Shown here piece after piece: positions 1-64,000 of a DNA stretch of 64,000 bases. Both the position numbers and the translations under genes were made by a program. Numbering within the stretch: position 1 is the first letter of the stretch; every line of letters begins with the position of its first letter. The notes below the pieces were generated by a model. The model was not told the DNA's origin. It worked only from the letters and a program-made list of their open reading frames with translations, and did no database searches. The stretch is from Schlesneria sp. (GTDB lineage Bacteria; Planctomycetota; Planctomycetia; Planctomycetales; Planctomycetaceae), in assembly GCA_028291515.1 (NCBI GenBank), contig JAQGHU010000046.1, positions 1 through 64,000 of the forward strand, read 5' to 3'.

Positions 1-141
1 ACACCAATGACGCAACGGCCATCTTCAACACCGCCGCCCACAACAATACGCTACACCAAAGTTCCTCTTTCACAACACGGTGCCAACAGCACCTAAGAAG
101 ACTCGGCAGGAGCCTCGCCCTCCCAAAGTCGCGTGAATCTT
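1..141. other. Left edge of the window, no gene assigned
   Basis: Downstream flank of the methyltransferase gene. A short + strand frame stays open from the edge to a stop at 94-96 and could be the tail of a gene cut by the window, but nothing in it is recognisable. Confidence 0.3.
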
Positions 142-1362
142 CTAAACCGCTCGGCAAAGGTAGCACTTGAGGTACTCGGTTTCGAGGCACGAGACCGAAG
201 TGGGGTGGTCGGCGGCGGCTCCGCGAGCTTCCAGAATCTGCAATCGGCGATTCTCGTGTAGGGACGCTTGAGCCAGCATGTCTTCGAACAAATCGCTCGA
301 AACGTGGCCCGAGCAACTGCAGGTGACGAGCAATCCGCCCGGTTTCAACAGTGACATCGCCGATCGATTCAGGCTGTAGTAACCGCGTAAGGCGGCGTCG
401 ATTCCCTGGCGGTTGCGGGCGAGTTTGGGTGGGTCCAGGATCACGGTGTCGAACTTTTCGCCGGCCGCAGCGAGTTCTTCGAGTGCTTTGAAGCAGTCTC
501 GCTTCATCGTCTTGAGCCGGTCTCCGACGCCATTCAGTTCGGCATTCGAGCGAGCGAGTGTCAAAGCGGATTCCGACATATCGACGGCCAGCACTTCCGC
601 CGCCTGACCGTTGACCAGGCAATTCAGCGAGAAGCCGCCGGTGTAGCAGCAGACATCGAGAACTCGTTGACCGCGAACGAAGTCGGCGACACGGCGTCGG
701 TTATCTCGCTGGTCCAGAAAGAAGCCGGTTTTCTGACCTTCGGCGACATCCAGAGCGAACTTCACACCGTTCTCGGTGATGACCAGCGGTCGCGGGGGCG
801 GTTCACCGCAGAGCAGTCCGTCGGCTAGTTCTAAGCCTTCGGCAGCGCGAATTCCTTTCTCGGTCCTAAGCCAGATCCCTTTCGGTCGCAGCTTTTCCTG
901 AAGTAGCTCGATCAGGATCTCTTTCCGACTCGCCAAGGCCAAGCTGGTCAGTTGGACCAGCAACCAGTCGCCGTACCGATCGATGGTCAGACCGGAAAGT
1001 CCATCGGCTTCACTGAAGACCAGGCGGCAGGCCTGATCGGGTCGAAAGTCGGGAAACAGCACGTTTCGTAGTGAAATCGCGTCGTCCAGGCGACTCGACC
1101 AGAAGGCTCGGTCGAGCGGCTCGGTTTCGTTCCACGAGTAGAGTCGCACGGCGATGTTGCTGTTGGGATTGAAGATCCCGCGAGCGACAAATCGTCCGAT
1201 GTCATCTTCCACGATGACTTCGTCACCCGCTGCGACACCATCGGAAATTTTGTCGATTGCCCCCGCGAAGACCCACGGATGCCGACTGAAAAAGGGGAGG
1301 GCTTTGCGAGGTTTGAGGATCACTCGCGGAAGAGTGTCTGTGGCGGCGACGGCGGTCGACAT
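142..1362 (-). CDS. RlmI-like class I SAM-dependent rRNA methyltransferase (PUA domain)
   Basis: Predicted SAM-dependent methyltransferase of the RlmI/RlmK-like family; RlmI itself makes m5C in 23S rRNA, and the target base here is only inferred. A PUA-type RNA-binding domain (about residues 10-85) precedes a Rossmann methyltransferase. KTGFFLDQRDNR is at about 211-222, the SAM loop VLDVCCYTGGFSL at about 234-246, a DPPKLA motif near 310 and a CSCSGH segment near the end. The length of 406 aa is close to E. coli RlmI (396). The frame is open up to 1464, but family similarity begins just after the ATG at 1362, so that start is preferred. Its own ribosome binding site is weak. It lies downstream of the response regulator on the same strand, separated by 128 bp that hold a GC-rich hairpin. 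Confidence 0.85.
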   Translation of the reverse strand: MSTAVAATDTLPRVILKPRKALPFFSRHPWVFAGAIDKISDGVAAGDEVIVEDDIGRFVARGIFNPNSNIAVRLYSWNETEPLDRAFWSSRLDDAISLRNVLFPDFRPDQACRLVFSEADGLSGLTIDRYGDWLLVQLTSLALASRKEILIELLQEKLRPKGIWLRTEKGIRAAEGLELADGLLCGEPPPRPLVITENGVKFALDVAEGQKTGFFLDQRDNRRRVADFVRGQRVLDVCCYTGGFSLNCLVNGQAAEVLAVDMSESALTLARSNAELNGVGDRLKTMKRDCFKALEELAAAGEKFDTVILDPPKLARNRQGIDAALRGYYSLNRSAMSLLKPGGLLVTCSCSGHVSSDLFEDMLAQASLHENRRLQILEARGAAADHPTSVSCLETEYLKCYLCRAV

Positions 1363-1445
1363 TGTGTGGATGTTTCTGGGAAAATCTTCGGTCGCCGATC
1401 TCTCCAGAGATGGATCCCGTTGCGAGAGGAAGTAGGGGGGGCCCG

Positions 1446-1472
1446 GCAGTGCCAGGGGGCTCACGCCCCCCG
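1446..1472. repeat. GC-rich intergenic hairpin
   Basis: GGGGGC (1455-1460) and GCCCCC (1465-1470) form a tight stem with a TCAC loop between the methyltransferase and the response regulator. There is no T tract, so it looks more like a dispersed palindromic element than a canonical terminator. Confidence 0.4.
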
Positions 1473-1490
1473 CTCAGAAGAGACGAGTCT

Positions 1491-1958
1491 TTACTTCAGG
1501 CCGAGTGATTTGACGGCTTCGCCGTCGACTTCTTCCAAATAGGCCAGGAGTCGATCGCGTTGATTGGTCAGATGACGGACTCGCAGCAGCGACTTGACCC
1601 GCGTGGTGAGTTCCAGTCGATGGACGGGCTTGGTCAGGAAATCGTCCGCGCCGGCTTGAACCGCTCGTTCGATGTCACCCAATTCGTTGAGCGCGGTGAC
1701 CATCAGGATGGGAATGTCGCGCGTCGCGGGGTCGGCTCGCAGCCGCTTGCAGACTTCGTAGCCGCTGACTTTTGGCATCATAATATCCAGCAGGATCAGG
1801 TCGGGATGAAACTCCGCGACCATATCCAGCGATTGCTGGCCGTCATGTGCCATCGCGATCTCGTACGGTTCCCCGGTCAGGTAGGCATCGAGCAGTTCGC
1901 AGTTTTGCAGGTTATCGTCTGCAATCAAAATGCGAGAAGGAGCAGTCATCACAAGCAT
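1491..1958 (-). CDS. Single-domain response regulator (CheY-like receiver)
   Basis: Stand-alone receiver domain of 155 aa with all residues needed for phosphorylation: the acidic pair D14/D15 in IADDN, the phospho-acceptor D58 in LLDIMMP, T88 in MVTAL and K110 in LTKPV. No output domain follows; the last 40 residues are a helical tail. It probably acts by protein-protein interaction downstream of a sensor kinase that is not in this window. The sequence resembles the REC modules of PleD-like and hybrid regulators. ATG at 1958 and ATG at 1949 are both possible starts. A pair of intergenic hairpins lies upstream. Confidence 0.85.
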   Translation of the reverse strand: MLVMTAPSRILIADDNLQNCELLDAYLTGEPYEIAMAHDGQQSLDMVAEFHPDLILLDIMMPKVSGYEVCKRLRADPATRDIPILMVTALNELGDIERAVQAGADDFLTKPVHRLELTTRVKSLLRVRHLTNQRDRLLAYLEEVDGEAVKSLGLK

Positions 1959-2048
1959 CCGGTTATCATTGAATGGAATTATCCCGATCCGTCGTGGCCA
2001 ATCTTACCGAGTTGGCCTCCGTAGCGGAATTCGCACGGGGAATGTAGA

Positions 2049-2089
2049 CGGCATTCTCCGAATGCCGAATGCGGCACACGGAGTGTGCC
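2049..2089. repeat. Double-hairpin intergenic element
   Basis: Two adjacent perfect hairpins: CGGCATTC/GAATGCCG (2049-2056 with 2060-2067, loop TCC) and GGCACAC/GTGTGCC (2073-2079 with 2083-2089, loop GGA). They lie immediately downstream of the glutaredoxin-like gene. No T tract follows. The layout resembles a dispersed palindromic element of the kind abundant in planctomycete genomes. Confidence 0.5.
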
Positions 2090-2091
2090 TG

Positions 2092-2658
2092 CTACTCTGC
2101 TGATGTCGCTGCCAGTCGCCAATTCTCGTTGGGAGGGGTTCCTTCGATGAGTCGTCGCAGCAACGTCTCGTCCACTTTGCCTCGAAAGCGAACTTTTCCA
2201 TCCAAAGCGAAGACGGGGACGCAGGTGCCGAATTTCTCGATCAGTTGCGGGTCGGAATCGATATCGATGAGCGTCGGCGGGGGGAGCCATCTTTTGTACT
2301 TTTCGATCAACTCGGCGGCTTCTTCACAAAGATGACAGCCTTCCCGAGTGTAGAGGGTGCTGTTTTCGAAGCGGCGGCCCGGTTGGCTGGGCCGCCAAGT
2401 CAGGCCTGAGTCTGGTGATTCCGATCGGGCCAACAAACGGCCTCCTTGAATGATGCTGGCCAGGCCCGTCAGCCACCACAGCCAGTCGTTCTGGTACCAG
2501 GTTCGTGGCATTCCGGGGATGCCGAAAGCGGTTTCCATTCCGCGGCCAACGGCCAGAATCAGGCCGAGTGTCAGCAGCAGGGTGCCAGCGGTGGCGGATC
2601 GCTCTTTGGAAGTGGCGAGCCCATCAGTCCGATCATTCATTTTGGTATCCGGTTCCAC
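2092..2658 (-). CDS. Membrane-anchored glutaredoxin-like protein
   Basis: 188-aa protein with two parts. The N-terminal half has hydrophobic segments at about residues 25-45 and 55-75, so it is probably membrane-bound. The C-terminal part (about 98-175) is a glutaredoxin-like/DUF836 thioredoxin fold with a CHLC redox motif in YTREGCHLCEEA, a cis-proline context CVPVF, and the DIDSDPQL strand typical of that family. It is probably a thiol-disulfide oxidoreductase, substrate unknown. The start is GTG at 2658, preceded by GGAAG with good spacing; an ATG at 2640 is the alternative. It stands alone, with a double hairpin just after its stop. Confidence 0.75.
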   Translation of the reverse strand: MEPDTKMNDRTDGLATSKERSATAGTLLLTLGLILAVGRGMETAFGIPGMPRTWYQNDWLWWLTGLASIIQGGRLLARSESPDSGLTWRPSQPGRRFENSTLYTREGCHLCEEAAELIEKYKRWLPPPTLIDIDSDPQLIEKFGTCVPVFALDGKVRFRGKVDETLLRRLIEGTPPNENWRLAATSAE

Positions 2659-3048
2659 CGCAAAAGCTTCCGTAATTGGTCAGGCATCGTCCGACAACTC
2701 TTGCCTGTCGTCGTAGAATGGTGCTACTCGGGCCGCTTCGCGAAAGTGACAATCCGTAGAATGGGTGAAGTAAGACGCCATGGCGACCGAGGTCTGTATC
2801 CTATGTTTAGCCAGTCAAAGATCCTAAACCGTCCGCGCAACACGGATAGAGACTGGAAACGCCGTGGATCGGCTGGTAGTTTACGCAAGCGAGTTGCAGC
2901 CTGACCAGTGGTTCACCGACCCGATTCTTCAGGGTTCCACTGGTTGTCGCAAGGAAGCATTGGTTCTCGAGGTTCGATACCGGATTGAAAGGGTCCATCA
3001 AGGACGCAATCAATAAAGTTCGCCGGGTCTCGGCAGGCACAACCATCA
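2659..3048. other. Intergenic region without recognised gene
   Basis: 390 bp between divergent genes (glutaredoxin-like on -, kinase on +). It should carry both promoters, but I see no convincing -35/-10 pair, palindrome or hairpin. Confidence 0.4.
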
Positions 3049-5988
3049 ATGTCCAGCAAGCTTAACGTCGAGACATTTATAGCCGTCCTCAAAAAGAGCG
3101 GTCTGGTTGAAGCGGAGCGTCTGCAACGGCTGATCACGGACTACACGGCCAAGGGTGGCGTGGCCGACGATTCTCCCAAGCTGGCTGATTTTCTGGTCGC
3201 CAATGGCGTGATCACTCGCTGGCAGGCCGAAAAGTTGCTGCAGGGGAAGCACAAAGGTTATTTCCTGGGGAAATACCGGTTGCTGTCGTTGCTCGGCAAG
3301 GGGGGGATGAGTTCCGTCTATCTGGCCGAACACGTGTTGATGCGCCGCCGTTGTGCGTTGAAGGTATTGCCGACCAAGCGAGTCCATGATTCGTCGTACC
3401 TCGCTCGATTCCATCGTGAAGCTCAGGCGGTTGCTTCGCTCGACCATCCGAATATCGTTCGAGCTTATGACGTCGACCACCAAGTGGACCGCGACAGCGA
3501 AATCCATTTTCTGGTGATGGAATATGTGGAAGGATTCAGCCTTCAGGAGTTGGTCCAGAAGCTCGGGATGTGCAGCTTTCTTGATTCGGCCGAATACATT
3601 CGTCAGGCGGCGCTGGGGTTGCATCATGCGCACGAAGCGGGAATGGTTCATCGCGACGTGAAGCCTGGTAATCTGCTGGTCGACCCCAATGGCGTCGTGA
3701 AGGTTCTCGATCTCGGCCTGGCTCGATTCTTTACCGGGGACGAGGATGAAGACGCACTGACGTTGCGCCATGACGAAAAGGTGTTGGGAACAGCCGACTA
3801 TCTGGCTCCCGAGCAGGCTTTGGACAGTCATACAGTTGATGAGCGGGCAGATATCTATGCCCTTGGCTGCACGATGTACTTTCTGTTGACGGGTCGGCCA
3901 CCGTTCACCGAGGGAACGCTGGCTCAACGGCTGATGGCGCATCAGACAAAGACGCCCCCAACGGTGGAATCGTTGCGAGCTGATACTCCGCCATCTCTGG
4001 CTGCCATCGTTCGTCGAATGATGGCCAAGAAACCTGAAGATCGTTACCAGACCGCTCGAGATGCGTCAGATGCTGTCTATGCTTGGATCGATCTGCATGC
4101 CGATTCCGATTGGCGAAAAGCGCACTCGGGGATCTATGGGACGCGATCGGCCGTTGAAGCCGCGAATATTCCGATCGCCAGGCCGGTCGTTGCGATGCCT
4201 GTGGCAGCGCCTGTCTTCACCCCCACAGCCCCGGTGACTCCACCGCAGGCCAGCGCTGCACCGGCTGGATTTCAGTTCGCGCCACCTGTCCAAGCGGCGG
4301 CACCTGCTGTATCGCCACCTGCCGAGTCTGCGTTGTCCGACTTCTTCGCTTCCTTGTCGGATTCGCAAACGGGATCGATCAAGCCAGGAGCCAAGCCTGT
4401 CCCGGCGGTGCCCAAACCAGTGCCTGCCCAATCCACGATTGTCTCGGCGTCGGCACCTCCGCATTTGAAGCCCCCCTCCAGTCTGAAATTAAAAAATACT
4501 GATCCGGTCTTGGCGAGCACCGATTCGCCGTTCCTTGATTTCGGCGGGGCGGCGGGTGCGCCGGCCGCTCCGGTCAAGCCAGCCGCTGCTGCACCGAAAG
4601 CACCAAAGCCAGCGAAGCAGGCCAAGTCGAAGTTCAAACTCCCGTTTGAGCTCCCATCCAAACTGCCATTCAAGTGGCCTTTACCGACTCCGGTATTGGC
4701 AGGAATTGGCGGCGGAGTGGTTGTCCTGTTGCTCATCGTCGTTTACTTCATGGGCTGGATGGGCGGCGGTGGAGGACCAGGGGGCGGCAACGTGGAGGTT
4801 CCTCAGACTCCCTGGCCCGCCGAGAAACGCGAAGTGACAGTCGGCGCAGAAGGGGCGGAGTACAAGACGATCAATGCCGCGCTTCTAGCAGTTCGTCGTC
4901 GCTATGAGCCGACGGGAGCTGCGAATGATGTGATGGTCATCAAGGTTGCGGCAGGCACCTATCCGGAGAGTATCCTGGTCGACGGGACTGTTCATCGCGC
5001 CAGAGGCAGGAACAAGAAGCCTGAGAAGCCGGTTGATCCGGATTGGCCTGCTGGAATCAAGCTAGTGGCTGACGGCGAAGTCATTCTGGAGGCACCGACT
5101 CCCAAGCCAGACCAGCCAGGCTCCGATGGTCCGCTGTTGCGGCTGAAGAATATTCCGAAGTTTGTGGTGGATGGAATCACGATCAATGCGACGGGCAAAG
5201 CCATTGGTGTCGAAATCGCCGGCGACATGAACGAAAGCCGGTTGTCCGGTGTGAAGATTAAAGGTTTCACGCAAGTCGGCGTGACCTGCCTGGGAGCTCG
5301 GGGTATCTCGTTCGGCAACAGCCAGTTTGTGTTGGAGCGGCTGACACTGGAACCAGCCGTGAGTTCGAAGAGTGCGATTGGGGTTCGGATGCAAAGCGGC
5401 GGCGATGGCGATCCCAGTGACACGGTCGTGCGTGGTTGCCGATTCCTGGGTCCGCTGGCAGCCGGTGTGACGATTTCGGGGGCAGGGCCCTATCGAATTA
5501 CGATTTCCGAAAACATCTTCCACAAAACCCAGGATGGTATCCGCTGTGAAGGAGCTGTTCAGTGGAAAGATATCTTGATCCTGAACAATACCTTTCAGGA
5601 GGGTCGCCATGGGATTGTCTTCACGAACATGCCGGCCGAGGGTTCGATGGGGCTTGGCTTCCGTCGAAACCTGTTCACGAAAATGACGGCAGCGGAAGGA
5701 GTGGTTGAAGCTGGTTACAATGCGCCACGGCTAAGCACGATGTTGACTCTAGACCGACCCGGATGGGAGTTGAACTACTCGGATCGAGCCAAGCCAGGGT
5801 CACCGCAGGCTGGGGAAATCGATCCCTTGCTCGATACCAATGGCAAACGCGGCGAGGCCAACTTTGCATTCTCTACAACGGACGTGAAGAGTCCTAAATT
5901 TCTGGCTCCCACTGACAAGAGCGTTCAACGTAGCGTGCCTGGTGCGGCAGAAGGTGAAAAAGATTGGGTCGGCGCCGTCGGGCCGTAG
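3049..5988 (+). CDS. Ser/Thr protein kinase fused to an extracytoplasmic beta-helix domain
   Basis: 979-aa Hanks-type kinase. After an N-terminal segment (1-75) the kinase domain runs from about 76 to 350, with glycine loop GKGGMSSVY (83-91), ATP lysine K105, catalytic HRD (201-203) with KPGN, metal-binding DLG (221-223) and APEQ. A Pro/Ala-rich linker (about 375-545) leads to one transmembrane segment (about 549-571). The C-terminal 380 residues look like a right-handed parallel beta-helix of the NosD/pectate-lyase type, with repeated short strands such as FVVDGITI and DTVVRGCRF. Inference: cytoplasmic kinase output controlled by an outer beta-helix that may bind polysaccharide. The opening 75 residues recur in planctomycete kinases. 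The gene stands alone. Confidence 0.85.
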   Translation: MSSKLNVETFIAVLKKSGLVEAERLQRLITDYTAKGGVADDSPKLADFLVANGVITRWQAEKLLQGKHKGYFLGKYRLLSLLGKGGMSSVYLAEHVLMRRRCALKVLPTKRVHDSSYLARFHREAQAVASLDHPNIVRAYDVDHQVDRDSEIHFLVMEYVEGFSLQELVQKLGMCSFLDSAEYIRQAALGLHHAHEAGMVHRDVKPGNLLVDPNGVVKVLDLGLARFFTGDEDEDALTLRHDEKVLGTADYLAPEQALDSHTVDERADIYALGCTMYFLLTGRPPFTEGTLAQRLMAHQTKTPPTVESLRADTPPSLAAIVRRMMAKKPEDRYQTARDASDAVYAWIDLHADSDWRKAHSGIYGTRSAVEAANIPIARPVVAMPVAAPVFTPTAPVTPPQASAAPAGFQFAPPVQAAAPAVSPPAESALSDFFASLSDSQTGSIKPGAKPVPAVPKPVPAQSTIVSASAPPHLKPPSSLKLKNTDPVLASTDSPFLDFGGAAGAPAAPVKPAAAAPKAPKPAKQAKSKFKLPFELPSKLPFKWPLPTPVLAGIGGGVVVLLLIVVYFMGWMGGGGGPGGGNVEVPQTPWPAEKREVTVGAEGAEYKTINAALLAVRRRYEPTGAANDVMVIKVAAGTYPESILVDGTVHRARGRNKKPEKPVDPDWPAGIKLVADGEVILEAPTPKPDQPGSDGPLLRLKNIPKFVVDGITINATGKAIGVEIAGDMNESRLSGVKIKGFTQVGVTCLGARGISFGNSQFVLERLTLEPAVSSKSAIGVRMQSGGDGDPSDTVVRGCRFLGPLAAGVTISGAGPYRITISENIFHKTQDGIRCEGAVQWKDILILNNTFQEGRHGIVFTNMPAEGSMGLGFRRNLFTKMTAAEGVVEAGYNAPRLSTMLTLDRPGWELNYSDRAKPGSPQAGEIDPLLDTNGKRGEANFAFSTTDVKSPKFLAPTDKSVQRSVPGAAEGEKDWVGAVGP

Positions 5989-6420
5989 ACCTGAGACTCA
6001 TTTTTGAGCTCGTTAGAACCGTTATAATCGGCAAACGCAACGTCTCGAATTAGCGCAATTCCTTACTGTCAATTGAGTAAAAATATTCGGTGTACATATT
6101 TTGGCGACTTTCGCCAATGCAATTCTACCGATGAGTCGCCGAATCGGGCACAACTTCGATCCTGCTTAGGCGTTAGCGGTGGCCCGTTGAACTCATCTCT
6201 CTCGCGGTGAACAGTGGTGTCCTGTTCGTTCGAGGCGGAACCTGCTGCACAGTCTGTTGTTAAGGTGTACAGTAGTACGCGGGTCTGTTACCTGTCTAGG
6301 ATGGTTTCTGCCTGCCTGACACCTCCACGTCTTCCCCTTGCGTGGTACTGAATCTCCCCCGGTTCCAAGACCGAAGTTTCACTCCGCGATAGCGGTGTCG
6401 GCGGCGCTATAGGTGCTGTC
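5989..6420. other. Intergenic region without recognised gene
   Basis: 432 bp between two + strand genes. A perfect TATAAT occurs at 6023-6028, but no -35 element lies at normal spacing. I see no terminator after the kinase and no small ORF with a convincing start. Confidence 0.35.
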
Positions 6421-7071
6421 ATGACGTCCCGCGTCCACCATCATCAACATCATCAACGAGCGCTCCGTGGCGATCTCCATCGCACGCGATTGCGTTCGAT
6501 CAGGCCCGCGGAGGCTCATCGGCAGCGTGGCACCAGCCATCGTTCGGCGGCCTTCAGTGCGCCTGAGACGTGGCACGAACCGCTAGGATCGACGGGCATT
6601 CGCTTCGTCTATCAGGCACCGGGGCCAGGATACGTTCATCCCGTCACGATCGAAGAAGTGCGCCAGCGAATTGCGGAACTGCCAGCACAATTCACTCGCA
6701 CGATCGAAGTCGTTCAGTTCAGCGCAATGACTCGCAAACGGAGTTTGTTTCCGTTGTATGGCATGCAATGGGGGCCGAGTATCTACTTGTATCCCATCGA
6801 AGACTCGTTGCAGGAAGTTTACCACAGCCCACCCACGCCACAGCAGCAGATCGAAGCGCGCATGTATGGCGGCACCTGGAGGCAGATCGACCAAGTCTGG
6901 ACGCTAACATGGACACCTGAATCCATTCGCGACTTCTACCTCAATAACGTGCTGGTCCATGAGATTGGCCACGTTAACGATTTGCGGAACACAAATTCCG
7001 CCGCACGCGAACGCTACGCCAACTGGTTTGCTACCGAGTACGGCTATCGAGCTTCTCGGGGCCGAGCTTGA
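6421..7071 (+). CDS. Putative zinc metallopeptidase-like protein (HExxH motif)
   Basis: 216-aa protein I cannot place in a named family. Residues 1-45 are very basic and His-rich, without a signal peptide. The informative part is VLVHEIGHVND near residue 178, a textbook HExxH zinc-binding motif, followed about 22 residues later by ANWFATEYG, whose Glu could be a third ligand as in gluzincin-like folds. A preceding WTPESIRDFYLNN helix fits such folds. Peptidase activity is inferred from the motif only. The start at 6421 follows AGGTGCTGTC; a later start is possible because the basic leader is low in complexity. It precedes the ceramidase-like gene by 70 bp and may be co-transcribed with it. 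Confidence 0.6.
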   Translation: MTSRVHHHQHHQRALRGDLHRTRLRSIRPAEAHRQRGTSHRSAAFSAPETWHEPLGSTGIRFVYQAPGPGYVHPVTIEEVRQRIAELPAQFTRTIEVVQFSAMTRKRSLFPLYGMQWGPSIYLYPIEDSLQEVYHSPPTPQQQIEARMYGGTWRQIDQVWTLTWTPESIRDFYLNNVLVHEIGHVNDLRNTNSAARERYANWFATEYGYRASRGRA

Positions 7072-7141
7072 CCACGATAGGCAGAACACACGAACATGAC
7101 TTGCCGCGTGTTTCGCCGTCTAAGTCTGCCGGGAGAAGAGC

Positions 7142-8527
7142 GTGTCAGCCACTCGCCGAGATTTCCTGAAGCAGTCTGCCCTGATCAGTGCTGCTGGCAT
7201 CTGGTGTGGCTCGACAAGAGCAGCGGAGTCTGGATCTTGGAAGCTCGCCACGTTCCGTTGTGATGTGACCCCTTCCGTCGGGCATCCGTTGCTCGGCAAT
7301 TCGTTTGCTCCGTCGACCGGGATCCGCGACACGTTGGATGCACGCGGCTTTGTCCTGATGGGGCCCGAGCGACCTCTCGTGCTGGTTGTCCTCGACTGGT
7401 GCGAGGTTCGCAATGATTCCTTTCAGCGGTGGAGAGATGTGCTGGCCGAAGCCGCGGGGACTACTCCTGATCGAGTGCTCGTTCACACTGTCCACCAGCA
7501 CGATGCTCCGTATTTTGATCTCACCGCGCAGAAACTGCTGACGGCGTCACTGCCAGGCGGATCCATGTTGGATGCGGGGTTCCATGAAGACTGTGTGCAA
7601 CGAGCGGCCCTGGCATTGAAGTCGAATTTGCCGATGGCCACCGAAATCACGCATGTCGGGATCGGTCAGGCAAAGGTTGAGCAACTGGCATCCAACCGCC
7701 GCGTCGATGAAAACGGCAAGATCAGCTATCGGCGTTTCAGTCGCTGTAACGACCCTGCGCTGCGCGGTTTGCCGGAAGGCGAAATCGATCCGTGGCTGAA
7801 AACGATCAGCCTGTGGAATCAAGACAAGCCGTTGCTGGCGCTGTCTGCCTATGCGTGTCACCCGATGAGCAACTATGGCAACGGCGAAATTTCAGGCGAT
7901 TTTCCAAACCTCGCCCGCAACATTCGTGACGCTGCGAATCCTCGTACCTTTCAGATTTATGCGACAGGTTGTTGCGGCGATGTGACCGCGGGGAAATTCA
8001 ATGATGGGGCACCGGGCAACCGAGTGTTGTTTGCTGAGCGACTTGCTAAGGCGATGGCGAGCGCCTGGGCGACCACTCAAATGCATCCTTTGAACAAGAT
8101 CGCGTTTCGCAACGAGTCGATCGTTTTGCCTCACAGTGACCTGCCTTCGATGAACGAAGCGGCGTTGCGAGAAAAGCTAAACGACAGTCGCACTCCATTG
8201 GCCGCACGGGTTCAAGCGGCGCTCGGTCTAAGTTCATTGCAGCATCATCCGGATGGGCATCAGATCGAGATCCCGCTGATTGACTTCGGCGTTGCGCAAC
8301 TGCTGCTGCTACCGGCGGAGAGCTTTGTGGCCTATCAACTATTCGCTCAGCGCCAGCGACCCGATGGTTTTGTGATGTGCCTAGGCTTCGGGGAAAGCGC
8401 TCCGGGTTACATTCCGACCAATCAGGCGTTTGCAGAAGGATTTCGTGAGGAGCACGGTTACACGTGGAATCGCCCTCAAAGCGAAGACCTCCTCAAGGGG
8501 GCGTTGAAAAAAGTCTTGGCGAACTGA
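7142..8527 (+). CDS. Tat-exported neutral/alkaline ceramidase-like protein
   Basis: 461-aa secreted protein of the neutral/alkaline non-lysosomal ceramidase-like group found widely in planctomycetes. The N-terminus carries a twin-arginine signal, TRRDFLKQSALISAAG, pointing to export in folded form. Metal-site motifs are visible: VHTVHQHDAP near 118-127, YACHPMSN near 238, and ATGCCGDVTAG near 275. Ceramide is not necessarily the substrate; many bacterial members are of unknown specificity. The start is GTG at 7142 with GGAGAAG upstream. A second, more distant member with a Sec signal is at 47296-48672. It converges on the small lipoprotein gene, with a hairpin between the two stops. Confidence 0.75.
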   Translation: MSATRRDFLKQSALISAAGIWCGSTRAAESGSWKLATFRCDVTPSVGHPLLGNSFAPSTGIRDTLDARGFVLMGPERPLVLVVLDWCEVRNDSFQRWRDVLAEAAGTTPDRVLVHTVHQHDAPYFDLTAQKLLTASLPGGSMLDAGFHEDCVQRAALALKSNLPMATEITHVGIGQAKVEQLASNRRVDENGKISYRRFSRCNDPALRGLPEGEIDPWLKTISLWNQDKPLLALSAYACHPMSNYGNGEISGDFPNLARNIRDAANPRTFQIYATGCCGDVTAGKFNDGAPGNRVLFAERLAKAMASAWATTQMHPLNKIAFRNESIVLPHSDLPSMNEAALREKLNDSRTPLAARVQAALGLSSLQHHPDGHQIEIPLIDFGVAQLLLLPAESFVAYQLFAQRQRPDGFVMCLGFGESAPGYIPTNQAFAEGFREEHGYTWNRPQSEDLLKGALKKVLAN

Positions 8528-8530
8528 ATT

Positions 8531-8558
8531 GAGCAGGATGTATTCGTGACATCCGCTC
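8531..8558. terminator. Possible hairpin between convergent genes
   Basis: GAGC-A-GGATGT (8531-8541) pairs with ACATCCGCTC (8549-8558), giving a 10-bp stem with one bulged A just after the ceramidase-like stop. There is no T run, so it is a weak candidate for a bidirectional terminator. Confidence 0.35.
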
Positions 8559-8592
8559 GCCAAGACTGTTTCGAGATTTCCTCTGTAGTGAA

Positions 8593-9027
8593 TCAACTAC
8601 TGCTGGTGGCAGTTCCAGCCGTCACGTCAATGACGAACTTGTTTGTTGTTGCATTGACTTGAACTGGTTGCGGCAAGTTGTACGACTTGGGTTCTGGCGG
8701 AGGAACGGCCATTGGAGGTGCTTGGGGATCGGCTCCCTGAAAGCGTTCCTCGACGCGAATCTTGTGAGATCCCTTCAGAGCACCTCGCGTCCCTTTCAAA
8801 TACTCCAGAACGAACTTTCCATCTTTGTCTGTGGAACCTGACGATGGCCGACCGTTGTCCGGTAGAAAATCCACATTGACGTCGGCCAGTGGAACTCCGT
8901 CTCTCAGAATCACACCCGTCACGGGATAAACCGCTGGAATTTCAGTACCACCACCGCAACCTATCACAGCAAGTAGGCTCACCACCGTTAAAGAGCCAGC
9001 GACAATTGGTCGCAATTCAAATTTCAT
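8593..9027 (-). CDS. Small lipoprotein with carboxypeptidase-regulatory-like (Ig-like) fold
   Basis: 144-aa lipoprotein. A hydrophobic leader ends in the lipobox LLAVIGC, so the mature protein should be acylated at Cys24. The body matches the short transthyretin/carboxypeptidase-regulatory-like proteins that follow DUF1559 genes in planctomycetes: YPVTGVILRDGVPLADVNV, then DKDGKFVL, then SHKIRV. No enzymatic residues are apparent and the role is unknown, probably structural. The ATG has a good GAGGTG binding site. It follows the DUF1559 gene at 9141-10160 on the same strand with a 113-bp gap, the same arrangement as at 25362-27031. Confidence 0.75.
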   Translation of the reverse strand: MKFELRPIVAGSLTVVSLLAVIGCGGGTEIPAVYPVTGVILRDGVPLADVNVDFLPDNGRPSSGSTDKDGKFVLEYLKGTRGALKGSHKIRVEERFQGADPQAPPMAVPPPEPKSYNLPQPVQVNATTNKFVIDVTAGTATSSS

Positions 9028-9140
9028 TGGACACCTCGCAAAAAATAAACCTGTTGTGATAAAAACTGCGACCGGATCTCGCGGTGAATTTGACCACCAT
9101 TCTTAATCCGCATTGATGCGAATTCGTCGCAATCCATGAA

Positions 9141-10160
9141 TCAGAACTCACCAACAACGGCGTTGTCGTTGCGCGCGGCGATTCGTTCCAAAGTCAGATA
9201 GTCCATGTTATTCGATAGGAATCGGACTGCACCGTCAGAGAAGAGCAGATGGGCGCCGCCGGTGTGTTGTGAGGTGATGCGCGTATGGCGGTAGTATGGA
9301 GGGTTGTTGCCATTCGCACCCTGCGCTGAATTGATTGGGGATCGAATGATTGTAATGTTGAGCCACCAGTCGGCGTCGCCACCAGCCCCACCAGACCAGG
9401 CACCGCCCTCCCAATTGCCCGCGCGACAGTCCTTACCGGGTTGGGTACAGGTTGGGTCCGGCCCACCTTGCTCGCCAACCATAATGGTATTGGATGTTCC
9501 GTCGGTGGCGTCAGCAATTCGAGCAGGTCGAGCCTCACCATAGGTGTTGTTCGAAGCGACGATCATGCCGTTGTAATTTGATCGGTAGTAGCCGGTCCAG
9601 CTACTGGGAGTGGGACAACAAATGCCGGTCGCGGGGTCGTCGTAACTACCGCCAATTCCGACGTAGCTGGCGACTTGGTACGTCAACGAGGCCGGAGCTC
9701 CCAAAGCAGTCGTAGCGCTGGTGGATGTAGAAGTACGAGTGGTTGGCAAGGTGCTGGAAGGGCAATTCAATCCAGCGACCCGAAGAGTACTGACGACGGC
9801 CCAGTTACGATTGGGATTGCCGTTCTGATTCGTCCAGTCCGTGCCGGCAAAGACCATCTGGTTGTAAGCCGCGCCTTGGTCGAACATCGGCAACAAGCGG
9901 ACCAGCCACGAAGCACCACGCAAGGTGCCTGTTCCACCTTCTGGTACGACATTGCCAGGCGGAAAACAGTTGGAATTGTCGTGATAGTTATGCAGAGCCA
10001 GACCAAGTTGTTTGAGATTGTTCTTGCACTGAGTTCGTCGAGCCGCTTCGCGTGCTTGCTGCACAGCCGGCAGCAACAATGCGATCAACACCGCAATGAT
10101 CGCGATCACGACCAGTAGTTCGATTAACGTGAAACCTCTAGAGCGTCGCAGACGAGCCAT
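9141..10160 (-). CDS. DUF1559 prepilin-like protein (H-x9-DG C-terminus)
   Basis: 339-aa protein with a type IV pilin-like N-terminus, [15 protein letters not shown], where a prepilin peptidase would cut before the Phe, followed by [19 protein letters not shown]. This N-terminal block is the hallmark of the large planctomycete DUF1559 family. The C-terminus has the H-x9-DG pattern in [16 protein letters not shown]. Its function is unknown; members are thought to be surface or pseudopilin proteins. ATG at 10160 is chosen because AAGGA sits 6-7 bases upstream, while the frame also opens with TTG at 10163. It lies 50 bp after the LacI-type gene and before the lipoprotein, so all three may form one transcript. 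Confidence 0.88.
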
Positions 10161-10210
10161 CAAAGATCCTTTTGCATGTGTGGAAGACAGAACGCGAAAT
10201 CCTTCGTGAC

Positions 10211-11290
10211 TCAGGATGTTTCCCGCGTCACAAGCTTGGTTTCAATCAAATCAACGACACCCGCTTCCGCGGTTGTTTCCAGTTGCTTTTGCAATCTGGA
10301 AATGACCTGGCTCAGTAGCTCGGGCAACTGATGACTCACTGTCGTGACGCTGGGATCGAAGACGGCCGAGAACTGCAGGTCTCCCCAACCGATGACCGAG
10401 ATCTCTGTCGGAACACGGATGCCCAGGCGGCGGAACGCTCGCAGCAATCCCACGGCGGTGAAGTCTGTATCGCACAGGACACTGTCGGCTCGCAGCTTGT
10501 CAGTGATCATCCGCGCGAGTTCATCGAACCGTCCGTAGTGTTCGGGATCGCTGACCAACCAGCCTTGTGTTTCCTGGATGATCCGAGATTCGTTGAAATT
10601 GATGCCGCATTCGGCGGCCGTAGCGTGGTAGGCGGCGATTCGGGTTTGAATCGCCTTGGACTCGAGCTCTTCCGTCACGAGCACCGGATTGGTCCGCCCG
10701 CGATCGTGAAGATGCCGCATCGAAGCTTGGGCGCCCGACACCACATTGCTGACAACACTGGTCACGCCGGGGATTTGCAGGTCACCCCCCACGGTCAGCA
10801 CCGTCGGAAGATTTTTCAGGAGCGTCGCGACGGCAGGCCACTGTGATTCATTTTCGTGAGCGAGATAGACGATGCCATCGACCCACCCCGCGCGAACGTC
10901 ACGGAGCAGTTGCTCGATGGGTTCCAGGCCGTCGGGGGCTCGTGCCGCCAGGATTCGAAAACCTTGTCGCTCGGCACATTCATGCAGCCAGGCGAGCAGT
11001 CGTTGGGCGAGGAAGTTTTTCCAGTCGTGGGCAACGACGGCGATGACGCCGCTACGTTTTCCGGCCAGTTGGCGTGCTGCAACGTTGGGACGATAGCCAA
11101 GTTCATCGGCGATCTGACGAATTCGCTCGGCGGTCTTCACGCTCACGCCAATACGGCCATTGCCGGTTCCCATCAGGACGGCAGACACGGCCATGCGTGA
11201 TACGCCCGCTCGCTCGGCAATATCCACCATTCGCACCGGGCGGGAAGAGGGGTGAGCTGAAGCCAATGGGATTTCCTTCGATATCTTCAA
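10211..11290 (-). CDS. LacI family transcriptional regulator
   Basis: 359-aa repressor. The helix-turn-helix begins at [20 protein letters not shown] (about 19-38), with the LacI-type hinge [15 protein letters not shown] and a periplasmic-binding-like effector domain from about 80 to the end; [21 protein letters not shown] is a conserved C-terminal signature. The effector is unknown, usually a sugar in this family. The start is uncertain: TTG at 11290, TTG at 11266 (better binding site) and ATG at 11230 are possible. A perfect 14-bp palindrome with a central CG lies at 11303-11316, directly in front, so autoregulation is likely. A near-identical copy sits before the DUF3472/ceramidase operon at 49.66 kb. 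Confidence 0.85.
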
Positions 11291-11302
11291 AAATCTGCTT
11301 GT

Positions 11303-11316
11303 ATATCTCGAGATAT
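11303..11316. promoter_or_regulatory. Predicted LacI-family operator (copy 1)
   Basis: ATATCTCGAGATAT is a perfect 14-bp palindrome centred on CG, the usual geometry of LacI-family operators, 12 bp upstream of the regulator gene. It recurs with one mismatch at 49657-49670. Confidence 0.6.
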
Positions 11317-11541
11317 GTTGTCGACTGCAGTTTCTGCATCAAGCATGCCAATCGAGGTGTACGCCACTTCGACGCGGCCTGCAGGAGCCGCGAAGAGACG
11401 TTGTGACAACGGAGTTGCGGGCCATCCTTCGGATTGCCGCAGTGCCCAAAAGCACTCACTGCGGGAATGGCGACTGCTGTCCAAGAAGGCAACGCGTGCC
11501 TATTCGGTGAGTCGTTGAAAGTGGGGATCGTGAAGAATCAT

Positions 11542-12168
11542 TTACATTCCGAGTGCCGCGGGTGGATCGGTGACGGGATAAACATCCTCACGTGGCATGA
11601 ATATCGAGGACTTTTCCGATTGTTTGAGATTGTGGTGTTGTTCGGCCACAAATTCTGAGATGTCTTCGATCTCAATGATCCACTCACGTGCGTACTTGGT
11701 GATGGCCTCGCCGCGCAAGCCCAGTTGGATGGCTCGTCGTTCGAGTGGTTGGCCGGTGGGACTGCGATCAGGGTCCCATTGCAATCGAACGTCGGATGTC
11801 GCGACGTGTTGCTTCCAGTCTGCTTCTGATTGATAGGTGTTCGGATCAAACGACGAAGGGACCGCTGAGGCCAGCAGATCGTCGAAAGCAGTACGGCGCA
11901 ATCGGACCGCCAGCGTAACCTCTTGTCCTTCTTTTGTACCCCATCCCGATCGATACATCATCCACAGGAAGTTCGGTTTCACCCACGTCATGCGGCTCAT
12001 CTTGAATTCGCCGCCGAAGTAACCATGTTTGGCGGCGAACAGACCAATCTCGGGTCGATACGCCTGGTAGACGACCACTGATTCATCGTCGTACTGAGCC
12101 AGGATGACTCGACCCGTTTGCGGCCATCGCTGGTGCTGTGCTTCGTAGGCCTCCACGATTAGTTTCAC
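11542..12168 (-). CDS. DUF4291 family protein
   Basis: 208-aa cytoplasmic protein of the DUF4291 family. Family blocks are clear: QYDDESVVVYQAYRPEIG near residues 25-42 and MSRMTWVKPNFLWMMYRSGW near 57-76, followed by a middle part with RLRRTAFDDLL. The biochemical role of DUF4291 is not established. There is no signal peptide or membrane segment. The start appears to be GTG at 12168 because no ATG precedes the family-like region; the binding site is weak. It stands alone on the minus strand between the LacI gene and the TlpA-like gene. Confidence 0.8.
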   Translation of the reverse strand: MKLIVEAYEAQHQRWPQTGRVILAQYDDESVVVYQAYRPEIGLFAAKHGYFGGEFKMSRMTWVKPNFLWMMYRSGWGTKEGQEVTLAVRLRRTAFDDLLASAVPSSFDPNTYQSEADWKQHVATSDVRLQWDPDRSPTGQPLERRAIQLGLRGEAITKYAREWIIEIEDISEFVAEQHHNLKQSEKSSIFMPREDVYPVTDPPAALGM

Positions 12169-12253
12169 CAGTCAAGGCCTGTATCTGAAGCGGATGGGAT
12201 CGAAATGAATTTCTGCCCCGCTGACCGCATGCCTCGTGACAATAAATTGATGC

Positions 12254-13315
12254 TCAGTCCTGCTTCGCCGTGTTGGTCTCTTTGGTCTCCGCCGGCGACT
12301 CCATTAATTGACGTTCGATGATCATTTCCAACGTCTCGTGATTAATCATCCCTACCAGCATCACTTGGATCTCACCCTGGCGATTGAAGAATATCGATGT
12401 GGGGACTCCGTTCAAGCTCGGAATCTGGCCGAGGGTCTGCTCGTTAGACAATACGCACGGATAGTTGATTTCAAATTGCTTCATGGAACTCTTGATAAGT
12501 TCAATGGCGGCATCACCCGTTGCATTTTCCACGTTGAGGCCGACAATTTCGAATCCTTGATCTTTGTATTTCTTGGCCGCGGCAATCAGGTCGGGGATTT
12601 CACGACGACAGGGGGGGCACCACGTTCCCCAGATGTTCACCATCAGCAGCTTTCCCGCATACTGCTGCTTCGTGAGCGGCTGTCCTTCGGTGTCCTTGAG
12701 ATCAAAGTCGAAGTTGAAATTGTGTTTTGCTGCGAACAGACGGTTGACTCGCTCGGCCACCGCCTTCTTGTGCGCTGCTTGAATGGCTGCTTCGATGCTG
12801 GCGAAGGCCGGATTCTGACGGACATGTACTAAAGCAGGATCAGACTTGAGTTCAGCAATATCGTTCCAGCCGGCATCGATGGCTTGTCGCAACGCCTTCA
12901 AGCTCGCTTCGTCGTTCTTTTCCTGAGAAAAGGCTCGCGCTTCATTGACGAAAATGAGCTTACCAATGAATTCGAATGTAAAGTCCTTCGCCGTGGCCGG
13001 GTCGGCTTCGAGGGCCCTGCGCAGGTAGTCGGCCGCTTTCTTGGATAGCTTATAGTCATCGTCTCTGGTGTCTCGCGCATTAACGTGATTAATCCTCGCC
13101 AGTCCTAAGAGTGCCCGCGCATCCTTGGGATCATTGGCGAGTTGAGCGAGCAGATCGGCTTCTTCCTTTGCGGAATTGTAGTCGGGCTCTGCGTTTGCCG
13201 GCGCATCCGCGGTGAATTCATCTTTCGTCTGACCGGCCGTGTTTAAGGGGACCGGATTTGTTTTCTGGCAACCACTTACGAAGATCAGGCTGGCCAGCAA
13301 CGCAGCTACTCTCAT
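12254..13315 (-). CDS. TlpA-type thiol-disulfide lipoprotein with TPR-like N-terminal domain
   Basis: 353-aa lipoprotein. The leader ends in LIFVSGC, giving an acylated Cys. Residues about 50-190 are helical and repeat-like (TPR-type, e.g. ARALLGLARINHVN). The C-terminal domain is a TlpA/ResA-like thioredoxin fold with redox motif WCPPC in NIWGTWCPPCRREIPDL and the following GFEIVGLNVEN strand. It probably acts as a thiol-disulfide reductase or cytochrome-maturation-type protein outside the cytoplasm. ATG at 13315 has AGGA six bases upstream; the frame also contains GTG at 13318. The LRR lipoprotein lies upstream with only 76 bp between, so the two are likely co-transcribed. Confidence 0.82.
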   Translation of the reverse strand: MRVAALLASLIFVSGCQKTNPVPLNTAGQTKDEFTADAPANAEPDYNSAKEEADLLAQLANDPKDARALLGLARINHVNARDTRDDDYKLSKKAADYLRRALEADPATAKDFTFEFIGKLIFVNEARAFSQEKNDEASLKALRQAIDAGWNDIAELKSDPALVHVRQNPAFASIEAAIQAAHKKAVAERVNRLFAAKHNFNFDFDLKDTEGQPLTKQQYAGKLLMVNIWGTWCPPCRREIPDLIAAAKKYKDQGFEIVGLNVENATGDAAIELIKSSMKQFEINYPCVLSNEQTLGQIPSLNGVPTSIFFNRQGEIQVMLVGMINHETLEMIIERQLMESPAETKETNTAKQD

Positions 13316-13391
13316 CACTCATCCTGTGTTTCACGAGTCTAACGATGTTTAGTTGAAGGACGCTGATTCAGACATCCTCGCGCACGGTCAT

Positions 13392-14615
13392 TTAGTACCG
13401 ATTTCCCGCATAAAGCAGTTCGCACGTCGGTACCAGTTTCTTGAACTGCTGAACCCCCGCAAGTGTCACGGGAGTGTTACTCAAGTCGATGAACTTCAGC
13501 TTCTTATGTCCCTTCAAGAAGCCCAGGCCCGGGTCCAAGATGCCTGAATCTTTCGCGTTGATTGTCTCCAGACTATTCGCTGTCACCTTAATTTTGGCGA
13601 AACTTTGCCCGGTAATTCCTTTGGACCCCTCGATGTTCAGGTCCTTCAGGCTCTTCATTCCTTCTACGAATTCCACAAAATAGATATCGTTCATGCCGAC
13701 GATGTGGCTGATGTTCAGCGACTCCAAGCTTTTAATCGAATTGATGGCTCGAGCTCCAGGGAGACTGATCGGCGTCGCGGAAACCGCCAGCACCTTCAGA
13801 GACTTCAAGCCTCCCTTCGCCACGGCCTGTCCCAAACCGACTCCGCTGATACCCGACTTGTTGAGCAACACCTCTTCCAATCCAGGTGCCTTCGCCAACG
13901 CGACCAGACCCTTATCAGTCAGTCCGACGCATTCGTCCAGATGCAGCGATTTGAGTGTGCTGGCGTTGCAGACCTGATCCAGGCCCGCGTCATCCAACTC
14001 GCGCACTCGATCCAGGACCAACACTTCGATCGCGGGGAGTTTTCCGATGGCACCGAAATCCGCCGCGGTCAGGTTGCAGTTCATCAACTCCAAACGCGTC
14101 AAACCGGGTAACAATGCCAACGCTCCCAATCCAAAGTCGGTCACTCGTGTCGAATTCAGCGAGAGCGACTGCAACGAGGGGACACCTTGCAATGACGTGA
14201 GCCCTTTGTCTGTCACGCCGGTCGAGTCGAGCACCAGCGACCTCAATGCCGGCAACTTGGCGAGCATTGCCAACCCCTCATCCGTGATCGTGCTGCCACG
14301 AGCATCGATCGCGTTGACATCACCCAGTCGAGACTTCATCGAAGTGATTCTCGTTAGCGTCTGATCGTTGATCTGATTCGGCGGCAACCCCTTGAACCAA
14401 GCCAACGTCTGAGCGGGATCTTCAGCCTGGGCCACGGACGACGGATTCGGAATCGTCTTGCCTGGGGGTGCTGGCGGGGCTTGTTGAGTGGTCATCTCAT
14501 CCCACGTCGGCACCTTTCCTCCGCAACCACTGATCACAGTGCAAAGGAATAGGGCGACAACTGGCGGAAGCAGCCGAAATGGTGGAACAACCCGGCGATG
14601 ATCAACGGTGTCCAT
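13392..14615 (-). CDS. Leucine-rich-repeat lipoprotein
   Basis: 407-aa lipoprotein made mainly of leucine-rich repeats. The leader ends in the lipobox TVISGC, so it should be anchored by an acylated Cys. About ten repeats of roughly 24 residues follow, with the pattern L..L.LdstgvTDkGL..L, of the RNI/AMN1-like GALA type common in planctomycetes. It is presumably a binding scaffold; the ligand is unknown. The start is set at ATG 14615, preceded by GGAG seven bases upstream, rather than the longer open frame to 14735, which would bury the signal peptide. It lies upstream of the TlpA lipoprotein on the same strand. Confidence 0.8.
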   Translation of the reverse strand: MDTVDHRRVVPPFRLLPPVVALFLCTVISGCGGKVPTWDEMTTQQAPPAPPGKTIPNPSSVAQAEDPAQTLAWFKGLPPNQINDQTLTRITSMKSRLGDVNAIDARGSTITDEGLAMLAKLPALRSLVLDSTGVTDKGLTSLQGVPSLQSLSLNSTRVTDFGLGALALLPGLTRLELMNCNLTAADFGAIGKLPAIEVLVLDRVRELDDAGLDQVCNASTLKSLHLDECVGLTDKGLVALAKAPGLEEVLLNKSGISGVGLGQAVAKGGLKSLKVLAVSATPISLPGARAINSIKSLESLNISHIVGMNDIYFVEFVEGMKSLKDLNIEGSKGITGQSFAKIKVTANSLETINAKDSGILDPGLGFLKGHKKLKFIDLSNTPVTLAGVQQFKKLVPTCELLYAGNRY

Positions 14616-15032
14616 ACGAAATCTCCGACAACTCAGAGGTGAAAATGATGAAAAAAGTGCGGGCGAATGCCGCCGACGGACTTGAGGAGTGAACATCATT
14701 ACAAATCTGGAGCACTCTGCCAGACATAATCCCACATTCAGGGCTTCATCCTCCCGTTTATGGCTTGGAATTCATCGTCCGCAGCGAACTCGCTGTTTCG
14801 ATTTCTTGTCTCAATCTGCGTCACTCTGCGAAATCTGCGGACCCCACCCGACTCGGCTTTGTTTTCAACGCTTGTCCATCCCCCTAGAATGTTGGTTCGA
14901 CCGCTGCGGGTGCCGCCCGAGTTGATTCATCGACGGCGACTGATCCGCCATCTCGAATGCACCCGCCCGCCAAGATTCCAGACCAGTTTGATCGGGGCCC
15001 TCCCTGATCGCATTTTGCGAGATTTAGCACCG
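14616..15032. other. Divergent intergenic region (LRR lipoprotein / ileS)
   Basis: 417 bp that must carry promoters for the LRR gene (-) and ileS (+). It contains a dispersed repeat at 14811-14842. The ileS frame is open through much of it, but the deduced sequence upstream of 15033 does not look like IleRS. No T-box or other leader structure was seen. Confidence 0.4.
14811..14842 (+). repeat. Dispersed CTGCGAAATCTGCGGACC repeat, copy 1
   Basis: This element reads aatctgcgtc-actctgcgaaatctgcggacc with no gap in the DNA and reappears almost unchanged at 20958-20992. Both copies are intergenic and on the same strand. Confidence 0.6.
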
Positions 15033-18620
<3,588 letters not shown>

Positions 18621-18702
18621 CGTTCGAAAGTTGACGTGAAGAAGATGTGACACGCTTCGCGATGGCCAGGGTCGACAGCGATCCTTGCGAAATTTTATTA
18701 AA

Positions 18703-18742
18703 AGCGAAAATGCCCCGGCGATAAGTCGGGGCATTTTCGTTT
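18703..18742 (+). terminator. Rho-independent terminator after ileS
   Basis: CGAAAATGCCCC (18705-18716) pairs perfectly with GGGGCATTTTCG (18728-18739); inner bases extend the stem towards a GATAA loop. Runs of A before and T after make it likely to work in both directions. Confidence 0.85.
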
Positions 18743-18801
18743 CATGTATGGGGAGAAATCGCATCGAGCCTTGCGGCCGGGACTCAACATCAGGAGCGAT
18801 C

Positions 18802-19857
18802 ATGAATCGTCTTCGGAACAAATCAAATCGCCGAGGAATTACTCGAGTTGAGGTGATCGTCGCTCTCGTTGCCTGCCTGCTCTTGGCAATGCTGTTTGCT
18901 CCATCTGTACCTTATCAACGCCGCAGGGCGAGCGGGTTATACTGTTTGAATAACATGCGACAAGTCAGCCTGGCCCTTCAGAATTTTGCTTCCGGCAATG
19001 GCGGGCAACTCCCGGCACTGACTAGTTCATTGAAGATGGGTTCGTCGCCCGAGCAGGTGGGGCCTACGATTGGCTGGCCGATTGCATTGCTACCGGCCCT
19101 CGACAATGGAGCGTTGTTCAAACAGATCAGGCAAAACGTCGTTGTCGAATCGGGTCGGACTCGAATTGGTGATGCAGAACGGGTTGTCGTGGTGCAAACC
19201 TATACTTGCCCACAGGATCTCAATTCTCATAAGAAACCCGGGAAATTGAGCTACGTCGTTAATATTGGATTCATTTCGCAAGGGCTCTATCACGGCGACC
19301 CTGATGGCAAGCATGTCCTTGGATTGCTGGCATGGAGCGGAACGCCTGGAGACGCTAATGCAAAGGCCATTCAAGCCGCGACGGGAGTGATGTGGAACTC
19401 CGATTCGATCGTGGGGAGTTCGCTCGACTATGTTTCGGCAGGAGACGGGGCAACGTCCACGTTGCTCGTTACGGAAAATCTTCAGGCCGGTGATTGGCAC
19501 GACACCGATAGCGCACGGATTGGGTTCGGCTTCCCCGTGACCAACATCGACGGGTTGGTACCGCTGGGAAAGGGTGAGGTTTTTGAGTCGGTTGAGAAGC
19601 CACTCAATACGCAGTTCGAAGGCGGCACTTTAGCAACGAACAAGTCGCAGAATTGGCGTATTAACCACGACTTGAAGGCAAAGGTCGGAACGTTGCCTCG
19701 CCCCAGCTCGAATCATCCAGGCGGGGTCAATGTCATGATGTGCGATGGGTCTGGAAGATCCTTGAGTGACAAAATCGACCCGCATGTCTATTTGAAGTTG
19801 CTGACACCGAATGGGGCGACTTACGGCGAAGGTGAACTCCGGCAATCAGACTACTAA
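18802..19857 (+). CDS. DUF1559-like prepilin protein, tandem copy A
   Basis: 351-aa protein of the DUF1559 group, but with an altered pilin-like N-terminus. RRGITRVEVIVALVACLLLAM keeps a basic stretch, Gly, a Glu five residues later and a hydrophobic helix, where classical members have [33 protein letters not shown] replaces the usual [15 protein letters not shown]. The C-terminus retains H-x9-DG (NHPGGVNVMMCDGSGR). Function unknown. ATG at 18802 has AGGAG five bases upstream; the open frame from 18685 runs through the ileS terminator and is not used. Copy B follows after 16 bp. Confidence 0.82.
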   Translation: MNRLRNKSNRRGITRVEVIVALVACLLLAMLFAPSVPYQRRRASGLYCLNNMRQVSLALQNFASGNGGQLPALTSSLKMGSSPEQVGPTIGWPIALLPALDNGALFKQIRQNVVVESGRTRIGDAERVVVVQTYTCPQDLNSHKKPGKLSYVVNIGFISQGLYHGDPDGKHVLGLLAWSGTPGDANAKAIQAATGVMWNSDSIVGSSLDYVSAGDGATSTLLVTENLQAGDWHDTDSARIGFGFPVTNIDGLVPLGKGEVFESVEKPLNTQFEGGTLATNKSQNWRINHDLKAKVGTLPRPSSNHPGGVNVMMCDGSGRSLSDKIDPHVYLKLLTPNGATYGEGELRQSDY

Positions 19858-19873
19858 CAAGTGGGGAGTGATC

Positions 19874-20932
19874 ATGAATCGTTGCAGTCGAAACAATTCG
19901 AATCGCCGTGGGATCACTCGTGTCGATGTGATCGTTGTTTTGGGACTAGGCCTGCTGCTCTTCCTGCTATTTGCGCCGGCCGTTCGGAGCGCCCGGAGGC
20001 CCGCGCGAAAGTTACAGTGCTTGAATAATATGCGCAATGTTGCTTTGGCAATGCAGAACTATGCTTCGTCGCAGAGTGGAAAACTACCGTTCCTGAGTTC
20101 AGTGAAGGCCATTAAGAATTCAGCGGAGGAGGAGGGTGATTTCATCGAAGGCTGGCCCGTGACGCTGTTACCGGCCTTAGATTCGACCACGCTTCTGAAA
20201 GCGATTAGAAAAAACGCTGTCATCAAGTCTGGCCAAGCAACTATCGGTGACGGGGAGCGGGTCTGGTTGGATGTCTTCACTTGTCCGGAAGATGGCGATT
20301 CTCATCGGAATTCGGGTGGCCTTAGTTACGTGGTGAATTCCGGGTTCATTTCGCGATCGCTTTATCATGGCGACCCCGATCGAAAGCATATCCCGGGGTC
20401 TCTAGCTTGGATTGGCGAGCCCGGTGATGACCAGGCGATTGCGGTGCATGTCTCGACGGGCGTGTTCTGGCAGCAGAATGAGGCCTTCGGGCCCTCTCTG
20501 GAATATATCTCCACCGGCGATGGATCCTCCACGACGTTGATGGTGACTGAGAACCTCCAAGCCGGCAATTGGTACGATACTGATACCGCGAAAATAAGCT
20601 TTGGGTTCCCTGTCGAGAACTCCAATGGCAAAGTTCCGTTGGGGGTGGGGCAGACCTTTGAATCAGAAGAGAGGCCCCTCAATACCGAATTCAAAGAGGG
20701 GACGCTGATGACCGCTAAGGGGCAGGACTGGCGAGTGAATGCGGGCTTGAAAGCACAACCCGGCACGTTGCCTCGCCCGAGTTCAAATCATGCGGGTGGC
20801 GTCAATGTCATCATGTGTGATGGGTCAGGAAGGTTCCTCAACCAGAACATTGACCCGTTTGTCTATCTGAAGTTACTCACGGCAAATGGAATTCCGTATG
20901 GCGAAGGCGAACTTCAACAGAGTTCGTACTAG
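19874..20932 (+). CDS. DUF1559-like prepilin protein, tandem copy B
   Basis: 352-aa close paralogue of the preceding gene, similar over its full length, including the N-terminus RRGITRVDVIVVLGLGLLLF, LQCLNNMRNVALAMQNYAS, LSYVVNSGFISRSLYHGDPD and NHAGGVNVIMCDGSGR. It clearly arose by tandem duplication. ATG at 19874 is preceded by GGGGAG; the gap of 16 bp to copy A implies one transcript. Copies A and B differ most in the segment after the hydrophobic helix and in the middle. No lipoprotein partner follows, unlike the two classical DUF1559 cassettes in this window. Confidence 0.82.
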   Translation: MNRCSRNNSNRRGITRVDVIVVLGLGLLLFLLFAPAVRSARRPARKLQCLNNMRNVALAMQNYASSQSGKLPFLSSVKAIKNSAEEEGDFIEGWPVTLLPALDSTTLLKAIRKNAVIKSGQATIGDGERVWLDVFTCPEDGDSHRNSGGLSYVVNSGFISRSLYHGDPDRKHIPGSLAWIGEPGDDQAIAVHVSTGVFWQQNEAFGPSLEYISTGDGSSTTLMVTENLQAGNWYDTDTAKISFGFPVENSNGKVPLGVGQTFESEERPLNTEFKEGTLMTAKGQDWRVNAGLKAQPGTLPRPSSNHAGGVNVIMCDGSGRFLNQNIDPFVYLKLLTANGIPYGEGELQQSSY

Positions 20933-20957
20933 CGATCCATGGTGTTCCTCGCTTTAC

Positions 20958-21031
20958 TCCAAATCTGTGTCCATCTGCGAAATCTGCGGACCAAAAACCT
21001 TTGATCCGCAGATTGAATAGATTTCGCAGAT
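20958..21031 (+). repeat. Dispersed CTGCGAAATCTGCGGACC repeat, copy 2, with inverted arm
   Basis: 20958-20992 matches the element at 14811-14842. Here it is followed by an inverted partner: AATCTGCGGA (20981-20990) pairs with TCCGCAGATT (21005-21014), and ATCTGCGA (20973-20980) with TCGCAGAT (21024-21031). It lies between two convergent genes and could also act as a terminator. Confidence 0.6.
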
Positions 21032-21052
21032 AGTTCGCGTTGACGATCTCGC

Positions 21053-21817
21053 TTATTTAGGCGTTGGGGTCGAATCGGCTTTGGGCTTCGATGGGATCGG
21101 CGTTGGTTGAGCGTCCAATGTCGTTCCCGGGGTCGGTGGTTGAGGGACTGGATCACTATCCGCTGGAGCCAGCGTTGGTGACGTGGCCGTTGCGGGGCTG
21201 GTGATCTGTGCGTCTTCCTGCAGGTAGCTGAGAGCTACTTTCAGGGCAGCGAATTCGCGTTCCAAAGATCGCTTGCTGCCATGTGAATTGGGATGGACTC
21301 GCAGACGTTGCAGGGGACTGGCTTCTTCTTCGACGACGACATCGCCGCCACCGACTCGCAGGCCAACGAAGGGAATGTCGACGCCGACGCCAGGTCGGAC
21401 GACTGTACGGGGTTCTCCCCCAGTCGTGGTCGCAAGCTGTGAACGATCACCGGGGCCCCATTGGGCGACAAATTTTTGCAAGTCGGCAAACGCCTGGTTC
21501 ATGTCAGCGGCGCGTTGAGCCAAGGCTGCAGTTTCGACGGGGCCGGTGGCCAATGCGGCTCGCAACTCAACGGCTTGCGACCAGATGGCTTTCGCTCCCT
21601 TATAGGCTTCCGCATATCCGGGCTGCTGCTGGTGATAGCGATACATTTCCCAGCACAGCGAATTGCTCGTTGTGACGACCTCCTTCAGAAGCTGATCCAT
21701 CTGAACCGCATCGTCGACGATATCGACCGCGAATGCAGGTTTGTGTGCCCCTGCGGCGAATAAGCCTGCCATTCCCAGAACCAATGTGATCGCTGTTTTA
21801 CCAATTCGGCTTGTCAT
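21053..21817 (-). CDS. Secreted protein of unknown function
   Basis: 254-aa exported protein I do not recognise. A Sec-type signal peptide (about 1-30, ending AHKPAFAVD) is followed by a helical region with conserved-looking SLCWEMYRYHQQQPGY and AALAQRAADMNQAFADLQKFVAQWG. A middle part, PGVGVDIPFVGLRVGGGDVVV, then a helical segment and a Pro/Thr-rich tail follow. The helical part may form a coiled coil. ATG 21817 is preceded by AGGAGAAAG; the longer open frame to 22078 has no such support. It stands alone; upstream lies a 0.9-kb gene-free region with repeated motifs. Confidence 0.7.
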   Translation of the reverse strand: MTSRIGKTAITLVLGMAGLFAAGAHKPAFAVDIVDDAVQMDQLLKEVVTTSNSLCWEMYRYHQQQPGYAEAYKGAKAIWSQAVELRAALATGPVETAALAQRAADMNQAFADLQKFVAQWGPGDRSQLATTTGGEPRTVVRPGVGVDIPFVGLRVGGGDVVVEEEASPLQRLRVHPNSHGSKRSLEREFAALKVALSYLQEDAQITSPATATSPTLAPADSDPVPQPPTPGTTLDAQPTPIPSKPKADSTPTPK

Positions 21818-22208
21818 GATCTTTCTCCTGCATCGAAGTCGCACAGACTGCATGCTGAACGAGCGCTTCCACTTAGAATGGGATCGACAAGTGACACTTT
21901 CATGGCACTCGGTCCCTAAGCGGGTTGTGAACGGAGAAGATGCATTTGGCGCGCCGCCATTACGTTGTTGGCTGTTTCCTACACCGGTAAGGCACGAACA
22001 ACTCAAAGTCACCACTATCGCCATCCAAAGTCGGTAACGATTCTCAGTCCTCGCTCTGAAAAGGCCGAAAAAGCGCAATAGACTAGCTCAGGTCAGACCG
22101 GAGAGGCGAAGCCTTTATCGCGTGCTGTTGGGTGAACTGCCCGCTCGCAAAGCATCTGTCAGTAAACACGCACTTTTTTGAGGAAAAATGAGATTTTAGG
22201 GCCTGTTT

Positions 22209-22252
22209 TGTCCTAATTTGTCAAAATCTGTCCTGGGGTGTCACAAACTGTC
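22209..22252 (+). promoter_or_regulatory. Helically phased TGTC array
   Basis: TGTC occurs at 22209, 22219, 22229, 22239 and 22249, exactly one per 10 bp, with otherwise different spacers. Such phasing puts all units on one face of the helix and suggests cooperative binding by an unknown regulator. Confidence 0.5.
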
Positions 22253-22403
22253 AGTCCTTGCCAGGACCATCCACCGGCGAGGGACGGCGTCGCGGGTGTC
22301 CATATCCGAAAAGATGCCGAAAAAGTCGAAATGGGGGCTAGATCGAGTCGCTCGAGATCGGGGATAATGGAACTGTCGAAATGAGACTAAGTGGACCGTA
22401 ACA

Positions 22404-22459
22404 AACGGCCACACCTGTTGATCGCTGACCGGCGATCGGCACGTGTGGCCGTTTTTTTG
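22404..22459 (+). terminator. Strong intrinsic terminator with no gene in front
   Basis: AACGGCCACAC (22404-22414) pairs with GTGTGGCCGTT (22443-22453), enclosing a second stem GATCGC/GCGATC (22420-22425 with 22432-22437), and runs into seven Ts. The T tract shows it serves a + strand transcript, yet no + strand gene lies upstream. It could also stop leftward transcription from the symporter genes. Confidence 0.75.
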
Positions 22460-22476
22460 TGATGACTTCTAATGTG

Positions 22477-22571
22477 GGATGGGCTTTCAGCCCGTCACTT
22501 CTTCGATAGGAGGATCAGTTCGCGATGGCAAATATTCACCAAGGCAAATGCGACGGGCTGGAAGCCCACCC
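22477..22571. repeat. Inverted repeat built from two small palindromes
   Basis: The arm at 22477-22496 (ggatgggctttcagcccgtc) and the arm at 22552-22571 are complementary at 18 of 20 positions, and each arm is itself a hairpin (GGGCT..AGCCC). The layout resembles REP/BIME-type intergenic elements. Confidence 0.6.
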
Positions 22572-22601
22572 GACGAAGAAACGGCAGACACCCTCAAAAC
22601 C

Positions 22602-22627
22602 CTGCCATGGACTGACAAACACTGCCA
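22602..22627 (-). promoter_or_regulatory. Second 10-bp-phased array (TGKCAG on minus strand)
   Basis: CTGCCA, CTGACA and CTGCCA start at 22602, 22612 and 22622. Read on the minus strand these are TGGCAG, TGTCAG, TGGCAG. The segment 22601-22617 is an inverted near-copy (15 of 17) of 22249-22265 at the end of the first array. Confidence 0.4.
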
Positions 22628-22721
22628 TTTCGTAATGTAACGACGATGTGGTCGACTCGATCGTCGTCACAGCAGATGACTGCTCTTTGACAATTTGATG
22701 CAATTGTTGAGGCCTTCACCC

Positions 22722-24473
22722 TCAGGCATTCCCGCGCTTGGGCTGCGTGAGCAGCGATACGAGTATCAGGGTCAGGAAGCCGAGCGGGATCGTGACCAGT
22801 CCGGGCTGGCTGAAGGGGACCATGGCTGCTTTCGCGGCGGCGTCGGCGCTGAAGCCGTACACTTTTTGGAAGGTGTCTTCACTGACCAGGATCCATGCCA
22901 GGGAGCTGAACAGGCCGACCATGATCGCTGAGGAGATTCCTTGCTTGGTGGTCCGTTTCCAGAAGAGCAGCATCACCAGGGCAGGCAAGTTCGCCGATGC
23001 TGCTACGCTGAAGGCCCAGCCGACCAGAAAACCTGCGTTCATCCCCTTGAAGAGAATTCCCAGCCCGATGGCGATCGCGCCGACCACAACCGCAGCCAGT
23101 TTTCCGATGCGGACCTTTTCGTGATCATTCATTTCCCAACGGAGAACACTGGACAGCAAGTCATGCACGACTGCACCACTGGCGGCGACGATCAAGCCGC
23201 TGACTGTCCCCAGAACCGTCGTGAACGCGATCGCGGAAATGACGGCGAACAGCAGATCGCCAAAACTCTTCGCGAGCAGCGGAGCCGACATGTTGTCATT
23301 CGTCAGATCGATACTGCCGCTGGTCATGGCACCCAGTCCCATGAACAACGTCAGCACGTAGAAGCAGCCAATCGTACCAATGCCGACGACTGTGCTGAGT
23401 CGTGCAGAAGCTTGATCTTTCACCGTGTAGTAGCGGATCAAGATGTGAGGCAGCGACGCCGTGCCGCAGAACAACGCCAGCATGAGCGAGATGAAGTTTA
23501 GGCGCGGCATCAGACTGTCGGACTGCAGTCCCTTGAAAGTGGGGCTGTTTCCGGGTCGAAGCACTTTGGCTCCGGATGTCGGGGTCGGAGTCCACGTCGT
23601 GGTCTTTTCGCCGTTAGAAGTGGATTCCTTCTTGGACCAGAGGACCACTTCACTTTGCTGCAGCGTCGACAAGTATTCGATCGGACCCAGGGGGCCCGTT
23701 TCTGTTTTGCCGCCCGGTAACTTGCTGAGATGCCCCACAGGTCGCAGATCCGCCTGGCCCTCTTTCTTGCCATAGGGCAAACCATTCACAAGCTTCGAGC
23801 CGTCCGCTTTGGTCACCATCGTCTGTGGTGAATTGGCAAACTCGCTGTTATCGACCTTCAGTCCGCGATTCAGAATCAGCACGGTCAGGATGCCGCTGAA
23901 CAGAACCAGTAACGCTCCCTTGATGAACTGCACATACGTGGTACTGACCATGCCAGCGGTCGCAACAATCAGCACGACGATGACGCCGACGAGGACCACT
24001 CCCTGCCAGTATTCAAATCCGAGCAACGGCTGAATCAACGCCCCGGCTCCGACCATTTGCGGGATCAGATAGAACACGCTGACGACCAGCGTGCTGATCC
24101 CTGCTGAAAGTGTGATCGCTCGCGATTGAAACTGGCTGTTGAGGGCATCGGCGAAGGTGTACTTGCCAAGTCGCTTCAGTGGTTCGGCGACAACGAACAA
24201 GGCGACGACCCAGCCAGCCAGAAAACCGATCGAATACAAAAAGCCGTCATATCCATAGAAGGCAATCATTCCGCAGATGCCGAGGAACGATGCAGCCGAA
24301 AGATAATCGCCGGCGAAAGCGACACCGTTTACGAACCAGTGGATCTGGCCTCCGGCCGCAAAGTACCCCGCCGCCGATTTTGATTTTCGCGCGAAGAAGA
24401 AGCTCAGTCCAAGCGTGATGGCGACGAAAACCGCAAAGACAACGACGGACAGCAGTGAGCGCTCGTGAATCAT
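22722..24473 (-). CDS. Sodium:solute symporter, acetate permease (ActP)-like
   Basis: 583-aa inner-membrane transporter of the sodium:solute symporter family with about 13 predicted membrane helices. Family-typical segments are visible: FAGDYLSAASFLGICGMIAFYGYDG near 55-80, TASLPHILIRYYTVKD near 340, and the late helices WAFSVAASANLPALVMLLFWKR. The substrate is probably acetate or another short monocarboxylate, judged from ActP-like motifs and the DUF485 partner. An extended hydrophilic stretch of roughly 100 residues (about 215-320) between two helices is longer than in E. coli ActP. ATG 24473 is chosen over an in-frame TTG at 24482; neither has a strong binding site. It lies 57 bp behind the DUF485 gene, one operon. 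Confidence 0.85.
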   Translation of the reverse strand: MIHERSLLSVVVFAVFVAITLGLSFFFARKSKSAAGYFAAGGQIHWFVNGVAFAGDYLSAASFLGICGMIAFYGYDGFLYSIGFLAGWVVALFVVAEPLKRLGKYTFADALNSQFQSRAITLSAGISTLVVSVFYLIPQMVGAGALIQPLLGFEYWQGVVLVGVIVVLIVATAGMVSTTYVQFIKGALLVLFSGILTVLILNRGLKVDNSEFANSPQTMVTKADGSKLVNGLPYGKKEGQADLRPVGHLSKLPGGKTETGPLGPIEYLSTLQQSEVVLWSKKESTSNGEKTTTWTPTPTSGAKVLRPGNSPTFKGLQSDSLMPRLNFISLMLALFCGTASLPHILIRYYTVKDQASARLSTVVGIGTIGCFYVLTLFMGLGAMTSGSIDLTNDNMSAPLLAKSFGDLLFAVISAIAFTTVLGTVSGLIVAASGAVVHDLLSSVLRWEMNDHEKVRIGKLAAVVVGAIAIGLGILFKGMNAGFLVGWAFSVAASANLPALVMLLFWKRTTKQGISSAIMVGLFSSLAWILVSEDTFQKVYGFSADAAAKAAMVPFSQPGLVTIPLGFLTLILVSLLTQPKRGNA

Positions 24474-24530
24474 GGCGGGCAATCATTTCAGCAGGCGAGA
24501 TTACGAAAAGATGTCAGCAGAGAAGGTCGA

Positions 24531-24821
24531 TCAATCGCGGACGCTGTTGGAACTCAACTGGCCGCGGCACTGCCACGAATAAAGCAGGGCGAGGACCATG
24601 GCGGCGATGATCAATGCGAATCCGTAAAGGATTGCCAGGTTAAGACCTAAGGCTGGCGTCGACTCCATCTGCACTGGGAAAAAGGCGTTGAGTACAACGA
24701 AACCGCTATAGAACGCCAGATAGATCAGAAACAGCACCATCCCATAGCGCGCATTACGGGCTGCAATTTCAGGATCTTCGATTTCTTTGGGGTGGAGAGG
24801 ACCGTGATCGAGACCGGCCAT
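24531..24821 (-). CDS. DUF485 membrane protein (YjcH-like)
   Basis: 96-aa protein with two hydrophobic helices (MVLFLIYLAFYSGFVVLNAF and LNLAILYGFALIIAAMVLALLYSW), the layout of DUF485/YjcH. In many bacteria this gene precedes actP, and the pair is conserved here, supporting a monocarboxylate uptake role; the molecular role of DUF485 is not settled. ATG 24821 has AGGA upstream at good spacing, better than the in-frame ATG at 24845. The charged N-terminus DHGPLHPKEIEDPEIAARNARYG is typical of the family. It is the first gene of the two-gene operon. Confidence 0.85.
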   Translation of the reverse strand: MAGLDHGPLHPKEIEDPEIAARNARYGMVLFLIYLAFYSGFVVLNAFFPVQMESTPALGLNLAILYGFALIIAAMVLALLYSWQCRGQLSSNSVRD

Positions 24822-25361
24822 GCGGCGTTCCTGATGAGATTTCAACAGAATGGATGTAAAGTGACTGATACCACGCCGAGGCCACGAATCGCAAGCATTG
24901 GGCAGGGCTGAATGGGACTGCCGCCGTCTAGGATTGTGACCGTAACCGCTGTTCTCGAAGCTCGTTGCGATTCGTCGGCAGAAAATGGACCGGTGGTAGG
25001 AATTCCGCGGGGGCCGACATCGGGAACTTGCCTTTCAGTTCCGATTGCGAGGAATTCGCAGCAATAAAATGCCGTATGTTATGCCGATTGTTTCAAAATG
25101 GCGAAATTGCGCGTTCGAAATGCAATCTTGGCGAACTTTTACCATGCTTTTTCGTCGAATTAGCCTACGATCTTTGATATCGTGGTCACCCCTGATTCTG
25201 CGGGGTTCATCATTTTAATGTTGTCTTCATGATTGAATCGAGCCATACTTCCGATTGGACCCATTTCTTTGGTGTTTCGTCTTGGCTGATCTCACTTCGC
25301 ATTCGCTTTTTGAGTTCGCTTCGAACTCGTTTTTTTTGTTTCCATTTTACAGGAGCTTGGT
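24822..25361. other. Intergenic region upstream of the DUF1559 cassette
   Basis: 540 bp between divergent genes. Short + strand frames exist but none is convincing. ACCCC/GGGGT arms at about 25188-25206 and a strong hairpin with T8 at 25312-25338 suggest a structured leader. Confidence 0.4.
25312..25338 (+). terminator. Hairpin plus T8 directly before the DUF1559 start (attenuator candidate)
   Basis: GAGTTCG (25312-25318), loop CTT, CGAACTC (25322-25328), then G and eight Ts. It looks like an intrinsic terminator but lies only about 24 bases before the DUF1559 start codon, so it could stop read-through or attenuate this gene. Confidence 0.55.
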
Positions 25362-26432
25362 ATGAAGAGATTACAAAATCAGAGTCGAAATCGTCCGCAG
25401 CGAACTGCGGCGTCGGGGTTCACACTGATCGAACTGCTGGTCGTGATCGCGATCATTGCCGTTCTGATTGCCCTGCTTTTGCCCGCAGTGCAACAGGCGC
25501 GTGAAGCAGCACGGCGAACACAGTGCAAGAACAACCTCAAGCAATTGGGATTGTCGATGCACAACTTCCACGACACGTTCAACAAGTTTCCGGTCGGTGA
25601 ATACAACGACGACCATGGTCAATGGGGCTGGACCATGTACATCCTGCCCTACTTCGATCAAGCGCCTTTGTACACATTGATGACGAATGGTGCGGCGGAC
25701 AGCAATTGTATGTGGTTACCTCCGAACATGGGTGGTGGCAGTAACGGAACTGCATTCCCAGGCGGAACCAATATCGACAACCTTCATGGTGCAACTGCCG
25801 GCTTCGGTCGATGTGACGGAAACAACCTATGTGGAAGCGCAACAATTGCAGGTGGTGCCGGCAGTTCAATCCTCAACGCACTGATGTGCCCCAGCGATAT
25901 TTTGCCGACGAAGACGACGGCGCAGAACCTGGCAAAGACAAATTACCTCGGAAATATCGGTAACACGCGATTGTGGGGTGGCACCTCGCTCGGTGGAAAT
26001 GCCGCATCGAACCAGAATGGAATGTTGCTGCTTAGCAACAGCAATGACAATACCTATGTTGTCAAGATGGGTGATGTCGTCGACGGGACGAGCAACACGT
26101 TACTAATCGGCGAGATCACTGTAAGCACTACTGCTACCTTGGCAGCAAACAAACACCCAGCGTGGATTGGTGGGGTGGCAATTAGTAATCAGGGACAGTT
26201 TGGTGGGTGGGGAGCTGCGACCGCAGGTGAGGTCTTCCGCAGCGCTGACCTCAATTTTCCGATCAACAGTAAGGCGGCTAACAATGATTTCTCGTTCGGC
26301 AGCCAACATGTCGGTGGTGCCCATTTTCTGCTAACGGATGGATCGGTCCGATTCGTCAGTCAAAACTTGGACGGACTTGTATACGGAAATCTTGGCTCGC
26401 GAAATGGTGGCGAAACCATTGGCGATTTCTAA
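25362..26432 (+). CDS. DUF1559 prepilin-like protein (H-x9-DG C-terminus)
   Basis: 356-aa member of the classical DUF1559 family. The N-terminus [16 protein letters not shown] is a type IV pilin-like processing and membrane segment, followed by the family block [20 protein letters not shown] and [13 protein letters not shown]. The C-terminus has H-x9-DG in [17 protein letters not shown] and ends in GETIGDF. It is probably a processed surface pseudopilin-like protein; its role is unknown. ATG 25362 is preceded by AGGAG. It is followed by a hairpin terminator/attenuator and then a small lipoprotein, mirroring the 8593-10160 cassette. Confidence 0.88.
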
Positions 26433-26463
26433 GTCGCTTCTTTCGTAAAAAACTTGCGTGTGG

Positions 26464-26497
26464 AAGAGCCCGGTCGCACGACAGCCGGGCTCTTTCG
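26464..26497 (+). terminator. Hairpin between DUF1559 and lipoprotein genes
   Basis: AAGAGCCCGG (26464-26473) pairs with CCGGGCTCTT (26485-26494) and is followed by a short T run. It may terminate part of the transcripts, lowering lipoprotein expression relative to the DUF1559 gene. Confidence 0.65.
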
Positions 26498-26554
26498 ATT
26501 CATACATGATTTGCTGGCACTGCATTTGAAATTGCTCGGGAGAAGGGGGCCTCA

Positions 26555-27031
26555 ATGAAGATGGTTGGGATGCGACGGAGAGTTTTCAGCTTGGGTTGCA
26601 CGGCGGTGATCGCAGCAGCGATACTTTCAGGGTGTGGTGGTGGCGATCCAGACAGGAAGCCAACCGCTAAAGTGACAGGCAAAGTGACTTTGGAAGGAGC
26701 CCCGATTGCTGGTGGCTCTTTGATATTCGCTCCAATGGGTGATGGCAAAAGCAACATTGTCGGCAAGTCGGGGCAAGCGACAATCAAGTCAGACGGCACA
26801 TATACCGTGTCGACGTACGGGACAGATGATGGTGCCATTATCGGCAAGCATCGCGTGTTGTTTTCGCCCCCTCCGGCCGCTGCGCCGAGTGCGACAGCAG
26901 CACATGATGCAACACCGCCCGTCGATCCGCTCGCGGGGATGGTCGCGAAGCAACCTGAGGTTGACGTCGTCAAAGGTGGTAGCCAGATCAATATTGAACT
27001 AGTGAAACAGCCCGCTGAACCTCCGAAATGA
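26555..27031 (+). CDS. Small lipoprotein partner of DUF1559
   Basis: 158-aa lipoprotein. The leader ends in the lipobox AAILSGC, followed by a Gly-rich spacer and a single beta-rich domain (KVTGKVTLEGAPIAGGSLIF, KSDGTYTVSTYG, GKHRVLF), the transthyretin-like fold commonly paired with DUF1559 proteins. A Pro/Ala-rich insertion follows. No catalytic residues are evident and the role is unknown. ATG 26555 has a GGAGAAGGGGG purine stretch upstream; internal Met at position 6 is a weaker alternative. It is the second gene of the cassette and is closed by a terminator at 27065-27098. Confidence 0.75.
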   Translation: MKMVGMRRRVFSLGCTAVIAAAILSGCGGGDPDRKPTAKVTGKVTLEGAPIAGGSLIFAPMGDGKSNIVGKSGQATIKSDGTYTVSTYGTDDGAIIGKHRVLFSPPPAAAPSATAAHDATPPVDPLAGMVAKQPEVDVVKGGSQINIELVKQPAEPPK

Positions 27032-27064
27032 ACTGCGGATGTGGCTTCGTCTGGTCGATGAAGA

Positions 27065-27098
27065 CAAGGGCCATCCTGCGTGGTGGCCCTTGCATTTT
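27065..27098 (+). terminator. Terminator of the DUF1559/lipoprotein cassette
   Basis: CAAGGGCCA (27065-27073) pairs with TGGCCCTTG (27084-27092), followed by a T-rich stretch. It lies 34 bp after the lipoprotein stop and before the convergent ASPIC/UnbV gene. Confidence 0.7.
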
Positions 27099-27163
27099 GT
27101 TGTTTGGAAGACGACCGCGTTCAACGCAACCGAATCCTCGAAGCCACTTCACCGCCATCGATC

Positions 27164-29008
27164 TTAAGGTTGATCGGAGTTGATCTTATAGATTCCGCGA
27201 CCTTCGATCGCGATGTAATAGCCCTCTTTTACATCGGGCCAGCGATCAATCTGCCCGTCTGCCCAGGTGAGCTGCAATTCGTCAAACGTATCGCGGCCAG
27301 CAAGGCCCAGATGAAGCTCCAAAGCGGAAGCGGATTGGAAGCTGCCACCTCCAGCGATATCTCGCATCATCAGTGGACTAACTCCTTGGGCGACGACGCG
27401 TGTTCCAATACCGCTGCGCGGCGATGCGCCACGTCCGACGGGCCTGATAATGATACTGTTGGCCTTTGCTGGAGTTTCATTGAGTAGCAGGGCTGACGGA
27501 GCGGTCTGGTGCGAAACAACTAGATCAAGATCCCCGTCTCGATCAAGATCACCGATTGCCAGTCCTCGCCCCACCCACTGAGATTGAAAGTAGGGACCGG
27601 CAGTCGCGGCGACATCCGTGAACTTCCCATTCCGGTCGTTGCGAAAGAGATGTGGACGCATTTTATAAGGCTCTTGTCCCCCCCAGGTCCGGTCTTCGAT
27701 ATGTCCATTCGCGATCGCCAGGTCCAGCCATCCATCGTGATCGACATCGAGGAATTCCGTACCGAATCCCAGCGTCATCCGAGTCGCTGGTCCGATGCGT
27801 GACGAGGCCGACACATCGAGAAATCCCTGCCCTTTGAGATTTCGGAATAGAGTATTTGCTTCCAGATAGAAGTTGGTGACGAACAGATCGATCCAGCCAT
27901 CGCGGTCATAATCACCGTGCGCGATTCCCATTGCTGCTGTCGCGGCACCCTCGCCGTTTTGAGCAACACCGAATTCTGCCGCACATTCTTCGAACTGAGG
28001 AATTCGAATCCCGTTCTTACCAGTTCGTGTTTCGCCTTTCAGACGTTTGTAAAGGAAGCACGGCGTTCCGTCGTTGACGACAAAAATATCCGGCAGAGCA
28101 TCGCCATCAAGATCGCTGACGACAACTCCCAGCCCCTTCCCATCGCGACCGATAATGCCGGCCTCTCGCGTCACGTCGACGAACCCACCGAAACCGTCAT
28201 TGATCAATAGCACGTCGTCAATCGCTGGAAAGAGTGTTGGCGGGCACTGCTTCGTACCTGTCGGGCTTCCTGGATCAGTACAAATCTTGGGTGGATCGTC
28301 GTCAGCGAGGACGTAAGTGACCACGAAGAGATCGAGCAGTCCGTCGTCATTGACATCCGCCAGCGCAGCGCTGGTGCTCCAACTGTCGACCACTGCTCGA
28401 GAGGAATCGCTGATCTCGCCGAATGTTCCATCACCATTGTTATGCCAGAGCGATGATCGTCCGTAGGCGGTGACATACAGATCTGAAAAACCATCCTCAT
28501 CGACATCTCCTGCGACGCACCCGGCATGAAAACCATACGAGGTCAAGCCCGCGGACTGGGTCACTTTTTCCAAGTGCCCGAGATTACGGAACATCTCGTT
28601 GGAGAATTCGCGAGCGATATTCTTGCGAGGCAGCCGAGACCCCTGCGTAAAGAAGACATCCAGTCGACCGTCAAGATCGTAGTCGAAGGCGGCCACACCA
28701 CCCCCATTCGCTTCTTGAATCAGATTCTTTCCCTGTACGTCATCGAAGCGGTTGAAATCCAGTTTCCAAGCCAACGTTGCATCGCGAAAGTGAAAATCTG
28801 TTGACGCAGTTAAGGACGGGGGTTTGGAATATGAATCTCGTGGCGAGTTCGCCTCGATCTGCTCAGATGTTGTCGGGCTGGAAGAGGTCGTGGGGACAGG
28901 TGCGGGCGACGGACTGCATCCGAATGCGATTGTCAGCAGCCAAAGAAGCGGACTGGATCGGCGAAGCGAGAAGAGCAGTATCTCGGACGGAATCGTGAGA
29001 TTGGGCAT
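27164..29008 (-). CDS. CRTAC1-family protein: FG-GAP/VCBS repeats with ASPIC/UnbV domain
   Basis: 614-aa exported protein. A hydrophobic N-terminus ends in LTIAFGC, a plausible lipobox. At least six FG-GAP/VCBS beta-propeller repeats follow, with calcium-binding patterns such as DYDLDGRLDVF, DVDEDGFSDLY, DYDRDGWIDLF and DLDRDGDLDLV. The C-terminal 90 residues form an ASPIC/UnbV domain (RSGIGTRVVAQ, LELHLGLAGRDTFDELQLTWADG). The function is unknown; such proteins are large families in planctomycetes. ATG 29008 is chosen over 29101 because the signal sequence begins there and GAGAGGG precedes it. The TPR gene lies 13 bp upstream; this pairing of TPR and ASPIC/UnbV proteins recurs in the phylum. 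Confidence 0.83.
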   Translation of the reverse strand: MPNLTIPSEILLFSLRRSSPLLWLLTIAFGCSPSPAPVPTTSSSPTTSEQIEANSPRDSYSKPPSLTASTDFHFRDATLAWKLDFNRFDDVQGKNLIQEANGGGVAAFDYDLDGRLDVFFTQGSRLPRKNIAREFSNEMFRNLGHLEKVTQSAGLTSYGFHAGCVAGDVDEDGFSDLYVTAYGRSSLWHNNGDGTFGEISDSSRAVVDSWSTSAALADVNDDGLLDLFVVTYVLADDDPPKICTDPGSPTGTKQCPPTLFPAIDDVLLINDGFGGFVDVTREAGIIGRDGKGLGVVVSDLDGDALPDIFVVNDGTPCFLYKRLKGETRTGKNGIRIPQFEECAAEFGVAQNGEGAATAAMGIAHGDYDRDGWIDLFVTNFYLEANTLFRNLKGQGFLDVSASSRIGPATRMTLGFGTEFLDVDHDGWLDLAIANGHIEDRTWGGQEPYKMRPHLFRNDRNGKFTDVAATAGPYFQSQWVGRGLAIGDLDRDGDLDLVVSHQTAPSALLLNETPAKANSIIIRPVGRGASPRSGIGTRVVAQGVSPLMMRDIAGGGSFQSASALELHLGLAGRDTFDELQLTWADGQIDRWPDVKEGYYIAIEGRGIYKINSDQP

Positions 29009-29021
29009 CGCAACGGCCCTC

Positions 29022-30431
29022 TCATTGACCCAGCAGCGGTGGTTCGTGATCTTCGACAAGTCGTTCTCGGAAGAATTTGACTGCGGCCTGAACCCGTTCA
29101 TCTTTAGCGGCCAGGCGACGAGCGCACCGCGTCATTATGGCCCCTTCTCGGTTCAGCAAAATCTCACCGCACTGATCGGCAATGTCCAGAAAGGAACTGG
29201 GACTCGATGATTCCTGAACAGTTTTGGCAAGATGGTTTTGAATGCGGCCCAGCGACGTCGACATGCTGAGAGCCTTTTTACTGCGAGACGCGTCGTTCAG
29301 CAATCTGGCGGCCTGACCCAACCCCTGCCAGGCTTCGACGCAAGTTCGATCCTGTTGAAGTAGCTGTTCATAAGCGCCTGCCGCCTCTTCCTGCTTGCCG
29401 TCCTGCATGGCCAGGGCTCCACGTTGCAACAGCAGCAGCCAGGGATCGTTTGGAGATCTGGGCGGCAGCGTCTGGACGATCCTCGCCATTTCGTCTGGAT
29501 CATCGGCTTCGCGTAAACAGGCGATTAGTGCAGCGAGCGCCGACAAGTTCTTGGGGTGCTGCCGCACAACGCCTTCCAGAATCTGCCGCGCTTCCTTCAA
29601 TCGACCCTGTGATGTGCGATATCGACCGAGTGCGATATTGAGTTGCGGATCATCCGGATTGCTTGCCTGAAAGTGTTCGATCCACTGGACGGCGTCTGGG
29701 CCGTTCCATCTCACGAGGGTTGGAAAACAGGCGGCGACAGGTTCGAATGTCTGATCTGTGTCCCGATCGATGACTTGTCTGAGAAGTCGGTGGCGCTCCT
29801 CAAAGCGCAGCGCTACCTCTAACAGATGCCGCAGACGCTGTCGGGCGTGAATCAGATACTCTGGTTTAATCTTGGGCGACGCTTCTTCCAGAGAAATGAG
29901 TTCGCGCAATTGTTGCTCGGCTTCGACAGCGCGATACAAGGCGACAAGTGTGATTCCCTGCCCATAGCGAGCCATTCTGCCGTAGTCGGGATGAGATGTG
30001 GGAATTTCTGCAAAACAAGCGACGGCGATTTCCAATCGCTTCTCTGCAATTGCCTTTTCTGCCAGCAAATAGAGAGTGTCGTTTCGGTTGGCGTCATACC
30101 GATGTTCGCGTTTGAACGCTTGCTTCGCTGCTTGATAGTCTGCCGGCGAAACGCCGGTTGGCGGTCGTTCAAATAACGCTTCTTTTGACCAGTTCCAAGC
30201 TGCGACAACCGTCAGTGAAGTTGCGACCAGAACGAGCACAAACCATCGCCATCGACGAATCGATTCTGCATTCGAAGAAGGTGATTCCAAAATTGATCTC
30301 GCTCGGTCGACAACGATGATGACATGTATTGAATGAAATGAATTTACATCCACGCGGATTTTATCGTATCCCGTAGTGGTTGTCTCGGTCGATTTCGACG
30401 CGATACTGGACCGCCAGGCTGGATCTGCCAA
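29022..30431 (-). CDS. TPR-repeat membrane protein
   Basis: About 420-469 aa, depending on the start. One transmembrane segment (WFVLVLVATSLTVVAAWNW) lies near the N-terminus, then tetratricopeptide repeats: RLEIAVACFAEIPTSHPDYG, PQLNIALGRYRTSQGRLKEA, KNLSALAALIACLREADDPD and EEAAGAYEQLLQQDRTCVEA. It probably is a protein-interaction scaffold facing the periplasm and works with the downstream ASPIC/UnbV protein (13 bp gap). No ATG precedes the membrane segment; the frame opens at TTG 30431, while TTG at 30290 with GAGCGAG upstream is an equally good or better start. Confidence 0.75.
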   Translation of the reverse strand: MADPAWRSSIASKSTETTTTGYDKIRVDVNSFHSIHVIIVVDRARSILESPSSNAESIRRWRWFVLVLVATSLTVVAAWNWSKEALFERPPTGVSPADYQAAKQAFKREHRYDANRNDTLYLLAEKAIAEKRLEIAVACFAEIPTSHPDYGRMARYGQGITLVALYRAVEAEQQLRELISLEEASPKIKPEYLIHARQRLRHLLEVALRFEERHRLLRQVIDRDTDQTFEPVAACFPTLVRWNGPDAVQWIEHFQASNPDDPQLNIALGRYRTSQGRLKEARQILEGVVRQHPKNLSALAALIACLREADDPDEMARIVQTLPPRSPNDPWLLLLQRGALAMQDGKQEEAAGAYEQLLQQDRTCVEAWQGLGQAARLLNDASRSKKALSMSTSLGRIQNHLAKTVQESSSPSSFLDIADQCGEILLNREGAIMTRCARRLAAKDERVQAAVKFFRERLVEDHEPPLLGQ

Positions 30432-30695
30432 ACGTTTGGAGGCATCTGCGATAACATGGAGGTGATCGATGTTGCGTCCATCGTCATTGCGAGGTGCGAA
30501 CTGCTGAAACCTGTATGAGACTCAACAGTCGGGTCGAGGTAACGGCTCGTTACTGGCCATGAACAATTGGCAAAGTTAGTCGGCAGGCTGGGCGCGACCG
30601 GCTCGACGGTTGTTTAATCTTGAACTTGGCGCTCTCAGATTCCGACTGGTCGGCAAACACGATCTGACTCAGTACACCACTCACAAGGGAACGAC

Positions 30696-31055
30696 ATGTC
30701 ATTCACGCTGACGGAAAAACTGGACGGTAAGGTGATCGAGGTTGCTGTCACTGGGAAGTTGACTAAGGAAGCCTACGAGCAATTTGTGCCAGTGACCGAA
30801 GCCGCGATCAAGCGACACGGAAAGGTACGCATCCTATTTGTCATGCATGACTTTCATGGCTGGGATGCCGGTGCGCTTTGGGAAGACATGAAGTTTGATA
30901 TCAAGCACTTCTCGCACATCGAACGGTTGGCCATTGTCGGCGAATCGAAATGGGAACAAGGGATGGCGACTTTCTGCCGTCCGTTTACAACCGCGACGAT
31001 GAAGTACTTCGATCAGAAAGATCTGGACCAGGCGCACGAGTGGATTAAGGCTTGA
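30696..31055 (+). CDS. SpoIIAA-like (STAS-related) protein
   Basis: 119-aa single-domain cytoplasmic protein of the SpoIIAA-like family: VIEVAVTGKLTKEAYEQFVP, then KVRILFVMHDFHGWDAGALWEDMKFDIKHF, and RLAIVGESKWEQGMATFCRPF. These short STAS/CRAL-TRIO-like proteins are widespread and of uncertain role; the best clue is the fold shared with anti-anti-sigma factors, without the phosphorylatable Ser context. It stands upstream of the frameshifted MBOAT-like gene with a 33-bp gap, possibly in one transcript. ATG 30696 follows AAGGGAACGAC, a good binding site. Confidence 0.8.
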   Translation: MSFTLTEKLDGKVIEVAVTGKLTKEAYEQFVPVTEAAIKRHGKVRILFVMHDFHGWDAGALWEDMKFDIKHFSHIERLAIVGESKWEQGMATFCRPFTTATMKYFDQKDLDQAHEWIKA

Positions 31056-31088
31056 ACGGACTGAACAAACAATTCGCCGAACGCCAAC

Positions 31089-32017
31089 ATGCTGCTTTTC
31101 GTCGCTGCACTTGCTGCTGCAGTCTCAGCCACAGGACTTTTTATGGTCACCGTGGAATGGGCTTACAGTGCTCGCAGCTCGTTCCATGGAAGAGTGGCAT
31201 GCTGGCTGGTTTCTTCGATTGTCGTGGGTTGTTCGCCTTGTTTGGTGCCAGTGGGTTCGATCTGGCGATTTGCCGCTAGCCTGATCGCGATTGGGTTGCT
31301 CGTCAAACTGTATGATTCGCTGCGTTCGAGCCAGCAAGAAAGTCATGATCGATTCGCATCTCGCATGTTGTGGTTCGGCAATTTCTTCTGGCTTGTCCAG
31401 CGGCTACCGCCTCCGGATCACAATCGGCGAGATGATTGCGATCGACTCTTGTATCTCAGCATCGAGGCCGCAGCCGGTATCGCGTTGCTTTGGGGCGTGT
31501 TTCGAATGGACTGGGTGGTGCGCCCGTTTTTCATTGAGCATTGTGCGAAAGCAACCGCCACATTCTTAGTCGTCGTTGCTCTCACTCAACTCGCCGCGGT
31601 GACGTGGAGGCTGGCAGGTGGACGGGCCTGGGATCCGATGCGGGCTCCTCTTGCTGCAACCACCCCCGCTGATTTCTGGAGACGTTGGAACCGCCCCGCC
31701 CAGCAGTTCTTGAAATGCTACGTGTTTGATCCTGCTGGTCGCAGCCGCAACCGGTTGCCACGACACTCGCCACGTTTCTGGTCTCAGGTCTGGTGCATGA
31801 ATACGTTTTCGGAATCGCGGCGGGTCGAGTTCAAGGTTGGCAATTGCTGTTCTTCCTGATTCAAGGCGCTGCTGTCGTGGGAACGCAGCAAATGCGGACA
31901 GCCTTAAGGTCTCGTCTTGCGGGACAAGCCGCTACCATCACATTTAACTTGGTGACTTCGATCCTATTCTTCCGAAGTGTGAATGACGTACTTCCGTTTT
32001 ATGTGTTGCGAGCTTGA
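31089..32017 (+). pseudogene. MBOAT/wax-synthase-like acyltransferase, frameshifted
   Basis: Two overlapping frames together make one membrane acyltransferase of the wax-synthase/MBOAT_2 type. The first frame (from ATG 31089) carries several hydrophobic helices and the family segment PADFWRRWNRPAQQFLKCYVFDPAG; the next frame continues with VATTLATFLVSGLVHEYVFGI, the conserved helix with its catalytic-type His, and ends at 32017. The switch lies at about 31735-31745, where one base appears to be missing; frame 1 then runs to 31859 as nonsense-like sequence. It is either a real pseudogene or a sequencing error. If intact, the enzyme would esterify an alcohol with acyl-CoA. Neighbours are a SpoIIAA-like and a small membrane protein. 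Confidence 0.65.
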
Positions 32018-32090
32018 ATAGGTTGCGGAACACTGAGGTCGAATATCGATTCCCAAGTACTTTGATTCTTGCCGCAAGTGGAGTGACTTC

Positions 32091-32570
32091 GTGATGCCAT
32101 CGAACTGCCGCATGATCAAAAGCGGCCTGATTTGCTTCTGGGCGACCTGGTTTTCAGTTGTCTTGGCCTCCAACGTCTGTGATGCGCTTGTTCAGCTTGC
32201 AACACTGCCTGCGACGTGGCCATTCGCATCAGGAAACTATGCCGCGATCGTAAAGGTGACCGCCAGGTATGCTGTTCCTTCGGCGGTGTTGGGAGTACTG
32301 TTCCTGAGCGTCATTTTGTGGGAGGGGATCGGGACCGTTTTGTTTTGGCGTGCTGTGGTTGTTGCGCGACGCGCTGGATGTCGTGGCGATACCGTCTATC
32401 CGGCGTTTGGTTGTGGTCTGGCGTTGATGGCTGCATTTGTGATCACTGACGAGTTCTGCATCGTCTATGATCTTGAGGCGTCGCACTTGCGACTATTCAT
32501 CGCGATGCTGGTATCGCTGCTGTTTATCGAGCTTGTTCCTGATGAACGCTGCGCGGATACGGCAAATTAA
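32091..32570 (+). CDS. Four-helix membrane protein of unknown function
   Basis: 159-aa integral membrane protein with four predicted helices: LICFWATWFSVVLASNVCDA, SAVLGVLFLSVILWEGIGTV, GCGLALMAAFVITDEFC and LRLFIAMLVSLLFIELV. The length and spacing recall DUF2165-like small membrane proteins, but I am not confident of that assignment. The frame opens with GTG at 32091 followed directly by ATG at 32094; GGAG lies at good spacing to either. It follows the frameshifted acyltransferase by 73 bp and converges with the mutase locus. Confidence 0.65.
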   Translation: MMPSNCRMIKSGLICFWATWFSVVLASNVCDALVQLATLPATWPFASGNYAAIVKVTARYAVPSAVLGVLFLSVILWEGIGTVLFWRAVVVARRAGCRGDTVYPAFGCGLALMAAFVITDEFCIVYDLEASHLRLFIAMLVSLLFIELVPDERCADTAN

Positions 32571-32657
32571 ATTGCCGTGGGCGATGATGGGCCGGTCCTC
32601 AGTCAAAGACGCGGCCATATCGAGAACTCCAAGTCCGTGGCACCCCAATTAGGTTTC

Positions 32658-33881
32658 TCAAAAGACGCGCGGGGCGGTGCCCACGCGGTTAAACGAGGGG
32701 TGCGAGATTGCCTCCCACAGTTCGGGAATGCCCGTGTTTTTCGCGGCGCTGACTCGGATGAGGGTGGCGGGGTGATGACCAGGAAGGCTCAACTGTTCCC
32801 GAAGTTCGCCTTCCATTCGCTCGGCACTGGGAAGGTCTGACTTGTGAATGACGATGACATCGGCGATCTCCAGCAGCCCGGCCTTTTCCCATTGAATCGA
32901 ATCGCCGGATTCGGGCTGCATGACCAGCACGAGAGCGTCGGCGAAGTTGCGGATAGCGATATCTCCCTGGCCAGTACCAGCGGTTTCAATTAGCACGACA
33001 TCAAATCCAAACCCTTCCAATGCCTGTGACATCAGATCCAGATTGCTGGCGATTCCCTGGGATCCGCTCGCGACCGGCAGACTGCGGATAAAAACGCCCT
33101 CGTCAGGCAGGCAATCGGACATCCGAATCCGATCGCCGAGCAATGCTCCTCCAGTGATGGGGCTTTGAGGATCGCACGAGAGCACCGCGACTGATTGCCC
33201 TCGTGAACGGAGTTCCGCCACCAGACGTGCGATCAACGAACTTTTACCGACGCCGCCGTTGCCGGTAAACGCGATCGTACGGAACTTGTTTTTCGCCGAG
33301 GCTTCCGTCGCAGGGCGGTTCGCGTTGAGCCAGTCGCGAATGTCGCGCAACTGCTGTCCCGCTGCGATCATTGTCAGCAGGCGCGATAATGATCGGCGGT
33401 TGCGTTGCTGAAAGCTTACAAGCAACTCCGCAACGTTGGTGGCCTTGGCGTGCGTCGATTGCAAGCTGGCCGCGATCTCGGCAACCGATGTTCCTGGTCC
33501 GAAGATTGCGCTCACTCCGATCTCTGTCAGCGCGGGAATGTCTTTCGGTGGAACGATGCCTCCCAGAACCAGGCGAACGTCGGGCAGTCCGCATTCTCGA
33601 AGAGCTTCAATCACTTGTGGGATCAGCGTCAGGTGGGCTCCGTTCAGTAGGCTGATGCCAAGCCACAGAGCGTCTTCGTCGAGAACGGCTTGGGCGACTG
33701 CATTGGGCGATTGCCAAATGCCACCGTAGATCACATGGAAGCCGGCATCGCGCAACCCACGGGCAACAACTTTAATGCCGCGGTCGTGTCCATCGAGGCC
33801 GACCTTGGCCAGCACGATGCGAACGTGAGCAGCGGATTTGTCATCGGTGGTGGGTGTCGTGGTGAGATGGTCAATGGTCAT
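32658..33881 (-). CDS. Fusion of B12-binding mutase domain and MeaB-like GTPase
   Basis: 407-aa two-domain protein. Residues 18-145 are the cobalamin-binding domain of acyl-CoA mutases, with D30-x-H32-x-x-G35 (His32 would coordinate cobalt), SLLNGAH and VLGGIVPP. Residues 160-400 are a MeaB/ArgK-like G-protein: Walker A GNGGVGKSS (207-215), VLSCDPQSPITGGALLGD, ETAGTGQGD, and HKSD (346-349). The GTPase is known to load and protect the cofactor. The same order, B12 domain then GTPase, begins the fused isobutyryl-CoA mutase IcmF; here the catalytic barrel is the separate upstream gene. ATG 33881 is used; 46 bp separate the genes and hold a hairpin repeat. The last codons (NRVGTAPRVF) lie inside another copy of that repeat. 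Confidence 0.88.
   Translation of the reverse strand: MTIDHLTTTPTTDDKSAAHVRIVLAKVGLDGHDRGIKVVARGLRDAGFHVIYGGIWQSPNAVAQAVLDEDALWLGISLLNGAHLTLIPQVIEALRECGLPDVRLVLGGIVPPKDIPALTEIGVSAIFGPGTSVAEIAASLQSTHAKATNVAELLVSFQQRNRRSLSRLLTMIAAGQQLRDIRDWLNANRPATEASAKNKFRTIAFTGNGGVGKSSLIARLVAELRSRGQSVAVLSCDPQSPITGGALLGDRIRMSDCLPDEGVFIRSLPVASGSQGIASNLDLMSQALEGFGFDVVLIETAGTGQGDIAIRNFADALVLVMQPESGDSIQWEKAGLLEIADVIVIHKSDLPSAERMEGELREQLSLPGHHPATLIRVSAAKNTGIPELWEAISHPSFNRVGTAPRVF
32664..32695. repeat. CGCGCGGGG hairpin repeat, copy 1 (overlaps a gene end)
   Basis: It shares 29 of 31 bases with 33893-33923. An imperfect stem CGCGCGGG/CCCACGCG is followed by GGTTAAACGA. It covers the last codons of the B12/GTPase gene. 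Confidence 0.65.
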
Positions 33882-33892
33882 CGTGGTACCAG

Positions 33893-33923
33893 GCGCGCGG
33901 GGCGATGCCCGCGCGGTTAAACG
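33893..33923. repeat. CGCGCGGGG hairpin repeat, copy 2 (intergenic)
   Basis: CGCGCGGG and CCCGCGCG form a perfect 8-bp stem with loop GCGATG, followed by GTTAAACGA. It fills the gap between the mutase stop and the B12/GTPase start. Confidence 0.65.
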
Positions 33924-33927
33924 AAGA

Positions 33928-35505
33928 TTATTGTTCGTGCAGGGTGTGTTGTCCGAAGACATCGGCCAAGGCTTTGACCAGTTCACCGATCGTCGCGCGG
34001 GCTTTTGCGGCTTCGATCAGTGCTGGGAATGTATTGCCACCGGCCGCAGCGACTCGACGAACTTCGGCCAATGTTCGCAGCACATCACTAGCGCTGCGAG
34101 CCGATTTGATGCGCCGTAATGATTCGACTTGGGTGTTCTCCACAGACGCGTCGACTTCCAGCGTTTCGACGCGTGCTTCGTCCGGTTGAACGAAACGGTT
34201 AACGCCGACGATCACGCTGTCATCCTGATCGACCGACCGCTGATATTGATAGGCGGATTCGGCGATCTCACGGCGGAAGAAGCCAGCATCAATCGCCCCG
34301 AGCATTCCTCCGTATGACCGAATCCGTTCGAAGTAAATTTCCGCATCATCATGCATTTGCTGCGTCAACGATTCGACGAAGTAGCTACCGCCGACGGGAT
34401 CGACGGTCTTCGTGACCCCCGTCTCATAGGCCAGGACCTGCTGTGTGCGCAGAGCCAGCGTGACAGCATGCTCGGTTGGCAACGCCAGCGTTTCGTCCAT
34501 GCTGTTCGTGTGTAGCGATTGACATCCCCCGAGGACGGCAGCCAAGGCCTGATACGCGACGCGAATCAGATTCACTTCCGGTTGTCGATCCTGCAGCGAG
34601 CAGCCCGCTGTCTGCGCGTGGAATCGCAATTTCCATGACGCCGGGTCGGTGGCCCGATAGGTCTCTCGCATCAATTCTGCCCACAAACGCCGCGCGGCGC
34701 GGTATTTGGCGATCTCTTCAAAGAGGTCGTTGTGAGCGTTGAAGAAAAAGCTGAGGCGCGGCGCGAACGAATCGATGGGCAGGCCACGTCGCAATGTTTC
34801 ATCAACATAGTGCAGGCCATCGGCGAGTGTGAACGCCAATTCCTGGACGGCAGTCGAGCCCGCTTCGCGAATGTGGTAGCCACTGATCGAAACAGTGTTC
34901 CACTGCGGCACGTGGCGAGCGCAGAATTCGATGAGATCGACGACAAGGCGAACGGAGGGCTCGGGCGGAAACACGATTTCGTTTTGAGCATGAAACTCTT
35001 TGAGGATGTCGTTCTGAATTGTTCCGCGGAGTTTCTTCCAATCGAAACCACGTTCCTGAGCGGCAGCCAGATAGAACGCCATGACGATCGCTGCGGGAGC
35101 ATTGATCGTCATCGAGACCGAAATCTGTTCCAGGTCAATCGTTTCAAAAAGCGTGTGGAAGTCGTCCACGGTATCGACGGCAACGCCGAGTCTGCCAACT
35201 TCTCCTGCCGATCGCGGGTCATCACTATCGAGTCCCATGAGCGTGGGGAGATCGAACGCGGTGCTCAGCCCGGACTGACCCTGATCGAGGAGAAATCGGA
35301 ATCGTTTGTTGGTCTCACGTGCCGTACCAAAGCCTGCGAACTGCCGCATGGTCCACAGCCGGCCGCGATACATGTCTGCGTGAACGCCGCGAGTAAACGG
35401 GTAGTGGCCTGCTTCACCAATATCTCGTTCAAAGACAACTGTCGCCATTTCGTCCGGACCATAGTGGCCAGCGATCTGCCCGTCTGACTTGATTGAGGTT
35501 GGCAT
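33928..35505 (-). CDS. Isobutyryl-CoA mutase-type catalytic subunit (methylmalonyl-CoA mutase family)
   Basis: 525-aa TIM-barrel subunit of an adenosylcobalamin-dependent acyl-CoA mutase without its own B12 domain. Family signatures: YPFTRGVHADMYRGRLW, MTINAPAAI, TIQNDILKEF, SGYHIREAG (His211), and LSFFFNAHNDLFEEIAKYRAAR. Two residues decide the substrate class: F56 in MRQFAGFG and Q174 in KEFHAQNE. By alignment from memory these match Tyr89 and Arg207 of methylmalonyl-CoA mutase and Phe80/Gln198 of isobutyryl-CoA mutase. It therefore likely interconverts isobutyryl- and n-butyryl-CoA or a similar non-carboxylated acyl-CoA. ATG 35505 has a strong AGGAGG. The B12/GTPase fusion follows in the operon. 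Confidence 0.88.
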   Translation of the reverse strand: MPTSIKSDGQIAGHYGPDEMATVVFERDIGEAGHYPFTRGVHADMYRGRLWTMRQFAGFGTARETNKRFRFLLDQGQSGLSTAFDLPTLMGLDSDDPRSAGEVGRLGVAVDTVDDFHTLFETIDLEQISVSMTINAPAAIVMAFYLAAAQERGFDWKKLRGTIQNDILKEFHAQNEIVFPPEPSVRLVVDLIEFCARHVPQWNTVSISGYHIREAGSTAVQELAFTLADGLHYVDETLRRGLPIDSFAPRLSFFFNAHNDLFEEIAKYRAARRLWAELMRETYRATDPASWKLRFHAQTAGCSLQDRQPEVNLIRVAYQALAAVLGGCQSLHTNSMDETLALPTEHAVTLALRTQQVLAYETGVTKTVDPVGGSYFVESLTQQMHDDAEIYFERIRSYGGMLGAIDAGFFRREIAESAYQYQRSVDQDDSVIVGVNRFVQPDEARVETLEVDASVENTQVESLRRIKSARSASDVLRTLAEVRRVAAAGGNTFPALIEAAKARATIGELVKALADVFGQHTLHEQ

Positions 35506-35525
35506 CGCGCAGGCCCTCCTTCAAA

Positions 35526-35543
35526 ATGTCTGTCGACCGACAT
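35526..35543. promoter_or_regulatory. Near-perfect 18-bp palindrome in the divergent promoter region
   Basis: atgtctgtcgaccgacat is symmetrical apart from one base pair in each half. It lies just upstream of the mutase binding site and about 170 bp before the carboxyltransferase start, where one regulator could control both operons. The regulator is not known. Confidence 0.45.
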
Positions 35544-35715
35544 GTGGACGACCGCGACAACTTCATTCTATGCGTACGATGGTTCATGGCACAGTTCTTT
35601 TTCATATCGAACGTGTCAGTCTGATGATTCAACTCGCTGTTGTCAGCGAGGTTTTGGCGTAGAATGGAGTTCGGAACACGACGGTCCCTCGACGCGCCCG
35701 ACGACGAGACTCATC

Positions 35716-37302
35716 ATGACGACGCTGACGGAAGTGACTCGGCAGATACAGGAGCAGGAAGCCATCCTTCGCCAAGGTGGTGGCCCGGCAGGGCAGGAGC
35801 GGCAGCGACGGCTGGGTCGCCTGACCGCGCGTGAGCGTTTGACCGAGTTGCTCGACAAGGACGCTTCGTTTTTTGAACTTGGGCTCTGGTCGGCATGGGG
35901 GATGTATCCCGAATGGGGTGAAATCCCTGCGGCAGGAGTGATTGCCGGAATTGGATCGGTTCAAGGTCGCCGTGTGCTCGTCATCGCGAATGATGCGACA
36001 GTCAAAGCGGGTTCGATGTTTCCGCAGTCGGTAAAAAAGGTACTGCGTGCCCAGCGGATTGCGATGGAATTCCGGCTGCCACTGATCTACCTCGTCGATT
36101 CCGCCGGAGTGTTCCTGCCGCTGCAGGACGAGATCTTTCCCGATGAAGATGATTTTGGACGGATCTTTCGCAACAATGCGGTGCTGTCGGCGATGGGGAT
36201 TCCGCAGTATTCGGCCGTGATGGGGAACTGTGTTGCCGGGGGAGCGTATCTGCCCGTGTTGTCTGACACCTTGCTGATGACCGAAGGGAGTCAACTCTAC
36301 CTGGCCGGCCCTGCGTTGGTGAAGGCAGCGATTGGTCAAACGGCAGACCCCGAGGAACTTGGCGGAGCCAAGATGCATGCTGAGATCAGCGGCACGGCAG
36401 ACTATCGCGAAGCGGATGACCCCGCATGCTTGAAGCGATTACGCTCACTGATCGACTTTCTGCCGGCACCCAAGGGAAGCTCAGGGCACATTGGGCCAAG
36501 CCGCGATCCGGCGGATCTCGACAAGATTGTTGGTTCAGATCGAGCGGAATACGATGTTCGCGATGTCCTCAAATGCATTGTGGACGCGGACACGGTTCAG
36601 GAGTTTCGCGCCGACTATGGGACGACCCTGGTGACCCAGTTTGCGAAGATCGCGGGCCGGTCTGTCGGCATCGTGGCGAATCAATCGAAGCGATGCAAAT
36701 CGGCGACGGGCGAACTGCAGATTGGCGGCGTCTTGTATACGGACTCAGCGGAGAAGGGGGCTCGGTTCGTGATGGAATGCAATCAGTCGGCATTGCCGCT
36801 GATCTTCCTGCAGAATGTTCAGGGCTTCATGGTGGGACGACAGTCGGAGCAGTCGGGAATCATTCGTTCCGGCGCGAAGCTGGTGAACGTCGTCAGCAAT
36901 AGCGTTGTTCCCAAGCTGACCGTCGTGATTGGCGGCTCGTTTGGGGCAGGGAACTATGCGTTGTGCGGCAAAGCCTATGATCCGTGGCTCATGCTGGCTT
37001 GGCCAGGGGCTCGCTATGCTGTCATGGGGGCGGATCAAGCGGCAGACACGTTGCTCTCGTTACGAGTGCGCGAAGCCGAGCGCGGTGGGCGAACATTGTC
37101 GGACGAAGATCGAAAGCGACTGCGTGACGAAATCCGCCAGCAATACATTCAGCAGACGGATATCCGGTACGGGGCGGCTCGAGGTTGGGTTGATGCGATT
37201 ATCGCTCCGAATGCGACTCGCGATTGGCTGGCTATGGCGTTAAGTGTGATTCCCGAAGGGACGACAAAAGGAGAGTTCCGAACTGGCCTGTTGCAGATGT
37301 GA
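35716..37302 (+). CDS. Acyl-CoA carboxylase carboxyltransferase (beta) subunit, MCC-like
   Basis: 528-aa biotin-dependent carboxyltransferase. It transfers CO2 from carboxybiotin to an acyl-CoA. N-half motifs include GRLTARERLTELLD, LVDSAGVFLPLQDEIFPDEDDFGRIF, and GNCVAGGAYLPVLSD; the C-half has IIRSGAKLVNVVSN and GSFGAGNYALCGKAYDPW. The F-P-D-E-DDFGRIF stretch resembles methylcrotonyl-CoA or geranyl-CoA carboxylase more than propionyl-CoA carboxylase. No biotin carboxylase or biotin carrier gene lies in this window, so the partner must be elsewhere. ATG 35716 gives the usual family length; the frame is open from 35542. It heads a three-gene operon with the hydratase and dehydrogenase and is divergent to the mutase operon. 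Confidence 0.88.
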   Translation: MTTLTEVTRQIQEQEAILRQGGGPAGQERQRRLGRLTARERLTELLDKDASFFELGLWSAWGMYPEWGEIPAAGVIAGIGSVQGRRVLVIANDATVKAGSMFPQSVKKVLRAQRIAMEFRLPLIYLVDSAGVFLPLQDEIFPDEDDFGRIFRNNAVLSAMGIPQYSAVMGNCVAGGAYLPVLSDTLLMTEGSQLYLAGPALVKAAIGQTADPEELGGAKMHAEISGTADYREADDPACLKRLRSLIDFLPAPKGSSGHIGPSRDPADLDKIVGSDRAEYDVRDVLKCIVDADTVQEFRADYGTTLVTQFAKIAGRSVGIVANQSKRCKSATGELQIGGVLYTDSAEKGARFVMECNQSALPLIFLQNVQGFMVGRQSEQSGIIRSGAKLVNVVSNSVVPKLTVVIGGSFGAGNYALCGKAYDPWLMLAWPGARYAVMGADQAADTLLSLRVREAERGGRTLSDEDRKRLRDEIRQQYIQQTDIRYGAARGWVDAIIAPNATRDWLAMALSVIPEGTTKGEFRTGLLQM

Positions 37303-37340
37303 CTTGAGGCGAAGTATCAGATCATTGAGAAAGGACTTCC

Positions 37341-38117
37341 GTGAAGAACTCGCCCGTATTGCAGATCGAATCGCTCGATGCCGCCACTGTGCTGTTGACC
37401 TTGAACAGGCCAGAGCGACGCAACGCATTGACGATTGAATTGATGCAAGCGGTGTGCGCGGCCTTCGAGGTGCTCGCGAACGAGCCGCAACGGCGTGTTG
37501 TGCTGATCCAGGGAGCTGGCGTGGCCTTCTGTTCGGGACTTGATTTGCAAGAAGCGGCGGACATGTCAGTGGCCGAAGAGAGCGCGGACTGGGTCGCAAG
37601 GTTGTTCCAAGTCGTCCGCGCCAGCCCGTTGATCACCATCGCGATGGCGCAAGGAGCGGCCTTTGCGGGTGGGGCAGGACTATTGGCTTGCTGCGACTTC
37701 GCCATCGGCACTGACGACCTCAAGATTGGCTTCCCCGAGGTACGACGTGGTCTAATTCCGGCACTGGTGGCGGTGGTGCTCGCCGAACGTCTGCATCAAC
37801 ACGACTTGAATGAGTTGTTTCTAATTGCCGAACCAATCGGTGCGGCACGAGCTCAATCGATGGGACTGCTGCACCGAGTTGTCCCCGCGGATGGGCTTCT
37901 CACAGAAGCGCGATTGCTCGCCTCCAAGATCCTGAACGGAGGGCCTGATGCGGTTCGAGAAACGAAGGGCTTGTTGCGTGATCTGCGATTGACAGATCCT
38001 TCGCTGAGGATCTCGCACGCCCTGGCCGTTCATACACGTGTTCGCCAAAGTGAAGAAGCGAGCGAAGGGCTGAAGGCTTTTCTTGAACGTCGTGACCCGC
38101 GGTGGTCATCGTCATAG
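37341..38117 (+). CDS. Enoyl-CoA hydratase/isomerase family protein (methylglutaconyl-CoA hydratase-like)
   Basis: 258-aa crotonase-fold enzyme. The oxyanion-hole segment GAGVAFCSGLDLQEA is near residues 54-68 and AGGAGLLACCDFAIG near 110. The first catalytic Glu of classical hydratases (in AGGCEL) is replaced by Gly, while the second Glu is kept in GFPEVRRGLIPA. This pattern and the neighbours suggest a methylglutaconyl-CoA hydratase (LiuC-like) or related function rather than short-chain crotonase; this is inference. The start is GTG 37341 with AAGGA upstream. It lies 38 bp after the carboxyltransferase and 68 bp before the acyl-CoA dehydrogenase. Confidence 0.82.
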   Translation: MKNSPVLQIESLDAATVLLTLNRPERRNALTIELMQAVCAAFEVLANEPQRRVVLIQGAGVAFCSGLDLQEAADMSVAEESADWVARLFQVVRASPLITIAMAQGAAFAGGAGLLACCDFAIGTDDLKIGFPEVRRGLIPALVAVVLAERLHQHDLNELFLIAEPIGAARAQSMGLLHRVVPADGLLTEARLLASKILNGGPDAVRETKGLLRDLRLTDPSLRISHALAVHTRVRQSEEASEGLKAFLERRDPRWSSS

Positions 38118-38185
38118 AATTCAGCGACTAAGTTGGCCAGACGCTGCGAGTTGTTGTCGATTGCTTTTCGAGAATAAGGCATGCC

Positions 38186-39943
38186 ATGACTACCGAGACT
38201 AAATCGGCTCGAGAATTGGAACGCGATAAGCAGGTTCGGCAGGCGGAAGAGCTGCTGTTCGCGGGACCGGCTCACCGTAGTGTCGCCAAAGAATTGTTTC
38301 ATGGCCGATTCGCCGCAGGATTGGTGCAGCCCTACCCGCGTTTGACACCGACTGAACAGAATCAAGTCGACGCATCCTTGCAAGAATTGAAGGACTTTTG
38401 CGACAAACATCTTGATCCCGACGCGATTGATCGCCAGGCAGATATTCCGCGTAGCGTGATTGACGGGCTGGCCCACCTGGGTGTGTTGGGGATGACGGCC
38501 CCAGAAGCCATGGGGGGCCGGGGATTTTCTCAACTTGCTTATTGTCGGATCTTGGAAGAACTCGGCGGTCGCTGTAGTTCGACTTCGATCTTTGTGAACG
38601 CCCACCATTCGATTGGGATGAGAGCCCTGTTGCTATTCGGAACCGAGCCGCAGAAGCAGCAGTGGCTGCCCGATCTGATTCACGGCCGCAAACTGGCGGC
38701 ATTTGCATTGACGGAAGTTGCCGCTGGTTCCGATGCCAGTAACGTGCAAACGACGGCGACGCTGTCAGATGATGGGACGCACTACGTCTTGAACGGTCAG
38801 AAGCGATACATCACAAACGGAGGAATCGCCGATGTGCTGACGGTGATGGCTCGCACGACCGTTCCTGGTCGCACGGATACCGCTGTCACGGCATTCCTGG
38901 TGACGCCGGATTTGCCTGGTTTTCGAGTGGTTGAGCCGCGGATGGAGAAGGTTGGCATCCGCGGAACTGCGACCGCGAAACTCGCGTTCGAAAACATGCC
39001 TGTCCCCAAAGAAAACATCCTCGGACCACTGGGAAAGGGGCTCAGAGTTGCTCTCACGGTTCTCGATTTTGGCCGTACGACATTCGGTGCCTGTTGCACC
39101 GGGGCGGCGAAGACCTGTTTGCGCCTGGCAACGGAACACGCAAAGACGAGAGTTCAATTCGGTCGGCCACTCGGCGAGTTTGATCTTGTCCGACAGAAAC
39201 TGACGCGCATGGCTGGATGGACCTACGCCATGGAAGCGATGACCAGCGTGACCGCCGGACTGATCGATCGAGGGCTGGAAGACTATATGCTGGAAACCGC
39301 GATGTTAAAGGTTTACAGCACCGAAGCGCTCTGGACGATCGTCAACGACGCCTTCCAGATTCATGGCGGGGCCGCTTATTTCTGCGATAAGCCACTGGAA
39401 CGGATCTTACGAGATGCGCGAATCAACCAGATCGGGGAGGGGGCCAACGAAGTGCTGACTTCGTTCATCGCCCTGGTGGGGATGCGCGAGCCGGGCGAAC
39501 GTTTGAAGGCGATCTGGGATTCACTGCCTTTCAAAAACCTGTCACTTCTCGGGAAGTTCGTTACCGAAGAAGTGTCGCGCCGATTTGTGCTGCCCACGGT
39601 TCCGGTGCAGGCACCGGCACTCGCTTCACGAGCTAGAACGCTAAGCCAGTTGATACGGTCGTTCGGACTGGCGGTTGAGCAGGCTTTGATGAAGCATCGC
39701 GAAGAGATTCTTGAGAAGCAACTTGTGCAAGAACCGATTGCATTGGCCGCGATGGAGCTTTACGCATCGATCTGCGTGCTCGCTCGATTGGATGCCGAGC
39801 GATCGATGACGCCGCTCGATCCGACGGCCGATTTGTTCCTGCAGCAGTCGGCTCGGCGAATTCGGCAGGCGCTTCGGCAATTGAAGGACAATGACGACGT
39901 TGCGATTGATAAGGCGGCACGCGGCATGTTGTTGGCACGCTAA
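38186..39943 (+). CDS. Acyl-CoA dehydrogenase with VLCAD/ACAD9-like C-terminal extension
   Basis: 585-aa FAD enzyme for alpha,beta-dehydrogenation of acyl-CoA. The FAD and substrate region shows FALTEVAAGSDASNVQTTA, LNGQKRYITNGG, and MEKVGIRGTATAKLAFENMPVP; the C-terminal catalytic domain has TRVQFGRPLGEFDLVRQKL, FQIHGGAAY and RINQIGEGANEVL, whose Glu is the likely base. About 150 residues follow the ordinary domain, as in very-long-chain dehydrogenase/ACAD9, suggesting peripheral membrane association. Chain length specificity cannot be read from sequence; the operon (carboxyltransferase, hydratase) favours a branched-chain substrate. ATG 38186 has AAGG upstream. It converges with the VTC gene, 10 bp apart. 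Confidence 0.87.
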   Translation: MTTETKSARELERDKQVRQAEELLFAGPAHRSVAKELFHGRFAAGLVQPYPRLTPTEQNQVDASLQELKDFCDKHLDPDAIDRQADIPRSVIDGLAHLGVLGMTAPEAMGGRGFSQLAYCRILEELGGRCSSTSIFVNAHHSIGMRALLLFGTEPQKQQWLPDLIHGRKLAAFALTEVAAGSDASNVQTTATLSDDGTHYVLNGQKRYITNGGIADVLTVMARTTVPGRTDTAVTAFLVTPDLPGFRVVEPRMEKVGIRGTATAKLAFENMPVPKENILGPLGKGLRVALTVLDFGRTTFGACCTGAAKTCLRLATEHAKTRVQFGRPLGEFDLVRQKLTRMAGWTYAMEAMTSVTAGLIDRGLEDYMLETAMLKVYSTEALWTIVNDAFQIHGGAAYFCDKPLERILRDARINQIGEGANEVLTSFIALVGMREPGERLKAIWDSLPFKNLSLLGKFVTEEVSRRFVLPTVPVQAPALASRARTLSQLIRSFGLAVEQALMKHREEILEKQLVQEPIALAAMELYASICVLARLDAERSMTPLDPTADLFLQQSARRIRQALRQLKDNDDVAIDKAARGMLLAR

Positions 39944-39953
39944 CGATGGCCGC

Positions 39954-40844
39954 TTACCATTCGCCCGCGATCCAATCGAGAGGGACACACTCTTCGACGC
40001 CGGTCCGATATTTTGAGAACGATGTAGTGAGCAATTGTTCTTGTTCGACAAGTTGCCGGAAGATCACGGGCATGACCACCTGGAATTTAAGTTCCAGAAT
40101 GCGTTGATTCTGTAGCAGGGAAATCCCTTCGAGTGGGCGGTCGGGGACTTGCCAACCATTGGCAAGACAACCCGTCAGGCCGTCATCAATGGTCAGGCGC
40201 ATCGTGCCGTTGATGGTGGTGCCGATGCGAGCAAACCGGCGGTACGTCATCTGACAGACAGGGCGAAGAGCGTGCTCGTCGAGTCGTTGTCGAAACCAGG
40301 CTCCATCCCATTCAGGATCAATGGCGCCTGTGGCTCGGTGCTCGATGTGGGAATCGTCGATCGAAATGCGTTGCTTGCGAACCAAGCCCTTTCGCTTCTG
40401 CTTCACTTCCAGCCAGACCTGCGAGTCGGTGCCATATCTGCGCAGTCGGTACTTTCTTCGCTGATAGAGCTCGGAGCGATGAAAGACATCCATATTGGGA
40501 GTGTCGAGGTACAAGCTGTTGACGTGATAGCCATCCCCATGAGCACCACCGGCATGAGGATCGGCGTGCAGGTGGGTGCGAGCCCACTCCATGATCCGGC
40601 TGGCTCGGTCTTCATCGATCAAGAACTTCAGTTCGTAGGCACCATGCGGTTTCGCGGCAGACGCCGCTGAAAGAGTTTGTTCCAATTCGACTGGCGAGAC
40701 CACACTCACGACACCGTTCATCGGGGCTGCGTCGCTCATCCGTCGAGGGACATTTCCTGGTGAAAGCAGAGTTCCATCCGACGCTTGGTGCGAAAGCGAA
40801 ACAGATGAGCCACGTCCATGGGATGAATCAGGGCTTCCAGTCAT
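39954..40844 (-). CDS. VTC-domain protein (polyphosphate polymerase-like)
   Basis: 296-aa protein with a VTC tunnel domain from about residue 68 to the end. The strands carry the basic/acidic pairs typical of triphosphate-tunnel enzymes: YELKFLIDEDRA, VNSLYLDTPNMDVFHRSELYQ, RKYRLRRYG, WLEVKQKRKGLVRKQR, YRRFARIGTTINGTMRLTIDD, and ILELKFQVVMP with SFSKYRTG. In yeast Vtc4 this domain makes polyphosphate; in bacteria the activity is often assumed. The N-terminal 65 residues look disordered. There are no membrane helices and no CotH partner nearby. ATG 40844 has AAAGG upstream. The preceding gene is the His-rich protein, with a hairpin in between. Confidence 0.82.
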   Translation of the reverse strand: MTGSPDSSHGRGSSVSLSHQASDGTLLSPGNVPRRMSDAAPMNGVVSVVSPVELEQTLSAASAAKPHGAYELKFLIDEDRASRIMEWARTHLHADPHAGGAHGDGYHVNSLYLDTPNMDVFHRSELYQRRKYRLRRYGTDSQVWLEVKQKRKGLVRKQRISIDDSHIEHRATGAIDPEWDGAWFRQRLDEHALRPVCQMTYRRFARIGTTINGTMRLTIDDGLTGCLANGWQVPDRPLEGISLLQNQRILELKFQVVMPVIFRQLVEQEQLLTTSFSKYRTGVEECVPLDWIAGEW

Positions 40845-40903
40845 TGTCGGCGCCTTTCACAGTCTGTATCCGGAGCACTGGCGAAGGAGTATAGAGAGTC
40901 AAA

Positions 40904-40951
40904 CACCCTTCGTGAACTTTTGTTTCGATTTTTAGAAGTGCACGAAGGGTG
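40904..40951 (-). terminator. Long-loop hairpin after the His-rich gene
   Basis: CACCCTTCGTG (40904-40914) pairs perfectly with CACGAAGGGTG (40941-40951); a second short stem ACTT/AAGT closes the loop. A TTT follows on the minus strand. It is a probable terminator of the His-rich gene, or a regulatory palindrome before the VTC gene. Confidence 0.5.
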
Positions 40952-40970
40952 AAATGTTCCCGGATTCTTG

Positions 40971-42695
40971 TCAGTCTCGTTGATCGTAGTGACGAGCTAG
41001 TGGCCCATAGACAGGCCGTTCATAGTCCGATTCGTCGCGTACTTGGCCAGCTTCGGCTCGTGGACCGAATTCGCGTCGATCGTGATCTGGACCACCGCGA
41101 CGCGGTCCCGATTCTGATTCGCTGTCTCGTCCGGGACGGCCTTCAGGCCTCATCTCAGGGCGACCTCGTCCAGATCCCCATGGGAAACCGAACATTCCGC
41201 TTCGGCCAGGTCCATGGCCTTGTGGCCCAAATTCGGGACGACCTCGACCGTCACCACGTGGCGGTCCCGCTTCGGAATTATCACGGCCGGGGCCACGCCC
41301 CATTGAGCCCATGCCGGGGCGACCTCGATCCGCGCCGCGTGATTCTGCACCGCGACCAGCGCCAGGGCCACGATCCTGTTCAGGACGAACGTCACTTCGG
41401 TCTTTGCGACCTGATTCCCGAGATGGTGGTGTGCCATCAGGGCGACCACGTCCGGGCCCGTCGTGTCGTGGGCTGAAGTCGGGTCGTTGATGATGACGAG
41501 GCACGTCCGCATGAGCATGACGCTCGGAGTTCATACCGCGTGGGCTGAAATGTGAGCCGTGGCCATCTCGTGAACCGAAATGATGCCCGGGCATCGGGCC
41601 ACCATGACGTGGACCAAAATCGGGGTGCTGATGATGGCCGTAGCCACCAGCATGATGTCCGAAGTGGGATCCGCCGTGACCGAACTGCCCGCGGTGTGAA
41701 CCGAACTGCGGACCGTGATGACGCCCTTGTGAGCCGAATCCGTGGTGCATCGAGCCGTGTCGTGGGTCGAACCCGGAATGGTGACGGCCATATCCTCCGG
41801 CATGATGTCCAAAGTGGGATCCACCATGACCGAAGTGCCCGCGGTGTGAACCAAATTGTGGTCCGTGGTGACGGCCATGTGAGCCGAATCCGTGGTGCAT
41901 TGAACCATGTCGTGAGTCGAACCCGGAATGATGACGGCCATATCCGCCAGCATGGTGTCCAAAATGGGATCCACCATGGCCGAAGTGACCGCGGTTTGAA
42001 CCGAACTGTGGTCCGTGATGACGCCCTGGTGAGCCAAAGCTAGGTCGTCGATGGCCTGGGCCATCGTTCCGTGCGTGAGCATCAAAATTGGGTCGCCCGC
42101 GGCCGGGGCCTCGTTCGGCACGTTCAGGGGGGCGATGTCCTGGACCGCGATCCATACCAGGTCGACCGCGACTAGGACCGTCTTGACGAGCTTGCGGTCC
42201 GTCTTCGCGATGTTCGCGATCCGGGCCAGCGCCACGTCGGCCTTCTTCTGGGCTTCGACGAGGGCCACGGGATTCTGGTGATGCTTCCGGACGGCCACGA
42301 CCTGGGCCGCGTGCCTCGTCTCGGTCACTTCGTTCTGGTCGCGCTGGCCGACTTGCTCCCGGTCGGTCGCCTCGTGGACCACGTTCGCGGTCGCCGTCAC
42401 GGCCGGGTCCTCGTGGTGGGCCAGCCTCTGGGGAGCGATCTGGACCGCCGCGGCGCGGGCCGCCTTCTGGTCGGGATTCGCGGCGTTCGTCGCCTCGACC
42501 TCGCTCTGGTGTGGCTGAGTCGGCTTGTGCGAATTCTCGGTTCGCGGCGGGAGCCTGCGTCTCGATTGATTCGGGTGCAGAGTTCTCGGATTGGATGGCA
42601 GACGCGGGGCGGTCTGTTTCCTGTGCCCATCCGGGGGCGGTCGCTAGCAGGGCAGACGCCATGGCGGCTGCAATGCTCAGGATTGTGCGGCGCAT
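40971..42695 (-). CDS. Secreted His/Gly-rich repeat protein
   Basis: 574-aa low-complexity exported protein. A clean signal peptide (RRTILSIAAAMASALLATAPGWAQE) precedes an Arg/Gly/Pro-rich region (about 60-215). Near-identical 50-residue tandem repeats follow, rich in His, Gly and Phe (units such as GRHHGPQFGSHRGHFGHGG and SHFGHHAGGYGRHHSGF); two full and one partial copy are present. A second Arg/Gly/Pro region (about 405-574) closes the protein. The dozens of His residues suggest binding of Ni, Zn, Cu or a similar metal, or a surface matrix; this is inference. ATG 42695 is chosen over 42740 because the signal peptide starts there. It is transcribed divergently from the ECF sigma/kinase pair. 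Confidence 0.75.
   Translation of the reverse strand: MRRTILSIAAAMASALLATAPGWAQETDRPASAIQSENSAPESIETQAPAANREFAQADSATPERGRGDERRESRPEGGPRRGGPDRSPEAGPPRGPGRDGDRERGPRGDRPGASRPARPERSDRDEARGPGRGRPEASPESRGPRRSPEEGRRGAGPDREHREDGPQARQDGPSRGRPGMDRGPGHRPPERAERGPGRGRPNFDAHARNDGPGHRRPSFGSPGRHHGPQFGSNRGHFGHGGSHFGHHAGGYGRHHSGFDSRHGSMHHGFGSHGRHHGPQFGSHRGHFGHGGSHFGHHAGGYGRHHSGFDPRHGSMHHGFGSQGRHHGPQFGSHRGQFGHGGSHFGHHAGGYGHHQHPDFGPRHGGPMPGHHFGSRDGHGSHFSPRGMNSERHAHADVPRHHQRPDFSPRHDGPGRGRPDGTPPSRESGRKDRSDVRPEQDRGPGAGRGAESRGADRGRPGMGSMGRGPGRDNSEAGPPRGDGRGRPEFGPQGHGPGRSGMFGFPWGSGRGRPEMRPEGRPGRDSESESGPRRGGPDHDRREFGPRAEAGQVRDESDYERPVYGPLARHYDQRD
41637..42026. repeat. 150-bp tandem repeat, about 2.6 copies
   Basis: The His-rich coding region repeats with a period of 150 bp (codon-exact, 50 residues), e.g. 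around 41700, 41850 and 42000. Unit sequences differ by only a few substitutions, indicating recent amplification. Confidence 0.8.
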
Positions 42696-43016
42696 ACAAT
42701 ACTCCTGAAATGTTAGAGGAACGGTATCTCTGCTCCGCAACTGGAGTCAGCAGCTACCAGAATGGTCACGAATCCGATGGAGAAACCGCCGCATCACAGT
42801 GAATATTTCCGGCGAAAATTCGTCGTAACCTATTGCCATGCTGAATTTCCCTGCCTCGATAGCGGCAACGCGGCTCTCCAAGAGAATTGGTATGGCTGCA
42901 CGGCTAAAGTTGACGTGAATTGACACCTGAATTTTGTCTTCATTTTCGACGGCGGTTTTCGATCCAGCAAAGTTACCATACAGGTAAACGAATCATCGCA
43001 ACCAAAAGAGCAATTC
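42696..43016. other. Divergent promoter region (His-rich gene / ECF sigma)
   Basis: 321 bp with no gene. TTACC-ATACA-GGTAA (42973-42987), a perfect interrupted palindrome, lies 30 bp before the sigma start and could be an operator or part of the promoter. TTGAC-like hexamers occur near 42910-42925 without a clear -10. Confidence 0.4.
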
Positions 43017-43625
43017 ATGGAGTCGAATGTCGAAAGCCTGATTCAATTGGCCCGTGGCGGCGACCAGGCCGTGTTGGGGCAATTGCTGTCGTCTTATCGG
43101 AATTACCTGCGCTTGTTGGCGAAAATTGAAATTGGCCGACGACTGCAAGGCAAGGTGGATGCTTCCGATGTGGTCCAAGAGACGTTTCTGGAGGCTCATC
43201 GGCACTTCCCCAATTTTCAGGGCGACGTTGGCGGCCAACTGACGCAATGGTTGCGAGCGATCTTGGCCGCCACACTGGCGAACACCGTTCGCCGCTATCT
43301 GGGGACGCAAGCTCGCGATTTGCGGCTGGAGCGAGATTTGGCTGCTGACCTCGATCAGTCAACCTGCGCGCTGGGGCAGATTCTAGTTGACCCTCACAGT
43401 TCACCGAGTCAACAGGTGATGCGGGGTGAGCAATCGTTACTGGTTGCGGAAGCGATGGCTCGGTTGCCAGACGATTACCAGGCAGTGCTGGTGCTGCGTC
43501 ATTTGGAGGGCCTGACGTTCCCTCAGGTCGCAGAACGGATGGGACGCAGCCTGGACAGTGTCGAAAAGCTGTGGTTGCGCGGGCTGACTCGACTTAAACG
43601 AGAGTTTGCCGAGGTGATGCCATGA
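43017..43625 (+). CDS. ECF RNA polymerase sigma factor
   Basis: 202-aa extracytoplasmic-function sigma factor. Region 2 is seen in GKVDASDVVQETFLEAHRHF followed by WLRAILAATLANTVRRYLG, and region 4 in LPDDYQAVLVLRHLEGLTFPQVAERMGRSLDSVEKLWLRGL, which binds -35 elements. It resembles the planctomycete ECF groups whose genes are linked to Ser/Thr kinases. The stop overlaps the kinase start (ATGA at 43622-43625), so the two are translationally coupled; the kinase probably controls the sigma factor in place of a classical anti-sigma factor. ATG 43017 has AAGAG upstream. The divergent neighbour is the secreted His-rich protein, a candidate target. Confidence 0.9.
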   Translation: MESNVESLIQLARGGDQAVLGQLLSSYRNYLRLLAKIEIGRRLQGKVDASDVVQETFLEAHRHFPNFQGDVGGQLTQWLRAILAATLANTVRRYLGTQARDLRLERDLAADLDQSTCALGQILVDPHSSPSQQVMRGEQSLLVAEAMARLPDDYQAVLVLRHLEGLTFPQVAERMGRSLDSVEKLWLRGLTRLKREFAEVMP

Positions 43626-45886
43626 GCCGAGCCTTCGATGAAATCGACGAAGACGATCCACGTTTGCTGCAGCTCTCGCGCGAATATTTGATTGAATTGG
43701 AAGCGGGGCGTCACCCCGATCGCGCTCTCTTTCTGGCTCGATACCCCGAATTAGCGGAAGCCCTGTCTGAATGCCTCGACGGGATCGAACTGGCGCAGTC
43801 ATTCGCTAAGCCACCCAGCACGCCGGCCCCGGAATTCTCGGGCAGTCCACTCGGTGATTTTCAGATTCTGCACGAGATCGGCCATGGCGGGATGGGTGTC
43901 GTTTACGAAGCCATCCAGTTGTCGTTAGGTCGTCGGGTTGCGCTCAAGGTGCTTCCGTTCGCCGCCGCCTTGGATGCGAAGCATCTGCAGCGATTCAAGA
44001 ACGAAGCTCATGCTGCGGCGCAGTTACATCACACCAATATCGTCCCCGTCTATGCAGTGGGGTGCGAGCGAGGCGTTCACTTTTATGCGATGCAGTTGAT
44101 CGAAGGTCGATCGCTGGCGAATGTGATTCAAGAGATGCGGGCCGCAGCCCCTGCGGGCTTACCGAGCAATTTGGCTGGACCAAGCCAATCAGGGAATCCG
44201 ACGGTCGCGATTTCTGGGGTGCGAACGTCGCTGCGCTCATCGCGAACGAATCAAAGCTTCCGATCGGCAGCACGGATCGCAGCTCAAGTGGCCGATGCGC
44301 TCGACTATGCCCACGAAGCCGGTGTCGTTCATCGCGATATCAAGCCCGCAAACTTGATGCTGGATACGAAAGGGGCAGTCTGGGTTGCGGACTTTGGGTT
44401 GGCTCAGGTCGTGGCCGACGGCGGTGTCACGCAGACGGGTGACTTGGTCGGAACGCTGCGCTACATGAGTCCCGAACAGGCATCGGGTCGACGTATTCCC
44501 GTGGACCACCGCGCCGATGTTTATTCATTGGGAGCGACTTTGTACGAGATGCTCACTCTGCAGCCCATCTTTGCGGGTGAAGATCGCAATACGCTTCTCT
44601 TCCAGATCCTTAATGATGATCCGCGACCGTTACGTCAATGGGATTTGGCGATCCCCGTGGAATTGGAAACGATCGTCCTGAAGGCGACCGCCAAGAGTCC
44701 GGCAGACCGCTATGCCACAGCTGCGGACATGGCTGCGGATCTGCGACGATTTCTGGACGAACTTCCGATCCTGGCGCGGCGGCCGACAGTCATCGACCGG
44801 ACCCGCAAGTGGATGCGCCGGCATCCTTCCTTTGTTGGCGCGGCTCTTGTTTTGCTGGTCTGTGGTTTGATCGGCATGGGGATTACCACGGCGATTGTGG
44901 CACGCGAACAAGCTGCGACGAAAGCAGCATATCAGCGAGAAAGCCGACGCGCGATTGAGGCGGAGTCGCGATTCTTACTCGCTCGCCGTGTTGCGGACGA
45001 AATGATTCGACTGGCCGAAGAAGAACTGACTGATAGCCCCTTCCAAGAACATTTGCGCAAACAGCTGCTGGAAACGGCGCTCGGCTACTATCAAGAGTTC
45101 ATCAATTCGCGTCAGGAACAGCCAGAGGCACAGGCCGAACTTAGTCTGACACAGGATCGTGTGAAGAAGATTCTGGCGGATCTGGCTGTGTTAAAAGCCG
45201 ATCGCCATAACTTTTTGCTGCGAGAATCTGCGGTCCAGGACGACTTGCAGGTGACCACTGAACAGCGGGCGAAGTTGATCGATGTTCTCGATCGCCGTGA
45301 AGCGCAGCGACAAGAATTTCCTCGTCCCCCTCATGAGGGCAAGTCACACGAACAGCACGAGCGGTCACTGGCCATTGCACGTGAAAACGAAACGGCACTG
45401 AGCGGAATTCTGACGTCGACTCAATTGAAACGACTCCCGCAAATCGCCTTGCAATGGCAGGGTCCGCGGGCATTGCTTGATCCAGATGTCGTTGCCAGTT
45501 TGAAGTTGACGACAGAACAGCGCAGCCAATTGAGAGCGATCGAATTCGAAGCGATGGCGCATCATTTCTTGAATGGTCCACGGCGTGGTCCCCCGGATGC
45601 CAACGACGATCGGGTCAAGTCGGCGATGCGCGACATGCTAGTTGTGCTGAGCCCGGACCAGCGTGCCCAATGGCAGGCCATGATTGGCAATCCGTATGAG
45701 GGACCGATGCCATTGCATCGTGGAGGGCCGCCAGGCTTTCCGGGGCGTCATGAGCCACCGGGGCCTCCCGGTCCACCGGGGCGAAAGGACTCACCCGGCC
45801 GCCGAGAAAGTGGTCGGCGAGAGTCGATGGATCGACCCTTCGATTCGTCGAACGAGCCGGATCCAGCGAAGCGTCAAGTCCCCTGA
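43622..45886 (+). CDS. Membrane Ser/Thr kinase with Spy/CpxP-like outer domain
   Basis: 754-aa kinase. The cytoplasmic kinase domain has glycine loop GHGGMGVVY (87-95), K109, HRD (237-239) with KPAN, DFG (257-259) and SPEQ. One transmembrane segment lies at about 403-424. The outer part is helical (about 430-690) and contains VTTEQRAKL, LKLTTEQRSQL and LSPDQRAQW, resembling the LTxxQ motifs of Spy/CpxP-type periplasmic proteins, which sense envelope or metal stress; this similarity is inferred. The tail is Gly/Pro/Arg-rich (PPGFPGRHEPPGPPGPPG) and then charged. It is coupled to the upstream ECF sigma gene, so it is the probable sensor for that sigma factor. Confidence 0.87.
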   Translation: MSRAFDEIDEDDPRLLQLSREYLIELEAGRHPDRALFLARYPELAEALSECLDGIELAQSFAKPPSTPAPEFSGSPLGDFQILHEIGHGGMGVVYEAIQLSLGRRVALKVLPFAAALDAKHLQRFKNEAHAAAQLHHTNIVPVYAVGCERGVHFYAMQLIEGRSLANVIQEMRAAAPAGLPSNLAGPSQSGNPTVAISGVRTSLRSSRTNQSFRSAARIAAQVADALDYAHEAGVVHRDIKPANLMLDTKGAVWVADFGLAQVVADGGVTQTGDLVGTLRYMSPEQASGRRIPVDHRADVYSLGATLYEMLTLQPIFAGEDRNTLLFQILNDDPRPLRQWDLAIPVELETIVLKATAKSPADRYATAADMAADLRRFLDELPILARRPTVIDRTRKWMRRHPSFVGAALVLLVCGLIGMGITTAIVAREQAATKAAYQRESRRAIEAESRFLLARRVADEMIRLAEEELTDSPFQEHLRKQLLETALGYYQEFINSRQEQPEAQAELSLTQDRVKKILADLAVLKADRHNFLLRESAVQDDLQVTTEQRAKLIDVLDRREAQRQEFPRPPHEGKSHEQHERSLAIARENETALSGILTSTQLKRLPQIALQWQGPRALLDPDVVASLKLTTEQRSQLRAIEFEAMAHHFLNGPRRGPPDANDDRVKSAMRDMLVVLSPDQRAQWQAMIGNPYEGPMPLHRGGPPGFPGRHEPPGPPGPPGRKDSPGRRESGRRESMDRPFDSSNEPDPAKRQVP

Positions 45887-45926
45887 CATCGCGGCAGTGC
45901 TACCCATTGCTTCAGGCAAGAACTAA

Positions 45927-45950
45927 GGGTTCGCGATAATTCGCGAACCC
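45927..45950. terminator. Hairpin after the sigma/kinase operon
   Basis: GGGTTCGCGA (45927-45936) and TCGCGAACCC (45941-45950) form a perfect 10-bp stem with loop TAAT, 40 bp after the kinase stop. T tracts are poor on both sides, so terminator function is only probable. Confidence 0.5.
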
Positions 45951-46013
45951 TCCATGTCATCGTCGATTACGGTCGTGCAGGTCTGGATTCAAACTCCTCC
46001 GAAGTCACCGATG

Positions 46014-46169
46014 TCAAATCCGCAGATGGCCCAGCAGATACAGGATCAGCAGAATCAGAAGTACTGTTCCCAGTGCGCCACTTGGCCCGTATCCCCACTG
46101 GCGGCTGTAGCGATGGTGCGGAGCCGATGCCACCATGAGCAGGACGATGATGACCAACAGAAACAACAT
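46014..46169 (-). CDS. DUF3309-like very small membrane protein
   Basis: 51-aa protein found by reading the minus strand; it is easily missed because of its size. It starts MLFLLVIIVLLMVASAPHHR, continues YSRQWGYGPSGALGTV and ends LLILLILYLLGHLRI. Two hydrophobic helices flank the YSRxWGYGPSG turn, which is the signature of DUF3309 (usually about 50 residues). The family's role is unknown. An AAGG lies about 10 bases before the ATG. The gene at 46220-46504 precedes it on the same strand with a 50-bp gap, so the two may be co-transcribed. Confidence 0.75.
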   Translation of the reverse strand: MLFLLVIIVLLMVASAPHHRYSRQWGYGPSGALGTVLLILLILYLLGHLRI

Positions 46170-46219
46170 GCAGACTTACCTTGCAGATAGATAGGTGCGA
46201 TCGATCATCGATGCGACCC

Positions 46220-46504
46220 TTAGCGACCAGTTCGCGACGAGCGTGAAACCGTTGAGCTTCGTCGGGATCGACCTTTGAGGAATCGTGGTGCAGGCAGAGA
46301 TGCCAGCGAAGGATTCGACTCATCGTGGTAATGGCAGATCAATTCTTCTGCTTCCACTCGTTCCCAATCGGCGATCAACGCATCAATGTCGTCGTTCTCA
46401 ATGGGTGGAGTGTCATCAACAAGGCTGAACCCTCGCTGCAGAATGACTCCATGATCTTCACCTGTGGCTCGTGCGACAGCGTTGTGAAATTGAGAGCGGC
46501 GCAT
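46220..46504 (-). CDS. Small conserved-looking protein of unknown function
   Basis: 94-aa protein. The N-terminal half, MRRSQFHNAVARATGEDHG and VILQRGFSLVDD, looks like a short helix-turn-helix-like module seen in small planctomycete proteins; this recollection is not secure. DDIDALIADWERVEAEELICHYHDE follows and the tail is basic and Ser-rich. The start is well supported: AAAGGAA lies at good spacing, and a -35/-10-like pair is seen upstream (46546-46551 and 46523-46528). A 31-base hairpin-forming palindrome overlaps that promoter. Function unknown. Confidence 0.6.
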   Translation of the reverse strand: MRRSQFHNAVARATGEDHGVILQRGFSLVDDTPPIENDDIDALIADWERVEAEELICHYHDESNPSLASLPAPRFLKGRSRRSSTVSRSSRTGR

Positions 46505-46888
46505 CTTGACTTCCTTTAACGAATTTTATTGTGAATCGTGTTTATTGTCAGGTGATCGCGATTGGATCGTTATCACCTGCAGCCTTTTCGAGGCGTGTTT
46601 TGGTGAATGAACTAGCTAGGCAAGCGCCATGCCAAACCGTTTTGAGAATTGTGATTTGGCGAGAACTGGCGGTATCTCTCGATAAGCTTGCTTGTTCCGC
46701 CCGAAGTTTGGAGCCAAATCGTTCGATGAGGCTGCGCCAATGACACGCGGCAATTCAGAATGCGCGATTCTCCGTCAACTTCCACCGAATGACCCATGGT
46801 TTTGTGGAACTGGGATCGGTCCGTTACACTGCGAACAGCCTTGGGTTCTCCATGGCCGCGAAGAACACGCAGATTCAGGACAGCGTCG
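46505..46888. other. Intergenic region with promoter and operator-like palindrome
   Basis: 384 bp between divergent genes. It holds the promoter-like elements and palindrome described separately near 46520-46580. The rest, up to the GTG of the pseudo-receiver gene, shows nothing recognisable. Confidence 0.4.
46523..46579 (-). promoter_or_regulatory. Sigma70-like promoter overlapped by a palindrome
   Basis: On the minus strand CTGACA (46546-46551) and TAAAAT (46523-46528) are 17 bp apart, pointing to the gene that starts at 46504; the predicted leader would be very short. CAGGTGAT (46549-46556) and ATCACCTG (46572-46579) with an inner CGAT/ATCG stem overlap the -35 element, the usual place for a repressor or activator. 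Confidence 0.4.
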
Positions 46889-47275
46889 GTGAAACACGTA
46901 CTTAGCGTCGGGCAGTGTGGATTTGATCACAGTGCGATCGATCGGTTTCTGGGTCAACATTTCGAAGTGAAAGTCACCCCTTCTGCGACCGCGGTTGATG
47001 CGACCCGGCAATTGCGTCAGCAGATTTACGATCTGATCCTGGTGAACCGCCAGTTTGATGCCGACGGCAGCGAAGGTCTGGATTTCATTCGGCAGTTAAA
47101 GGCTGCACCGAACCTGCAGACGATCCCTGTGATGCTCGTCACCAATTTTCGCGAATACGCACAGCAGGCCGAGTCACTGGGGGCGGTCCCCGGATTCGGT
47201 AAATCCGAACTGGGTTTGCCGGCACTCGCGAAACGTCTCGTACCCTACTTGGGCGAAGCTGCCGTTTCTCAGTAA
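46889..47275 (+). CDS. Atypical receiver-like protein lacking the phospho-acceptor Asp
   Basis: 128-aa protein with the alpha/beta pattern of a CheY-like receiver: KHVLSVGQ (strand 1), DLILVNRQFDADG (strand 3), IPVMLVTNF (strand 4), and a Lys in GFGKSELG where the conserved Lys lies. The phospho-acceptor position is Asn53 (LILVN instead of LILVD), and the acidic pair after strand 1 is missing. It therefore should not be phosphorylated in the normal way. GTG 46889 with AGGA eight bases upstream is preferred to ATG 46796, whose extra 31 residues are Arg/Trp-rich and unlike a receiver. It converges with the ceramidase-like gene, 20 bp apart. Confidence 0.7.
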   Translation: MKHVLSVGQCGFDHSAIDRFLGQHFEVKVTPSATAVDATRQLRQQIYDLILVNRQFDADGSEGLDFIRQLKAAPNLQTIPVMLVTNFREYAQQAESLGAVPGFGKSELGLPALAKRLVPYLGEAAVSQ

Positions 47276-47295
47276 CGCGAAACGGCTATGAGAAC

Positions 47296-48672
47296 TCAGC
47301 GGCGGACTTGATCGACGAGCTTCTTGACCGATGCGGCGATACGGTCTTCGATATCGCCCGCCCAGCGGAACGCAGGGCGACCGTATTCGAACAGGTTGCT
47401 GCCCCCTTCATATCCGCCCTCTTCCCATACACGACGCGACGGGATATAGGCGATCATGTCATCCGCATAGCCGCAGACCCAGGTTCCGGGACCAAATTCT
47501 CCCTTAAACCGCAGGGCATAGTCGACCACTGTTTCGGCCCCCATTCCGATCACCAGCATTTCCTTGCCGAGTTGCCAGGCATGCACTGGGTAGGGATAGG
47601 AGGATGCGAACTGTTCTCCCGCATCCAGCTTTTTCAACATTCGAGCAGCCCAGCGAGCGCGAACCGCATTCGGATCCTGCAATGCGCCCGTCAGTTCTTT
47701 ACGATCCGCCACCTTCAGATAGGGGAGTTCAATATACTCGAAGGCGGTTCGTATCGTTGGGATGATTGGTTTCAGAGGTTGTTTCAAGGTCTCTTCGACT
47801 GCTATTGCGAGCATATGGCCATACTGTTTGCAAAGCTCAACCTTTCGACGCGGCAGCGGGTTCTGATCGCCTCCACACGTATTCACGAACATTGCCATCG
47901 CGCCAGGATGTTTTTCCTCGAGCTCAAGCTGTGCGAAGCCAGGATAGTCGCCACACCAAGTCATAAAGTTAAGCGTTGTCGGATGGCAGGCATATCCGAA
48001 CAAGATCGCATCTAACTTGCCGTCAGGTCGAGTGACCGTCAGCACTGGCACCGTGTGATCGACGGGACCGATCAGCGGCGTTCCATTGGCCAGCATGTTT
48101 GCGACGTCGGCCTCGCGGTTATTCCGCCGATTGACCGCGAACGTCGCCTGGCCTTCGCCCATCTGCAAGTTGGCAGGGGCGAGTTTCGCGATCGCTTCAC
48201 CGACCATGTCGACAACCCGAGTCACCATCTGTTCGGTGTATTCCTTCACCAACTCAACCTGTTCGGGGTCGATCGGATAGTAGTCCACCAGATCGTCGCC
48301 CAGGCGCGGGCCGCAATGGTTGTGTGAGAACGTGAAGAGCAATTGATGGCGTTCCAGCCCGTATTTTTGGCGAAGACGATCAAACGTCGGATCGCTCATA
48401 CTTTTAGGGACACCCTGGAAGTCGCTGGTGATCAATACCACGCGATGTCCGTGCGCATCTTCAAGAGCTAAGGCTTTCATCCAGAGCTCGTGTAGTTTTC
48501 CATCGGGTGCGCGCTTTGAGCCGTATCCTGCCAGCCACACACTCTTGGCTGGCGTGATGACCGCTTTCGCGAGACCTGCTTGCCATGTCGCCGCGTACGC
48601 AGCCGGCATCGTCAGCAAGTTGACGAAGGCCATTGATGCGCAGAGCAGAGGGAGCAGCAGCAGCCTCGTCAC
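47296..48672 (-). CDS. Sec-exported neutral/alkaline ceramidase-like protein
   Basis: 458-aa exported protein. The signal peptide is Sec-type (RLLLLPLLCASMAFVNLLTMPAAYAATW). Metal-site motifs match the ceramidase-like group: LLFTFSHNHCGPRLGDD near 112-128, FGYACHPTTLNF near 225 and VNTCGGDQNPLPRR near 263. The substrate is unknown. It starts with GTG at 48672 inside the last codon of the DUF3472 gene (GTGA overlap), so translation is coupled and the two act together. A LacI-type operator copy lies upstream of the pair. The other ceramidase-like gene in this window (7142-8527) uses a Tat signal and has diverged strongly. Confidence 0.78.
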   Translation of the reverse strand: MTRLLLLPLLCASMAFVNLLTMPAAYAATWQAGLAKAVITPAKSVWLAGYGSKRAPDGKLHELWMKALALEDAHGHRVVLITSDFQGVPKSMSDPTFDRLRQKYGLERHQLLFTFSHNHCGPRLGDDLVDYYPIDPEQVELVKEYTEQMVTRVVDMVGEAIAKLAPANLQMGEGQATFAVNRRNNREADVANMLANGTPLIGPVDHTVPVLTVTRPDGKLDAILFGYACHPTTLNFMTWCGDYPGFAQLELEEKHPGAMAMFVNTCGGDQNPLPRRKVELCKQYGHMLAIAVEETLKQPLKPIIPTIRTAFEYIELPYLKVADRKELTGALQDPNAVRARWAARMLKKLDAGEQFASSYPYPVHAWQLGKEMLVIGMGAETVVDYALRFKGEFGPGTWVCGYADDMIAYIPSRRVWEEGGYEGGSNLFEYGRPAFRWAGDIEDRIAASVKKLVDQVRR

Positions 48673-49547
48673 GGGGTCGCTCCAGTGGGCGGTGCGGTTG
48701 GCAGGTCGGGCAATTGGTGTGGAAGCTTCGCGTCAAGTTCCATGGTGCCCCAGAGTTTGATGGTCTTGTTTTCGATGTCGCCTCCAGTTGCCAGAAAGTA
48801 GCGATCTTTTTCGATGCCGGCATCGATATTCAGCACCGGGTTGGCGTCGGCTGTGAACTTGGCTTTGACGATCGGTTGCCATTTACCATCTTCCGTTTGC
48901 AGCCACGCGTTGCCGAATTCGGCTCGTCGAGTCTTCGTCGTCGAGACCTTGTCCCGCTTGAAGTCTTCGACGAATGAGTAGCAGCCCTTCAGCAGCGTTC
49001 CGCCCGTCGGTGTCGAGAATGTGACGAGGTGTTTCCACTCATTCTTTTCGGGAATGAAGAAGTAGCCTGAATACTCGCTACGGTTTTCGACCGCTTTCGC
49101 CGTGACTAAAAACCGATAGGTTTCGCCGACCTTCCAATCATAGTCGAAGAACGACTGGCCTCCCGTTCCTTCATTGCCAAACCGACCGATGCGCACTCCT
49201 TCTCCCTGATGCAGCAACTTCACTCGCTGATCTTCCTTCACAGACTTAGGGTCGTTCTGATCACCCGGATCCCACACGGAGAACAGGACGACTTTCTTAC
49301 CCTGTCCTTGTTCTTGAATTCCAAAGTAGCCCTTACTCCAACCGCAGACCATGAAGTACGTGCCCGACGCGGACTGCTCGATCTTCACTTCGTTGTAGAA
49401 CGAGATGGCCGTCGGAGCGGGATAGCCCAAGTGGACGGATCGGCATGCGATTCCTTTCAGCTTCTCGTCCGCAGTCACGACTCCTGTCATGAACAGCAGA
49501 GTCATCCCGCAGAGCCATCCCATTGTCATCGTGCTACGCATTTGCAT
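48669..49547 (-). CDS. DUF3472 secreted protein
   Basis: 292-aa exported protein. A Sec signal peptide (TMGWLCGMTLLFMTGVVTAD) precedes a DUF3472 domain: SKGYFGIQEQGQGKKVVLFS, VWDPGDQNDP, GTGGQSFFDYDWKVGETYRF. A C-terminal jelly-roll-like part follows, with FGNAWLQTEDGKWQPIVKAKF. Such domains occur near glycoside and sulfatase loci, but the activity is unknown. The ATG at 49547 has GAGG close by; a second ATG lies two codons in. It is the first gene of a coupled pair with the ceramidase-like gene. The palindrome at 49657-49670, 110 bp upstream, resembles the operator before the LacI gene at 11.3 kb. Confidence 0.75.
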   Translation of the reverse strand: MQMRSTMTMGWLCGMTLLFMTGVVTADEKLKGIACRSVHLGYPAPTAISFYNEVKIEQSASGTYFMVCGWSKGYFGIQEQGQGKKVVLFSVWDPGDQNDPKSVKEDQRVKLLHQGEGVRIGRFGNEGTGGQSFFDYDWKVGETYRFLVTAKAVENRSEYSGYFFIPEKNEWKHLVTFSTPTGGTLLKGCYSFVEDFKRDKVSTTKTRRAEFGNAWLQTEDGKWQPIVKAKFTADANPVLNIDAGIEKDRYFLATGGDIENKTIKLWGTMELDAKLPHQLPDLPTAPPTGATP

Positions 49548-49656
49548 TGCCCTCGCTCATAGATCTCACTCTCTTCACTGCACAGGTTCGGCAGCGCACA
49601 AACTGGCGAGTAGATTGTGATCCGCTCTGTCGCAAAGGCCAATGCAATAGATCGAT

Positions 49657-49670
49657 ATATCTCGGGATAT
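49657..49670. promoter_or_regulatory. Predicted LacI-family operator (copy 2)
   Basis: ATATCTCGGGATAT differs by one base from the perfect palindrome at 11303-11316, which lies just before a LacI-family gene. It sits 110 bp before the DUF3472 start, a position fitting an operator. Confidence 0.55.
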
Positions 49671-49690
49671 TACGCAGGAAACGTTAGGCC

Positions 49691-51367
49691 TCAGGCAGTC
49701 TCAATCGCCGCCGCAGCCTGCAATCCCAGATCGATAATCGCTTGCTCACGGATCCGGAATTTCTGGATCTTCCCCGTGACAGTGGTCGGGAAGCCGTCGA
49801 CAAACTTAACGTAGCGCGGCGTCTTGAAATGTGCGAGGTGGGCACGACAGAAGTCGCGGATTTCTTCTGCTTCGGCGGTGGTTCCCTCTCGCAACTTGAT
49901 CCACGCCGCCACTTCTTCGCCGTACTTCCGATCCGGCACGCCCACGATCTGAACATCGTGGACCTTCGGATGTTGGTACAGCAGTTCTTCGATTTCGCGG
50001 GGCGCGATGTTCTCACCTCCGCGGATGATCATGTCCTTAAATCGTCCGGTAATCCGGTAGTAGCCATCGGACTGTTTGACCGCGAGGTCGCCGGTATGCA
50101 GCCAGCCCTCAGGATCAATCGCCTGGGCCGTCAGGTCCGGCTGATTGTAGTAGCCCAGCATCACGTTGTGGCCCCGGCAGCAGAGTTCCCCCGATTGTCC
50201 ATCTGGCACCGGAAGACCGCTTTCGATGTCGACGATTCGCACTTCGATATCCGGCAACACACTCCCCACGGTACCGACACGATGTTCGAGAGTATCGTCT
50301 GTACAAGTCTGAGTGATCAGTGGCGATGCTTCGGTCTGGCCATAGCCGATGGTAATCTCACGAGCTCCCATGTCTTTGACGACTCGCTTCATCAATTCGA
50401 TGGGGCAGGGGCTTCCCGCCATGATTCCCGATCTGAGGGACGACGTGTTCCGCAGAGCGAAGGTCGGATGCTCCAGTTCGGCAATGAACATCGTCGGGAC
50501 GCCGTAGATCGCGGTACAACGTTCTGACTCGATCGCTTTGAGGGTCTCCTCGACGTTGAAGGACTCGTAGGGAATGACCATAGCCGAACCCCACACGACA
50601 GCACACATCGTTCCCAGCACGCAGCCGAAGCAGTGATACAGGGGAACGGGGATGCAGATTCGATCGGACTCGCTCAGTTTCTGCCGTTGACCAGAATAAT
50701 ATCCGTTCAAGAGCAAGTTGCGATGAGTCAGCAGGGCTCCCTTGGGATGTCCTGTCGTCCCAGACGTATACTGCAGGTTGATCGGATCGTTGGGCGACAA
50801 CGCTCGTTCAAGCTCGCTGATTGATGTCGTTGCCGTTCGCCCCGCTTCGATGAGTTTTTGCCAGTCGAGCATCGCGGGATGTTGCCGGCCGCGCATGCGA
50901 ATGATCCATTCCAGCTTCGGAAACCGCGTGCTTCGCAGCTTGCCCGGAGTCGCACCAGCCAATTCGGGACAGACTTCCTCTAGCATCTGGAAGTAGTCCA
51001 GTTTTTTGTAACCGTCGATCAGGGCCAGCCCGCGAATTTCCGACTGGGCCAGTGCATACTCCAATTCAGAAGGGCGATAGGAGGGATTGACCGTGACCAG
51101 GACGACACCAATGCGGGCAGCCGCGAACTGAAGGATGATCCACTCGGGCCAGTTCGTCGACCAGACACCTAGATGATCGCCCGTGCGAAAGCCGATCGCG
51201 GTCAAACCCTTGGCGACATCATCGACGGCGGCATTCAGTTCCGCCCACGTCAATCGCGCGTTCGCCTCCGGGAAAACGATCGCGTCTCCCGCCGGATTTC
51301 GTTCGGCCGTTTGTTGCAGAACCTGACCTATCGTTAAGCCGTCGACCCACGGTGCGGATTCCGCCAT
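49691..51367 (-). CDS. AMP-binding acyl-CoA synthetase
   Basis: 558-aa ANL-superfamily ligase that activates an acid to its CoA ester through an acyl-adenylate. Motifs: YTSGTTGHPKGALLTHRN (phosphate loop, about 206-223), GYGQTEASP near 345, GWLHTGDLAVK near 427, RIRGG-like MIIRGGENIAP, and the catalytic Lys in TVTGKIQKFRIRE near the end. The nearest-looking relatives are medium/long-chain fatty-acyl-CoA ligases (FadK/AlkK-like); the substrate is not deducible. ATG 51367; the binding site is weak. It stands alone between the deacetylase gene upstream and the DUF3472 promoter downstream. Confidence 0.87.
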   Translation of the reverse strand: MAESAPWVDGLTIGQVLQQTAERNPAGDAIVFPEANARLTWAELNAAVDDVAKGLTAIGFRTGDHLGVWSTNWPEWIILQFAAARIGVVLVTVNPSYRPSELEYALAQSEIRGLALIDGYKKLDYFQMLEEVCPELAGATPGKLRSTRFPKLEWIIRMRGRQHPAMLDWQKLIEAGRTATTSISELERALSPNDPINLQYTSGTTGHPKGALLTHRNLLLNGYYSGQRQKLSESDRICIPVPLYHCFGCVLGTMCAVVWGSAMVIPYESFNVEETLKAIESERCTAIYGVPTMFIAELEHPTFALRNTSSLRSGIMAGSPCPIELMKRVVKDMGAREITIGYGQTEASPLITQTCTDDTLEHRVGTVGSVLPDIEVRIVDIESGLPVPDGQSGELCCRGHNVMLGYYNQPDLTAQAIDPEGWLHTGDLAVKQSDGYYRITGRFKDMIIRGGENIAPREIEELLYQHPKVHDVQIVGVPDRKYGEEVAAWIKLREGTTAEAEEIRDFCRAHLAHFKTPRYVKFVDGFPTTVTGKIQKFRIREQAIIDLGLQAAAAIETA

Positions 51368-51513
51368 CGGTCCAACCTCTCGAGTGAGCGCTCCGGATGA
51401 GGGGATTAGCCGATAACATTATAACTGTCTGCCGAATGAAGGCACGCGAAACAGACGGTCAGACGCAGTTCCTGACGACATTTATTTGTGCGAGCTGCGC
51501 CTGCTCCAGCAAC

Positions 51514-52302
51514 TTACTGAGCGTACGCTTGCTGAAGCAGTCGCTTGCGGACAGCCTGATAAAGTGGCCCGGCGACAGACTTCGCTGCTTTCTTGGCCGT
51601 CCAGAAAGCCGCTTGTCGCCAGCGGCGCACGGGGCTGGTCAACAGAGCGGTCGCATCACCGGCGGTCATTCCGCGATAGATATTGTAGCGACCCAGAATG
51701 CGACAGCCTTCGACGGCGAATTCGCTGGTTGTCGGTTCAGAGTTGAACAGCAGTTTGATTCCTGCTTGTGAAGCGGCTCGAGCGACCGCTGTCGAGTAGA
51801 AACCACCGGGGACGGATCCTGTCGTTACGGGTTGGCCGATAATGTCCGCCAGCACCCCGCAACTGCGTGTCCATTCGTCGAGTAACTGCTCCGCGGAACA
51901 GTTAGAGATCCGTTCGGGATGGCTGCAGGAATGACTGCCAATGAGATGGCCGCGCTGATGCAGGTCTCGCAGTTGTCCTTTGCTGCAGAACGTCGGACAT
52001 CCGATGAAGTCTGTCGCAATGAAAAACCAGCCGCGCCAATGTCGTCGTTCAAGCTCGTCGGCGATGATCGTTGCGTTTGATACGCCGCCATCATCAAATG
52101 TGATCGTCCAGCAATTCTCGTTCGAAGGGAGATCCTCTGCGCCGGCCACTGGCTGCTGGGTTGTCGCATTCGCGATGCGATCCAGATGACAACGGAAGTC
52201 TGCTGAAGTCAGTTTATAACGAGCAGCTTCCGGACCCTCGAAACCGCTGGCATCGTCGGCTCCGGCTGCAGTGACATCGTGATACAATAGGTTGATCGGC
52301 AT
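51514..52302 (-). CDS. Polysaccharide deacetylase family protein
   Basis: 262-aa NodB-fold enzyme. The metal-binding aspartates are in ITFDDGG (D70, D71) and the histidines in SHSCSHPE (H124, H128), the usual H-x3-H spacing. PGGFYS near 170 fits the next motif. It should remove acyl groups from a sugar polymer or an activated sugar. There is no signal peptide, so it may act in the cytoplasm. ATG 52302 opens MPINLLYHDVTAA, a typical family start; the open frame to 52407 adds unrelated residues. It lies 53 bp after the formyltransferase-like gene, and the two probably act in one sugar-modification or surface-polysaccharide route. Confidence 0.82.
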   Translation of the reverse strand: MPINLLYHDVTAAGADDASGFEGPEAARYKLTSADFRCHLDRIANATTQQPVAGAEDLPSNENCWTITFDDGGVSNATIIADELERRHWRGWFFIATDFIGCPTFCSKGQLRDLHQRGHLIGSHSCSHPERISNCSAEQLLDEWTRSCGVLADIIGQPVTTGSVPGGFYSTAVARAASQAGIKLLFNSEPTTSEFAVEGCRILGRYNIYRGMTAGDATALLTSPVRRWRQAAFWTAKKAAKSVAGPLYQAVRKRLLQQAYAQ

Positions 52303-52355
52303 GGTTCTGCTCTGATCCGGCAACGCGAGTTCGAGAATCGTCAACGAAGCGCAAC

Positions 52356-53213
52356 TTAGGACTGGGATCGGTATCGCCAATAGGCAGTCAACCAGGGTTG
52401 GCCCCATTCGCCCGATGGTTTTCCTCGAGTATCAATCGGCTCGACTTCATCACGGTAGATACCGAGCAATCGTTCACCGATCGCATTCAGATTGTCAAAA
52501 ACAACTTTGTGCTGAATGACATGGTGCGAGTCACGGCGTGCATCAAACTCGTAGCGGAAATAGCCATAGACGGGGCCGGTATCAACCCCACGGTCGATCT
52601 TCAGCAGTGTCATCCCGACATTGTCGCGATCGTTCTTGGCCAAGGCCCAAAAGCAACCATGCGCGTTGCGGTATTGCGGGCAGATGCCGGGGTGCATCAC
52701 AAAGGTACCGCTGCCGGGGATTGAGAAGATATTCTCTTTCAGCAACGTTTTGCAGCGGGCGATCACGATGTCGGGATTTGCGTCCCGCAGCAGTTGTTCC
52801 ACTTCGGGAGCGTTCGGTGACGGGGCGTGGATCACTCGCGTCGCGTTGCCGATCGCTGGATACGTGGCGCACAGTTCTTTCAGCTTCTGTGCTTCCCATT
52901 CCCGGTCGTTGCGAGCGAGAAAGAACTTATGGAACAGACGAAAAGCGAGCACATCGGCAAACCGCAGCCAGCCAACTCGTTTGATTTCGCGGCGAATACG
53001 TTGCTTCATACGACTGGCAGGTTCTTCGAGAACGACAACCGCGGCCAGTGTCGTTGTGGCGGCCAGCCAGCGTGCCAATCCTTCGCGATTGAGCGGGTCG
53101 TCAGCATGACAGATCAAAACAGTGCGCGGGATTCCCACTGAATCCGCCGGTGACGGGTTCGTGCTGGTACTGAAGTCGGTGTGGTCGGATGGACTCAATA
53201 CGGATGTGGTCAC
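52356..53213 (-). CDS. Formyltransferase-fold protein with altered active site
   Basis: 285-aa protein of the formyltransferase fold (methionyl-tRNA or sugar-N-formyltransferase type). Visible motifs are FVMHPGICPQYRNAHGCFWAL (with catalytic His174), GMTLLKIDRGVDTGPV (with Asp211) and NPDIVIARCKTLL. The Asn usually two residues before the His (N-x-H) is Val172 here, so canonical formyl transfer from 10-formyl-THF may be impaired or altered. The N-terminal 30 residues are extra. Next to a deacetylase gene, so a sugar substrate is likely. ATG 53213. A small imperfect palindrome (53257-53272) lies upstream. Confidence 0.78.
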   Translation of the reverse strand: MTTSVLSPSDHTDFSTSTNPSPADSVGIPRTVLICHADDPLNREGLARWLAATTTLAAVVVLEEPASRMKQRIRREIKRVGWLRFADVLAFRLFHKFFLARNDREWEAQKLKELCATYPAIGNATRVIHAPSPNAPEVEQLLRDANPDIVIARCKTLLKENIFSIPGSGTFVMHPGICPQYRNAHGCFWALAKNDRDNVGMTLLKIDRGVDTGPVYGYFRYEFDARRDSHHVIQHKVVFDNLNAIGERLLGIYRDEVEPIDTRGKPSGEWGQPWLTAYWRYRSQS

Positions 53214-53564
53214 GCGAACACTTCTCTCGGACTGGTTGATTGATGAATTTGTCCAGATGAAATGTACTTCATGGCGGACCGAGTGCGTGTACCCTGTGGA
53301 AATAGTTCACTTTCCAGCTTGCGGCCTTCGCCAATCCCGGCAGCGAGCGCACGGATATACCGTATTTGCGGGTTGTTCCGTTGGCCCCGACTCGGATTCG
53401 ACCGTAGCGGCAATTTTCTGCCACTTCGGACGAATCCGTTGGCGTCGAGCCTGAGAAACGCAAGCTAGATTTCGGATGTGGGCCAATTGTGACCGAGTTG
53501 ATGGTCGTCCATCGCTCGGTGCGGGTTCGTCGCGTTCCTACTTGTCATATCGGTCGAGGATCTT
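53214..53564. other. Divergent intergenic region
   Basis: 351 bp between the formyltransferase-like gene (-) and the HD-GYP gene (+). atgaaatgtacttcat (53257-53272) is an imperfect palindrome close to the minus-strand start. I see no other structure. Confidence 0.35.
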
Positions 53565-54998
53565 ATGCGTCTCCCATCGAAACCAGCCTGGTTGCTGATC
53601 GGGGTGCATACTTTTTGTTTGAGTATTGGCTTCTGGTTCCTGGGCCAGTTGCTGATCTCATCCGCTGAGCATCAGGTCCTGCAGGATTCCTGGACGGACT
53701 TGTTCTCGCGTTCCGCAGCCGTCGCCAAAGTGGCCGGCACGCTAAAAGCCAACGAAGCAGCTTCGATCAGCATCGATCGTCTGCAACAAGCCGCTGCCGA
53801 AGAGACTGGCAATGCTCAGGCCGCGGTGGTCCTGGTCAGCAAGGACTGGACCCTATTGAACGCCATCGCAACACCGGGTTCTGATCATTGGAATACCGGT
53901 GAACTGATGAAGTGGCAGCCTGATCAGGCTCCAATGTCGAAGACCGAACCGTTGCGAGGAAGAATTGACGCGACTGGCGGCAGCTGCGCGGCGATCGCTT
54001 ACCCGACAGCTGACTTGGAGTCGTACGTTATCGTCTATGATTCTCGATCGTTGAACTCGACATGGCGAAATTCGGTCGTGGCCGCGTTGCCTTTGGCTGT
54101 GGGAATTGCATTTCTGTGGACCTGGGTGTTGTCGTCGGCAGCGACATATTTGCTGTCGGCCCGCTTAAATTCCGAGGAAACCCGTCGCACCATAAAGAGT
54201 GAGCAAGATGCACTGCGGAGTGCTCAAGATTTGCTGCGGACTCGCGATGCCGTCATTTTTGGTTTGGCAAAACTCGCCGAGTCACGCGATCCGGATACGG
54301 GGCATCATCTGGAACGGATCTCGTTGTATTCAACGCGTCTGGCCAATGCGCTCAGGGCGCTTCCTGAATATCAAAGCGTCGTCACGCCCAGCTTTGTTCG
54401 ACTGCTCGGCATCAGTTCCGTGCTGCATGACATCGGAAAAGTCGGCTTGGAGGATAATGTCCTGCTCAAGCCCGGCCGCCTGAATGCGGAAGAACGCAAC
54501 AGGATGCAAGAGCACACTCTGGTGGCTGGCGATTGTCTTCGAGAGATCGAACAACGCCTGGGTGCATCGAACTTCCTGCAGACGGCTCGCGAGATCGCCT
54601 TGTACCATCATGAGCGGTGGGACGGGAACGGATATCCGATGGGCTTGTCTGCTGAAGAGATTCCGCTGTCAGCGCGGATCGTGACTGTCGCCGACGTGTA
54701 CGACGCGCTATCCAGCAAGCGAGTGTATAAAGATGCCTTCCCGCATGACGAATGTGTGCGGTTAATCCGCGAAGGAGCGGGGACGCAGTTTGATCCCGAC
54801 CTGGTGCGAGTCTTCCTGTCGATCGAGGCCGAATTTGCTGCGATTGCAGTTCGGTTCGCGAGTGTCGCTGAAGCCAGGGACGCTGAGAACTCTTCAATCA
54901 ACGACATCATGACTCGAAATCAGGAAGCGGTCTTGTTGGATGTCGCCGGCAATTCGATGTTGGTTGGCGATTCCAGTCGATCGTCTTCGGTGGCGTGA
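53565..54998 (+). CDS. Membrane-bound HD-GYP domain phosphodiesterase
   Basis: 477-aa protein. A first transmembrane helix (about 8-32), an outer sensor region of about 130 residues and a second helix (about 168-190) precede the HD-GYP domain (about 240-430). Its motifs are intact: HHLERISLYSTRL, LHDIGKVGLED (HD pair), HTLVAGDCL, HHERWDGNGYP, and ADVYDALSSKRVYK. HD-GYP proteins cleave cyclic di-GMP or related dinucleotides, so it is a probable signal-degrading enzyme responding to something outside the membrane. ATG 53565 has GAGGATC upstream. The next gene (51 bp) is a degenerate HD homologue, probably in the same operon. Confidence 0.88.
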   Translation: MRLPSKPAWLLIGVHTFCLSIGFWFLGQLLISSAEHQVLQDSWTDLFSRSAAVAKVAGTLKANEAASISIDRLQQAAAEETGNAQAAVVLVSKDWTLLNAIATPGSDHWNTGELMKWQPDQAPMSKTEPLRGRIDATGGSCAAIAYPTADLESYVIVYDSRSLNSTWRNSVVAALPLAVGIAFLWTWVLSSAATYLLSARLNSEETRRTIKSEQDALRSAQDLLRTRDAVIFGLAKLAESRDPDTGHHLERISLYSTRLANALRALPEYQSVVTPSFVRLLGISSVLHDIGKVGLEDNVLLKPGRLNAEERNRMQEHTLVAGDCLREIEQRLGASNFLQTAREIALYHHERWDGNGYPMGLSAEEIPLSARIVTVADVYDALSSKRVYKDAFPHDECVRLIREGAGTQFDPDLVRVFLSIEAEFAAIAVRFASVAEARDAENSSINDIMTRNQEAVLLDVAGNSMLVGDSSRSSSVA

Positions 54999-55048
54999 GC
55001 GGTGAGAGCCAACGGTAGAACCTCCTTTTGATCTAAGATTGATTCAAC

Positions 55049-55999
55049 ATGCGAAAAAGTGATAAAGACGAACACTGGCTCGAAATCTCGTTGATCATCG
55101 TCACGCTCGGCCTGAGTTGCCTGATGTGGCAATTGACCGGGTACAAGCTAATCGTCTTGAATCTGTTCTTCCTGCCGGTGGTGCTGGCGGGGTTCTTCCT
55201 GGGGCGATATCGCGCCGGTGTCCTGGCTTCGTTTGCTGTGATCTCGGCCTCGGTCGTCACGGCTCTTAACCTCGGTGACTTCGCCACTCTCTCGTCGCCT
55301 TTGGTGATTGCGTTAGCAGTCACATTGTGGGCCGCAGTACTGGGTCTGGTCGCGTTGCTGGTGGGGACACTGAGTGACGAACGTGATCACACGATGCGAG
55401 AATTGCATGAAGCTCATGTGGGCGTCGTGGAAGTCCTGGCCAAATATCTGCAATCAGCGAACCCGAAACTCAAGGATCGCTCGAAACGAGTGGCGGAATT
55501 GAGCGAAGCGGTCGCACGCGAGCTGAAAATGCCCGTTCGCGATTGCGACGACATTCGTGTGGCGGCGCTGTTGTACGACATGGAAAACATTGAAATTACT
55601 GCCAGGGTGATTCGTAAAGCGGTTGGAGATATTGAAACCCAGCAGGAACAGCATTCGTTCCATGGCTCTGAACTGGCAAACTCTTTGGGAGTTGTCCTGT
55701 CGAGTGCGTTTCCCTTGTTGACGAGCCAGTCGGAAGGGGACTTGTTAGGGCAAAACTCCGGACCGGCGTCGCTTCCAGCGGGGGCTCATATCATTCGCGC
55801 CGTCCGAGGTTATGACAACTACGTGCACGACGTGAAGTGGGGGCAAAACGACGCCAGCGCCCGGCAAGATGCGGTTAGCGAACTTCGCCGCGACTTCGAT
55901 GCCGAGTACCCATCGTATGTTGTCGACGCTCTGGAACGCGTTGTCGCTCGTGATGTGCCACGACGACCGGTCGATCAGTTGTTGTCGGTCGTTCGCTGA
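55049..55999 (+). CDS. Membrane protein with degenerate HD domain
   Basis: 316-aa protein with four membrane helices in the first 110 residues (SLIIVTLGLSCLMWQLTGY, FLPVVLAGFFLGRYRAG and others), then a cytoplasmic helical domain that follows the HD-GYP layout. The catalytic HDIGK is replaced by YDMEN (176-180, AALLYDMENIEI), and the later HHERWDGNGYP motif is missing. It is therefore unlikely to hydrolyse anything and could be a receptor or regulator for its neighbour. It follows the intact HD-GYP gene by 51 bp. The last 25 bp overlap the minus-strand gene that follows. The binding site of ATG 55049 is poor. Confidence 0.75.
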   Translation: MRKSDKDEHWLEISLIIVTLGLSCLMWQLTGYKLIVLNLFFLPVVLAGFFLGRYRAGVLASFAVISASVVTALNLGDFATLSSPLVIALAVTLWAAVLGLVALLVGTLSDERDHTMRELHEAHVGVVEVLAKYLQSANPKLKDRSKRVAELSEAVARELKMPVRDCDDIRVAALLYDMENIEITARVIRKAVGDIETQQEQHSFHGSELANSLGVVLSSAFPLLTSQSEGDLLGQNSGPASLPAGAHIIRAVRGYDNYVHDVKWGQNDASARQDAVSELRRDFDAEYPSYVVDALERVVARDVPRRPVDQLLSVVR

Positions 56000-56379
56000 T
56001 CGCCAGACGGGATCTCCGTTTTCAGCAACTGTCGGACCGCATGAAAATCGCGGTGCAGTTGCTGTTGAGCACTTTGTGACGTTCGCGCGGCGGTCTGTAA
56101 TCGCTTTGACATCGCGTACGGCGATGTCGATGGGCGCACGGCATCCCGGGATGATCGGACTGCTTGTCTGAACGCCTGCGCTGAAAAATACAATCCACCA
56201 CCCAGCGATGTCGCCAGGATTGTTGCCGTCGCGAGTGCGATTGAAAACCGCAAACTCTGTGATCCCGCTTCGAGTATGGCCGCGATCGCAGTGGCAATGC
56301 GAGTTCCGATCCCCGCTGCCTTCAACGCCCCCGGCTGCGACGTCCCCAGCGATGTGTCGATATTCCGGGCCGTGGTCAA
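55975..56379 (-). CDS. Small membrane protein of unknown function
   Basis: 134-aa protein with one clear hydrophobic segment (LRFSIALATATILATSLGGGLYFSAQAF, about 43-70) between Ala/Thr-rich flanks and a helical C-terminus. It is not similar to any family I know. The start is TTG 56379, preceded by GGAAGAAGAA at good spacing. The 3' end overlaps that of the degenerate HD gene by 25 bp on the other strand. It is divergent to the rhomboid-like gene. Confidence is limited because there is no homology support. Confidence 0.5.
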   Translation of the reverse strand: MTTARNIDTSLGTSQPGALKAAGIGTRIATAIAAILEAGSQSLRFSIALATATILATSLGGGLYFSAQAFRQAVRSSRDAVRPSTSPYAMSKRLQTAARTSQSAQQQLHRDFHAVRQLLKTEIPSGDQRTTDNN

Positions 56380-56564
56380 GGCGTTCTTCTTCCGAGCGAG
56401 TGCGAGTCGTTTAAGGAGTGCAGCGTAAACTACGCGGGTAAGCGTGCGGAAGGTTAATTTTTCGCCAAAACCCGCATTCTCGCGACCCGGTCGTCGATTT
56501 GTTACAAATATTTCATGCTAGAATCCGCCGCCTTGCTCCGCCATCCTCACGTGGAGTCCTCGCG

Positions 56565-58109
56565 ATGCTCGTGCCCATTAGTACCGATGCGCCGATCTAC
56601 CATTTTCCCTGGATGACGATCACGCTGATTGTGGTGAACTGCGTCACGTTCGGCTTAACCGGTATGGGAGCCAACTCTGACGGCTGGCTGTTGCAGTACG
56701 GAAACGGACTGCATCCGCTGGAATGGTTGGCCTACAACTTCCTGCATTTCGGCCCGATGCATTTGCTGGGCAACATGTTCTTCTTGTGGGCGTTCGGAAT
56801 TGTCGTCGAAGGAAAACTGGGCTGGTGGAAGTTTCTGGCGATCTATCTGGGGATCGGCATCGTCGGAGGATTGTTGATTCAAGTTGCGATGCTTGGCTAT
56901 CGAGCCCAGTTTGAAGACTTTGCCAGGCAATCTCAGCCGTCTCCATCGTGGTTTGAGCCGACCCCCGTGTTCGCTCAGGAAGTTAAGGCCGATGGCCCGC
57001 TGATGGATGATGATGAAGAGATGATTCCTGGCGAGAACGAGGATGCCGACGAGCACCTGACTCCGGCTGAACTGGAGCAACTGCACCAGCATCTGACCAA
57101 AATGTACAAGCCGGGGGCAGGGGGGGCCTCGCTGGTCGTCTTTGCATTGCTAGGGATTGTGTTGATCTGGGCTCCGAAAAATGAGGTCACGTGCTTCTTT
57201 CTTGCCGGATTCCGCGCTGGGACGTTCGAGTTGGAATATCTCTACTTCTGTGGACTCAAGATTGCCTCTGAAGTGATTGGCACCATTTGGGGTGTTCGTG
57301 GGTTCGAAGTCACGTCGGAAGTGGCTCACTTGCTGGGTGCTGGCCTGGGCTGTGGAGTTGCCACCTGGTTCTTGAAAGCCAATTGGGTCGATTGCGAGAA
57401 CTGGGATTTGTTCGCCTATGCGCAGAACAAGCATGGCGGCGTGTCGCACGTGGGCAGTTGGCAAGACGCCGCGCTGGTTTCGCATCGCCGCGACCGAAAG
57501 ATAGCGACTCCCGAGTTAGATGAACTCAGTTCCAACACCGATCGACCTACGAAGGCGAAGAAGCGGCGAGCCAAATCAAAGATGGTGGCGCTGGAGTCAT
57601 TCGACGATGATTTTCCATTGGAAGAGCCACCAACGAAACCCGTCCCAATGAACGAAGAATCCGATGAACCGTCGGAGAAGAAGAAGCCGGTTCAAGAACC
57701 ATCCGCTGCGTCTGCCTCGCCATTGCGCCAGATTCGGAGCGCCATTAAAGAAGGCCGCTTGAATGACGCGCTTGCTGAGGTGCGCCGTCGACGCTCGGAA
57801 GATCGAAGTTTTGAACTTCCCAAAGCGGAACTAAGCGCCTTGGCCGAGGGGTATTTCAAGACGCAGAACGTGCGCGATTCAAAACCACTGTTGGAAGAAT
57901 ACATTAAACGATTTCCTGCTGAAGCAGATCGTCATCGTGTCAAACTGGCTGTGCTGTACGTGAAGTTCTTGAAGCGCCCCGCCGCCGCTTTGAAATTGCT
58001 GGCCTCTGTCGACAAAGCCACGTTGTCAGACGATTATCAGTCCATTCATCAGCGTGCTGCGCGCCAGGCACAGCAACTGATTGCGGATGGGGCGGTGGAT
58101 GCGACATGA
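56565..58109 (+). CDS. Rhomboid-family intramembrane protease-like protein with TPR-like tail
   Basis: 514-aa membrane protein. The rhomboid core has FGPMHLLGNMFFLWAFG (63-79, with H66 and N70), the catalytic Ser189 in GGASLVVFALLG and His255 in EVAHLLGAGLG. The Ser motif is GASL instead of the usual GxSG. About 70 mostly acidic residues (115-184, including MDDDEEMIPGENEDADEH) are inserted between two helices, as in large planctomycete rhomboids. After the last helix (about 270) a Lys/Glu-rich linker leads to a helical TPR-like domain (about 395-514). Protease activity is inferred. ATG 56565 has GGAG upstream; the open frame from 56499 is not used. Confidence 0.82.
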   Translation: MLVPISTDAPIYHFPWMTITLIVVNCVTFGLTGMGANSDGWLLQYGNGLHPLEWLAYNFLHFGPMHLLGNMFFLWAFGIVVEGKLGWWKFLAIYLGIGIVGGLLIQVAMLGYRAQFEDFARQSQPSPSWFEPTPVFAQEVKADGPLMDDDEEMIPGENEDADEHLTPAELEQLHQHLTKMYKPGAGGASLVVFALLGIVLIWAPKNEVTCFFLAGFRAGTFELEYLYFCGLKIASEVIGTIWGVRGFEVTSEVAHLLGAGLGCGVATWFLKANWVDCENWDLFAYAQNKHGGVSHVGSWQDAALVSHRRDRKIATPELDELSSNTDRPTKAKKRRAKSKMVALESFDDDFPLEEPPTKPVPMNEESDEPSEKKKPVQEPSAASASPLRQIRSAIKEGRLNDALAEVRRRRSEDRSFELPKAELSALAEGYFKTQNVRDSKPLLEEYIKRFPAEADRHRVKLAVLYVKFLKRPAAALKLLASVDKATLSDDYQSIHQRAARQAQQLIADGAVDAT

Positions 58110-58139
58110 GTCACATTTCAAAGTATGAGGAATTTGCGA

Positions 58140-59135
58140 ATGCCTGCTGATCCAACGAAGACACATGTTTCGAAGACGCTGCCGCATACCGCCCCGCTCG
58201 TCGGGTGTCGTTTTGATCCCACAGGGAAGTACATCTTTGCGGGTGGCGAAGACAACAAGATCGTCCGTTGGGAATTGGCGACGGGAACCAAGACGGAGCT
58301 CACGGCGCACGAGAGTTGGGTCCACAGTCTCGTTTTTTCCGCGAACGGGGAAACTTTGGTTTCTGGTGGCTATGACGGCCGATTGATTTGGTGGCCAGCC
58401 ACAGCCGAGATGCCGACCCCGATTCGTTCAGTCGAGGCACATCAAGGCTGGATTCGCGCGATCGCGCTAAGTCCCGATGGAAAAGTGCTGGCGAGTTGCG
58501 GGAACGATTTGAAGGTCAAGCTCTGGAATATGACTGACGGAACGCTCATCCGAGAATTAAACGGACATGAGCGACACGTCTATCACGTGGCCTTTCATCC
58601 AGATGGCAAACAGTTGGTATCGGGTGATTTGACGGCCAAGTTTATTCATTGGGAAGTGGAGACCGGCAATCGCGTCCGCGATTTCGTCGTTGCCAGTCTC
58701 ACGAAGTATGACGCCGGTTTTATGGCCGACTACGGCGGGCCGTACTGCATGCAGTTTGCTGCCGACGGCAAGCGTCTGGTTGCTGGTGGAATCACGAATG
58801 TGACCAACGCTTTTGCCGGGGTCGGGAATCCGATCATTGTGGAAATCGATTGGGAAACGGGCAAGGAATCGATCTCACATCTGGTCAAAGCAAACATCAA
58901 CGGCAAGGCTTTCGGTTTGGCACTGCATCCCGAAGGATTCTTGATTGTGGCCACGGGTGGTGGCGGTGGCGGGCATCTTTATTTCTGGAAGCACGACTCC
59001 AAGGACGAGTTTCACACGCTGAATCTTGGAAACACCTGCCGCGATCTGTCACTGCATCCCGACAATCTGCAACTCGCGACTTGTCATCACGACAAGAATG
59101 TCCGCATCAGTGTGATGGCACCCAAGCCAGCCTGA
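58140..59135 (+). CDS. WD40-repeat protein
   Basis: 331-aa beta-propeller with about seven WD40 repeats, e.g. GCRFDPTGKYIFAGGEDNKI, LVFSANGETLVSGGYDGRL, IALSPDGKVLASCGNDLKV and VAFHPDGKQLVSGDLTAK, each with the GH..V / D..I..W pattern. No signal peptide or membrane segment is seen, so it is probably cytoplasmic. Its partner is unknown; the next gene, 66 bp downstream, is the large exported propeller/cytochrome protein, but cooperation is not evident. ATG 58140 is chosen because GAGGAA precedes it by seven bases; a further ATG at 58125 lies upstream. Confidence 0.8.
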   Translation: MPADPTKTHVSKTLPHTAPLVGCRFDPTGKYIFAGGEDNKIVRWELATGTKTELTAHESWVHSLVFSANGETLVSGGYDGRLIWWPATAEMPTPIRSVEAHQGWIRAIALSPDGKVLASCGNDLKVKLWNMTDGTLIRELNGHERHVYHVAFHPDGKQLVSGDLTAKFIHWEVETGNRVRDFVVASLTKYDAGFMADYGGPYCMQFAADGKRLVAGGITNVTNAFAGVGNPIIVEIDWETGKESISHLVKANINGKAFGLALHPEGFLIVATGGGGGGHLYFWKHDSKDEFHTLNLGNTCRDLSLHPDNLQLATCHHDKNVRISVMAPKPA

Positions 59136-59201
59136 AGGCCAGTCTCGACGCAAATTGGGGATCGTCACAAGATCGCGGGAAGCGAACGGAGGGTAGTCAG
59201 C

Positions 59202-62200
59202 ATGCGCCACTTGATGGTTTGTGGACTTGTGATCGGATTCGCGTTGACTCGCTGTTTGATCGCTGGTGAACAGCAGTTGAACGGTCAGAAATTCACTCTT
59301 CCCGACGGATTCACGATCGAACTCGTGGCCACATCACCCTTGGTCGACCGACCGATCACGGCAGACTTTGACGAACACGGCTATCTCTACGTTGCGGATT
59401 CGTCGGGATCAAATGATCCGGTTCAGAAACAACTGGCAGACAAATCGCATCGCATCGTGCGGCTCCAGGATTCGGATGGCGATGGCGTATTCGATAAGAG
59501 TGTCGTGTTTGCCGACAAGATGATGTTCCCCGAAGGAACCCTGTGGTACGACGGCTCTCTTTATGTGGCCGCCCCGCCCAGCATCTGGAAACTGACTGAC
59601 ACCGATGGTGACGGGATTGCCGATCGCCGCGAAGAATGGTTCGCGGGAAAGACGTTAACTGGCTGCGCCAATGATCTGCATGGTCCCTATCTGGGGCCAG
59701 ACGGGTTGATCTATTGGTGCAAAGGGGCCTTTGCTGAGCAGACCTACGAGCAGCCTGGAAAGAAGCCGCTGATCACGAAAGCGGCCCATATTTTCCGCCG
59801 CCGAGCAGACGGAACTGGTCCGGTTGAAAGCGTGATGACTGGCGGCATGGACAATCCCGTCGACGTGGTGTTCACTCCAGGAGGGGAAAGGTTATTCACC
59901 ACGACATTTCTGCAGAATCCAAGCGGCGGATTGCGCGACGGAATCATTCACGCCGTTTGTGGCGGAGTGTATGGCAAGGTTCATAACGTCACGGACTTTC
60001 ATCCGCGAACGGGAGAGTTATTGCCGCCGCTGATCCACTTGGGCGCGGCCGCGCCGTGCGGGCTGACTCGATATGCATCCGATTCGTTTGGAACGGCGTA
60101 TTGTGACAACGTCTTCGCGTGTCAATTCAATTTGCACAAAGTATCACGCCACCAACTGAAGCCCGCCGGAGCCACGTTTCAATCGGTGGACTCTGACTTC
60201 GTGCTCTCCGACAACATCGACTTCCATCCGACCGATGTGATCGAAGATGCCGATGGAAGTCTGATCATTTGCGACACGGGAGGGTGGTACAAGCTCTGCT
60301 GTCCGACATCGCAGCTTGCCAAACCGGATGTGATCGGTGCTGTCTATCGTGTTCGGCGCACCGGGAGTCGAGTTGTTGACGATCCGCGTGGGACGAAACT
60401 GCATTGGTCCGATATGTCCGCGAACGAACTGTCGCGCTTGTTGGATGATCCGCGTCCTGCGGTGCGGCAGCGAGTGATTCATCTCCTTGGGCGACAAGGC
60501 TCTAAAACGATTGGTGCCCTGACGCCGTTGTTCCGTGTACTGGAAGACGGAACAAGTCTGACCGATCAGGAACTAGTTGATTCGACGCTCGCCGTGCGTC
60601 CGAGACGTGCATCGGAGTTAGCGCGCCTAAACGCAGTCTGGGCTCTGACTCGGATTGACCTGCCTGAGGCAAGAGCACTGGTTCGACAGGCGTTGTTTGG
60701 TCCGGGTCTGACGGTTCGACAAGCCGCATTGCAGTCGATCAGCTTGTGGCGTGATCGCGAAGCAGCGCCGCAGGCCAAAGCGTTGTTGAGGATTTGCAAT
60801 CCGCAGAATCAACGTTTGGCGGCGGAAGTCATGGGGCGAATTGAGGACAAATCCGCTGTTCCTGACCTGCTGGCGGCGGCCGAAGTCAAAGAGTCTTCGG
60901 ATCGAATCCGCGAGCACAGCATTATCTACGCGCTCATCGAAATTGCCGATGTGGAAGCAACCAGGCAGGGACTAGTCAGCCCCCATTCGTCTGTCCAGCG
61001 AGCGGCCTTGATTGCTTTGGACCAAATGCCCGGTGGAAAACTCGAACCGGCGAGTGTTGTCGCATTATTGTCGTCAATGGATCAAGTGCTCAAGCAAACG
61101 GCGCTGTGGTTGATCGAGCGGCATCCCGAGTGGGGTGACGCCGTTGCTGGTCATTTGCGTCACCAGTTGGCTCAATCGGATCTGTCGGACAACGATCAAG
61201 CAGAGCTTACCTCGTTGCTCGCCCGGTTCGCGGGGACGTTCACGATCCAGGAGCTGCTGGCGAGTCAGCTCTCAATGCCTACGGTTGGCCAGATCACTTC
61301 AACATCGCAACGAGTCGCTTTGGCTGCGATGCAGAAGTCTGGTTTGAAGCAGATGCCCGAGTTGTGGGTTGCTCCCTTGTCGCGAGTGCTGTCATCTCCT
61401 GATGGCGATCTCCAGTCGAGCGGCGTTGCTGTCGTGCGATCGCTGCCGCTGCCGAAGAGTGGAATAGATCAACTCCTGGTCGCGTTGCAGCAGATTGCAA
61501 TGCAATCGCAGTCGCCCGTTGAGCGAAGAATCGAAGCAATGGCTGCATTACCTGCGGGCGCAACCTTCGAGGATTCACTTTTGGAATTGCTGCTGAACAA
61601 CCTCGGCGAGCATGCGTCGGTCAGCACACGGTCGGCTTCAGTGGAGGTCTTGATCAAAGCGAAACTCAGCGTTGCCCAGCAGATCTCGGTTGCCGCAGCA
61701 ATTCCGAGCGTAGGGCCGCTGGAGCTTAGTCGATTGCTGAGTGTGTTTGATGCCGCGACCGATGAAAACGTCGGTCGAAGACTGATTGCGGGCTTGCAGC
61801 AGTCCCCAGTGCTGACCAGCTTGCGAGTCGATACAGTAAAACTGCGCATGGCGAAGTTCCCGCCAATCGTGCAGAAAGTGGCGGAGCCGCTCTATGCGGA
61901 AATCAATGCTGAAGCGGGGCGACAACAGCAGCGATTGGACGAAGTTGTCAGCTTGCTTGGTAAAGGGGATGTGCGTCGCGGGCAGTTGGTCTTCCAGAAT
62001 TCAAAGGCTGCCTGTTCGGCCTGTCACGCGATTGGATATCTGGGTGGAACCGTTGGTCCTGACTTGTCGCGGATCGGGCAGATTCGTTCCGAGCGAGATC
62101 TTCTGGAGGCACTGTTGTTTCCCAGTGTCAGTTTCGTTCGCAGCTACGAGCCGATTCTAATCGTCACCAAGTCGGGAAAGTCATTCAACGGGTTGATCCG

Positions 62201-62381
62201 CCGGGAATCACCAGACGAAATCACCTTGGTGACTGGGGCGAAAGAGGAAACGCGGATTTCCCGTGATGACATTGAAGAGATTCGGCCGGGCACCGTGTCG
62301 ATCATGCCGGCGGGGTTGGAAACTCAACTCACGAAAGAGCAACTCGCGGATCTCGTTGCGTTTTTGAAGTCGCGTCAATGA
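59202..62381 (+). CDS. PVC-type propeller/HEAT/cytochrome c protein
   Basis: 1059-aa exported protein. The signal peptide (RHLMVCGLVIGFALTRCLIAGE) is followed by a membrane-bound-dehydrogenase-like beta-propeller (about 25-390: DGFTIELVATSPLVDRPI, DSDGDGVFDKSVVFA, FPEGTLWYDGSLYVA, CGLTRYASDSFG). HEAT-like repeats follow (about 410-880) and then a C-terminal cytochrome c module with heme site CSACH (938-942), VGPDLSRIG, and a probable axial Met in IMPAGLE. This architecture is characteristic of Planctomycetota/Verrucomicrobiota. The role is thought to be in periplasmic oxidation, possibly of sugars; the substrate is unknown. ATG 59202 has GGAGGG upstream. Confidence 0.87.
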   Translation: MRHLMVCGLVIGFALTRCLIAGEQQLNGQKFTLPDGFTIELVATSPLVDRPITADFDEHGYLYVADSSGSNDPVQKQLADKSHRIVRLQDSDGDGVFDKSVVFADKMMFPEGTLWYDGSLYVAAPPSIWKLTDTDGDGIADRREEWFAGKTLTGCANDLHGPYLGPDGLIYWCKGAFAEQTYEQPGKKPLITKAAHIFRRRADGTGPVESVMTGGMDNPVDVVFTPGGERLFTTTFLQNPSGGLRDGIIHAVCGGVYGKVHNVTDFHPRTGELLPPLIHLGAAAPCGLTRYASDSFGTAYCDNVFACQFNLHKVSRHQLKPAGATFQSVDSDFVLSDNIDFHPTDVIEDADGSLIICDTGGWYKLCCPTSQLAKPDVIGAVYRVRRTGSRVVDDPRGTKLHWSDMSANELSRLLDDPRPAVRQRVIHLLGRQGSKTIGALTPLFRVLEDGTSLTDQELVDSTLAVRPRRASELARLNAVWALTRIDLPEARALVRQALFGPGLTVRQAALQSISLWRDREAAPQAKALLRICNPQNQRLAAEVMGRIEDKSAVPDLLAAAEVKESSDRIREHSIIYALIEIADVEATRQGLVSPHSSVQRAALIALDQMPGGKLEPASVVALLSSMDQVLKQTALWLIERHPEWGDAVAGHLRHQLAQSDLSDNDQAELTSLLARFAGTFTIQELLASQLSMPTVGQITSTSQRVALAAMQKSGLKQMPELWVAPLSRVLSSPDGDLQSSGVAVVRSLPLPKSGIDQLLVALQQIAMQSQSPVERRIEAMAALPAGATFEDSLLELLLNNLGEHASVSTRSASVEVLIKAKLSVAQQISVAAAIPSVGPLELSRLLSVFDAATDENVGRRLIAGLQQSPVLTSLRVDTVKLRMAKFPPIVQKVAEPLYAEINAEAGRQQQRLDEVVSLLGKGDVRRGQLVFQNSKAACSACHAIGYLGGTVGPDLSRIGQIRSERDLLEALLFPSVSFVRSYEPILIVTKSGKSFNGLIRRESPDEITLVTGAKEETRISRDDIEEIRPGTVSIMPAGLETQLTKEQLADLVAFLKSRQ

Positions 62382-62413
62382 TCGCAATCAAGTGGGGCCG
62401 GAACGTGCTGCAA

Positions 62414-62674
62414 TCACTTAGGGAAGCCGTCGTGTGTCTTGTTCACCACCAGGCCGCGATCGTCAATTTCGACCGTGATCGAACGAGAGTTTGATCCTTG
62501 CCAGGTCTTGATCGATTCGTACGAGTGCGGCTTGCGCCCCCCCAGAATTTTTTCGACCTCTTCCAATTTCATTCCCGTCTCGATGCGTTGGAAGTTCGCC
62601 ATGTTGATGGGATCTGAGCATCCCGACAACAACAGCAAGCCGAAGGCCGCAACGAGGGGATAGATTCGGTTCAT
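62414..62674 (-). CDS. Small lipoprotein, BamE/SmpA-like
   Basis: 86-aa lipoprotein. MNRIYPLVAAFGLLLLSGCSD has a clean lipobox (LLSGC). The rest, NFQRIETGMKLEEVEKILGG, and TVEIDDRGLVVNKTHDGFP, follows the SmpA/OmlA/BamE fold pattern (I.xGM...V..iLG). Many unrelated lipoproteins share this fold, so BAM-complex membership is not implied. ATG 62674 is used; the frame runs far upstream to 63034 only because it overlaps the PNP gene antisense-free in another frame. It starts 5 bp after the PNP stop, so both are in one transcript. Confidence 0.75.
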   Translation of the reverse strand: MNRIYPLVAAFGLLLLSGCSDPINMANFQRIETGMKLEEVEKILGGRKPHSYESIKTWQGSNSRSITVEIDDRGLVVNKTHDGFPK

Positions 62675-62679
62675 GGGAT

Positions 62680-63504
62680 TCACGCCAACTGCTCGACCAC
62701 TCGTGGAATCAACTTCGCAAGTTTCTGACCACCGATCGCGGCGTTGGCCAGGATCTTTTGAATGTCGACTGATTCCAGGTGGTCTGGCAGGCACAAGTCG
62801 GTCACAACGGAAAATCCCAACACCTGCATGCTGCTGTGAACGGCGACCAACACTTCGGGAACAGTGGACATCCCCACGACATCCGCACCGAATGCTTTGA
62901 GCATTCGGTATTCGGCGCGAGTTTCCAGGTTGGGGCCGGGAACCGCTACGAAGACACCTTTGGGTAGGTGAATCCCCAACTCCAGCGCTGCGGCGCGGGC
63001 CAGTCCGATCAGTCTGCGACTGTAGGGCACGCACAGATCCGGCCAGCGTGGTCCCAGGCGATCCTCATTCACACCGCGCAGCGGATTGTCGGGCATCAGA
63101 TTGATGTGGTCTTCGATCACGACGATGTCGGCCAGGTCGAGCTGCGGGTTGATTCCCCCGGCCGCATTCGTCACTAGCAACGTATCGGCCCCCAGCGCCT
63201 TCATGACGCGGACAGGAAAAGTGACCTGTTGTAGCGAATAACCTTCGTAGTAATGAAAGCGTCCCTCCATCGCGACGATGGGGACACCACGCAATGTTCC
63301 GCAGACCAGGCGACCCGCGTGCGATGGGGCGGTGGAGATCGGAAAGTGGGGGATCTCGCCGTAAGGGATTGCGGCTTGAATATCGATCTGTTCTGTCAGA
63401 CCGCCCAAGCCCGTCCCCAGGATCATGCCAACTTTGGCCTGTCCCGTCCAAGACTGCTGAATGAACGAGACAGCAGTTTGAATTTGATCGACAAGCCCAT
63501 GCAC
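62680..63504 (-). CDS. Purine nucleoside phosphorylase
   Basis: 274-aa trimeric-type purine nucleoside phosphorylase, splitting purine nucleosides with phosphate to base and ribose-1-phosphate. Motifs: [15 protein letters not shown] (phosphate-binding loop), [26 protein letters not shown], and [30 protein letters not shown] (signature). The length fits the family (about 270-290). The start is set at GTG 63504, which has an excellent GAGGAG seven bases upstream. The longer frame to 63585 runs through a terminator of the upstream gene and is rejected. A small lipoprotein gene follows after 5 bp. Confidence 0.9.
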
Positions 63505-63541
63505 GATGCCGCTCCTCGTTCCGCGTGCGTCTTCATCAATT

Positions 63542-63582
63542 AAAAAAGCACCGGCCAACGGTCCGTAGAGACCGACGGCCGG
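63542..63582 (-). terminator. Intrinsic terminator after the acidic-protein gene
   Basis: On the minus strand CCGGCC-type arms (63551-63556 with 63577-63582) and CGGTC/GACCG (63559-63563 with 63570-63574) form a two-part stem. A run of six Ts (plus-strand A run at 63542-63547) follows. It separates the acidic-protein gene from the PNP operon. Confidence 0.75.
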
Positions 63583-63646
63583 CATTCCAAGCTGTCGTGT
63601 CCACCCGCGGCGCCACAGTCAAGGACGTGACGCCTGGATCAGGCGA

Positions 63647-63958
63647 TTAATAGTCGTCGTCTTCATCGTCTTCTTCTTCGTCATCATCGTCGTCATCGAA
63701 TTCGTCGTCATCTTCGAATTCTTCTTCGTCGTCTTCAAAATCTTCGTCATCGTCGAAGTCATCGAAGTCGTCTTCCAGTTCTTCTTCTTCGAGGTCTTCG
63801 ACTTCCTCTTCTTCGAATTCTTCTTCATCGCCGAATTCATCGCCGCCTGCGGGGCCACCTTCTTCGTCGGCCATGTACGGCGCCACGGCGACATCGGATG
63901 CATCGGTGGGGAACAGGCCGGCCAACGCGTGTTCTTCGTCGAGCACAACTTTGGACAT
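63647..63958 (-). CDS. Hyperacidic low-complexity protein
   Basis: 103-aa protein. The first 35 residues (MSKVVLDEEHALAGLFPTD, ASDVAVAPYMADEEGG) are ordinary, and the remaining two-thirds is almost only Asp and Glu with some Phe, Val, Leu, ending DDEDDDY. The coding DNA is a run of GAA/GAT-type triplets, so replication slippage could change its length. It has no signal peptide. It could be a charged tail for binding basic proteins, ribosomal proteins or divalent cations; nothing more can be said. ATG 63958 has a GAGG upstream; the ATG at 63985 does not. The terminator at 63542-63582 follows. Confidence 0.65.
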   Translation of the reverse strand: MSKVVLDEEHALAGLFPTDASDVAVAPYMADEEGGPAGGDEFGDEEEFEEEEVEDLEEEELEDDFDDFDDDEDFEDDEEEFEDDDEFDDDDDDEEEDDEDDDY

Positions 63959-64000
63959 TGGAACAAACCTCAATAACTCGGACATAGGGGGCTAAACGTG

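Follow-up and report, generated by a model that had tools for sequence, protein, structure and literature searches.

Five TGTC words at exactly 10-bp spacing, located between a symporter gene and a secreted-protein gene, raise the question of what such an array does and whether it serves either of its neighbors. In the 64-kb stretch of Schlesneria sp. DNA that was analyzed in its whole length (here called the window), the words start at positions 22209, 22219, 22229, 22239 and 22249, and a first-pass annotation that had reported them with this spacing was correct in its coordinates. It was also right in taking the spacing to exceed chance, with three successive TGTC at 10 bp being confined in the window to the one place at 22209–22252, and found in none of 100 dinucleotide shuffles. 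An extra TGTC at 22157–22160 is out of register with the array. As a separate observation, two adjoining DUF1559 genes at 18685–20932 (+) of the window look like a duplication.

Anatomy and distribution of a dispersed element

A search of the window genome (8.59 Mb, 119 contigs) for four successive TGTC at 10 bp gave overlapping matches, 45 on the forward and 42 on the reverse strand, with none on either for the reversed-word control, and these 87 were merged by hand into 45 sites. Three successive words gave 142 matches, against one in the control. Frequent occurrence at random positions was what the first-pass annotation had held would speak against a binding site; the arrays are indeed frequent elsewhere in the genome, but as a conserved dispersed element and not at random positions, and copies at different sites adjoin different genes. 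The right end of this element was found at 53 places at up to two mismatches (49 with a longer pattern) and its 5′ hairpin at 53 places in the window genome. The repetition and the anatomy of the dispersed element we regard as practically certain, and its features in the window copy are as follows.

22157–22635 (+): element core of a class A copy, about 479 bp, conserved across copies
22157–22160 (+): boundary TGTC, with ATC before it in many copies
22170–22187 (+): conserved block GCACTTTTTTGAGGAAAA
22209–22252 (+): left array, with five TGTC words spaced exactly 10 bp apart
22339–22368 (+): promoter-like pair TAGATC, 18 bp, GATAAT, its position kept across copies
22391–22412 (+): 5′ hairpin GTGGACCGTAACAAACGGCCAC
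22403–22458 (+): terminator hairpin with T run, its 5′ arm doubling as the 3′ arm of the hairpin at 22391–22412
22602–22635 (−): right end CTGCCATGGACTGACAAACACTGCCATTTCGTAA

A typical copy runs from the left array over a sigma70-like promoter and a 5′ hairpin overlapping the terminator to a right end with an inverted, 10-bp-phased TGGC/TGTC/TGGC array, which in the window lies on the minus strand at 22627–22604. The spacers of the left array have the usual form, over the element copies, of TGTCCCCCAT TGTCAAAAxx TGTCCTGGGG TGTCAAAAxx TGTC; the bases between the words had been described as unrelated, which holds inside the window copy and not between copies, these spacers being largely common to other copies of the element. 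The −10 block, GATAAT at 22363–22368, lies 108 bp past the array end as measured to the block start used by our script. A generic consensus scan of 22150–22650 for promoters and terminators listed neither, and both were called because of their conservation across copies and because of folding. Pairwise similarity between copies mostly starts 52–58 bp upstream of the array. Since the pairwise limits differ by subfamily, with additional sequence shared within subfamilies on both sides and flanks that are partly shuffled, we claim the common core alone. Words resembling GGTTGTGTCATGCG recur, at times several of them, just past class A right ends (e.g. L035, L041, L052 and L061).

The copies fall into two classes. 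Class A, which includes the window copy, has a short terminated RNA with no gene behind the terminator, and shows neither outer repeats nor a duplication, whereas class B has a longer leader (CCTCTGGGCCGCTCTCTTAGCGGAAGATCAGAGG) followed by what, by eye, appear to be the first codons of a 124-aa gene, and has outer inverted repeats GTGCAGTCGTT..TGGTGG. These outer repeats were seen at L018, L016, L027, L032, L063 and L081, with other class B copies being without the left part; L018 is flanked left and right by AATGAAG, which may be a target-site duplication. One 1.5-kb copy, L022, carries the whole 124-aa gene (L022:4416–4790) together with an overlapping 127-aa open reading frame, and these genes occur in a single copy per species, neither being a transposase. 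Mechanical open reading frames of at least 150 aa are overlapped by 12 of 41 copies, a count given no weight as such frames are often spurious. No autonomous or transposase-bearing copy was found in loci having the right end only, in contig-edge copies or by searching for the outer inverted repeats, in assemblies that break at copies. Many contigs start or end in or near copies (C17, C18, C30, C39, C64, C71 and C113 of the window genome, G000, and C17, C21 and C41 of the sister species, G012). With the assemblies broken in this way, copy numbers are therefore lower bounds. Contigs C38 and C58 were considered as having a gene beside a right end and were rejected, as they carry a second, unrelated inverted-repeat family. 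This second dispersed family has the inverted repeat TGCCACTGGTTGGCCGCTTCGGACAACCAGTGC, with arms about 110–170 bp apart (L101, L102, L113, L078:1–100 and L079:1–100).

The RNA at 22391–22462 of the window folds at −38.9 kcal/mol (z −6.2), and the possible small RNA annotated as ending at 22459 is present as a structure, the T run of which ends at 22458. Its hairpin has the consensus GTGN-A-CCGT-AACMA-ACGG-NCAC. The fourth pair was G-C in 45, T-A in 15, C-G in 10, T-G in 1 and C-A in 1 of 72 copies (13 distinct forms), a covariation that largely follows the classes and thus represents few events. Since the 3′ arm of the hairpin is in class A the 5′ arm of the terminator, the two structures would be mutually exclusive, as in an attenuator. 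Rfam covariance models matched nothing at an E of 1 or below in window positions 21000–23500, and when run on seven other loci gave two plant-microRNA rows alone, with scores well short of the gathering thresholds. Units with the same hairpin and another terminator stem, all without the array, were found at L526:1191–1212 and L527:1183–1204 (both species), at L528:1201–1222 in a third genome of the genus (G013) and at L530:598–619. In G013 the hairpin unit is present and the element, by its array and right-end patterns, is absent. The existence of such array-less units implies that the RNA module either predates the array or can exist apart from it; the array-less hairpin with its competing terminator may itself be an unnamed attenuator-type RNA.

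Among 15 genomes of the genus, the array pattern was found in two, those of the window and of the sister species G012, as was the right end, and the hairpin was found in three, the third (G013) by one match with two mismatches. The sister species has about 50 copies. The expectation that relatives would keep the array in phase held for the one sister species having it and failed for the other 13 congeners searched, from which it is absent. Four TGTC at 10 bp occurred in 24 of 397 genomes of the class, and the spacers of the element were in none of the matches listed in that search other than those of the window genome and G012. An exact 21-base pattern gave 28 stretches in the GTDB collection, which possibly does not include records of the window's own genome, and all of them came from uncultured Schlesneria sp. 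(Umea_bin-10000). A literature search among open-licence papers found no description of the element or of these arrays.

Comparing the flanks of 53 of the genome's own elements with those of 35 in G012, we found at least seven sites shared by both sides and at least 21 by one side or more, which are lower bounds as part of the G012 copies was compared; at sites common to both species the flanks are roughly 90% identical. Among eight flank pairs for which the genus was searched, the element was common to both species at two (L033 and L051) and missing from G012 at two others (L038, and L036 with less clear flanks), while the remaining four were not scored, among them the window copy, where the G012 contig starts. 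At L038 the site spans 77 bp in G012 versus 699 bp in the window genome; it is not a clean empty site, the 77 bases being unrelated and without a duplication. Orthologous sites thereby differ in presence and absence of the element, as is typical of mobile elements. The element probably spread in the lineage behind two Schlesneria-like species, with its binding, transcription and mobility all being predictions.

Constraint on the array and its distance to the promoter

Since selection of copies by TGTC would have made a conservation count circular, copies were picked through their right end together with a landmark further upstream. The landmark was present at 47 of the 51 right ends read (three of the other four lie at contig edges, the fourth being L082), and exclusion of L083, the array of which is too short to place, left 46 copies. 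Within these same copies, departures from the consensus amounted to 18 of 920 cells in TGTC columns versus 178 of 1104 in spacers, i.e. spacers varied about eight times more often. Of the 18 departures, 14 came from copies that had lost whole units (L036, L049, L051 and L060), the remaining four all being TGTC to CGTC. Arrays have three to six words, and gains and losses come in whole 10-bp units. The array thus has what characterizes a phased operator, a recognition word conserved over its spacers and an exact helical spacing.

The distance between the array and the promoter also varied in steps. In class B, the array end lies 65 bp from the −10 block in 26 of 27 copies, and for 47 other copies we found distances of 61, 64–66, 75, 84, 96–97, 106–108 and 116–118 bp, with four long ones of 215–366 bp; a recognized −10 block was missing in 2 of 76 copies. 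The whole range is 61–366 bp, in steps of about 10 bp. In a reduced set of 20 copies whose spacers are dissimilar, the Rayleigh resultant was 0.64 at periods of both 10 and 10.5 bp, compared to 0.26 at 9.5 and 0.36 at 11.5 bp. A set listed by hand, from which the first differs by one copy, gave 0.67 at 10 and 0.66 at 10.5 bp, 10.1 bp being the best of the periods from 6 to 20 bp, and with a jitter of up to 8 bp as null the observed maximum was reached in 0.06% of 20,000 trials. Other distances in the hand-listed set gave 0.36 at 10, 0.23 at 10.5 and 0.52 at 9.5 bp (array to right array), 0.50 at 10 and 0.23 at 10.5 bp (−10 to right array), and 0.30 at 10 and 0.50 at 10.5 bp (array to hairpin). 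When the 41 class A copies that have a right end were taken without reduction, two control distances had resultants of 0.50 and 0.62 at 10 bp, so relatedness alone produces some register. The test is exploratory, as the steps were noticed before testing and the copies share ancestry. Within that exploratory scope, the array keeps a fixed face relative to the promoter, a register as expected if an array-bound protein must face the polymerase.

We conclude that the array is probably a phased regulatory site for the element's own promoter. The multimeric regulator proposed in the first-pass annotation is accordingly retained with regards to the kept TGTC words, the drifting spacers and the exploratory promoter register, and given up as the binder of an isolated operator of a neighboring gene.

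A small HTH protein as candidate binder

The gene-bearing copy L022 is orthologous in the sister species. Its 124-aa helix-turn-helix (HTH) protein is 96% identical to the sister orthologue, with a dN of 0.018 versus a dS of 0.16, and the protein is therefore under selection. It matched small terminases weakly, with an E of 1.9e-7 for phrog_2538 (PHROG) and of 0.0012 for Pfam Sf6_terminase (19.3 bits, under the cut-off of 27). Against PDB sequences it had no significant match, and the second open reading frame of L022 (127 aa) had no match in Pfam. A single-sequence model of the sister orthologue (pLDDT 87.4) displayed the HTH followed by two long helices. The fold search with this model returned generic helical pairs alone, with nothing significant or specific among them and no small-terminase row, an absence that is no argument against a small terminase (TerS). 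Within the taxonomic family, 21 of 170 genomes have a relative of the protein, three of this genus included; one weak match was found in phages and one weak, partial match in plasmids, and none was confirmed in viral contigs.

In 10 of 24 homologue loci the word TG[TGA]C stood exactly 10 bp upstream of the TG of the start codon, compared to 2 of 165 other mechanical open reading frames, the count covering loci with a usable start (L510 has none) and the controls being mechanical frames of at least 100 aa at those loci. Counted by the longest-start rule of the control, the homologues gave 7 of 15. The signal for a word at the start codon comes in part from ATGGCA starts, of which the upstream word is independent, and the L022 gene itself is without the 10-bp TGNC/start pair. 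A link between this start-site word of the homologues and the HTH protein is suggestive. That the HTH protein of the element is the binder of the array is a serious prediction, to which we would give slightly less than an even chance.

The mechanism that we favor is one where a multimeric HTH protein would occupy adjacent TGTC words along a single face of the DNA, and from there would act on RNA polymerase at the promoter that the element itself carries. That promoter would give a short RNA, which would end at the terminator as long as the overlapping 5′ hairpin does not form. The best candidate for the binder would be the product of the single gene-bearing copy (L022:4416–4790, 124 aa), which would serve every copy in trans. 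Taken together, the array is on balance best understood as the left-end array of a mostly gene-less element, and as the predicted site of an oligomeric HTH regulator on the element promoter, a combination to which we give somewhat better than an even chance.

Other readings of the array and related systems

The inverted arrays could instead be end-recognition sites, where a transposase or accessory protein from another element would act upon phased TGKC words, with the promoter and RNA carried along or left over from a parent element. We find this unlikely, albeit worth serious thought, as arrays do stand at both ends in opposite orientation, copies are dispersed and without genes, the element is missing at L038 in the sister species and class B has outer inverted repeats. 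Against these points, the searches made found no transposase-bearing copy, L038 holds 77 unrelated bases in the sister species in place of a clean empty site, the register of left array and promoter is not predicted by such a reading, and the register between the two arrays was weak in the reduced set. The element is multicopy, dispersed, short and without its own transposase, as are MITEs and other non-autonomous mobile elements. Like MITEs and REP-like repeats it is also mostly gene-less and restricted to close relatives, and unlike them it has an array of phased words at either end and a full promoter–hairpin–terminator unit, with class A showing neither transposase, duplication nor simple terminal inverted repeat in the copies compared. 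Excisionases such as Xis are small HTH proteins that oligomerize on DNA. The recombination directionality factor RdfS is, by the excerpts of its description, another such protein (PMC11963761). The element differs from the systems of these proteins, as far as the excerpts describe them, in that no recombinase or attachment site was found at it.

In the SPP1/SF6 system, the small terminase has direct repeats over the promoter and the start of a small HTH protein gene, and forms a ring with HTHs about one helical turn apart, according to excerpts of PMC4737164. An HTH protein derived from phage small terminases, acting on the array as a pac-like packaging site such that copies mark DNA for a phage or gene transfer agent, would agree with the weak PHROG and sub-threshold Pfam matches and with a TGTC array being found 121 and 170 bp upstream of a small terminase gene in two viral contigs. 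The element is nevertheless without terminase genes, large terminase included, and without capsid genes, its copies are chromosomal and dispersed, unlike the pac system as excerpted, and the HTH homology is weak. Such an array was also found at none of three phage small-terminase loci tested (L522–L524), nor at L525, where the HTH protein has its single relative among phages, and the SF6 DNA-binding domain is, in the excerpted text, little specific for repeats (PMC4737164); the fold search had no terminase row, which excludes nothing. We hold packaging to be improbable.

Improbable too, and if anything slightly more so, is a spacing that is a neutral relic, where the array seems conserved only since the element spread recently and its copies are young. 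The copies are alike and the element is known from two close species alone, but spacers have diverged some eightfold more often than TGTC columns in the same copies, at least seven sites are common to both species by both flanks with these flanks about 90% identical, and the array is in register with the promoter. That the array, lying between the two genes, is the operator of the adjoining symporter or secreted-protein gene is very hard to believe for a part of an approximately 50-copy element with the same array beside other genes at other sites, a predicted RNA that stops before the symporter gene, and congeners that have the symporter gene and no array.

A phased regulatory site at the element promoter, the reading we prefer, has its nearest parallel in the late-gene activators of the Ltr family (Alt of TP901-1, phi13 Ltr), for which several direct repeats before the promoter are needed for activation, with Alt sites at −76 to −32 and phi13 repeats of 18 bp, as given in excerpts of PMC13123087. 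Several direct repeats upstream of a promoter and a small regulator are features in common. The element differs from those operators, as excerpted, in having its array farther upstream, at a distance variable in whole helical turns, in being multicopy and in having a promoter that leads to a short RNA.

In viral contigs, TGTC and TGTCC arrays at exactly 10 bp with diverse spacers turn up often, and much more so than such arrays of the reversed word. For five TGTC, the IMG/VR viral contigs held at least 121 arrays in at least 120 loci, at least 52 of them with diverse spacers, compared to diverse spacers in 27 of 121 reversed-word arrays among the matches listed, nine of which share one spacer set. 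Four TGTCC gave at least 152 arrays, at least 89 being diverse, versus 39 arrays in 38 loci with one diverse for the CCTGT control, loci in both cases being pooled from several scans. Inverted array pairs 25–37 bp apart made up 15 of 80 among the loci listed, and those read resemble one another. Genes near the diverse viral arrays vary, including repressors, integrases, replication genes, terminases and portals. Examples of viral arrays are L188:9095–9138, L193:2164–2217, L215:10560–10603, L223:8009–8052 and L265:4070–4113, and of inverted pairs L409, L416, L419, L421, L425, L431, L440, L451, L453 and L455. As late activators bind direct repeats before a promoter, in the excerpts at hand, some viral arrays may be such sites.

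A wider reading, which we offer as a doubtful one, is that a mobile element has seeded about 50 complete units of phased operator, promoter and attenuator-like RNA under the control in trans of one terminase-descended HTH protein, the gene of which is kept in a single copy, thereby forming a small-RNA regulon, with the viral TGTC(C) arrays being the same type of site in its phage home. If true, some 50 dispersed planctomycete promoters would be switchable by one protein, and the logic of the site, with its exact helical spacing and fixed promoter face, would be legible from sequence. The element would then be a testable example of a mobile element carrying operator, promoter and attenuator together, and would provide a concrete binding-site hypothesis for the small terminase-like HTH proteins, a family with members in 21 of the 170 genomes covered.
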